A stretch of 33,075 nucleotides of DNA, taken from Syntrophaceae bacterium (GTDB lineage Bacteria; Desulfobacterota; SM23-61). Shown in pieces: positions 1 through 33,075 of the stretch. Location: NCBI GenBank assembly GCA_013388675.1, contig JACAEW010000117.1:1-33075 (forward strand). The letters are read 5' to 3'. The stretch's first letter is position 1; every line of letters begins with the position of its first letter. The notes beneath the pieces were generated by a model. It was not told where the DNA came from. It did not search any database and saw only the letters and a program-made list of their open reading frames with translations. The position numbers and the translations under genes were made by a program.

Positions 1-318
1 CAGCTGGCGGCCACCCTGAGCGGGGGAGAGCAACAGATGCTGGCGTTAGGCCGGGCCCTGATGTCGAGGCCCAAGCTCATCATGTTCGACGAGCCTTCCC
101 TCGGCCTTTCCCCCAAGGTCAGCCAGGAGATCTTCCGAGCCGTCGGGAAGTTGAATGAAGAGGGACTTACGGTCCTCCTGATTTCCCAGGACGTTCTTCA
201 AAGCCTTAGCCTGGCGCAGAGGGCCTATGTCCTGGAGAACAGCCGGATCGTCATGGAGGGCAAAGCCGCCCAGCTGTTGCAGGACCCGAAGGTGAAGGAA
301 GCCTACTTGGGAATCTGA
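1..318 (+). CDS. livF: Branched-chain amino-acid ABC transporter ATPase (LivF-like), 3' part
   Basis: The reading frame is open from the first base, so the gene is cut by the window edge and only about 105 C-terminal residues are present. They start just before the ABC signature LSGGEQQ, continue through Walker B (LIMFDEPSLGLSP) and end with a typical LivF tail (AYVLE, then EAYLGI at the C-terminus). LivF is one of two cytoplasmic ATPases that power uptake of leucine, isoleucine, valine or other small organic ligands with LivG, LivH, LivM and a periplasmic binding protein. Those partners would lie upstream, outside the window. The position after Walker B reads LLISQD, where LivF proteins usually have LLVEQN, so the H-loop region is somewhat divergent. 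The substrate cannot be told from the ATPase alone. Confidence 0.88.
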   Translation, partial: QLAATLSGGEQQMLALGRALMSRPKLIMFDEPSLGLSPKVSQEIFRAVGKLNEEGLTVLLISQDVLQSLSLAQRAYVLENSRIVMEGKAAQLLQDPKVKEAYLGI

Positions 319-319
319 C

Positions 320-350
320 GAATGCGGAATTCGGATTTGGGAATGCGGAA
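320..350. repeat. Dispersed GAATGCGGAATTCGGATT-type repeat, copy 1
   Basis: Between two convergent genes lie two tandem degenerate copies of the word GAATGCGGAAT/TCGGATTTGG. Related words recur at about 2943-2975, 12139-12183, 16952-17040, 20653-20688, 21485-21516 and 28611-28642, so this is a dispersed intergenic family. No terminator hairpin is evident in the 110-bp gap. Confidence 0.7.
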
Positions 351-428
351 CCCCCTGCGCAGAATGGGAAATCCTCCTTGGGTAGGGAAAAACACCCCCG
401 CATTCCCGACTGAATTCAGACCTTCCCC

Positions 429-1136
429 TTATTTGGTGTAACTGTACTCCTGCCCCGGATTCATAACCACAACCTCGACCCCGGGGGCTTCCTTTTTCGC
501 CAGGGTGACAAAATCCTTCGGGTCCTGGACCAGGATGGGGAAGGTCTTGTAGTGCATGGGGATGACCTTCTTGGGGGAGATCATCTTCGCCGCCCGCGCC
601 GCCTGGAACGGGTCCATGGTGAAGACGCTGCCCACGGGGAGCATGGCGACGTCGATCGAGTAAAGCTCGCCGAAAGTTTTCATGGAATCGAAGATTCCCG
701 TATCTCCTGCATGGTAGAGGGTGGTCCCGTCCTCCAGTTTGATGATGTAACCGCAGGGGGCCCCGGTGGCCGTGGAATGGAAAGCCTGGGTCATGGTCAC
801 GGAAATCCCCTCGTAAACCAGGTTCCCCCCGATGTTCATGCCGTATCCGAAGTAGCAAACCTTATCCGTCGGGACCTTCCCTTCATTCTGGAGACGCCGG
901 GCGGTTTCCACGTTGGCAACCAGAAGCCCGCCCGTCTGGCCGACGATTTCCGCTGCCTGCCCCATGTGGTCGAAATGGTCGTGGGTGACTAAAACCAGGG
1001 CGGCCTGTTTCACTTCTTCGAGCTTCATGGCCGCCAGGGGATTATCGAACCAGGGATCGATATAAATCACCTTCCCGGTGGTTGAGGTAATTTGAAAGCC
1101 AGCGTGGGAAATCCATTTAATTGTCGTCTTGTCCAT
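429..1136 (-). CDS. Metallo-beta-lactamase-fold metal-dependent hydrolase (UlaG/UPF0173-like)
   Basis: The 235-residue protein has the zinc-binding HxHxDH motif as THDHFDHMG (about H52, H54, D56, H57). A later HAGDTG motif supplies further metal ligands, and MHYKTFP near the C-terminus fits the last histidine. This is the pattern of the UPF0173/UlaG branch of the metallo-beta-lactamase superfamily. Those proteins are cytosolic hydrolases, and for most of them the substrate is unknown. No signal peptide is seen. The ATG start is fixed by a near-perfect Shine-Dalgarno sequence (AAGGAGGT) six to seven bases upstream. The gene stands alone, convergent with the livF fragment, and has its own promoter and an operator-like palindrome upstream. 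The family call is firm; the substrate is unknown. Confidence 0.88.
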   Translation of the reverse strand: MDKTTIKWISHAGFQITSTTGKVIYIDPWFDNPLAAMKLEEVKQAALVLVTHDHFDHMGQAAEIVGQTGGLLVANVETARRLQNEGKVPTDKVCYFGYGMNIGGNLVYEGISVTMTQAFHSTATGAPCGYIIKLEDGTTLYHAGDTGIFDSMKTFGELYSIDVAMLPVGSVFTMDPFQAARAAKMISPKKVIPMHYKTFPILVQDPKDFVTLAKKEAPGVEVVVMNPGQEYSYTK

Positions 1137-1184
1137 AGAGACCTCCTTTGTGTTGGATAATCGGTTTTAGGGTATGGGTCACAG

Positions 1185-1214
1185 GTCTTGGGAATTATAA
1201 ACGCTACCCAAGAC
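1185..1214. promoter_or_regulatory. Perfect 8-bp inverted repeat surrounding the -10 box (candidate operator)
   Basis: GTCTTGGG at 1185-1192 is the exact reverse complement of CCCAAGAC at 1207-1214, with 14 bases between. The predicted -10 box of the hydrolase gene sits inside the spacer. A bound dimeric regulator would therefore block or modulate the promoter. A transcript hairpin is less likely because the predicted start site falls within the left arm. Confidence 0.55.
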
Positions 1215-1222
1215 GGAAACAA
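1194..1222 (-). promoter_or_regulatory. Predicted sigma70 promoter of the metallo-hydrolase gene
   Basis: On the minus strand TTGTTT (1217-1222) and a consensus TATAAT (1194-1199) are separated by exactly 17 bases. The likely transcription start is about 50 bases before the ATG at 1136. Confidence 0.6.
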
Positions 1223-1311
1223 GGAAAAAGCGAGAAATTTTCATGTTTTGAAGAGAAGGGGTCTTCTCGATTGCCTGGCTTAGACAATTCGCCCTAAGAT
1301 CAAATCCCGAT

Positions 1312-2808
1312 TCAGGAGCCTACCGGGAGCGTTTCGAAGAATTCCCGAAGTTTTTCCCTCTGCGGCTCGGGGACAAATTCGATATTCATCCGTCGTTCAC
1401 TGACCTCCCAGTATTTCTGGCTGGTGACCTGGAGCAGTTCTTTTTTTAGGCGGCCGATGAATTCCGGGGCCAGTCCCTGAAAACTCTGGCGAATGAGTTC
1501 CGCGGGCTCTCTTTGCCCGGAGAGGAGAAAGTAACTGGCCAACAGGGCATGCGCTTTCTTCACCCCCGCAAGCGGGGTCTTGGCCTGGTGGTCATACTGG
1601 AGGAATCGGTCGAGGAGTCCCTCGCGGATGGAAGACTCGATCTGCCAGGCCTTCTTCACCATAGCGCCCAAATCGTGGGCCACCGTCTCCACCACGAAAG
1701 TCAACCCCTGCTCCCGAGCTGCCATTCCGTAATAATCGAAGTAATACGCCACCTCCAGGACCTGCTCGGGAAACTTTCCTTCCATGGCTTCCGCCAGGGT
1801 TCGGTACTGGTCAAAGATGATGAAGACGGAGCGCACGTCCCGGCGGTTGATCGTGAGGCGAAGAAAGGTATTAAAATAATCGATGACCAGCTCCCGCAAT
1901 GCGGGGTTTTCCAGGGAAGCCGGTTCCAGGCCGAGTTTTCTTAAACTCTTGGCGATGGTGCTGGTCAGCTCCGGCATGCGCGGGCAGGCGGCCCGCAGGG
2001 CCTCGAAGAACTGGTAATAGAGCTTCATTTCCAGCCAGGTACGGGCGGCGTTCAGCTGCTCCACCGCCTGGGAGGAAAATCCCAGGAATAGATTCGAATC
2101 GGCTTCGAACCAGGAGGGATGCAGTTTATCCTTGACCGTCCAGTAATGGCGGGCCAGCCTCTCCAGGCTCAAAACGGAATCGATCGCCGTGTTGCGGTCG
2201 GACCGGTCCACAGAACGGACAGCGATGTTGGCGATATGTTCCAGGGTTTCGGCGACGCGCTCTCGATTCTGCGCAGCCCTCCCGGTGCTTCGGGCCCCCT
2301 TGAAACAGGTTTTCACCTCCCCCTCCAGCAGGTCCAGGAGGGTTTTGGGGTGGAGAAAGCGAAATACGTATATCAAATAGGGGAAAATCAAGAGAAGGGA
2401 AGCAATGGTCAAGACTACCATCAGCCCCAGTTGAAAAGCGGGCACGGCCGCCCCGCCGAGAGAATAATTCGCCCACAAACCGCTGAGATTGACGAAGATG
2501 ACAAACAGCAGAGCGCTGATGATTACCGGATTCCGGACGAAAAGCTCCAAAAACTTCAGAGAATACAGATTGGCCGTCAGGGGAACCGCCATTCCCGTGA
2601 CGATAAACAAGACTCCCATCGCCTGGTTGAGTTTCCCATTCAATAGATTCAGCAGGCTCCCGGCCTCGGCGGGGGTTAAGGAATCGAGACGGTGGAGGGG
2701 GGTACCGCTGAAAAGGGTTTCCAGGGCGGACTGGACGAATAGAATCCCCAACGCGCCGGCGACGATGAAAAGAAGAGTCTTCAGGAAACGAAGCGTGTGA
2801 TCTTTCAT
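1312..2808 (-). CDS. Four-helix membrane protein with large soluble C-terminal domain, unknown function
   Basis: I do not recognise this protein of about 498 residues. The N-terminal 170 residues contain four hydrophobic segments: TLLFIVAGALGILFV, a second around GVLFIVTGMAVPL, a third around ALLFVIFVNLSG, and a fourth around LMVVLTIASLLLIFPYLIYV. About 320 mostly helical, polar residues follow and are probably cytoplasmic. The overall layout loosely recalls DUF2254-type membrane proteins, but I see no diagnostic motif. An earlier in-frame start at 3099 would translate the dispersed GCGGAATTCGG repeat. I therefore chose the ATG at 2808, which is preceded by AAGGGG at suitable spacing. The gene is divergent from hisF. 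It could be a sensor or scaffold; nothing in the sequence decides. Confidence 0.65.
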   Translation of the reverse strand: MKDHTLRFLKTLLFIVAGALGILFVQSALETLFSGTPLHRLDSLTPAEAGSLLNLLNGKLNQAMGVLFIVTGMAVPLTANLYSLKFLELFVRNPVIISALLFVIFVNLSGLWANYSLGGAAVPAFQLGLMVVLTIASLLLIFPYLIYVFRFLHPKTLLDLLEGEVKTCFKGARSTGRAAQNRERVAETLEHIANIAVRSVDRSDRNTAIDSVLSLERLARHYWTVKDKLHPSWFEADSNLFLGFSSQAVEQLNAARTWLEMKLYYQFFEALRAACPRMPELTSTIAKSLRKLGLEPASLENPALRELVIDYFNTFLRLTINRRDVRSVFIIFDQYRTLAEAMEGKFPEQVLEVAYYFDYYGMAAREQGLTFVVETVAHDLGAMVKKAWQIESSIREGLLDRFLQYDHQAKTPLAGVKKAHALLASYFLLSGQREPAELIRQSFQGLAPEFIGRLKKELLQVTSQKYWEVSERRMNIEFVPEPQREKLREFFETLPVGS

Positions 2809-2942
2809 GGCACCCCTTGCTCTTTTGATTGGAAAGCAGACTACCATATTTCCCCGGGCGCCGCAACCTGAAGGAGGCGGGGTTGGGAGTGCCGAATATT
2901 GCTCCTTCATGACATCCCCTAAGCCTATTTGCCCCTTTTCCC

Positions 2943-2975
2943 TTCCGCATTCCGCACTCCGAATTCCGCATTTCG
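2943..2975. repeat. Dispersed CCGCATTCCGCACTCCGAATTC repeat, copy 2 (inverted)
   Basis: This is the inverted form of the GAATGCGGAAT family, in the divergent region between the membrane-protein gene and hisF. It lies just upstream of the predicted hisF promoter. Confidence 0.7.
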
Positions 2976-2989
2976 AGTAGATCCTCCCC

Positions 2990-3018
2990 TTGACATTTTC
3001 CTTTTCTTGACGGATATT
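2990..3018 (+). promoter_or_regulatory. Predicted sigma70 promoter of hisF
   Basis: A consensus TTGACA (2990-2995) is followed after 17 bases by GATATT (3013-3018), which matches the -10 consensus at four of six positions. It lies about 50 bases before the hisF start. Confidence 0.5.
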
Positions 3019-3064
3019 CATACCACCATCATTTTTTCCACCCCGTTCATGGAAAGGACTCATC

Positions 3065-3829
3065 ATGGAACCCATTCGAATCATGCCCTGCTTGGACATG
3101 AAAGAGGGGCGGGTGGTTAAAGGCGTCCATTTTGTAAACTTAAGAGACGCGGGGGACCCGGTGAAGAACGCCGAATTCTACCAGAACGAGGGGGCGGATG
3201 AGCTGGCCATGCTGGACATTGCCGCTACGCTGGAAAACCGCAAGACCCGGCTCGAATGGGTGAAACAAGTTTCCTCGGTGATCGACATTCCCTTGACCGT
3301 CGGCGGGGGGATCAACAGCCTGGAAGATATCGAACTGGTCCTGAATGCGGGGGCCGACAAAGTATCCATGAACAGCGCCATCGTAAAAGATCCTGAACTC
3401 CTGAGAGAAGCCGCGATAAAATTCGGGCCGGAAAAAATCACCGCCGCCATCGACGCCCGCAGGAACCCACAGATGCCCTCCGGGTTTGAGCTGGTGGTTT
3501 CCGGGGGAACCAAACCCGTGGGAAAAGACGCCGTCGTCTGGGCGAAGAAGTGCCAGGAATTGGGAGCCGGAATCATTCTCCCCACCAGCATGGATGGGGA
3601 TGGTTCTCTGGCCGGTTATGACCTGCCGTTCACGAAAGCCATCTCGGACGCGGTTAGCGTTCCCGTCGTGGCTTCAGGAGGGGCGGGAAAACTGGATCAC
3701 TTTTACGAAGGGGTCGTCAAGGGAGGAGCCCAGATTCTGCTGGCCGCTTCGGTGTTTCATTTCCGAACCTTTCGGATCCGGGAGGTGAAAGAATACCTGA
3801 AAATAAAGGGGCTGAAAATAATTGCCTAA
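3065..3829 (+). CDS. hisF: Imidazole glycerol phosphate synthase cyclase subunit HisF
   Basis: HisF is the (beta/alpha)8 cyclase that joins ammonia with PRFAR to give imidazole glycerol phosphate and AICAR in histidine synthesis, working with the glutaminase HisH. The 254-residue length is normal. Both catalytic aspartates are visible: D11 in MPCLDM and D130 in AAIDARR. The phosphate-binding motifs LTVGGGI and VASGGAG and the C-terminal LAASVFHF are also present. One loop reads LPTSMDGDGS where most HisF have LLTSMDRDGT, a small divergence. The start is supported by GGAAAGGA just upstream. No other his gene is adjacent, so HisH and HisA must be elsewhere. Alternatively this copy serves another pathway, as HisF paralogues do in some sugar-amination loci. 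Confidence 0.87.
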   Translation: MEPIRIMPCLDMKEGRVVKGVHFVNLRDAGDPVKNAEFYQNEGADELAMLDIAATLENRKTRLEWVKQVSSVIDIPLTVGGGINSLEDIELVLNAGADKVSMNSAIVKDPELLREAAIKFGPEKITAAIDARRNPQMPSGFELVVSGGTKPVGKDAVVWAKKCQELGAGIILPTSMDGDGSLAGYDLPFTKAISDAVSVPVVASGGAGKLDHFYEGVVKGGAQILLAASVFHFRTFRIREVKEYLKIKGLKIIA

Positions 3830-4053
3830 AAGAAACCCGATAACCTAAAGGATGCGGACCTCCTCCTTCCCTATGCCTTTTCCGGCTCGATCCCGGTTTA
3901 CACCCTGATATTGCTGATACCGATTCAGAAAGGGAGGGGGGAAATTCTCCCTTTTGCGGCTCACCCGAAATCGAAGAGGAATTCATTCCTCCAGTAAGGG
4001 TGGATGCCCGAGGGACGAACGATTTTTTCCCATCGTCGGGAGGAGCTTGGCCC

Positions 4054-5091
4054 ATGAACTCTATGAAAGCGCTGGTCAAAGCCAAACCCCAGAAGGGGCT
4101 CTGGCTGGAGGAAGTGCCCGTGCCCGAGGTGGGCATCAATGATGTGCTCATCAAGGTCCAAAAGGCATCCATCTGCGGAACCGACGTGCACATCTACAAC
4201 TGGGACGAGTGGGCACGAAGGACCATTCCCGTGCCCATGCCCATCGGCCATGAGTTCGTGGGAAGGGTGGCCGCCGTGGGGAGCAACGTCCACGGTTTCA
4301 AGGTGGGAGACCTGGTCTCCGGCGAAGGGCACCTGGTTTGCGGCCGCTGCCGCAACTGCCTAGCCGGGCGGAGGCACCTATGCCCCAACACCAGCAGCGT
4401 GGGGGTCAACCGGCCCGGCGCCTTCGCGGAATACCTTTCCATCCCGGTCACCAACGTCTGGTACTGCGACCCGGCTATCCCCATGGACGTGCTTTCCTGC
4501 TTCGATCCCCTGGGAAACGCCACCCACACGGCCCTCTCCTTCGACGTCCTGGGGGAAGATGTGCTCATCACCGGCGCAGGCCCGATCGGATGCATGGCCG
4601 CGGCCATCGTGCGGCACGCGGGCGCGCGCCACGTGGTGGTGACCGACGTGAATCCCTACCGGCTGGAGATCGCCGGGAAAATGGGAGCGACGACCGTCCT
4701 GGACGTTCGCCGGGAATCCATCGCCCAGACCCAGAAAAAACTGGGGATGAAGGAGGGCTTCGATGTGGGCCTGGAGATGTCCGGCAGCGGCGACGCCTTC
4801 CGCGACATGCTCGCCAACATGTGCCACGGCGGCAAGATCGCCCTCCTCGGCCTATTGCCGGCGGACACGGGCATCGACTGGGACAATGTGATTTTCAACA
4901 GCCTCACACTGAAGGGGATTTATGGGCGGGAGATGTACGAAACCTGGTACAAGATGACCGTCATGATTCAGGGAGGCCTGGACATTACCCCGGTGATCAC
5001 CCATCACTTTCACTATACGGATTTCGAGAAGGGGTTCGAAGTGATGCGGTCGGGACAGTCCGGAAAAGTTATCCTAAACTGGGAGGGATAA
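4054..5091 (+). CDS. tdh: L-threonine 3-dehydrogenase
   Basis: The 345-residue zinc-dependent medium-chain dehydrogenase oxidises L-threonine with NAD+ to 2-amino-3-ketobutyrate. Visible hallmarks are the catalytic-zinc site in [14 protein letters not shown] (C41) and GHE (H66, E67), and the structural-zinc cysteines C96, C99, C102 and C110 in [16 protein letters not shown]. The Rossmann motif is [10 protein letters not shown]. Family-specific stretches are [36 protein letters not shown] and [11 protein letters not shown] at the C-terminus. The chosen ATG has GGGAGGAG eight bases upstream. A second ATG three codons on matches the usual MKAL start but is too far from that ribosome site. The kbl-like gene follows after 104 bp, the classical tdh-kbl pairing. 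Confidence 0.93.
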
Positions 5092-5195
5092 AAATCTGCT
5101 GACCGGGGGGCGAGGGGAGTTCCCGGCGGACCTCTTTTTCCAACCGCATGTTCCTCCCCCTCTTGGGTCTAGTCTTTTTAGCCAGGAGTAGAGCC

Positions 5196-6443
5196 ATGAC
5201 CTTAGACGCTTTGGATCGAGCGCTGGAAACGGAATTGGAAGCCCTGAAGGCCGAAGGGCGGGCCAAGCCGCCGGAGCGGGTGATCACCGATTACATTCCT
5301 CCGCAGGGGGAAAAGGGGCCGCGGTACAGACTGCTGGGTTCCGAGCGGGAGTTCATCCGCATGAACTCCAACAGCTACCTCTCCCTTTCCCACCACCCGG
5401 AGCTGATTCGGGCCGCTGACGAGGCGACCCACCGGTTTGGGGTCGGTCCCGGCGCCGTGCGTTTCATCGACGGGACCTTTTCCTACCACGTGGCCCTGGA
5501 GGGGGCGATCGCTTCCTTCGTGGGCAAACCCGCCGCCAAAATTTTTAACTCCGCCTACACGGCCAACTGCGGCCTGGCCCTGGCCATCTCCAACCCCCGC
5601 ACCTACTGGGTCGGGGACCAGCTCAACCATAACAGCATCATCCGTGCCATGCGTATCGCCAACGTACCTTCCGAAAACAAGGCCATCTACAACCACAACG
5701 ACATGGACCACCTGAAGAACTGCCTGGAAACCGCGCCGGAGGGTATGGAACGGGTGGTGGTGATCTTCGACGGGATCTTCAGCATGCGGGGGGATTTTGC
5801 GCCCATCGACCGGATCGAGGGTATCGTGGCCGGGTTCCGGAGGAAATTTAGGGAGGGAGTCGTCACGGTGGTGGATGACTCCCACGGGATCGGGGCCTTC
5901 GGACCGACCGGCCGCGGGACCGCGGACCACACCGGCGTCCTGCCGGACGTCATCATCGGCACCTTCGGCAAAGCCTTCGGCGTCAACGGGGGCTTCATCG
6001 CCGCAAGTCCGACCCTGATCGAAGCCGTTCGCCAGAAGGCCGACACTTATATCTACACGAATCCCCTCAGCGTGGCCGATTGCGCGGCGGCGGCCAAGGC
6101 CCTCGATATCTGCGATTCCCCCGAAGGTCGCGAGCGCCTGGAACACCTGAAGAAAATGACCGTTCTCTTCCGCCGGGGGATCGAGGACCTGGGGTGGCAA
6201 TCCATCCCCGGGCCGCACCCCATCGTGCCCCTCCTCGTGCGGGACACTCCCCGCACCCATCAACTGGTCCAGCACCTCTACGACCGGGGCATCCTTGCGG
6301 TCGGCCTGACCTTCCCGGTGGTGCCCCGGGGGGAGGAAACCATCCGGTTCCAGGTCAATGCCGCCCACACCGCGGCGGACATCCGATCCGTCGTGAAGGC
6401 CTTGGCGGATTTCCGCGAATCGATGAGAAAGGAGAACCAATAA
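5196..6443 (+). CDS. kbl: Glycine C-acetyltransferase-like PLP enzyme (2-amino-3-ketobutyrate CoA ligase)
   Basis: The 415-residue alpha-oxoamine synthase would cleave 2-amino-3-ketobutyrate with CoA to glycine and acetyl-CoA, completing threonine breakdown begun by Tdh. Visible features are the PLP-binding aspartate/histidine region VVDDSHGIGAFGPTGRGT (about residue 230) and the Schiff-base lysine in GTFGKAFGVNGG (about K259). The N-terminal motif MNSNSYLSLSHHPE and FNSAYTANCG are also typical of the fold. The ATG at 5196 follows CAGGAG; an earlier start at 5148 adds a short hydrophobic stretch without support. It is slightly longer than typical Kbl and its active-site stretch differs a little, so a related serine palmitoyltransferase or BioF-like activity cannot be excluded. 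The tdh neighbour makes Kbl the best reading. Confidence 0.78.
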   Translation: MTLDALDRALETELEALKAEGRAKPPERVITDYIPPQGEKGPRYRLLGSEREFIRMNSNSYLSLSHHPELIRAADEATHRFGVGPGAVRFIDGTFSYHVALEGAIASFVGKPAAKIFNSAYTANCGLALAISNPRTYWVGDQLNHNSIIRAMRIANVPSENKAIYNHNDMDHLKNCLETAPEGMERVVVIFDGIFSMRGDFAPIDRIEGIVAGFRRKFREGVVTVVDDSHGIGAFGPTGRGTADHTGVLPDVIIGTFGKAFGVNGGFIAASPTLIEAVRQKADTYIYTNPLSVADCAAAAKALDICDSPEGRERLEHLKKMTVLFRRGIEDLGWQSIPGPHPIVPLLVRDTPRTHQLVQHLYDRGILAVGLTFPVVPRGEETIRFQVNAAHTAADIRSVVKALADFRESMRKENQ

Positions 6444-6714
6444 AAAATGCCTAAAGGCACGAACGCCTAAAGTTGAAACCGGGAGTTTATCGCCTGTGAC
6501 TCCGAACTTTAAAACCTAAACTTGTTTGGACGCGGATGAACGCGGGGAAAGGCGAATGCAGGGCTAACCAAAAATATTTGAAATTCCCCCTCCCCTTCTG
6601 ATGGGAGAGGGTAAGGGAGGGGGTGAATCGGATCTCCCTCTCCTTAATCTCCTCACCCAATGGTAGGGAAGATTCCATGATCTTCTTCAAAAGGGCAGAG
6701 ATAAATTCTCAGAT
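6444..6714. other. Gene-free region with dispersed repeats
   Basis: This stretch between the kbl-like gene and the pseudogene remnant has no convincing gene. It holds a GGACGCGGATGAACGCGG word near 6528 and GA/CT-rich inverted repeats after 6586. Short open frames on both strands translate these repeats. Confidence 0.6.
6586..6623. repeat. GA/CT-rich inverted repeat (CCCCTCCCCTT ... AAGGGAGGGG)
   Basis: The arm CCCCCTCCCCTT (6586-6597) is nearly complementary to AAGGGAGGGGG (6613-6623). A looser second CT-rich copy follows at about 6633-6660. It resembles dispersed intergenic elements common in proteobacterial genomes. It lacks a T-tract in a useful position for a terminator. Confidence 0.5.
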
Positions 6715-6956
6715 TCAAATGGTTAAGAATCTGCGCTGTTTCCGCGACGAAGCGGGGAAAAAGTGGTGCCATAAACAACGAATCCTGCGGGTCTCGATGT
6801 GACGGGTGACCAGGGGGGTCTTCCCTCCGCCCGGGAAGCCTGAAATCCAGATAACGGGCCCCTTCCTTTTGCCGTCCAACAGGGGATATAACCGCTTCCG
6901 GGAAAATACCCTTGGGATTGCCGGGGGGTCAACGCGGCAATCGGGGAAACCTTCAT
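6715..6956 (-). pseudogene. Frameshifted N-terminal remnant of a P-loop ATPase regulator (LuxR/MalT or BTAD type)
   Basis: From the ATG at 6956 the frame reads MKVSPIAALTPRQSQG and then loses sense. Shifting by one base inside a C run near 6900 gives RKRLYPLLDGKRKGPVIWIS and GFPGGGKTPLVTRHIE, followed by TRRIRCLWHH. This matches the opening of large STAND-type transcriptional regulators. In those, a short N-terminus with a PR-x-x-x-x-x-FPR-x-RL motif precedes VIWISGPPGSGKTTL (Walker A) and CLWYQVDEGD. After CLWHH the similarity stops, and a TGA closes the frame at 6715. The expected VDEGD and all of the remaining several hundred residues are missing. One lost base plus a truncation make this a decayed gene fragment. 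Confidence 0.72.
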
Positions 6957-7020
6957 AACCTCACCGTCTGAGGTTTCATTCTCCTGAAGGGCTTCAGGAA
7001 AATATGAATTTGGCTTTCAA

Positions 7021-7449
7021 TCATTTAAGCATTCTTAAAAAGTCGCGAATCCCAAGAATACGGACAGTTTGGTAGGATTTCAAATCGGTCAGGTCTTTGT
7101 CCCCGCTTACGATAAAATCGGCCGATCCATCGATGGCGCAAGCAATGAATTTGTCATCCTCCGGGTCCCGGGAAATTCTCATTATTTTTTCCCCCATCTT
7201 GACGACCTCAAAATATGGCAGAATTTCATTTTCAATGATCCCTTGGATTTCCTCCGGAGAAAGGGAGAATTTTGGATAAGACAGTACGGTCTTGAATTCA
7301 TCAAATGTCTCTTTTGAAATCAGGGGGATGATCTTTCTTTTCTGCCACAATTCGGGGATCCTGGAGAGTTTCCCGGTGAATAACAAGGCAGAAACCAAGA
7401 CATTGGTATCCAGCACAACCCGTTTCACTTTCGTTTGCTTCTTGCCCAT
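7021..7449 (-). CDS. PIN-domain toxin of a toxin-antitoxin pair (COG1569-like)
   Basis: The 142-residue protein is a PIN-fold metal-dependent ribonuclease, likely to cleave RNA when freed from its antitoxin. The acidic metal ligands are visible: D14 in VVLDTNVLVSALLF, the glutamates of ETFDEF, the DPEDDKFIACA motif and the C-terminal VSGDKDL. Length and motif order match the 'putative toxin component, PIN family' group. Its ATG lies inside the end of the antitoxin gene (25-base overlap), which implies translational coupling. The target RNA is unknown. Confidence 0.87.
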   Translation of the reverse strand: MGKKQTKVKRVVLDTNVLVSALLFTGKLSRIPELWQKRKIIPLISKETFDEFKTVLSYPKFSLSPEEIQGIIENEILPYFEVVKMGEKIMRISRDPEDDKFIACAIDGSADFIVSGDKDLTDLKSYQTVRILGIRDFLRMLK

Positions 7450-7664
7450 TGAATCGCCTCAGAAACCTCCTTCTCCTTGATTCCGAGCCGCCTCATCTTT
7501 TCCCGGATGCTTACCAGCGTCGCCCCCGCCGGGCTGATTCGGACCGGCATCAGGAGGATCTTGTTATCCTCCACGCGCACGTCGAAATATTCCGCCCCGG
7601 GGAAAGCATTGGCGACATATTTGGGCAAGGTAATCTGATTCTTGGATGTCTTCTTGGCCAGCAT
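7425..7664 (-). CDS. AbrB/MazE-type antitoxin
   Basis: This 79-residue protein carries an N-terminal SpoVT-AbrB swapped-hairpin DNA-binding domain. The pattern is the family's start-with-KxSKxxQITLPK (here KKTSKNQITLPK), followed by FDVRVEDNKILLMPV. The C-terminal half is charged (KEVSEAIQWARSKRK) and probably wraps the PIN toxin. It is the first gene of the operon, with a strong AAGGAGGT ribosome site before the ATG. Palindromes overlap that site and the predicted promoter, as expected for an autoregulated toxin-antitoxin operon. Confidence 0.85.
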   Translation of the reverse strand: MLAKKTSKNQITLPKYVANAFPGAEYFDVRVEDNKILLMPVRISPAGATLVSIREKMRRLGIKEKEVSEAIQWARSKRK

Positions 7665-7675
7665 TTTTCCTTACC

Positions 7676-7690
7676 TCCTTACAGTAAGGA
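7676..7690. promoter_or_regulatory. 15-bp palindrome TCCTTACAGTAAGGA, candidate antitoxin operator
   Basis: Seven-base arms flank a single central base with no mismatch. The element overlaps the antitoxin's Shine-Dalgarno sequence on one side and the predicted -10 box on the other. Confidence 0.6.
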
Positions 7691-7715
7691 TAACTTATTT
7701 CTTGAATCCATTCAA
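7687..7715 (-). promoter_or_regulatory. Predicted promoter of the toxin-antitoxin operon
   Basis: On the minus strand TTGAAT (7710-7715) and TATCCT (7687-7692) are separated by 17 bases. Each matches the consensus at four of six positions. A second palindrome, TTGAAT-CC-ATTCAA (7702-7715), covers the -35 box, and the 15-bp palindrome covers the -10 box. Confidence 0.45.
7702..7715. promoter_or_regulatory. Second palindrome TTGAAT-N2-ATTCAA over the -35 region
   Basis: Perfect six-base arms surround a two-base centre, about 18 bp centre-to-centre between two helical turns from the 15-bp palindrome. Two sites on a promoter fit cooperative repression by an antitoxin or toxin-antitoxin complex. 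Confidence 0.45.
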
Positions 7716-7733
7716 TGGAGAAAGAGGCTCCTT

Positions 7734-8390
7734 TCAATTAAAAAGCCTTTTCACCTCTTCTGATGTCAGAATGGCTTCGACCAATTTGTCGGCGGCATCA
7801 ATGATCGCGGCGGTTGCAGGTTTGGCCGGGTTGGTGCCGAGTTCCTCCATTGTCCGGGTATAGGACCCCGGGACCTCCCCTGTTCCGGTGATGGGTATCG
7901 CCCAGACCATTTTTCCGTCCGCGTCGTAAACCAGGATTTTATATTGAATCTTCATGGACCAAGGCTGAACGACGATCGCCGGAACCTTGAAATCCACCCC
8001 TTCGATCTTCGGTTCCACCACCGCCCGGAGGGGAACGGGTTGGACTTTGGTGAAGGGAGGCTTTTGGTCCACAACCACCACTTTTTCAAAGACCTGGCTC
8101 AAACCCACTTCAAAAATGCCGGCGCTTTCGCTCCCCAGGTTCCAGAAATCGTAGGTCGTCCCCAACGTCTTGGTGGAATCCGTGTAGCGGTAATTCTTAA
8201 ACTCGTCGCTCAAATACAGACCGATGTTCACCGGCATTTTATCCGGATACGTCTTATCAATTAAGGTAGGGGTAACCGTCACCCGGACGTTCATGGAAGG
8301 GCCCAGGCATCCGGAAAGGAAAAAGGTCAAGGTTGAGGCCAAAGCTACGGCTGCAAATAATATGGTTGTCTGTTTTTTTCTCATTTTCAT
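7734..8390 (-). CDS. Lipoprotein of unknown function
   Basis: The 218-residue product starts with a classical lipoprotein signal. Positive residues (MKMRKK) precede a hydrophobic stretch and the lipobox LSGC, giving a lipidated Cys28. The residue after it is Leu, so outer-membrane sorting is likely. The mature part begins with beta-rich sequence (NVRVTVTP) and contains VVEPKIEGVDFKVPAI and KIQYKILVYDADGKMVW, consistent with a small beta-sandwich domain. I recognise no named family. An upstream in-frame start at 8423 is possible, but the signal peptide begins properly at 8390. It follows the toxin-antitoxin pair on the same strand but has no evident link to it. Confidence 0.72.
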   Translation of the reverse strand: MKMRKKQTTILFAAVALASTLTFFLSGCLGPSMNVRVTVTPTLIDKTYPDKMPVNIGLYLSDEFKNYRYTDSTKTLGTTYDFWNLGSESAGIFEVGLSQVFEKVVVVDQKPPFTKVQPVPLRAVVEPKIEGVDFKVPAIVVQPWSMKIQYKILVYDADGKMVWAIPITGTGEVPGSYTRTMEELGTNPAKPATAAIIDAADKLVEAILTSEEVKRLFN

Positions 8391-8428
8391 GCCTCGTTGT
8401 TGTCCTTGAATGAAGGATGTCACCTTTT

Positions 8429-8458
8429 TGCTCTGCGTTCTCTGCGCCTCTGCGAGCG
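8429..8458. repeat. CTCTGCGTTCTCTGCGCC-type dispersed repeat
   Basis: This is a run of CTCTGCG words between the VWA gene and the lipoprotein gene. Similar words occur at 11189-11243 and 20697-20722. The element sits in otherwise gene-free DNA. Confidence 0.5.
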
Positions 8459-8481
8459 ACCATGGGTTTCGTTTCTTTCCT

Positions 8482-11175
8482 TCATGTGGTCAGTTTCCGG
8501 TAAATCTTGGGCAACTCCCTCGGCAGGGCCGCGGTCTCTTCGATGACCAGGTACCGGGAGGGGGGCATCATTTTGCGCAGGTAATCGTGCCCCGCCCGAT
8601 CCACGGTGATACAAAAGGTATGGATCTGCTTGCGGCCCGCCTCCTCTAGGGCAATCAGGGTGTCCTGGAGAGCATATTCCTTGTCGGAACGGTCTTCCCC
8701 GTAATCATAATCCTGCGGGTATCCGTCGCTGATCAGGATCAAGTTTTTGATTTTGGACTCCCGGCCGGCCATTTTTTCCGCCGCGTGGCGGATGGCGGTT
8801 CCCATGCGGGTCGAGCGCTGGGGTTTAATCTTTTCGATCCGCCCCTTCACCCGGTCCCCGTACTCCTCCTGAAAATCTTTGATGGCGTAAAACTCCACCT
8901 CTTTGCGCCCGTACCCGGAAAACCCGTAAATGGCGTATTCATCCCCGATCTCTTCCAGGGCCTCAGCCATCACCACCAGGGCTTCCTTTTCGATGTCGAT
9001 AATCTTCTTCTCTTTTTCCTGGGCCAGGATTTCGGGTTTCCGGTTTTTTCCCTCCACCCACTCATCCGTGGAGGCGCTCATATCCAGGAGAAACAGGGTG
9101 GAAAAATCCCGGTCCTTGCGGTTCTTTTCGATGTAAATCTTTTCCGAGGGGGACTGGCCGGCTTTGCGGTCCACGGAGGCTTCGACGGCCGCGTTGAGGT
9201 CGATCTCTTCTCCCCGCTCCAGGTTGGGAATCTTTTTAAACCGCTCCGGCTTGAGCATCTGGAACTGCCGGCGAACCTCGGCTACGAGATCGGAATAGGA
9301 TTCCAGGGTCCGATCGACAAATTCCGTGGAGCCGGTTTCCGCATCCTTTTCCTTGAGACGGCACCACCTCACCCGGTAGTCTGCGATCTGGCAATCCCAT
9401 TCGTCGTAATAATGATGATCCTCCCCCGTTTCCTCGGCCACCTCACCCAGGATTGAACCTATCTCTTTCTTAAGCTTTTCCTTTGCCCGATGGTTGGCCT
9501 CCCGCATGCCGATCGGCTTTTTCAGTCCCTTCAAATCGGTGATAAAAAGCCCCTGAAATTCATCCCCTTCCCCTCCCGGGGATACCTCCAGTTCCATTCC
9601 GCTTTCCAGCAGGGCTTTCAGGATTTCAGGCGATAGGGGAATTCCCATTTCCATCTGGTTGAGCAGGTTTTGCACTGCCCGCAGGCGAAGCTTTTTCTGC
9701 ACCAGTTCAGGCCGCAGCTCTCCCCAATGGGGAAGCGGCGCGAGATTCTGGTAGGGCTCCTCCCCCGGGACGAGGCGGGAAGCCGGGTCTATTCCTCCCA
9801 TGGGAGAAAGCGGCAGGGTTAACGGGGGAAGTGTGTATGCCTCCCATGTGAATGCCGGCTTCAAATTGGGAATACGGCTCAACTTCCGGTACAGAAGGAC
9901 CGCGGCCCGCGCTGATTCCTTGACTCCTGCGCCCGGCCGGGGAAGAGCCATAAGGTGCGGGGTCAAATCAGCCCCCTGGGAAAGAAAAGCCAAGAATGCG
10001 GGGCTCAAGGGCTCGCCGAGAAGCTCCCAGCGGAGAAGGGATTCCAGAAAAGCCTGCTGCAGGGGAAGAGAGGAGACGGGGGGTCGGGCTCCCATGGCCA
10101 TGGGGAGGAAAAAATCCATCTCCTTCTTCAATCCCCGGTACTCCCGCTGAAGGCAGTGATCCACCCTCGCTCCTTCGAGCACATGAAAAAGGTCCCGGGC
10201 CAGTTCCTTCCGCGGGAAGAGATGAAAAAACGCCTCCAGGGAAGAAATTTCTTTTCCCTTATCCGAAATCCCCCGGAGGCAGGCTTCCATGAACTCCGGA
10301 GGGAAAAGGTCCTGGACCGCGGAGAGGCGGAAATTGAACGTCCCGAATTCCACGTAACCGGCCTGATGGACCGTCGCCAGCTTGAAGGCCAGGAAGTTCA
10401 TTTCCCGAGTAGAAAATTGCTTCGCCACGGCGGGCAAAAAAATGGTTTCCCCATCGGTACAGGGAAAGGGCCCGGCCGAATTTTGAATTCCGTTCTTGGT
10501 TTCCTGAAGGGGACGCAGGCCCAGGCTCCGGCCGGTGAGAGCTTGGGCGAAGAGCTTCATGAAGCGGGAGACTTCTTCCAGGGATACGGAAGACGGTTCC
10601 TCTGCTGCCCGGCTCTGGGATCGCCTGGATTCCAGGCTGAAATAAGCCAGGGCCGCGGGAATGCTTTGGGGGATGAGGGACCGTCCTTCTTCGAACCAGG
10701 GGGAGAAGCGGTCCCTTGAAACTTCCTTACTGATCTTGGAAAGGTTCAGAAAGAATTTGTAGGAAATCGAAGGAGCCAGGCGGGCCAGGTCCAACCCTCG
10801 AGAAAGAAGATAGGGGGTTTCTTCCTCGGGGAGGAAAGCCAGGGTCTCTTGGCTCCTTTCCAGGAAATCGATGAGTGTTTCGCGGGAATGGTCAGCGAAG
10901 ATTATGGCCCACTGGATCAGGAATGGCCGAATGGCCGGGGAATGAGACCCGATTTTCTTGGGCCCGAGGCGGAGGAAGGCCACCGCCAGCTTGCTGGACC
11001 TTTCGGCCACCCGCCATCCGATCCTTAAGAGTTCTTCCCTCTCCTTTTTGTCCAGGACAGGAAGAGCCTCCATGGCGTCCGCCAGGGCATCCTCGATCCG
11101 ATCCAGGTCCCAGCGGCTCCGCCGCCTCAGCTCCCGGGCAAATTCATTCCAAAGCTTTATTTCTTTATCTTCCAT
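8482..11175 (-). CDS. VWA-domain protein of the NorD/CbbO type
   Basis: This 897-residue protein ends in a von Willebrand factor A domain (about residues 690-890). Its metal-ion-dependent adhesion site is intact: DMSAS at about 697, a threonine in RSTRMGTAI, and the aspartate of ISDGYPQ near 812. The long N-terminal part is helical, with acidic and KEKK-rich linkers. NorD and CbbO proteins act with a MoxR-family AAA+ ATPase as metal-cofactor insertion or activation chaperones, for example for NO reductase or Rubisco. The MoxR partner is encoded immediately upstream on the same strand. No Rubisco or nor genes are nearby, so the client is unknown. The ATG at 11175 was preferred over a TTG eight codons earlier; neither has a good ribosome site. 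Confidence 0.8.
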   Translation of the reverse strand: MEDKEIKLWNEFARELRRRSRWDLDRIEDALADAMEALPVLDKKEREELLRIGWRVAERSSKLAVAFLRLGPKKIGSHSPAIRPFLIQWAIIFADHSRETLIDFLERSQETLAFLPEEETPYLLSRGLDLARLAPSISYKFFLNLSKISKEVSRDRFSPWFEEGRSLIPQSIPAALAYFSLESRRSQSRAAEEPSSVSLEEVSRFMKLFAQALTGRSLGLRPLQETKNGIQNSAGPFPCTDGETIFLPAVAKQFSTREMNFLAFKLATVHQAGYVEFGTFNFRLSAVQDLFPPEFMEACLRGISDKGKEISSLEAFFHLFPRKELARDLFHVLEGARVDHCLQREYRGLKKEMDFFLPMAMGARPPVSSLPLQQAFLESLLRWELLGEPLSPAFLAFLSQGADLTPHLMALPRPGAGVKESARAAVLLYRKLSRIPNLKPAFTWEAYTLPPLTLPLSPMGGIDPASRLVPGEEPYQNLAPLPHWGELRPELVQKKLRLRAVQNLLNQMEMGIPLSPEILKALLESGMELEVSPGGEGDEFQGLFITDLKGLKKPIGMREANHRAKEKLKKEIGSILGEVAEETGEDHHYYDEWDCQIADYRVRWCRLKEKDAETGSTEFVDRTLESYSDLVAEVRRQFQMLKPERFKKIPNLERGEEIDLNAAVEASVDRKAGQSPSEKIYIEKNRKDRDFSTLFLLDMSASTDEWVEGKNRKPEILAQEKEKKIIDIEKEALVVMAEALEEIGDEYAIYGFSGYGRKEVEFYAIKDFQEEYGDRVKGRIEKIKPQRSTRMGTAIRHAAEKMAGRESKIKNLILISDGYPQDYDYGEDRSDKEYALQDTLIALEEAGRKQIHTFCITVDRAGHDYLRKMMPPSRYLVIEETAALPRELPKIYRKLTT

Positions 11176-11188
11176 ATAGGTAGGACGT

Positions 11189-11243
11189 TTTTGCCACAAA
11201 GGACGACGCAGCGTGGCTTTGCCGCGCTGTGATCTCTGTGGCT
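11189..11243. repeat. Dispersed CACAAAGGACGACGCAG / TGATCTCTGTGGC repeat
   Basis: This lies between the MoxR and VWA genes. It reads as a degenerate version of the CTCTGCG family, with short complementary pieces (GCAGCGTGGC, GCCGCGCTGTG). It appears to have been inserted between two functionally paired genes. Confidence 0.4.
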
Positions 11244-11253
11244 AATGGGTCTT

Positions 11254-12090
11254 TTACGGGAATATGGCGCGGATGACTTCCACGATCCCTTTTTCCACAT
11301 CCAAGTCATCGGTTACCGCCTGGGCCACGGCCACTTCGCAGGCTCTCCGCGGGGCCACTCCCTGGACCATGAGCTGTCCGGCGTAGATCAGGAGGCGGGT
11401 GGAAACTCCTTCCTCCAGCCCATGTTCTTTGAGGTTCCGGACTTTCTCCGCCAATTTGGCCAGGGAAGCGGCGGATTCGAAGTTCACCCCGCTTTCATGG
11501 GCGATGATCTTCGCCTCCACGTCAGCGGGCGGATAATCGAAATCGATGGCTACGAAACGCTGGCGGGTGCTGTGTTTCAGGTTCTTCAGGACGCTCTGGT
11601 AGCCGGGATTGTAAGAAATCACGAGGAGAAAATTCTCATGGGCTTCCAGAATCTGCCCTCGCTTTTCCACCGGAAGGATTCGCCGGTGATCGGCCAGGGG
11701 ATGGATGAGCACCGTGGTATCTTTGCGGGCTTCCACGATTTCATCCAGATAACAGATGGCCCCGTTCTTTACCGCCCGGGCCAGCGGCCCGTCGACCCAG
11801 ATAGTTTCTTCCCCCTTTAAGAGGTATCTTCCCACCAGGTCGGACCCGGTCAGGTCCTCGTGGCAGGCCACGGTAATTAAAGGAAGTTCGGTCCCCATTT
11901 CCTTGCCCAGCCGGTAGGTCATGTACTCCACAAACCGCGTCTTCCCGCATCCCGTCGGCCCCTTGAGCAATACCGGAAGGCGGGCCTTGTAGGCCGAAGT
12001 GAAGATATTCTCTTCATCGCGGATGGGGAGGTAATAAGGCTCCTCCTGCATGAAATATTCTTCAAAAGGCTTTTCCAATTTTTTCTGCAT
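11254..12090 (-). CDS. MoxR-family AAA+ ATPase (CbbQ/NirQ/NorQ type)
   Basis: The 278-residue AAA+ protein has Walker A GPTGCGKT (44-51), Walker B AICYLDE (111-117) and a sensor-1 asparagine in [10 protein letters not shown] (N161). Arginines at STRQRFV (176-178) could serve as fingers. The C-terminal region fits the CbbQ C-terminal helical domain. These ATPases form hexamers that remodel or activate metalloenzymes together with a VWA partner such as CbbO or NorD, which is encoded directly downstream. The start ATG lacks a clear Shine-Dalgarno sequence, but the N-terminus [15 protein letters not shown] is typical of the family. Confidence 0.88.
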
Positions 12091-12138
12091 GAGTTCAGCT
12101 TAGCAAATCCAAGGAAAAAATGGCAAGGGAATTGACGG

Positions 12139-12183
12139 TTGCGGATTGCGGATTGTAAGCACAAGATGGGGGCGTGCGGATTG
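12139..12183. repeat. Dispersed TTGCGGATTGCGGATTG repeat, copy 3
   Basis: Two tandem GCGGATT words plus a third after a short gap lie in the divergent region between the MoxR gene and the RidA-family gene. Confidence 0.65.
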
Positions 12184-12259
12184 CTGGGTGACCTCCCCTT
12201 TTGATTGATTTGTCGGTCATATTTTGCTATGGAAAGAAAAACCTGTGGAGGAAAAAGGA

Positions 12260-12652
12260 ATGAAAAAAGAAGTCATTGTTTCGGAAAAATTGAGCAAGCC
12301 CCTGGGGATTTATTCTCAGGCGGTGAAAGCGGAGGGCAGCCGGCTGCTTTTCATTTCCGGGATGACCGCCAGGGACAAAAACGGGAAGATCGTGGGGAAA
12401 GGAGACATGAAAGCCCAGACCCGCCAGGTGCTGGAGAATATCAAGGCGGTTTTGGATCAGGCCGGGGCAACCTTCGATCAGATTGTCAAAGTGACCGTCT
12501 TTGTCACGGATATGGGCCGCTTCCAGGAAATCCACGAGGTTCGGGCCCAGTATTTCAAGAAGGATTATCCCGCCAGCACCATGGTCCAGGTAAGCGGTCT
12601 GGTGTCTCCGGAGATGCTGATTGAAATTGAAGCGGTAGCGGTTCTGGATTGA
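12260..12652 (+). CDS. RidA/YjgF family protein
   Basis: The 130-residue protein has the family pattern: an N-terminal IYSQAVKAEGSRLLFISGM, the central TRQVLENIKAVLDQAGATFD and C-terminal IEIEAVAVLD. RidA proteins form trimers with active sites between subunits. The best known members hydrolyse reactive enamines and imines produced by PLP enzymes. Here the segment equivalent to PARS, carrying the arginine essential in true RidA, reads PASTMVQV, so that arginine is missing. It probably belongs to another Rid subfamily whose activity is not established. The ATG follows GGAGGAAAAAGGA. An earlier in-frame ATG at 12224 lacks such a site. Confidence 0.85.
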   Translation: MKKEVIVSEKLSKPLGIYSQAVKAEGSRLLFISGMTARDKNGKIVGKGDMKAQTRQVLENIKAVLDQAGATFDQIVKVTVFVTDMGRFQEIHEVRAQYFKKDYPASTMVQVSGLVSPEMLIEIEAVAVLD

Positions 12653-12789
12653 GGGAGGATATCGGCAAGAGAAAAAAAGGGGTCGCCCCACAGGATTTCT
12701 CGGACTGGGAGCGATAGGGGAAAGGCGCTCTGCGGTACGTTCGTTAAGCGCACCCTTCATTCGATGAAGAGCGGCCGGGCAGTCCCCTT

Positions 12790-15700
12790 TCACCCGAAAA
12801 CCGCCAGCTCTTGGCTGGCCTTCTTAAAATATCCGTCGGCTGCGCAGCGCCGGAATAACTCCGCGGCCAGAAGCAGGTCGTCCTTGGCTCTGACCGGGTC
12901 TCCCATCCGTTTCCAGATGCGGGCGGAAAGAAGATAATCCTTCCCCAGGAGAAGCTGCATCCCGTGCATCCGGTCCAGTTCGATAGCCCTGTCCGCCCAC
13001 TGCCGGGCCTGCGGAAGCAGCTGTTCGCTCAGATGGAACAAAATCTCAGCCGTATATTGGGCGATCCACCCGCTAAAACCCTTATTCTTATTCTGACTGA
13101 AAGATTTCAGGACATCCTTCAAGCTGATTCCCGAATCTCCCTGCAGGACTTTCGCGCGGGCCACGGCCACCCGGATCAGGTTCAACCAGGAAGGCCCGAA
13201 CCTTTTCTTTTCCAGGAAGGAAGAAGCCCTCTGGTACGATTCAATGGACTTTTCGAACCTTCCCAGGTCGAAATACATGTCCCCCAAAAAGGCCGAGGCC
13301 CAGGAGCCCCAGGTGAAATGGGAGGTATTCTCGCAAAGACCGACCCCTCGGAGGAGATGATCCTCCGCTTCTTCCCAAAAACCCCGGTAGTAGCATGCCG
13401 TCCCATAGCAGGAATGGGCCATCCCTTTGATGTAAATATCCCCGCTCGCCTCGGCGATGTCCAGGGCCTCACGGCTGATCTGATGGGCCTCTTCCATTTT
13501 TCCCTGGAAGAGAAAATTCACGCCCGTATTGATTTTGGCGGAGGAGATCCCCATGGCGCTCTTCGCCGCCAGGCTTAGGTCCAGGGATTTCTGGAAGTAG
13601 TCCAGGCTCTTCTGAAAATCGCAGTTCCAGGACAAGGCGGTTCCCAGGATATAGCAGACGTTCCAAAGGGAAAAATAATCCTTGGCCTCCTCGGAGAACT
13701 CCAAAGCCTGAATCATATATTCCATTCCTTGCACGTGGTCTTCCTCGACAAAGAGCAAGTAGGAGCCGATGGCGGTATAGATGGATGGAAGCCCCCGCCG
13801 GTAGTTGATCCGCAGGGCCAGGTCGGCGATGGGAGATACGACTTCATAGGCTTCCACGTGATCGTTCAGGTTCATGCAATAGTTCGCCAGGGCCACTCGG
13901 GCGTCTATAATTCTCTTCTGCACAGCCGGGCTGTCGGGCATCTTTTCCAGGCAGAACAGCTCCTTGTAGGTGTAGGAGATGGCATCCCCGTAAGCCGACC
14001 TCTTTCTCGCCTTTTTTCCGGCCAGCCGGGAGAATTCCGCCCCTTTCTCGAAATTTTCACTCTTGATGAAATGCTCCGCCAGAACATCGGTGTGCTCGCC
14101 AAGGTTGTTCCGATACAGACGCTCCATCACTTCCCCGATCTTTTCATGGAGCTGCTTTTTCCTCCGGGTCAGGAGGGAATCGTACACCACCTCCCGGGTC
14201 AGGGCGTGCTTAAAAATATAGGTGGACCGGGGATAGATATCCCTCTCATAGAGAAGCTCCGCATTTTTCAGGATGGATAGCCTGGAGAGGAGCTCCGGCT
14301 CGGGTAGGCCGGAAGCCTGTTTGATCAACTCATGGCTGAAGGCGCGATCGATGACCGATGCGGTCTGGAGAAGTTCCCGGGCCCCTTCGGGAAGCGAATC
14401 CACCCGGGCCATGATGACCTCCTGGATCGTCGAGGGAATGTCCAGGGCCTCGACGTTGCGGGCCAGTTGATAGTGGTGGTTTTGTTTCACCATAATCTTC
14501 AAGTCCCGGAGGGATCGCAGGAACTCTTCGATGAACAAAGGGACTCCTTCGGTTTTCTCCAGGATCAGCTCCTCCAGATCGGGACTCAGAACCCGCGTTT
14601 CCAGCAGGTGGGTTACCATGGTCAGGGTCTCCCGGTTGGAGAGACGGTTCAGGGTGATCTGGCTGTGGTAGGATTTGGAGTTCCAACTGGGAATAAATTC
14701 CGGACGGTAGGTAAATAAGGCCAGGATTCTCCCCCCGGGGATCATCTCCAGGAAGGAAAGGAGGGTCTCCTCCGAGCTTTTGTCCATCCAGTGAAGGTCT
14801 TCAAAGATCAGGATCAGGGGCCGCGTGGCCGCTATCTTGAGGAGGATCCGCTTGAACGCCTCCATGATCCGGTCTTTCCTGGCATCCGGGCTGATTAGGA
14901 GCTTTTCGATTCCGCTCTCCTTCACGGAAAGGAGTTCCAGGAGAAAAGGCAAGTAGAGGCCTTCTTCGATCTCCAGTCTTTTCTGGCCGGCGATGACCTT
15001 TCTCTTGATCTCCGGCTCTTCCTCCCCCTCCTGGATATCGAAAGCCCTTTTGAGGATCTCAATGAAAGGATGGTAAGCCATGCCCCGCCCGTAAGAGAGA
15101 CATCTTCCTTCCAAGATCCATCCCTCTTCTTCGGCCACCGACTTCCGAAATTCATACAGCAGGCGGGACTTTCCCATCCCGGCCTCCGCCACAATGGAAA
15201 AAACCTGTCCTCGCCCTTCTTTGGCCCTCCAAAAGCCATCCTTGAGAAGTTCGAGCTCCCGCTCCCGACCCACGAAGGAGGTCAACCCTTTCCCGGCACT
15301 CACCTCGAACCGCGTTTTGCTGGAGCTGGGGGCGATGACTCGGTAGGTCTTGACCGGTTTTTCCTTTCCTTTCACCCTTCTTTCACCGGCAAACTCGAAC
15401 CAGAAGAGACCTTCGGTGAGACGGTAGGTCTCTTCGCTTACCAGGATGGTTCCCGGTTCGGCCATCCCCTCCATGCGCGAGGCCAGATTCACCGTATCCC
15501 CCACCGCGCTGAATTCGACCCGGAGGTCACTTCCCAGACTCCCTACCACCACCAGGCCCGTATGAATTCCGATGCGCATCTGGACCGGCGGAATTCCCCT
15601 TTCCTGCTTTTGGCGCTCGCTGAATCGGTTCAGTTCTCGCGAGATGGCCAGGGCCGAGCGTAGGGCCCTTTGGGGCGCATCCTCCAGGGCGATGGGAGCC

Positions 15701-16185
15701 CCAAACAAAGCCATGATCCCATCCCCGGTCATTTTGTTCACGGTCCCTCCATAGGCATGAACCTGGTGGATGAGGACCCCAAAAACCTGATCCATGAGGG
15801 AATATACTTCCTCATGGCCAATCCTTTCCGAGAGGGAGGTGAAACCCACGATGTCGCAGAAGAGGACGGTGACTTGCTTCCTTTCTCCTTCGATTCGATT
15901 TTTCTGCGCCAGGATTTTTTCTGTTAATCCTTGAGGAAGATATTTCTGAATCTTGGCCAATTTTTCATCCCAGGTGAGATTTGAATGGCGGAAATCCTCC
16001 GAGGGCTGGGCGGGCGGGGGAAAAAGGATTTGACCGCATTCCCCGCAAAATTTATCGCCCGGCTGGTTTTCAGACCCGCATTGGGGGCATCGGGGGTGGA
16101 GTTTTCCCCCGCATTCCCGGCAGAACCGGCGATTTTTTTGATTCTCGGCCCGACATCGGGGACATACAACATGATGGGTTTTCAT
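12790..16185 (-). CDS. Zinc-ribbon / class III cyclase / AAA ATPase / TPR signalling protein
   Basis: This is a multidomain protein of about 1131 residues. Two zinc ribbons come first (C8, C11, C22, C25; C33, C36, C47, C50). A class III adenylate/guanylate cyclase domain follows, with both metal aspartates (D111 in FCDIVGFT, D155 in MTGDG) and the transition-state Asn/Arg pair (NLASR, about 233-237), so it looks catalytically competent. Next is a STAND-type ATPase with Walker A AEAGMGKS (333-340) and Walker B LILIFEDLHW. The last 450 residues are TPR-like helical repeats. Such proteins are thought to couple ligand or partner sensing through the TPRs to cyclic-nucleotide output. No membrane segment is seen, so it is cytosolic. 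The ATG at 16185 was preferred because the zinc ribbon begins there; upstream ATG 16209 and TTG 16290 are also in frame. Confidence 0.88.
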   Translation of the reverse strand: MKTHHVVCPRCRAENQKNRRFCRECGGKLHPRCPQCGSENQPGDKFCGECGQILFPPPAQPSEDFRHSNLTWDEKLAKIQKYLPQGLTEKILAQKNRIEGERKQVTVLFCDIVGFTSLSERIGHEEVYSLMDQVFGVLIHQVHAYGGTVNKMTGDGIMALFGAPIALEDAPQRALRSALAISRELNRFSERQKQERGIPPVQMRIGIHTGLVVVGSLGSDLRVEFSAVGDTVNLASRMEGMAEPGTILVSEETYRLTEGLFWFEFAGERRVKGKEKPVKTYRVIAPSSSKTRFEVSAGKGLTSFVGRERELELLKDGFWRAKEGRGQVFSIVAEAGMGKSRLLYEFRKSVAEEEGWILEGRCLSYGRGMAYHPFIEILKRAFDIQEGEEEPEIKRKVIAGQKRLEIEEGLYLPFLLELLSVKESGIEKLLISPDARKDRIMEAFKRILLKIAATRPLILIFEDLHWMDKSSEETLLSFLEMIPGGRILALFTYRPEFIPSWNSKSYHSQITLNRLSNRETLTMVTHLLETRVLSPDLEELILEKTEGVPLFIEEFLRSLRDLKIMVKQNHHYQLARNVEALDIPSTIQEVIMARVDSLPEGARELLQTASVIDRAFSHELIKQASGLPEPELLSRLSILKNAELLYERDIYPRSTYIFKHALTREVVYDSLLTRRKKQLHEKIGEVMERLYRNNLGEHTDVLAEHFIKSENFEKGAEFSRLAGKKARKRSAYGDAISYTYKELFCLEKMPDSPAVQKRIIDARVALANYCMNLNDHVEAYEVVSPIADLALRINYRRGLPSIYTAIGSYLLFVEEDHVQGMEYMIQALEFSEEAKDYFSLWNVCYILGTALSWNCDFQKSLDYFQKSLDLSLAAKSAMGISSAKINTGVNFLFQGKMEEAHQISREALDIAEASGDIYIKGMAHSCYGTACYYRGFWEEAEDHLLRGVGLCENTSHFTWGSWASAFLGDMYFDLGRFEKSIESYQRASSFLEKKRFGPSWLNLIRVAVARAKVLQGDSGISLKDVLKSFSQNKNKGFSGWIAQYTAEILFHLSEQLLPQARQWADRAIELDRMHGMQLLLGKDYLLSARIWKRMGDPVRAKDDLLLAAELFRRCAADGYFKKASQELAVFG

Positions 16186-16593
16186 AAACGAGTCAATCCC
16201 TTTTTCCATAAAGCCGAAAGAATCCTTCGGCCCCAGAAGCCTTTTTAGCAAATCCAGTGCCAAAGGGAATAGGCTCTTTAACTCCTTCAAACGGTTAGAA
16301 ATTTTCCCACTCGGGGAGGAAGCTTTTCATCCCGCGGGAAAGGATTTTTCCCTTATATCCCCATATTTTTCATGGCTAAACTTCCGGATATTGCCCCTGG
16401 GACAGAAGCCAACGCAGATGGGGACGGGCCCCCAGGGAGTTTTGATAAACCCTAAAAAGAATGAACAAATTGACAGGCGGATGGGTTGCGATTAACATTG
16501 AATATAATTCCCTTTTCTTCGCCCTCCTTCCGGCATCCTCCTGATTCGGGCCAAGGCGGGTAAAGCAGATTCCAGGGGGGGAACTCTACGAAC
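16186..16593. other. Intergenic region between divergent genes
   Basis: This region holds the possible alternative starts of the cyclase gene near 16209 and 16290 and the predicted plus-strand promoter below. No gene or repeat family is otherwise evident. Confidence 0.5.
16470..16498 (+). promoter_or_regulatory. Predicted sigma70 promoter upstream of the Lin0512-family gene
   Basis: A consensus TTGACA (16470-16475) and TAACAT (16493-16498) are separated by 17 bases. A perfect TATAAT also occurs at 16503-16508 but lies too far from TTGACA to pair with it. Transcription could run on into the redox cluster. Confidence 0.45.
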
Positions 16594-16947
16594 ATGAAAA
16601 GGTTTGTGATTGAAGTGGGAATGGGTGTGGACCAGCACGGCCAAGACAATACCCGGGCCGCGGAAAAGGCCGTTCAAGACGCCATACACCGGAGCTGCCT
16701 GTGCGGGCTGCGGGAGGTGGCAGGGATCAAAAGCCCGAATGAAATGCTAGTCGAAGTTTTGATCGGCTGCCCGTCCCCGGAAACGGTGGATCCAGAGCGA
16801 GTCTTAAAGGTCCTGCCCCTCGGCCAGAAGAAGATTGAAGTCCGCAAGGGTGGGCTTTCCGGCAAGACTTTGTTCCAACCCGAGCTGGGGGACAAGACCG
16901 ACGAGATGGTCGTGGCGAATGCGATCCTTACGGTGTATGTACCGTAA
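16594..16947 (+). CDS. Lin0512-family conserved protein
   Basis: The 117-residue protein matches my recollection of the Lin0512 family. It starts with KRFVIEVGMGVDQHGQDNT, has AAEKAVQDAIHRS, and an acidic DEMLVEV-like core (NEMLVEVLIGCP). The function of that family is not established, though small size and the GMG-x-D-x-HGQD motif suggest a ligand-binding role. It lies about 225 bp upstream of the CooF-like gene on the same strand, so it may belong to that transcription unit. The intervening repeats and the absence of a good ribosome site leave this open. Confidence 0.75.
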   Translation: MKRFVIEVGMGVDQHGQDNTRAAEKAVQDAIHRSCLCGLREVAGIKSPNEMLVEVLIGCPSPETVDPERVLKVLPLGQKKIEVRKGGLSGKTLFQPELGDKTDEMVVANAILTVYVP

Positions 16948-16951
16948 CTCC

Positions 16952-17040
16952 ATTGCGGATTGCGGATTGCAGATTTCGGATTGAAGAATACTCCCCATCA
17001 AGAAAGAGAAATACGGAATGGGAATGGGGAATGAGGAGTG
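16952..17040. repeat. Dispersed ATTGCGGATTGCGGATTG repeat, copy 4
   Basis: At least three GCGGATT/TTCGGATT words occur at 16952-16984. A related GGAATGGGAATGGGGAATGAG run follows at 17012-17040, in the gap before the CooF-like gene. Confidence 0.65.
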
Positions 17041-17171
17041 AACCCAGTTCCCGCTTGCCCGTTGCCTGTTTCTGTTTTTAACAGGGAACGGGGAACCGGA
17101 AAGCCTTCGTTCTTCGGCCTTATCAACTTGCGGCACTTGAGCGCACGTAAGGCAATTGAGGCACTTTTCTT

Positions 17172-17705
17172 ATGAAATCCATCTTCGTCAACCCCGAACG
17201 CTGCACTGCCTGCCGCACTTGCGAGATCGCCTGCGCCGTGAACCGATCTTCCATTTCCCGAAAAATGCCCGAGGCGATCTATGAAGCGTTGCCCCCTTTG
17301 CCCCGGGTCCGGGTGGACCGGTGGGAAATGGAGAAGGGATTCCCCATTCAATGCCGGCACTGCGAAGACGCCCCCTGTCTGGATGCCTGTCCTGCCGCCG
17401 CAATCTACCGGGATGAAGAAGGCCTGGTCCTTACCCACGATGAAAGGTGCATCGGCTGCTGGATGTGTATCATGGTTTGTCCTTTCGGCGCCCCCCAGCC
17501 TTTCCGGAATTTTCGGAAGGTCCTCAAATGCGACCAATGTAAAGGAATGGATATGGTCTTTTGCGTGGAAAGCTGCCCCACCCATGCCCTGATGCTGATC
17601 GACCCGGAAGATATTGCCAGGGGGAGATTCAAGCCGCCGAAAAAGGGAAGTCTCGTGGCCTTGAATTATGCTTCCAAGACGGGTCTTTTCGGGCCGGATC
17701 AATAG
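17172..17705 (+). CDS. CooF/HycB-like polyferredoxin, four [4Fe-4S] clusters
   Basis: The 177-residue cytosolic electron carrier has sixteen cysteines in four groups: C11/C14/C17/C21, C61/C64/C69/C73, C93/C96/C99/C103 and C120/C123/C131/C135. This is the four-cluster layout of CooF, HycB and related ferredoxin subunits. CooF passes electrons from the B/D clusters of CO dehydrogenase to a hydrogenase or flavoprotein. A CooS homologue follows after 93 bp and a NAD/FAD oxidoreductase after that, which is the CODH-CooF-FNOR gene order. There is no transmembrane segment or Tat signal. The ribosome site is weak (TTGAGG about 12 bases upstream). Because the CooS partner here lacks its catalytic cluster, the electron donor is uncertain, and cooF is not used as a symbol. 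Confidence 0.85.
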   Translation: MKSIFVNPERCTACRTCEIACAVNRSSISRKMPEAIYEALPPLPRVRVDRWEMEKGFPIQCRHCEDAPCLDACPAAAIYRDEEGLVLTHDERCIGCWMCIMVCPFGAPQPFRNFRKVLKCDQCKGMDMVFCVESCPTHALMLIDPEDIARGRFKPPKKGSLVALNYASKTGLFGPDQ

Positions 17706-17798
17706 GATCGGTGCGTTTCCGCTTTCGCCCGTAACCGATGAAAGCCAAGGAGGTGGGGTTGGCCATCTCGAATAACCCTTCCAATGATTGGAGCATGA

Positions 17799-19355
17799 AT
17801 GAACCGGGTCCATAAAAAAACCGCCCTTTCCCAGACAGCCCAATCCATCCTGGCCGCAAACGAGGAAGGAGAGAGTTTCCTTTGGGGCCGGTACGAAGAA
17901 CAGCTTCCCCTGTGCGCTTTTACGGCCAACGGATTAAACTGCCGGAAATGCTTTCAAGGTCCTTGCCGGATTAACCCCTTCGGCGACCCCCCTACCCGCG
18001 GGGTTTGCGGGGCGGATCGGGAACAAATCGTCATGGAGAATCTTTTCCAGATGACCCTGAATGGGGTCCTGGAAACCGCCCGGTCTATCTCCTGCATCCA
18101 AGAATCTTTCGAGGCCCGGGAGCTCCCCGAATTGGATTCAGACCTGCCGCAGAAAACCGGAGAAAGGCTACGGAAACAAGGGATCCTTCCCGTCCGAAAA
18201 AAGCAGCTTTTTGAAGTTCAGAACGGCTTTTTTTCCCACAAGGGGTACCTCTCCCAAACCCTCAAGGACTTGACCCGTCTGGGATTGATTCACTACGGAC
18301 TTCTGAAAGGGCTGGCTGCATCTCCATCTCCTGCGAAGAATGAATTCACTCAAGACCCTGAGGGGGCCAATCTTTTCCTCGTGGGACAACCCCCTTGGAA
18401 TCATCTTTTGACCCTGGGCCAAAAGGCCCGGGAACAGGCCGGCGGGAAAAAGGTCAATCTCTGGCTGCAGGGAACCCGCGGCCTACCGTTTTTTCCCCCC
18501 TTCCCCGATCACGGCTCGCCCGAGATTGGCTTGGCCAGGGGCGTTGATGCTCTGATCCTCTACCCCAACTCCGATTTTCCCGCGTTGGAAGATTTAGCCC
18601 GGAAATGGAAAATTCCCATTCTACTCGTGGGGGAAGGAAAAAGCTTCGACCGGATTGCCGCGGAGGCCTTCGCCCTTGCCCTGGATCATCAAAAAAATAA
18701 AGGGCACGTTACACCCTTGCCTCTTTCTCAGAGCCAGGCGCCAGAAGGGGTGGTTTTCGATCGGATGGAAGGGATTTCGCGACTGCTGAAGGCCGGGCAA
18801 GTCAAGGGAATCTTGGTCATCTGGGCAGAGCCGAATGTGAAACAGTCCTTCTTCGAAAAAACCCTCTGCCTAATGGAAAGTGCTTCGGATCAAAAAATAC
18901 TCATCTGGGTTGGCGGGGAGGCGGCTGCCCAAGCGGCCCTCTTGAATGAAGAATTGGCCCGAAGAATGGGCAAGAAAGGGGCGAAGACCCCTGAAGGTAA
19001 CCTAGGCAATCCGGGTTATCTATTTTCCTGGGGGGAAATTCCCAGTCTCGTCTCTTTCCTGAGAGGCCTCAGTCCGGGCCTGGAATTTCACCAAATGCCG
19101 CTGGGAGTTGCCTTTCCCGAACTTTCCAGGGCTTCCACCTGGGCTACCGCCGTGGGCTTTTTGGCCCTGGGCTTTGCCGTACAGGTGGGGACTCAACTCC
19201 CCTTTTGGGGAAGTCCATCGCTTTCCGAGGTCCTGCAAAGAGATTGGCCCAACATTTCCGGGGGGGCTTTTATGGCTTCCCCCAGCCTGCCGGATGGGCA
19301 AAGACAGGCCCGGGAGATGATTTCCTACATTCAATCCCGAAGCTTTGAAAAATGA
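17799..19355 (+). CDS. Carbon monoxide dehydrogenase (CooS) homologue lacking the C-cluster
   Basis: The 518-residue protein aligns by eye with CooS over its whole length. The N-terminus has CooS-like helices and the cluster loop: C39, then GLNCRKCFQGPCRINPFGD with C48, C51 and C56, and GVCGAD with C70. These equal the B-cluster cysteines of Carboxydothermus CODH-II. The D-cluster partner C47 is Asn here. The C-terminus (STWATAVGFLALGF, NISGGAFMA) matches the CooS end. In between, all C-cluster ligands are replaced: GHNP is GQPP (196-199), CCTGNE is LQGTRG (223-228), YQC is PNS (256-258), AGCNN is WAEPN (342-346) and TGCGAG is WVGGEAA (370-376). The GSC motif is lost near 411-413. Besides C99 and C357 no other cysteine exists. 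It is shorter than CooS (about 640). It should not oxidise CO; an electron-transfer or structural role is inferred. Confidence 0.85.
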   Translation: MNRVHKKTALSQTAQSILAANEEGESFLWGRYEEQLPLCAFTANGLNCRKCFQGPCRINPFGDPPTRGVCGADREQIVMENLFQMTLNGVLETARSISCIQESFEARELPELDSDLPQKTGERLRKQGILPVRKKQLFEVQNGFFSHKGYLSQTLKDLTRLGLIHYGLLKGLAASPSPAKNEFTQDPEGANLFLVGQPPWNHLLTLGQKAREQAGGKKVNLWLQGTRGLPFFPPFPDHGSPEIGLARGVDALILYPNSDFPALEDLARKWKIPILLVGEGKSFDRIAAEAFALALDHQKNKGHVTPLPLSQSQAPEGVVFDRMEGISRLLKAGQVKGILVIWAEPNVKQSFFEKTLCLMESASDQKILIWVGGEAAAQAALLNEELARRMGKKGAKTPEGNLGNPGYLFSWGEIPSLVSFLRGLSPGLEFHQMPLGVAFPELSRASTWATAVGFLALGFAVQVGTQLPFWGSPSLSEVLQRDWPNISGGAFMASPSLPDGQRQAREMISYIQSRSFEK

Positions 19356-20638
19356 TGGTTAAAAAAAATACAACCCTCCCGAAGCAGCGAAAACAATACC
19401 TGATCATCGGAAACAGCGCGGCCGGCATCTCCGCGGCCAGAGAAATCAGACGGCAGGACGCGCGCGGCCGGATCACGATGTTCTCCGATGAGCCGACTTT
19501 CGGCTATTCCCGGGTAATGCTCCCCCTGTATCTTGCCGGTAAAATTCGGAAGAGCGGGCTGATGATCGCCCCGAGGGAATCCTACGCTCGGCTCGGGATC
19601 CAACTTCTGCGCGGGGACCCGGTTGAATCCATTAACCCCAAAGGACAAAGGGCCCTTACCCGAAAGGGGACTCACCTCCCCTACGACCAACTGCTTGTGG
19701 CCACCGGATCATCGCCCCGCACCCTGAGCGTTCCGGGGAATACCCTCGCCGGGATTCATTACCTCCGGAAAATTAACGATGCCGAAGACATCCGGAACGA
19801 CCTTTCAAATTTCTCCGGCCCGGTGCTCATAATCGGGGGGGGATTGGTCAGCGTTAAAAGCTTGGAGGCTTTGGTACATAAAGGGAGAAAGGTCCACATG
19901 GTAATATCTTCAGATCGGATTTTATCCCAGATGCTGGATCAAAGGGCCTCCAACCTTTATCGAAACCTTTTGCAAAAAAAAGGAGTCATCCTTCGGTTTC
20001 ATACCGATGTTCTTTCCTTCGAGGGAAAAGAAAGGATGGAGGGCGCCTGTCTCTCCGACGGAACTTTTCTCGCTTGTTCGTTGGCGATTATTGGCAAAGG
20101 AGTGAAACCCAATGTGGCTTTCCTGGATGGGACCGGGATCGGGTTGAACGAAGGGGTGGTCGTGGACTCCCGCCTGGCCACCAACCTCCCCTCCATCTAT
20201 GCGGCCGGGGATGTGGCCGAGACCCTTGACCCCCTGAAGAAAAAGCACCAGGCTCAGGCCATCTGGCCCCTGGCCGTTGAGGGCGGGCGGGTTGCCGGCT
20301 CCAACATGGCATCTTCAGTGTCCACCCTAAGAGGGGCACTGAGAATGAACGTCGTGGATCTCCTGGGGTTGAAGGCCGTTTCGGTAGGGGCCGAAGAGGG
20401 GCAGGAAGTCCTCTCCTATTTTCCCCCGGGAAAGTCGGTTTACCGGAAGCTGGTTTTTTCCGGGGGCCGGCTCACGGGATATCTTTTGGTCGGAGATATC
20501 CGCTGCGCCGGGGTTTTGACTTTCCTGGTGAAAAACGGGACTCCGGTTTCTCCCGCGGACCTGGAAGAAGGATTGGAAAGGTGGTTTTCTTTCTCCCCGA
20601 AGCTCCGGAGTCTTGCGGGACAAGTGAAGCTTTCCTAA
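19352..20638 (+). CDS. NAD(P)/FAD-dependent oxidoreductase (FNOR-like)
   Basis: The 428-residue pyridine-nucleotide-disulphide-type flavoprotein has an N-terminal FAD fold (LIIGNSAAGISAAREI), the ATGSSPRT motif, and an NAD-binding motif LIIGGGLVSVKSLEAL. The FAD aspartate motif is IYAAGDVAE. No redox-active CxxC is present, so it resembles NADH oxidases, rubredoxin reductases and the FNOR partners of CODH. Its start overlaps the stop of the CooS-like gene by four bases (ATGA), which indicates translational coupling and a common complex. It would move electrons between the CooF-like protein and NAD(P). The direction cannot be read from sequence. A second ATG, in frame three bases on, is equally possible. 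Confidence 0.88.
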   Translation: MMVKKNTTLPKQRKQYLIIGNSAAGISAAREIRRQDARGRITMFSDEPTFGYSRVMLPLYLAGKIRKSGLMIAPRESYARLGIQLLRGDPVESINPKGQRALTRKGTHLPYDQLLVATGSSPRTLSVPGNTLAGIHYLRKINDAEDIRNDLSNFSGPVLIIGGGLVSVKSLEALVHKGRKVHMVISSDRILSQMLDQRASNLYRNLLQKKGVILRFHTDVLSFEGKERMEGACLSDGTFLACSLAIIGKGVKPNVAFLDGTGIGLNEGVVVDSRLATNLPSIYAAGDVAETLDPLKKKHQAQAIWPLAVEGGRVAGSNMASSVSTLRGALRMNVVDLLGLKAVSVGAEEGQEVLSYFPPGKSVYRKLVFSGGRLTGYLLVGDIRCAGVLTFLVKNGTPVSPADLEEGLERWFSFSPKLRSLAGQVKLS

Positions 20639-20652
20639 TCTCGTCGTCTGGA

Positions 20653-20722
20653 GAATGCGGAATTCGGACTGGGGGATTGCGGAATGAGGGATTTTTTCTC
20701 TGTGCTCTTGGTGAATCCGTGG
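20653..20722. repeat. Dispersed repeats between the flavoprotein and the next Fe-S gene
   Basis: GAATGCGGAATTCGGACTG and ATTGCGGAATGAG words (20653-20688) are followed by CTCTGTGCTCTTGGTGAATCC (20697-20717). Two dispersed families therefore sit side by side just before the TTG start at 20739. Confidence 0.6.
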
Positions 20723-20738
20723 GGAAAAAGGAGGCTTT

Positions 20739-21518
20739 TTGCGGATCGACCCCGATAAATGCATCGGCTGCGGAAAATGCCAATCCTACTGCACCATGTG
20801 GGGCGGGGTGATGCATTTGGAAAGACACCCGAACCTACCCTCCCGGGTCATCACGGTGATCGACGAGGATGAGTGCGTGGAATGCAGCGTTTGCCTCCGC
20901 AGCGGCTGCTGCCCCACGGAGGCCTTATTCCAGCCGATCCTGGAGTGGCCGAGGATCGTTAGAAAAAACTTTAGCGATCCCCTGAAAATCCACCCGGAAA
21001 CCCGCATTCCCGGACGGGGGACCGAGGAGATGAAGACCAACGATATAACCGGCCGCTACCCCCGGGGAATGTATGGAATGGCTTTGGAGCTGGGACGACC
21101 CGGTGTGGGCGCACGCTTTTCCGACGTGGAAAAGGTGGCCAGAGCGCTCGCGACTCGGGGGGTGGAATTCGAGGAAAACAATCCGGTGACCAAGCTGATG
21201 GCGGACCGGAAAAAGGGATTGATCCATCCAGCGGTGCTGGGGGAAAAGGTTCTCTCGGCCATCGTGGAGTTCATGATCCCGGCGGAGAATCTTCCTCAAA
21301 TCCTGGGAACCCTGGACCGGGTTTCAAGGGAAATCAACACCGTTTTCTCCGGGGACATCATTTCCCGGGTTGCCCCGGACGGGTCCGTTCTTTCGGTCAA
21401 GAATTTAGAGGAAATGAAGCGGTTCATTTCCATCAACGGCAAGAGCAATGTCGGCTTGGGGAGGCCCAGAGCCATGGACGAAAGGAATGTGGAATTCCGA
21501 ATGCGGATTGCGGAATAA
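20739..21518 (+). CDS. Unrecognised Fe-S protein with N-terminal ferredoxin clusters
   Basis: I do not recognise this 259-residue protein as a named family. Its first 60 residues bind probably two [4Fe-4S] clusters: C8/C11/C14/C18 (CIGCGKCQSYC), then C46/C49/C52 with C57 and C58 (CVECSVCLRSGCCP). The second group departs from the ordinary CxxCxxCxxxCP spacing. The remaining 200 residues are soluble, alpha/beta-looking and cysteine-free (for example ARALATRGVEFEENNP, AIVEFMIPAENLPQ, DIISRVAPDGS). The frame opens only after a TGA at 20712, so the start is TTG at 20739 with AGGAGG close upstream. The last ten codons coincide with a dispersed repeat. Its position between the FNOR-like gene and the RACo-like gene suggests an electron-carrier or adaptor role in that cluster. 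Confidence 0.78.
   Translation: MRIDPDKCIGCGKCQSYCTMWGGVMHLERHPNLPSRVITVIDEDECVECSVCLRSGCCPTEALFQPILEWPRIVRKNFSDPLKIHPETRIPGRGTEEMKTNDITGRYPRGMYGMALELGRPGVGARFSDVEKVARALATRGVEFEENNPVTKLMADRKKGLIHPAVLGEKVLSAIVEFMIPAENLPQILGTLDRVSREINTVFSGDIISRVAPDGSVLSVKNLEEMKRFISINGKSNVGLGRPRAMDERNVEFRMRIAE
21485..21516. repeat. Dispersed repeat forming the 3' end of a coding region, copy 6
   Basis: GGAATGTGGAATTCCGAATG and GCGGATTGCGGAAT are intergenic-type words here read as codons (NVEFRMRIAE, then stop). The natural C-terminus may have been replaced when the repeat arrived. Confidence 0.55.
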
Positions 21519-21642
21519 AAAACCTTAGCCGATAAGGGCTTTCTTTGATTTGTTTTCTCAACTCTATGTACTTTCGCTCATTTTAGTCCCTTGGAACTCG
21601 AGGTCCCTAAGCATGTTCAAGTCCCTTGAATAAGGATCTTCC

Positions 21643-22287
21643 ATGACTCACACCCTCCATCGCCGGGGCAGCCGCGAGAGCTTGTCCTGTGACTACATCG
21701 TCTTCACCATGTCGGCCAAGGGCTTTAACGAGGCGGGCTCGGGGAAAAAGATGAAGGAGTTTCTCGACATCCTCTTGAAATACCGGCCTGTCAACTATGG
21801 GGACATGGTAACCGGAAACGGTTACGTGAAACCCCGGGAAGAAATATACAACCAAATCGGGGATACCAGCATTGTCCATGGAGTGTTTACGGACCCGAAG
21901 ATCGTTTCGGATGTCCTGAAGGAACTCAAAGCGGCGGACCTGGGCACTTCGGTCGTGGTCACCGGAATTCACGAAGACACGGAAAAATGCTGCCGCGAGA
22001 GCTCCCTCGAGAAACATACCGTTGAGCATTCCCTGGGAATCTTTGGTCGGCTAAAAAGGCTGCCCGCGGAAGAAATCCTTCAGTTGACCACTATGTGCGG
22101 CCACGGTATGGTCCCGGTCAACCTGGTGGAAAAGGTTGTGGCCGACATCAAACGGAAGAAAAAGACCTACCGGGAAGCGGCGTTGGACCTCACCCGTCCC
22201 TGTCACTGCGGGGTTTACAACCCGGTCCGGGCGGAAAGGCTGCTGCGGCGGTTGGTTCCCCTGATGGTATTGGATGGATGCGGTTGA
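21643..22287 (+). CDS. Unrecognised cysteine/histidine-rich protein of the redox cluster
   Basis: This 214-residue soluble protein is unknown to me. It has clustered potential metal ligands: C16; C116 and C117 (TEKCCRESS) followed by H125 and H129; C152 and H154 (TMCGHGMV); C187 and C189 (TRPCHCGVYNP); and C213 at the end (DGCG). CC, CGHG and CHCG are not ferredoxin spacings, so a non-standard cluster, a metal site or redox thiols are all possible. The C-terminal part has a regular helical stretch (VEKVVADIKRKKKTYREAAL). The start follows AAGGAT. It lies 124 bp after the Fe-S protein gene and about 100 bp before the RACo-like gene on the same strand. Confidence 0.75.
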   Translation: MTHTLHRRGSRESLSCDYIVFTMSAKGFNEAGSGKKMKEFLDILLKYRPVNYGDMVTGNGYVKPREEIYNQIGDTSIVHGVFTDPKIVSDVLKELKAADLGTSVVVTGIHEDTEKCCRESSLEKHTVEHSLGIFGRLKRLPAEEILQLTTMCGHGMVPVNLVEKVVADIKRKKKTYREAALDLTRPCHCGVYNPVRAERLLRRLVPLMVLDGCG

Positions 22288-22325
22288 ATGAAAAATGGAG
22301 GCCGGTGATGATACACCCGGCACGC

Positions 22326-22362
22326 AGGGGCGACCCGCTGGGGGATATGCCCGATCGCCCCT
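22326..22362. repeat. REP-like inverted repeat AGGGGCGA ... TCGCCCCT
   Basis: Perfect eight-base arms (22326-22333 and 22355-22362) enclose a GC-rich 21-base spacer. The element lies inside what would be the first codons of the next gene if the ATG at 22295 were used. It therefore favours the later TTG start at 22391. Confidence 0.55.
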
Positions 22363-22390
22363 ACCCCGAGATAAGGGAGCCATTTCCAAA

Positions 22391-24331
22391 TTGATCAAGG
22401 AAAAAATATCTGTTCTTTTTCAACCCTCCGGACGGAGGGGGGAAATCAAAGCGGGAAAGACCGTCCTGCAGGCGGCGCAGGAGCTGGGCGTTCCTTTGGA
22501 ATCGATTTGCGGGGGAAAATCCACCTGCGGCAAGTGCAAAGTACGGATTCAGGAAAGGGGCCTCGAAAAAAGCGATTTTTCCGGAACCCGTCTTTCTCCC
22601 CTTACTCCCGAAGAAAAAAAATTCATTTCTCCGGATGAACGAAAGTTAGGATACAGGCTGGGGTGCATGGTCCAGCTGTACGAAGACACCCTGATTTTCA
22701 TCCCCGAAGAGAGCCGCGGGACCCAGCAGGTTATCCGCAAGGAGGCAAGGGAAATACCCGTGGACCTGAACCCCGCAATAAAGGCCCATTATGTAGAACT
22801 CTCTCCCCCCTCTTTAAAGGAGCCCCTGGCCGATTTCGAGCGCCTGCAATCGGCCCTGCACCGTTCTTACGGCTTGGCGGATTTGAGCATTGATTGGCCT
22901 GCCCTTCTGGTTCTTCCCCAGAGACTCCGGTCGGAGGAATGGAAGGTCACGGCGATGGTCTGGATGGACCGGGAGATCCTGGACGTTCTCCCGGGAAAGG
23001 TAGAGGATTATTATGGAATAGCTGTGGACATCGGGACGACCACCGTGGCGGTCTATCTCTGCAGTCTGCGGAGCGGGCAAATCCTTTCTTCGGGATCCCT
23101 GATGAATCCCCAGGTAGCCTATGGGGAAGACGTAATGGCCCGGATCACTTACGCCATGGTGAACCCGCAGGAAGGCTTGACGCGGTTGCGCGAGGCCATC
23201 ATTGATGGATTGAACACCCTGATCCGAAACACCTCCGAGGCTGCCCGGGTCTCCCCGCAATCGATCCTGGAAATGACCGTCGTGGGCAATACGGCCATGC
23301 ATCATATTTTTTTGGGGATCGACCCTCAGTCCTTGGGAATTTCTCCTTTTGCCCCGGCCCTCCATCGTTCCCAGAATTTGAAGGCCCGGGACCTGGGGCT
23401 GAAAGTCCATCCCTCCGCCAATGTCCACATCCTGCCCATTGAAGCGGGTTTTGTGGGGGCCGATAATGTTGGGGTTTTGATCTCCGAGACCCCATACCAA
23501 AAAGGAGAGATGTCCCTGATCATCGACATCGGAACCAACGGAGAACTGGTCCTGGGAAACAACCGCAGGCTTTTGTCTTCCTCCTGCGCCACCGGGCCGG
23601 CCCTGGAAGGGGCCCATCTGCGCTTCGGAATGCGGGCCGCTCCCGGAGCCATCGAAAGGGTTCGTATTCATCCGGAAACCCTGGAGGCCAGATATAAAGT
23701 CATCGGGCAGGAAAAATGGAGCGATGAATGCCTCCCGGAGGAGCTCCAGTCGCGGGGGATCTGCGGCTCGGGCATCATTGAAGTCGTGGCCGAGATGTTC
23801 CGGGCCGGAATTCTGGAGAAGAGCGGGCGGTTCGATGGAAAACGATCCTCCCCTCGACTGCGCAGGAATGAAAAGGGTCAGGAATTCGTCATCGCCTGGG
23901 CCGGGGAAACGGCCATAGGACAGGACATCACCATTTCCCTTTCCGATGTGCGGGCCGTTCAGCTGGCCAAAGGCGCCCTTTATTCCGGGGCCAGGATCAT
24001 GATGAAGAAGCTGGGAGTGAATCGGCTGGACCGGGTCGTCCTGGCCGGGGGATTCGGCAGTTATGTGGACCCGGAGCGGGCCATGATCCTGGGCATGTTT
24101 CCCGATTGCGACTTAGAAGAAGTCGTTTCGGTCGGGAATGCGGCGGGGGACGGGGCTCGAATAGCCCTGTTGAACCGGGGAAAGCGGGAGGAGGCCGACC
24201 GGGTGGCCAGGGAAGTGGAGTACATCGAGCTCACGGCCTATCCCGAATTCGCCATGGAATTCGCCGAGGCCATGCTCTTCCCGCATATGAAAGACCCTTT
24301 CCCCCATTTGGAAGGGATTTTAAAAAAGTGA
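22391..24331 (+). CDS. RACo-type corrinoid activator: [2Fe-2S] plus ASKHA domain protein
   Basis: This protein of about 646 residues resembles reductive activators of corrinoid proteins (RACo/RamA-like, DUF4445). An N-terminal adrenodoxin-type [2Fe-2S] domain has C40, C46 and C49 (ICGGKSTCGKC) and C92 (YRLGCMV). A linker leads to an ASKHA ATPase domain with GIAVDIGTTTVAVYL, MTVVGNTAMHH, IIDIGTNGELVLG, SCATGPALEG and LAGGFGSYVDPERA. RACo proteins use ATP and low-potential electrons to re-reduce inactive Co(II) corrinoid to Co(I), for instance in the Wood-Ljungdahl pathway or methyltransferase systems. No corrinoid protein or methyltransferase is in the window. The TTG at 22391 is preceded by AAGGGAG. 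The earlier ATG at 22295 would translate an inverted repeat. Confidence 0.86.
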   Translation: MIKEKISVLFQPSGRRGEIKAGKTVLQAAQELGVPLESICGGKSTCGKCKVRIQERGLEKSDFSGTRLSPLTPEEKKFISPDERKLGYRLGCMVQLYEDTLIFIPEESRGTQQVIRKEAREIPVDLNPAIKAHYVELSPPSLKEPLADFERLQSALHRSYGLADLSIDWPALLVLPQRLRSEEWKVTAMVWMDREILDVLPGKVEDYYGIAVDIGTTTVAVYLCSLRSGQILSSGSLMNPQVAYGEDVMARITYAMVNPQEGLTRLREAIIDGLNTLIRNTSEAARVSPQSILEMTVVGNTAMHHIFLGIDPQSLGISPFAPALHRSQNLKARDLGLKVHPSANVHILPIEAGFVGADNVGVLISETPYQKGEMSLIIDIGTNGELVLGNNRRLLSSSCATGPALEGAHLRFGMRAAPGAIERVRIHPETLEARYKVIGQEKWSDECLPEELQSRGICGSGIIEVVAEMFRAGILEKSGRFDGKRSSPRLRRNEKGQEFVIAWAGETAIGQDITISLSDVRAVQLAKGALYSGARIMMKKLGVNRLDRVVLAGGFGSYVDPERAMILGMFPDCDLEEVVSVGNAAGDGARIALLNRGKREEADRVAREVEYIELTAYPEFAMEFAEAMLFPHMKDPFPHLEGILKK

Positions 24332-24377
24332 TCGGCAGGGACCGTTACACGGCATGCTTACAGGAAAGGAGACCCCA

Positions 24378-25148
24378 ATGCCCAGATCATTCATCCCGCT
24401 CGGAGACGGAAAGCTGGCCTACCTGGCCGGCGGGAAAGGGAAGAATCTCATCCTGCTCCACAGTCTGAACATTTCCGCCGACTCCTGGGAGAAAGTTTTC
24501 GTTCCCTTGAGCGAGAGTCATGCAGTATACGCCCTGGACATGTTCGGCCACGGAGATTCGGACAAACCCGCCAAAAACCTGCTCATCGAGGATTATGCCC
24601 GCAGCGTGGTCGAGTTCATGGACCGGATGAAGATCGAGAAGGCCATGGTCTGCGGGAATTCCGTGGGCGCCCTGACGGCGGTCGAATTGGGCGCCGTTTA
24701 CCCCCAGCGATTCGAGAAGCTCGTGCTCGTCGGCTGCCCCGCGAGGAACCCCTGGGAGAGAATGGAACGGCTGGCCCTTTCTGCCCTGGGTTTCGACGCC
24801 CAGGGAAATCCCCACCCCGTTTCCCTTACCGATCTGAAAATGACCTTTGCCCATCCCACCCCCGAACTGGCAGGCTGGTTTAATCAACTGCGGGCCAGGG
24901 CCGGAGTGTGGGTGAAAAAGACCATGATCGCCATCTCCCTCTACGATCCGTTCCCCAAGTTTCCCCAGATCAAATGTCCAACCCTGATTATCTTCGGCGA
25001 CCAGGATGTACTGAAGGAAAAGGAAAAAGATATCCTTACGGGGATCGATGGTTCTAAGAGCGTCATCCTGCAGGACGCCGGGCACGTGCCCCAGATGGAC
25101 CAGCCGGAGGCCTTCTTGAAAGCGGTCATTCCTTTTCTGAAGGCCTGA
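24378..25148 (+). CDS. Alpha/beta hydrolase
   Basis: The 256-residue alpha/beta-hydrolase-fold protein has a complete catalytic triad pattern: the nucleophile serine in CGNSVGAL, the acid in FGDQDVLKE and the histidine in DAGHVPQMDQPEAF. The oxyanion region is ILLHSLN rather than the more common HG, and MFGHGDSDKP follows. It is cytosolic with no signal peptide. Substrates of this broad family (esters, haloalkanes, meta-cleavage products and others) cannot be predicted here. The ATG at 24378 follows AAAGGAG; an upstream ATG adds eight residues. It starts 46 bp after the RACo-like gene, so co-transcription is likely. Confidence 0.87.
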   Translation: MPRSFIPLGDGKLAYLAGGKGKNLILLHSLNISADSWEKVFVPLSESHAVYALDMFGHGDSDKPAKNLLIEDYARSVVEFMDRMKIEKAMVCGNSVGALTAVELGAVYPQRFEKLVLVGCPARNPWERMERLALSALGFDAQGNPHPVSLTDLKMTFAHPTPELAGWFNQLRARAGVWVKKTMIAISLYDPFPKFPQIKCPTLIIFGDQDVLKEKEKDILTGIDGSKSVILQDAGHVPQMDQPEAFLKAVIPFLKA

Positions 25149-25218
25149 GCCTTCCCTTTCCGGCGGGCCCTTGGTTCGGGTAGGGGGTATCTCCTCTTTG
25201 AATGGAAAAGGGGAACGT

Positions 25219-25905
25219 ATGGGGTTTCTGAAAATGGGCCGATGGGTCCTCGTTCTGGCTCTGGGGTTGCTGGGTTGCTCCCCATCCCATAAAGTCCTGG
25301 TCCTGTACGACCGTCCCGGGTCCCTGAAATCCGGCGACCGGGTGATTTGGGAAAACCAAACCATCGGATCGGTCGGCGAATTTCAGGCCAACCCGTCGGG
25401 CAAGACCGTCGTTCCGCTCCGGGTTAAACCCGATTTTCGCCAAGCCCTGACGGATCAAAGCCGCTTTCTCATCCAGTCCGACCCGGACCGTCCCGGAAAT
25501 CAGTCCGTCAAAATGATCCTATTGGGGGCCGGAGGAAAGCCCCTTCCCGACGGCGCAGTGGTGGAGGGAAGCACCGCTTTTTCCTATATGATCGAGAAAG
25601 GGTCCCGCGAAGCCCAGTCGCTTCCCGGGCTTTTTCAGGATGGCCTGGACCTTCTGGCCAAAGAGCTCAGTCGTCTTTCCGAAAGGGAATGGCAAAGAGA
25701 GCTGGAGCGCCGGATTGAGGCCTGGACTCGGGAATTGCAAAGGTCGGGAGAGGAGGCCCGCCGTTCCTTTCAAAGAGAAATCCTCCCGAAATTGGAAAAG
25801 GTGGTCCAGGATTTCCTGCGGCGCCTGAAGGAGTTGGGAAGGGAGCTGGAGGGGAAACCGCTCGAAGAAAAACTGGAAAGGCTGAAGAGAACCCTTCAAC
25901 CCTGA
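25219..25905 (+). CDS. MCE/MlaD-like lipoprotein with C-terminal coiled coil
   Basis: The 228-residue product has a lipoprotein signal peptide (GRWVLVLALGLLGC) with lipidated Cys20. Residues about 25-110 resemble an MCE domain: VLVLYDRPGSLKSGDRVIW, then ENQTIGSVGEF, and a later TDQSRFLI. The C-terminal 100 residues are highly charged and predicted coiled coil (KELSRLSEREWQRELERRI, EKLERLKRTLQP). MCE proteins carry lipids between membranes, usually with MlaE/MlaF partners, none of which is nearby. The ATG is chosen for the signal peptide and AAGGGGA upstream. It follows the hydrolase on the same strand after 70 bp. The MCE assignment is by pattern only. Confidence 0.65.
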   Translation: MGFLKMGRWVLVLALGLLGCSPSHKVLVLYDRPGSLKSGDRVIWENQTIGSVGEFQANPSGKTVVPLRVKPDFRQALTDQSRFLIQSDPDRPGNQSVKMILLGAGGKPLPDGAVVEGSTAFSYMIEKGSREAQSLPGLFQDGLDLLAKELSRLSEREWQRELERRIEAWTRELQRSGEEARRSFQREILPKLEKVVQDFLRRLKELGRELEGKPLEEKLERLKRTLQP

Positions 25906-26017
25906 TTCTTCCTACCTCCTCCAGAGAAAGAAATCCCTCTCTTCAGGAGCGAGTCGTTAGGGGAGTTTTCAAGGAACCATCCTGCTTGGGATTGGATTCT
26001 TTCGGAACCCTTCGCGC

Positions 26018-27058
26018 TCAGGAGAATTGCGGGAAGGTCAATACTTCTTGAATCCTGGGAGCATCGCAGAAAAGCATCGCCAGGCGGTCCACCCCCAGAG
26101 CGATTCCGGCGCATGGGGGCATGCGGGAAAGAGCCTCGAGAAGTTCCTCATCGATGGGATAGAGGGGTTTTGCGAGGACCGCTCGGAGCCGCTGCTCCGA
26201 TTCAAAGCGCTTGCGCTGTTCAACCGGGTCGATCAGCTCGGAAAAGGCGTTGGCCAATTCCAGCCCGGCAATGTATAGCTCAAACCGTTCGGCCCACAGG
26301 GGGTTGTCCGCCCGTACGCGGGCCAAGGCGGCCATGCTGGGGGGATAATCGTAGAGAATCGTGGCTTTGGGGCTTCCCAACCGGGGCTCCACCGCCTCCA
26401 AAAAAACTTTAAAAAATACCTCATCAAAGGAGTAATAACCGCCCGGGTCGAAACGGAATCCCTTGGCCTTCGCCTCTGCAAGGAGGGACGGTCCGTCGCC
26501 ATTCCTCTCGATATCGACCTTGCCGTAGAGCCGCATGGCTTCAGCCACCCCCAGGCGCTCCGCCGGGGGAGCCAGGTCGATTTTTTTCCCCTGGTAGGTC
26601 AGTTCCGATCCCCTCAAAATTTTCCGGGATAGATAATCGAGCAGGCCTTCGCAATCCTCCATGATCTTCCGGTAATCCGCATGGGCGCGATACCATTCGA
26701 GCAGGGTGAACTCGATCTGATGGGTTGGGCTCACCTCTTCGTCCCGAAAGACCCGGCAAACCTGGAAAATCTTATCCCACCCCTGGGCCAGAAGCTTTTT
26801 CATGGAGTACTCGGGGGAAGTATGCAGATACATCTTGCTGGGGCCTTTCCCGGGGGAGTGGAGGAAGACTTCCGGGGCCAAGAGATGGGGCTCCATCCCG
26901 GGAGAAGGGACGAGATAGGGGGTTTCCACCTCCACAAACCCGTCCCGCAGAAAAAATTCCCGGATCTCTTGGATCATCTTCCCCCGCAGGATCAGGTTCT
27001 TCCTTCGCTTTTCATCCATCGGGATCGGAATGGGATTTTTATGTTGAAAGGTTCTCAT
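26018..27058 (-). CDS. epmA: EF-P lysine lysyltransferase EpmA (GenX/PoxA)
   Basis: The 346-residue protein is a class II lysyl-tRNA-synthetase catalytic core without the anticodon-binding OB domain. It contains motif 2 (VCRVFRDEEVSPTHQIEFTL with LEWY after it) and motif 3 (GIALGVDRLAMLF). The N-terminus enters directly at the catalytic domain (KRRKNLILRGKMIQEIREFF). That matches EpmA, which attaches (R)-beta-lysine to elongation factor P to relieve ribosome stalling at polyproline. EpmB and efp are not in the window. It is downstream of the ferritin-like gene on the same strand. Confidence 0.88.
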   Translation of the reverse strand: MRTFQHKNPIPIPMDEKRRKNLILRGKMIQEIREFFLRDGFVEVETPYLVPSPGMEPHLLAPEVFLHSPGKGPSKMYLHTSPEYSMKKLLAQGWDKIFQVCRVFRDEEVSPTHQIEFTLLEWYRAHADYRKIMEDCEGLLDYLSRKILRGSELTYQGKKIDLAPPAERLGVAEAMRLYGKVDIERNGDGPSLLAEAKAKGFRFDPGGYYSFDEVFFKVFLEAVEPRLGSPKATILYDYPPSMAALARVRADNPLWAERFELYIAGLELANAFSELIDPVEQRKRFESEQRLRAVLAKPLYPIDEELLEALSRMPPCAGIALGVDRLAMLFCDAPRIQEVLTFPQFS

Positions 27059-27154
27059 CCGGAAGGCTTGGCCACGGATGGAATGGACTTTCTCCCTTAT
27101 CCCCCTTATTTTCTCTCCCCGCGAAGAGAGGATGAGGGAGTGCTGAAATCGCGC

Positions 27155-27685
27155 CTAAGCCCCGTCGATGGTGTGTCGTTCCTTGACCCGAAACCATCCG
27201 GCGGGGTCCTGGAAATATTCCAGGGTGTCCTGGAGGGAAAGGCGGTGTTCCCTTTCAATAAAAGCTAAGAATTCATAGAACTTCTTTTCCATGGGGTTTT
27301 CCACGTTTTTCGCCAGATCGGCGTAGAACTTTTCCCCCTTGGTCTCGAAGTCGATGGCGATTTTGACCGCATCCAGGTCATCCGTATCGGCCTTGGAGGA
27401 GGTATCCACGGAATCCACCACTTTTTGAACGACCTTTTTAACCTCCGTTCCTTTCACCTGGATGGGAACGGTTTCCGGCCATTTTCCCTCCTGGATCAAC
27501 CGCTTGTGAACATTCAGGATTCGGTTGTAATGCTCATCTTCGTCGCTGGCGATGGTGGCGAACATCGATTTCCCCATGGGGTGGGTCGTCCGCTGGCTGT
27601 GCTTCAGATAAAAATCCCTCTCCCGGGCCTCGTTATTCAGGGCGATTTCCAAGGCCTTGATCCTTTCTTCCGTTTTGGAACCCAT
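27155..27685 (-). CDS. Rubrerythrin/ferritin-like diiron protein
   Basis: The 176-residue protein has the two-part ferritin-like pattern. The first half carries EARERDFYLKHS and SDEDEHYNRIL; the second carries FETKGEKFYADLAKN and FIEREHRLSL. ExxH-type glutamate and histidine ligands therefore recur in both halves. No rubredoxin CxxC domain follows, so it is not a full rubrerythrin. Such proteins handle peroxide or iron in anaerobes. It has a strong AGGAGG site and its own predicted promoter. The exact function (peroxidase, iron storage) is not readable. Confidence 0.82.
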   Translation of the reverse strand: MGSKTEERIKALEIALNNEARERDFYLKHSQRTTHPMGKSMFATIASDEDEHYNRILNVHKRLIQEGKWPETVPIQVKGTEVKKVVQKVVDSVDTSSKADTDDLDAVKIAIDFETKGEKFYADLAKNVENPMEKKFYEFLAFIEREHRLSLQDTLEYFQDPAGWFRVKERHTIDGA

Positions 27686-27756
27686 CTTTTTCCTCCTGGT
27701 TTTTTTCTCGCACCGGTTGGGGAAAATTCAGCCGTCGTGAACCAGTGACACAAAAC

Positions 27757-27784
27757 ATTATACTCGAGGGACCTTCAAAAACAA
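27757..27784 (-). promoter_or_regulatory. Predicted promoter of the ferritin-like gene
   Basis: On the minus strand TTGTTT (27779-27784) is followed after 16 bases by a consensus TATAAT (27757-27762). It lies between the stop of the Cys-rich gene and the ferritin-like gene. Confidence 0.55.
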
Positions 27785-27817
27785 AATTTTTTTCGCCCGA
27801 TCGAACCCTTTTGGGCT

Positions 27818-28669
27818 TTACCCCTCATACGCCGTCAAGAAGTTGACTATCTTACCTTCGATGATGGATTCAGCCACGAGAATATCCTCCGGGGTTTGAA
27901 ATTCGGATTCCAGGGTGAGAAGGATTTTATCGAACCGGGATGGCTGAATCTGCCAACGTTTTCCGTATTCGATGCGGGCGATTTGATATTCCGAATGGGA
28001 AAAGTAGTATTTCCCCAAACGGCCTTGACCGGAGGAGAACTGCCAGGTTTCCTTTAAAAAGAAAAACTCTCGAAGGGCATCGCGGACTTTTCGATTTTTA
28101 AGCCCTTCTTCCTTAAGGCTGTCTCCCAGGCGGGTTTCTACTTGGTGAAAAAATTCTTTGACCAAATCAATGTCCGTTATGACCAGCCCATAGAGATACC
28201 AGTCATCGATCGATAGCCGAACAGAGGCTCGTTCCGCCTTCGTCAGCTGGGTGTAGCTGGGGCAATAGTGGGCCGAGCAGGTCTCCTTTCCGTAAAAACA
28301 ATGATCCCGCAAGTCCCGCCCATCGTTAACCGAAGGGTGGAGCAAGCACCCTACCCTTTTCTTCTTTTCATCCAGGAACCCCAGGAATTCGCAGTTGTAG
28401 ATCGTCTCCAGAAGTTTTGGATTGGGAGGGGGCGCTTCGTCCGCATAGGCTTTCCGGAATTGATCCGGATTCCGGCCCAGGGAAAAGAAAAGGCTTGTGC
28501 TTCTCTCCAGCAAAGGGATCAGAACTGGCCGTGAGTGATTCTGCCAGTTATAAAGGCCGCAGCAGGCCCCGCAGGACTTCGATGGGTCCGGCTGGCAGAG
28601 AGAGCCGTCGATTGCGGATTTCGGATCGAAGATTTCGGATTGAAGAGCCGTAGAATTCCGCCCGGTCAT
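27818..28669 (-). CDS. Cysteine-rich protein with YkgJ-like CxxCC motif, unknown function
   Basis: The 283-residue protein has nine cysteines in its first half: C25, C33/C36/C37 (SCGACCG), C93 (NCEF), C108 (VGCLLHP), C124, C131 and C136. The order CxxCC ... C-x-L-P/H resembles the zinc/iron-chelating YkgJ-type family, though the protein is longer. The second half is helical and cysteine-free. Its ATG overlaps the stop of the preceding DUF362 gene (TGATG), so the two are translationally coupled. Residues about 8-22 are encoded by a dispersed repeat, so the true functional N-terminus may begin near C25. No other start codon exists between. Confidence 0.75.
   Translation of the reverse strand: MTGRNSTALQSEIFDPKSAIDGSLCQPDPSKSCGACCGLYNWQNHSRPVLIPLLERSTSLFFSLGRNPDQFRKAYADEAPPPNPKLLETIYNCEFLGFLDEKKKRVGCLLHPSVNDGRDLRDHCFYGKETCSAHYCPSYTQLTKAERASVRLSIDDWYLYGLVITDIDLVKEFFHQVETRLGDSLKEEGLKNRKVRDALREFFFLKETWQFSSGQGRLGKYYFSHSEYQIARIEYGKRWQIQPSRFDKILLTLESEFQTPEDILVAESIIEGKIVNFLTAYEG
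28611..28642. repeat. Dispersed repeat read in frame near a gene start, copy 7
   Basis: ATTGCGGATTTCGGATCGAA and GATTTCGGATT occur here on the plus strand. On the minus strand they encode QSEIFDPKSAI of the Cys-rich protein, downstream of its coupled ATG. Confidence 0.6.
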
Positions 28670-29658
28670 CAGCCTTGATTCAAGATCGCCGCCACCCGGT
28701 CGCAATATTCCCGGCTTTTCGAATCAGCGGCAACCAGTTCGATCCCGTTGGGGGAAGATGCCCCCAGGCCGAGGTCCACCGCCCGGGCGATCTGTTCCTG
28801 CTCGAAAATTTTTCGGTTCATGATCTGGTCGTTGGCCCCCAGGTGTTTGAGGAGAGCTACTCCCACGGCATCTACCGCCACCCGGTCGGAGGAGGCCCAG
28901 AAAACATTTCCCTGCGCCCTTTTCCCGGTTGCCGGTCCCCCGTCCACGAAAGCTTCGATCCCGTCCATGATTACCAGGTTGGGCTTGAAAGGCTCGTTGA
29001 TCTCGGCGATCATCTTCCGCTGGTGCGGCGACCCGTGGAGCTGGCGCATGTATTCGAACCCCTGCCGGGAGGTAGGGACTACTCCCACATGGAGCTTGAG
29101 GGAAAGGGTGAAGACTCCCCCATACTGGTGGGTCTTCAGGCAGCCAGTCGAGATGAGAAATTCCGATTCCAGGACCGGGCGGGCAATCCGGAACCCGTCG
29201 GGCCAATGACTCCCCTTGGGTTTGAACTCCACCCAATCCTTTTCCTTCAAATCGTCAAAGTTGGTGACCTTTACCCCCAGCTTCTCCAGAAGGGGAAGGA
29301 TTCCTTTCTTTTCCATGACATCAAGGGTTGGCGGATAGCTTCGATCGCCGACGTTAACGGATTGGGCGCCCAATTTCCAGACTTCCTCCACAATGGCAAC
29401 CAATGCGTCGTTGTGGGTGGACCCCGGCGTGGGATCGGCGGTGTTGAAGTTCGGCTTGATAAGAACTTTTTTCCCTTTAATCGATTGGGCCTTCAAGGCC
29501 TTAAAGATTCCCTTGATTCCTTTTTTCCGGTCATCGGTCTCCCATAAGATTACCCGACTTTTCTGGCTGGTCATCCCCCATCCTCCCTTCGTTCCCCATA
29601 CGGAGGCCCCCGAGGCTAGCGCTGAATATCTCAAAAAGTCCCGTCGGCTGAATTCCAT
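28669..29658 (-). CDS. Tat-exported DUF362 protein
   Basis: The 329-residue protein opens with a twin-arginine signal (EFSRRDFLRYSALASG), implying export in a folded state, usually with a bound cofactor. The mature part has the DUF362 pattern: KKVLIKPNFN, STHNDALVAIVEEV, GVKVTNFDDL, LISTGCLKTH, LSLKLHVGVV and VIMDGIEAFVDGGPATGK. No ferredoxin cysteines follow, unlike some DUF362 proteins. DUF362 function is not established. The ATG was preferred over a TTG three codons upstream because of signal-peptide length. The Cys-rich gene is coupled through TGATG. Confidence 0.85.
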   Translation of the reverse strand: MEFSRRDFLRYSALASGASVWGTKGGWGMTSQKSRVILWETDDRKKGIKGIFKALKAQSIKGKKVLIKPNFNTADPTPGSTHNDALVAIVEEVWKLGAQSVNVGDRSYPPTLDVMEKKGILPLLEKLGVKVTNFDDLKEKDWVEFKPKGSHWPDGFRIARPVLESEFLISTGCLKTHQYGGVFTLSLKLHVGVVPTSRQGFEYMRQLHGSPHQRKMIAEINEPFKPNLVIMDGIEAFVDGGPATGKRAQGNVFWASSDRVAVDAVGVALLKHLGANDQIMNRKIFEQEQIARAVDLGLGASSPNGIELVAADSKSREYCDRVAAILNQG

Positions 29659-29697
29659 TTTTCGCAAGCTCCGTTCGCTTTCAACTCTCCTTTTATT

Positions 29698-29703
29698 ATT
29701 ATA
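29698..29703 (-). promoter_or_regulatory. Consensus -10 box upstream of the DUF362 gene
   Basis: TATAAT on the minus strand, about 40 bases before the ATG. The corresponding -35 region (TTCCAT at 17-base spacing) is weak. Confidence 0.4.
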
Positions 29704-29780
29704 CCCCGCGGTACCAAATAATGGAAAGAAACAAGAAAAAAGATGACTTTTTAGCTATTTAAAAAGGCTTTCCCAAAAAA

Positions 29781-29881
29781 CCCTCCGGTCCTCCCTTTTT
29801 CAAAGAGAGGAGAGCTTTTTTGATTGCTTTATTGGAATCAAAGCGAAAATCCCCCTTTGAAAAAGGGGGATCAAGGGGGAT
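29781..29881. repeat. Inverted pair of CCCCCTTTGAAAAAGGGGGATC-type repeats
   Basis: CTCCCTTTTTCAAAGAGAGG (about 29791-29810) is a degenerate inverted copy of CCCCCTTTGAAAAAGGGGG (29851-29869) with its flank TCAAGGGGGA. Each copy is itself nearly palindromic. The pair brackets the TTG start of the zinc-finger gene, and the right copy is read in frame. Confidence 0.6.
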
Positions 29882-30912
29882 TTCTAGGATTCCTCACATA
29901 TGGGGAACTCTTTTCTCATTTGGCTAAACAGTTACAAAAAAAGGGAATTGTTCCAAAAAAGAAGTTCGGGTATATTCATTTGGAAGAAGACGGCAAGAAA
30001 CTTCAACACGAGGATGAAATGACTCAGGTCACGGTTTTTCGGAAAGACTGCGACGAATGCGGCCGCAGTTTCTCGGCCCGGGATCGAAAAGAGAGGTTCT
30101 GTCCCAAGTGCGTCGGAAAAGTAAAGGCAAGGGAGGAGCTGGCCAGAAAAGCCCGAGAAAAAAAACCTCCCCCCACTCCCCCTGCGCCCAAGCCGGCCGA
30201 GCAAGAGCCCCAAGTGTTGACCGGGGAGGTCAAGGATCGGGTGATAAAAGAATATGAAACTTACCGGGATCGGCCCGACTATCGCCTGAAGAAAATCCAC
30301 CAAGAGATCGCCCGCAAATTGGGGGTCGGGAGGGCGCTGGTGGTTGAAGCGCTCCGGGGAATCGTCCCGAAAAGGGTCTTGACCGCGGAAGAAGAGGCCG
30401 AGGTCATAAAACGCTACCGGGATTATGTGGAGCGGATGGAAAGGCCCTGCGCGGGGAGGCGCAAAACCATCGCCAAAGATTTGGCGATCCCTTTCCGCCT
30501 TGTGGCCTCTGCGGTCCAGAGATGGAAACGAACCCTGCGTCCCGTGGAGGAGCTGACCCGGGAACAACGCTTCCAGATCGAAAAGACCTATTTCCGGCTG
30601 CTGGAGGAAAAAACCCCCCTCAAGGAAATCATAGATGATATCGGATCGAAAAGCAGTCTCAGCCACTGGCAAATTCTCCGGTGGCTGGACTCGATTCACG
30701 ATGGGGAAAAGCTCCTGAAAAATGTCCCGGGGGTTACGGAGGAACAGCAGCGACTCATTATTAGCGGATACTTGGATTACTTGTCTGGTCCCGCCCCCCC
30801 GGGTCCATTTTTACACACGCTGCTTGCCGAAAAGTCGGGAGCCACCTACAAACAGGTACACAAGGTACTGCTTAATTACCGGCTGAATCGGTTGCGGGAT
30901 ATTCAAGGGTAA
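29824..30912 (+). CDS. Zinc-finger protein with four tandem HTH-like repeats, unknown
   Basis: I do not recognise this protein of up to 362 residues. A CxxC-x13-CxxC zinc finger (C76, C79, C93, C96) follows an N-terminal alpha/beta part. A proline/lysine linker (REKKPPPTPPAPKPAEQ) comes next. Then four repeats of about 50 residues (131-180, 185-235, 243-292, 303-352) each open with [LV]T-x-E/Q, have I-x-x-Y or similar, and end in a helix-turn-helix-like IA-x-x-L ... V-x-x-x-L/W pattern. This suggests an extended DNA- or RNA-binding protein. The TTG start at 29824 has GAGGAG upstream, but residues about 9-22 come from a repeat. A later TTG at 29920 is an alternative. Confidence 0.72.
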   Translation: MLYWNQSENPPLKKGDQGGFLGFLTYGELFSHLAKQLQKKGIVPKKKFGYIHLEEDGKKLQHEDEMTQVTVFRKDCDECGRSFSARDRKERFCPKCVGKVKAREELARKAREKKPPPTPPAPKPAEQEPQVLTGEVKDRVIKEYETYRDRPDYRLKKIHQEIARKLGVGRALVVEALRGIVPKRVLTAEEEAEVIKRYRDYVERMERPCAGRRKTIAKDLAIPFRLVASAVQRWKRTLRPVEELTREQRFQIEKTYFRLLEEKTPLKEIIDDIGSKSSLSHWQILRWLDSIHDGEKLLKNVPGVTEEQQRLIISGYLDYLSGPAPPGPFLHTLLAEKSGATYKQVHKVLLNYRLNRLRDIQG

Positions 30913-30928
30913 ATACCCGCCGTTTTTT
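30907..30928 (+). terminator. Weak intrinsic terminator candidate
   Basis: GGGT-AAAT-ACCC is followed by GCCG and six Ts, overlapping the stop codon of the zinc-finger gene. The stem has only four pairs and is offset from the T-tract. Confidence 0.25.
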
Positions 30929-31061
30929 CGGTAGGATCTCGGGACTCAGCTCCGGCTGGTCCCGACGTATCATCTCTGCTCCCCGTCCCCCCCTAGGCCG
31001 CCCGCAACCGGGAGCGATGGATGGATTGGAAATGCGCGGCCAAAGGTAGGAGGCCGTTCCC

Positions 31062-31412
31062 ATGATCAAAATTAAAAGGATTTACGAATCACCCGGGGAG
31101 AAAGATGGGTTCCGCATCCTGGTCGACCGGTTGTGGCCCAGAGGATTGTCAAAGGATACGGCCAAGGTCCACCTCTGGCTCCGGGATATTTCTCCATCCA
31201 ATGAGTTACGGAAATGGTACGGCCACGACCCTGAAAAATGGACCGAGTTCAAGAAGAAGTATTTCCAAGAAATAAAGGAGCGGAAGGAAGAGTTTGACCT
31301 GCTCCTCGAAAAAGCCGGGAGAGGGAACGTTACTCTTCTTTTTTCGTCCCAAGAGAAGAAATTGAATAACGCCGCTGCCCTCAAGGAAATCGTCGAAAGA
31401 AAACTCAGATGA
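31062..31412 (+). CDS. DUF488 (YeaO-like) family protein
   Basis: The 116-residue protein matches the DUF488 pattern: IKRIYE near the start, then RILVDRLWPRGLSKD, LWLRDISPSNELRKWYGHDP, and a C-terminal VTLLFSSQEKKLNNAAAL. These small cytosolic proteins are widespread and have no established function. The ATG follows AGGAGG at a good distance. It precedes the methyltransferase gene by 105 bp on the same strand. Confidence 0.88.
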   Translation: MIKIKRIYESPGEKDGFRILVDRLWPRGLSKDTAKVHLWLRDISPSNELRKWYGHDPEKWTEFKKKYFQEIKERKEEFDLLLEKAGRGNVTLLFSSQEKKLNNAAALKEIVERKLR

Positions 31413-31517
31413 TTTCATATTGCCCCGCACGCTCCTTGTCGGAATAGAAAGGGAAAAATAAGATTGGGGACGGTGAATCCATGAAAAGGAGGGACGAGCG
31501 AGGCCACCCAAACACCC

Positions 31518-32345
31518 ATGTATGATTTAGTGTACGTGTATGAATTCGAGTCGGACTTAAGAGGGTGTACTTCTTTCCTTAAGGAGGGGGAAGACTACAT
31601 CGGGATTTGGAAAGAATCCGGCTATTCTTATCTCTTTTTCAAAAAGGACCAAAAGGAGCTGCTGCGACGGTTTCTGCCCCCCTTCCGTTCGGAAACCGTC
31701 CTGCGCCATGAGGACTGGGAGGCGGGAAATCCGCTGGATATTCTCCACGTGGGACCGTTCACCGTCCATCCGCCCTGGATGATCCCCCGTAAGAATCAAG
31801 GCATTTCCCTGTCCATCGACCCGGGCATGGTTTTTGGCAGCGGAAATCATGCCAGCACCAAAGGATGCCTAATCCTTCTGGAAAAATTATTCCAGGAATT
31901 CGTTCCCCAGAAGGTCCTCGACCTGGGTACCGGCACAGGTGTCCTTTCCATCGCCGCCCTGAAGATGGGCGCCGCGGTCACTTTCAGCCTGGATTACAAC
32001 AACCTGGCTATCGACACCGCCAAAAAAAACCGGAGCCTGAACGAGCTGGAAAGCCGGATGCACCTCTGGCTGGGAGATGCCAGGGACTTTCTTTATATCC
32101 ATGCCGATTTATTGATCGCCAACCTGCACTTCCAGGCCCTCGACGAACTGACCGATCAAGATATTTTTTATTCGAAGCCCTATTACCTCCTCTCGGGCCT
32201 CCTCGGGCATGAGGGGTATCGGCTCCAGGAGAAGCTCGGGGACAGGTTCACCCTCCTCGACCAATACCACGAGAATTTCTGGTTCAGCTTTCTCTACCGG
32301 AATCCCTCGACCTTTCACCTCCTCCGAAAGCCTAAACCCGAATAA
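31518..32345 (+). CDS. PrmA-like class I methyltransferase
   Basis: The 275-residue protein resembles ribosomal protein L11 methyltransferase. It has a FGSGNHASTKGCLILLE motif (PrmA: FGTGxHxTTxLCL) and the SAM-binding VLDLGTGTGVLSIAALKMGA. SLDYNNLAIDTAKKN and LLIANLHFQAL follow, the latter at the PrmA position of ANILxxPL. PrmA trimethylates L11 in the cytosol. The altered LLIANLHF motif and N-terminus leave a different protein substrate possible. AAGGAGG lies about 22 bases before the ATG, further than usual; an in-frame stop just upstream excludes earlier starts. Confidence 0.8.
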   Translation: MYDLVYVYEFESDLRGCTSFLKEGEDYIGIWKESGYSYLFFKKDQKELLRRFLPPFRSETVLRHEDWEAGNPLDILHVGPFTVHPPWMIPRKNQGISLSIDPGMVFGSGNHASTKGCLILLEKLFQEFVPQKVLDLGTGTGVLSIAALKMGAAVTFSLDYNNLAIDTAKKNRSLNELESRMHLWLGDARDFLYIHADLLIANLHFQALDELTDQDIFYSKPYYLLSGLLGHEGYRLQEKLGDRFTLLDQYHENFWFSFLYRNPSTFHLLRKPKPE

Positions 32346-32580
32346 CCGAATCGAATAAGCCTTGACATCATTCTTTCATTTTGATAACTCTCCGCAATCA
32401 TAATAAAGGGTAGAGATGGGTAGTGGCCCTTTAATCTATTGATATTTCCCTTTAGATGTCTCGAAGAGGTAATTCTGACGGCGTTCTTCACTCACAAACG
32501 ACTCGTTTTTAGACAACTTGGATATTTAGCTCTTAAGATTCAAAGAACGGATTATTGGACAATAACGGAGAATGGCTCCT

Positions 32581-32629
32581 ATGGCTGTTCTTCGGGATAA
32601 CCCGGCTCTTAGCACCAAAGAATAGCCAT
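32581..32629. other. Long hairpin with nested inner stem, possible structured RNA
   Basis: ATGGCTGTTCTT (32581-32592) pairs with AAGAATAGCCAT (32618-32629) over 12 positions with one G-U pair. Inside the loop CGGGATAACCCG forms a second small stem. No T-tract follows on either strand, so it is not a normal terminator. Confidence 0.45.
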
Positions 32630-32659
32630 TATTTTGAACCAATTATCAATATATTATAG

Positions 32660-32750
32660 GGCCATGACCTAGAGATGAAGGGATTGCATTTTTAACCAAA
32701 TTGACCCAAAATTCGCACGCGGGTTCGCTAAAGGGTCGGCCACGACCTAG
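32660..32750. repeat. Direct repeat GGCCATGACCTAG / GGCCACGACCTAG
   Basis: Two 13-base copies with a single mismatch lie at 32660-32672 and 32738-32750, 78 bases apart, in the gene-poor end region. Confidence 0.4.
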
Positions 32751-33075
32751 CCTTGGCCGCAGCAGAATCACCATTTGCGCTTCTTGGCAAGAAATGGACC
32801 GGCTATATTCAGATGAAGAAAAAAATGGTCTTCTCCCAATCGAGTGGGTGCTTGAGGAAGATTTTGAGCTTCCCGGGTCTACCCCTGCCGGAAGCGAGTT
32901 GGCCGGGCCCAGGGGGGCTTCCCGCCCGGGGCAGGACATCCTTAGGCAGCGGTTCATGCATCGGGGCGCGTCGGAAATGAATGGGGTTATCCCTGTTTAA
33001 GCTGGGATTTATTATTAGGCGAAGGGTTCGGGGACCGGTGCCTTGCGGAAGCCGGGCCAGCGCTCCGGAGCCCCG

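Follow-up and report, generated by a model that had tools for sequence, protein, structure and literature searches.

Closest described systems

Ni-CODHs are among the oldest and best-studied metalloenzymes. Where CooS, CooF and FNOR are encoded in one operon, electrons from CO are believed to end up on NAD(P)H (PMC8776680, PMC6344411). The nearest described variants are mini-CooS, clade G and CODH-V, and each of them still has either a metal cluster in its active site or the majority of the cluster's ligands. Clade G Ni-CODHs and mini-CooS resemble the system described here in that a CooS-type protein is linked to CooF and FNOR (PMC6344411; PMC8776680), and CooS-V (CODH-V) in having a CODH fold without CO activity, an absence which is predicted in the present case. 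Class III hybrid cluster protein has a related dimeric fold (PMC10502027). AorABC connects a tungsten enzyme to NAD through a four-cluster ferredoxin and an FAD/NAD subunit (PMC10413684).

No description of C-cluster-free CooS proteins of the present kind was found in the open-access literature, and one may exist elsewhere. One CODH survey discards sequences with deletions at cluster positions, those shorter than 550 aa and those scoring below 200 bits (PMC6344411), and similar filters were applied in two others (PMC8776680, PMC13056359). Such pipelines remove C-cluster-free CooS by design, and the family has been overlooked.

The locus studied here lies in a Syntrophaceae stretch of 33,075 nucleotides (hereafter the window), which is contig 237 of a 353-contig, 5.0 Mb assembly. 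The genes concerned are as follows.

16594..16947, forward strand: Lin0512 family protein, upstream; no conserved association with the module across the loci examined
17172..17705, forward strand: CooF/HydN-like ferredoxin, 177 aa, with 16 Cys forming four [4Fe-4S] motifs (family models; conserved neighbour)
17799..19355, forward strand: CooS-like protein without C-cluster, 518 aa (family models, alignment, structure match)
17940..18008, forward strand: codons of the four B-cluster Cys (48, 51, 56, 70) of the CooS-like protein (alignment)
19352..20638, forward strand: FNOR, an FAD/NAD(P) pyridine nucleotide-disulphide oxidoreductase, 428 aa (closest NCBIfam model PadH, E 8e-70)
20739..21518, forward strand: FERX, an N-terminal dicluster ferredoxin followed by a domain of about 190 aa without family (conserved partner)
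21643..22287, forward strand: MTH, 214 aa, no family match; motifs MTH(T/S)LHR, MCGH and CxCGxxNP
22295..24331, forward strand: RACo/AcsV-like corrinoid reductive activator, 8 bp after MTH

The CooS-like protein shares the whole fold and the numbering of the B-cluster cysteines with the Ni-CODHs of clades E/F (CODH-II), and CooF and FNOR neighbours with a subset of CooS operons. It differs from these enzymes in having no C-cluster ligands or acid-base residues, an incomplete D-cluster, a length of 518 aa and FERX-MTH as partners.

The CooS-like gene and its fold

The reading frame runs unbroken from an ATG at 17799 to a stop at 19355. The stop overlaps the start of the next gene (ATGA at 19352-19355) and the gap to the upstream gene is 93 bp, so the intact frame and coupled operon claimed in the original prediction were both borne out. 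Two independent CODH family models matched the N-terminus (TIGR01702, E 3.2e-23; Prismane, residues 48-99, E 1.9e-14), and a sequence search against PDB recovered the CODH 6t7j with a total E of 3.6e-24 over two stretches, 10-91 and 321-496. An AlphaFold2 model built from 20 family members (pLDDT 75.7, pTM 0.84) resembled CODH structures from end to end (Foldseek; 6t7j E 8e-21; TM-score by query about 0.70-0.74). The homology to CODH is thus real, full-length in fold and far beyond chance, and the protein belongs to the CODH/HCP fold superfamily over its whole chain. The description of a full-length CooS homologue accordingly holds for the fold, but relative to CODH-II the chain is shorter by about 120 aa and carries internal deletions. 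The B-cluster loop is the lowest-confidence part of the model (pLDDT 37-51), for which reason distances cannot be judged from it.

Metal ligands

The protein contains cysteines 39, 48, 51, 56, 70, 99 and 357 and no others. It was aligned with 33 CooS sequences of the same phylum, nearly all of which have the complete ligand set. The alignment confirmed C39 and the four B-cluster cysteines (C48, C51, C56 and C70) at their CODH-II numbers, and the B-cluster Cys4 motif of CooS is therefore present. Through groups I to III of the family (defined below), these B-cluster cysteines are the only conserved metal site.

None of the six C-cluster ligands (H261, C295, C333, C446, C476 and C526) was found in the CooS-like protein. 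H261 is replaced by Q, C333 by S, C446 by E, C476 by G or E and C526 by W or G, while at C294/C295 there is a gap or LQ depending on the alignment, and no cysteine. The loss of all six ligands, as first proposed, therefore stands, since no cysteine was placed at any C-cluster position; only the suggested replacement of CCTGNE by LQGTRG is alignment-dependent, that segment being gapped in one alignment. The acid-base residues His93 and Lys563 have been lost as well. From the missing ligands it follows that the protein should have no CO activity. It could be argued that it remains a CODH whose active site has become non-canonical, given that the fold and the partners of a CODH operon have been kept. 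The former catalytic domain, however, has no cysteine except the unconserved C357, and with the acid-base His and Lys also gone this reading is extremely improbable.

The D-cluster cysteine pair is incomplete, with C39 present, Thr at 42 and Asn at 47. The predicted change of D-cluster Cys47 to Asn is correct for that position, but in genuine CooS of this phylum the second cysteine is often at 42 rather than 47; with T42 and N47, neither type of second cysteine is available here. A hybrid cluster is not suggested either. The hybrid-cluster Cys ligands of hybrid cluster proteins are absent, C99 and C357 being the only cysteines outside the N-terminal loop, and whereas the active site of the CooS-V structures is occupied by a hybrid cluster (according to their PDB titles), the CooS-like protein has no cysteines to hold one.

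Relatives and phylogeny

Relatives were searched in depth within one phylum, whose genomes are mostly metagenome assemblies, and homologues at various stages of loss were recovered in four groups. Group I has B-cluster cysteines only and comprises six loci: the window, L005 (JACRCA010000302, a Deltaproteobacteria groundwater MAG), L051 (JAKPQH010000008), L036, L037 and L053. Identity to the window protein is 54% for L005, 48% for L051 and 28-34% for the other three. Profile scores exceed 300 bits within group I and drop to 71 or less outside it. A degenerate-pattern scan of genome contigs yielded only four relatives, and no relatives were found among viral contigs.

Group II consists of seven sequences without C-cluster ligands, one of which (L034) is a second copy in the window's own genome. 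Six of its members (L034, L038, L039, L041, L042 and L148) have conserved cysteines of their own (VCTSGE, ELC) in the former catalytic domain, which may possibly form another metal site. The eight group III sequences (about 570 aa) range from five of six C-cluster ligands to nearly none. L044, L115 and L116 keep H261, C333, C446, C476, C526 and K563 with C295 changed to Thr; in L040, L043, L045, L113 and L114 the four later C-cluster cysteines are gone. Group IV (L047, L048, L185 and L186) contains shorter proteins of about 340-400 aa which keep C39, C47 and the B-cluster cysteines, and no C-cluster motif was found in any of the four.

Maximum-likelihood analysis placed groups I, II and III and the CooS set each to one side of a well-supported branch, although long branches were flagged and the order of the groups is therefore not certain. 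L044, L115 and L116 fit the description of clade G (CxxC-type D-cluster, first C-cluster Cys changed to Thr; PMC6344411). Group I and group III, which includes these clade-G-like members, form separate clades (support 100/97 and 100/99). The window protein falls outside clade G and mini-CooS, as clade G keeps most C-cluster ligands and the window protein none; the tree covered groups I to III and the CooS set, and the comparison with OGP75751 (clade G) and WP_007288589 (mini-CooS) relies on published descriptions. As group III is mixed, C-cluster ligands were lost on at least one occasion within it and on at least one other along the line leading to groups I and II.

Selection on the gene

Ratios of dN/dS were estimated by the simple counting method of Nei-Gojobori. 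The one non-saturated pair in group I gave 0.21 and group II gave 0.19-0.26; there is no value for the window gene itself because dS to its nearest relatives is saturated. Constraint is concentrated in the B-cluster region. Residues 1-90 gave a ratio of 0.04-0.15, residues 91-330 one of 0.13-0.33 and the C-terminus beyond one of 0.12-0.21, and 19 of the 25 columns invariant through groups I to III fall within the first 90 residues (19/90 compared with 6/428 elsewhere).

These values support maintenance of the gene by selection. A decaying CODH relic whose frame is still open by chance is very improbable; group I frames are intact in six loci from at least four genera, the ratio of 0.21 (from a single pair) indicates constraint, the operon is conserved and the stop codon overlaps the next start. 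On the side of decay is one group II copy in a relative, L046 (8194-9728), in which a truncated CooS-like protein is fused to a truncated FNOR by internal deletion or misassembly. The deletion reaches into FNOR, and single copies can apparently decay. The original prediction of a maintained pseudoenzyme rather than a decaying gene is thus upheld as to maintenance by the intact frames, the ratios near 0.2 and the conserved five-gene operon, and "pseudoenzyme" is an incomplete label.

The emptied C-cluster cavity might instead hold another ligand or metal, in which case the protein would act as a sensor or as an enzyme with another specificity. Group I-specific residues conserved in the former active domain (P241, E242, N346, Q349, E353, E441 and W470) and the group II cysteines noted above are in keeping with such a function, but conservation is lowest and evolution fastest over residues 91-330, and the residues replacing the ligands vary among members, so that we regard it as unlikely.

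Gene neighbourhood

CooF, the CooS-like protein, FNOR, FERX and MTH were all present in 15 of the 15 loci of groups I to III with both flanks available (group I: window, L051, L053, L036 and L037; group II: L034, L038, L039, L041 and L148; group III: L043, L044, L045, L113 and L114). In group III the order is FERX-MTH-FNOR-CooF-CooS-like, and as the five genes are kept in two different orders it is the gene set that is conserved and not its order. Twenty genuine CooS loci of the same phylum served as the control; CooF occurred together with FNOR in 6 of them, and FERX or MTH in none. The trio of CooF, CooS and FNOR thus appears to be the CO-oxidation operon set, with FERX-MTH as the new partner. 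In group IV the order in four genomes is CooF-AOR-CooF-CooS-like-FNOR, where AOR is a tungsten-type aldehyde oxidoreductase; an OYE/Pyr_redox fusion gene usually follows.

Two other neighbours were considered and rejected as explanations of the module. RACo adjoins it only in the window and hence is not its purpose, and uptake through TctABC is a context of groups II and III and not of group I.

The FERX and MTH genes are paired, and the pair is multi-copy in some deltaproteobacterial genomes; of 396 genomes in the phylum, 28 encode MTH, with as many as seven copies. Within group I they are 59-78% identical to the window proteins, compared with 28-54% for the CooS-like protein, and in many loci they are found without it; both are as expected of an enzyme and its helper. 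The pairs lacking a CooS-like gene are often beside TctABC, GntR regulators, TPP enzymes, CoA-transferases and tartronate-semialdehyde-reductase-like genes, from which two-carbon or three-carbon hydroxy acids can only be guessed as the substrate. On contig 328 of the window's own genome (L034:2577-7049), three tandem FERX-MTH pairs are located downstream of the group II CooS-like gene and FNOR, followed by TctCBA.

The predicted structure of MTH, which is confident (pLDDT 92), has a ferredoxin-like domain and a helical, Cys-containing tail. No relatives of MTH were found in Pfam, in NCBIfam or by PDB profile search, nor any PDB structure match below E 1e-3; FERX matched PDB entries by its ferredoxin part only. 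A profile comparison between the two revealed no convincing relation (probability 2.7%), and plasmid records held no relatives of either. The C-cluster-free family also points to FERX-MTH as a redox system not yet described; the pair is frequently adjacent to tripartite tricarboxylate transporters.

Proposed role

With its CODH fold and B-cluster site kept, its C-cluster ligands gone, its gene selectively maintained and CooF and FNOR as constant partners, the CooS-like protein most likely serves to move electrons from one protein to another and not to oxidise CO. A positive function beyond that of a pseudoenzyme is suggested by the operon, by conservation of the B-cluster site and by the parallel in group IV, and on balance we consider it probable that a former Ni-CODH subunit has become an electron-relay and docking subunit. 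Each monomer would bind one [4Fe-4S] B-cluster, the surfaces by which a CODH contacts CooF and FNOR would be retained, and electrons would be carried between NAD(P)H/FNOR plus CooF and an exchangeable catalytic partner, namely FERX-MTH in the window and groups I to III, or in group IV the tungsten aldehyde oxidoreductase. Once electrons were supplied or consumed by another protein, the centre for CO oxidation may no longer have been needed. Cluster content, complex formation and the direction of electron flow are all inferred here from conservation and the operon. A comparable link from a catalytic subunit to NAD is made by AorABC, which has no CODH-like subunit.

The concentration of constraint on the B-cluster region favours such a relay, as does group IV, which keeps the cysteines of both conducting clusters (D: C39 and C47; B) but no C-cluster motif, in an operon with CooF, FNOR and AOR. 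Counting against it, the exit route from the B-cluster is not obvious in group I because the D-cluster is incomplete, and on contig L121 a CooS-like fragment is followed directly by FERX with no FNOR between.

A purely structural role, with the dimer holding a FERX-MTH/CooF/FNOR complex and the B-cluster carrying no electrons in turnover, would agree with a whole fold kept around one cluster site, the lack of a D-cluster in group I and the selection on a C-terminal region without cluster ligands (0.12-0.21). This is rather unlikely, though it deserves some weight, as the cluster region is the most strongly constrained and in group IV, where most of the rest has gone, the cysteines of both conducting clusters persist.

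A broader form of the relay proposal, to which we would give slightly less than an even chance, is that this C-cluster-free family, arising by more than one loss, acts as an interchangeable electron adaptor, its cassette with CooF and FNOR plugging different oxidoreductases, FERX-MTH among them, into the NAD(P)H pool. If the relay is real, a CODH dimer would be useful as a wire alone, its active site removed and its wiring kept. It would also help in reading apparently inactive CODH clades and correct automatic calls of CO oxidation.

Other features of the window

Two further regions on the reverse strand were noted. At 8482-12090, a VWA/CoxE-like protein (905 aa) adjoins a CbbQ/NorQ-type AAA ATPase, and at 12790-16290 a protein of 1166 aa appears by eye to contain zinc ribbons, an adenylate cyclase, an ATPase and TPR-like repeats.
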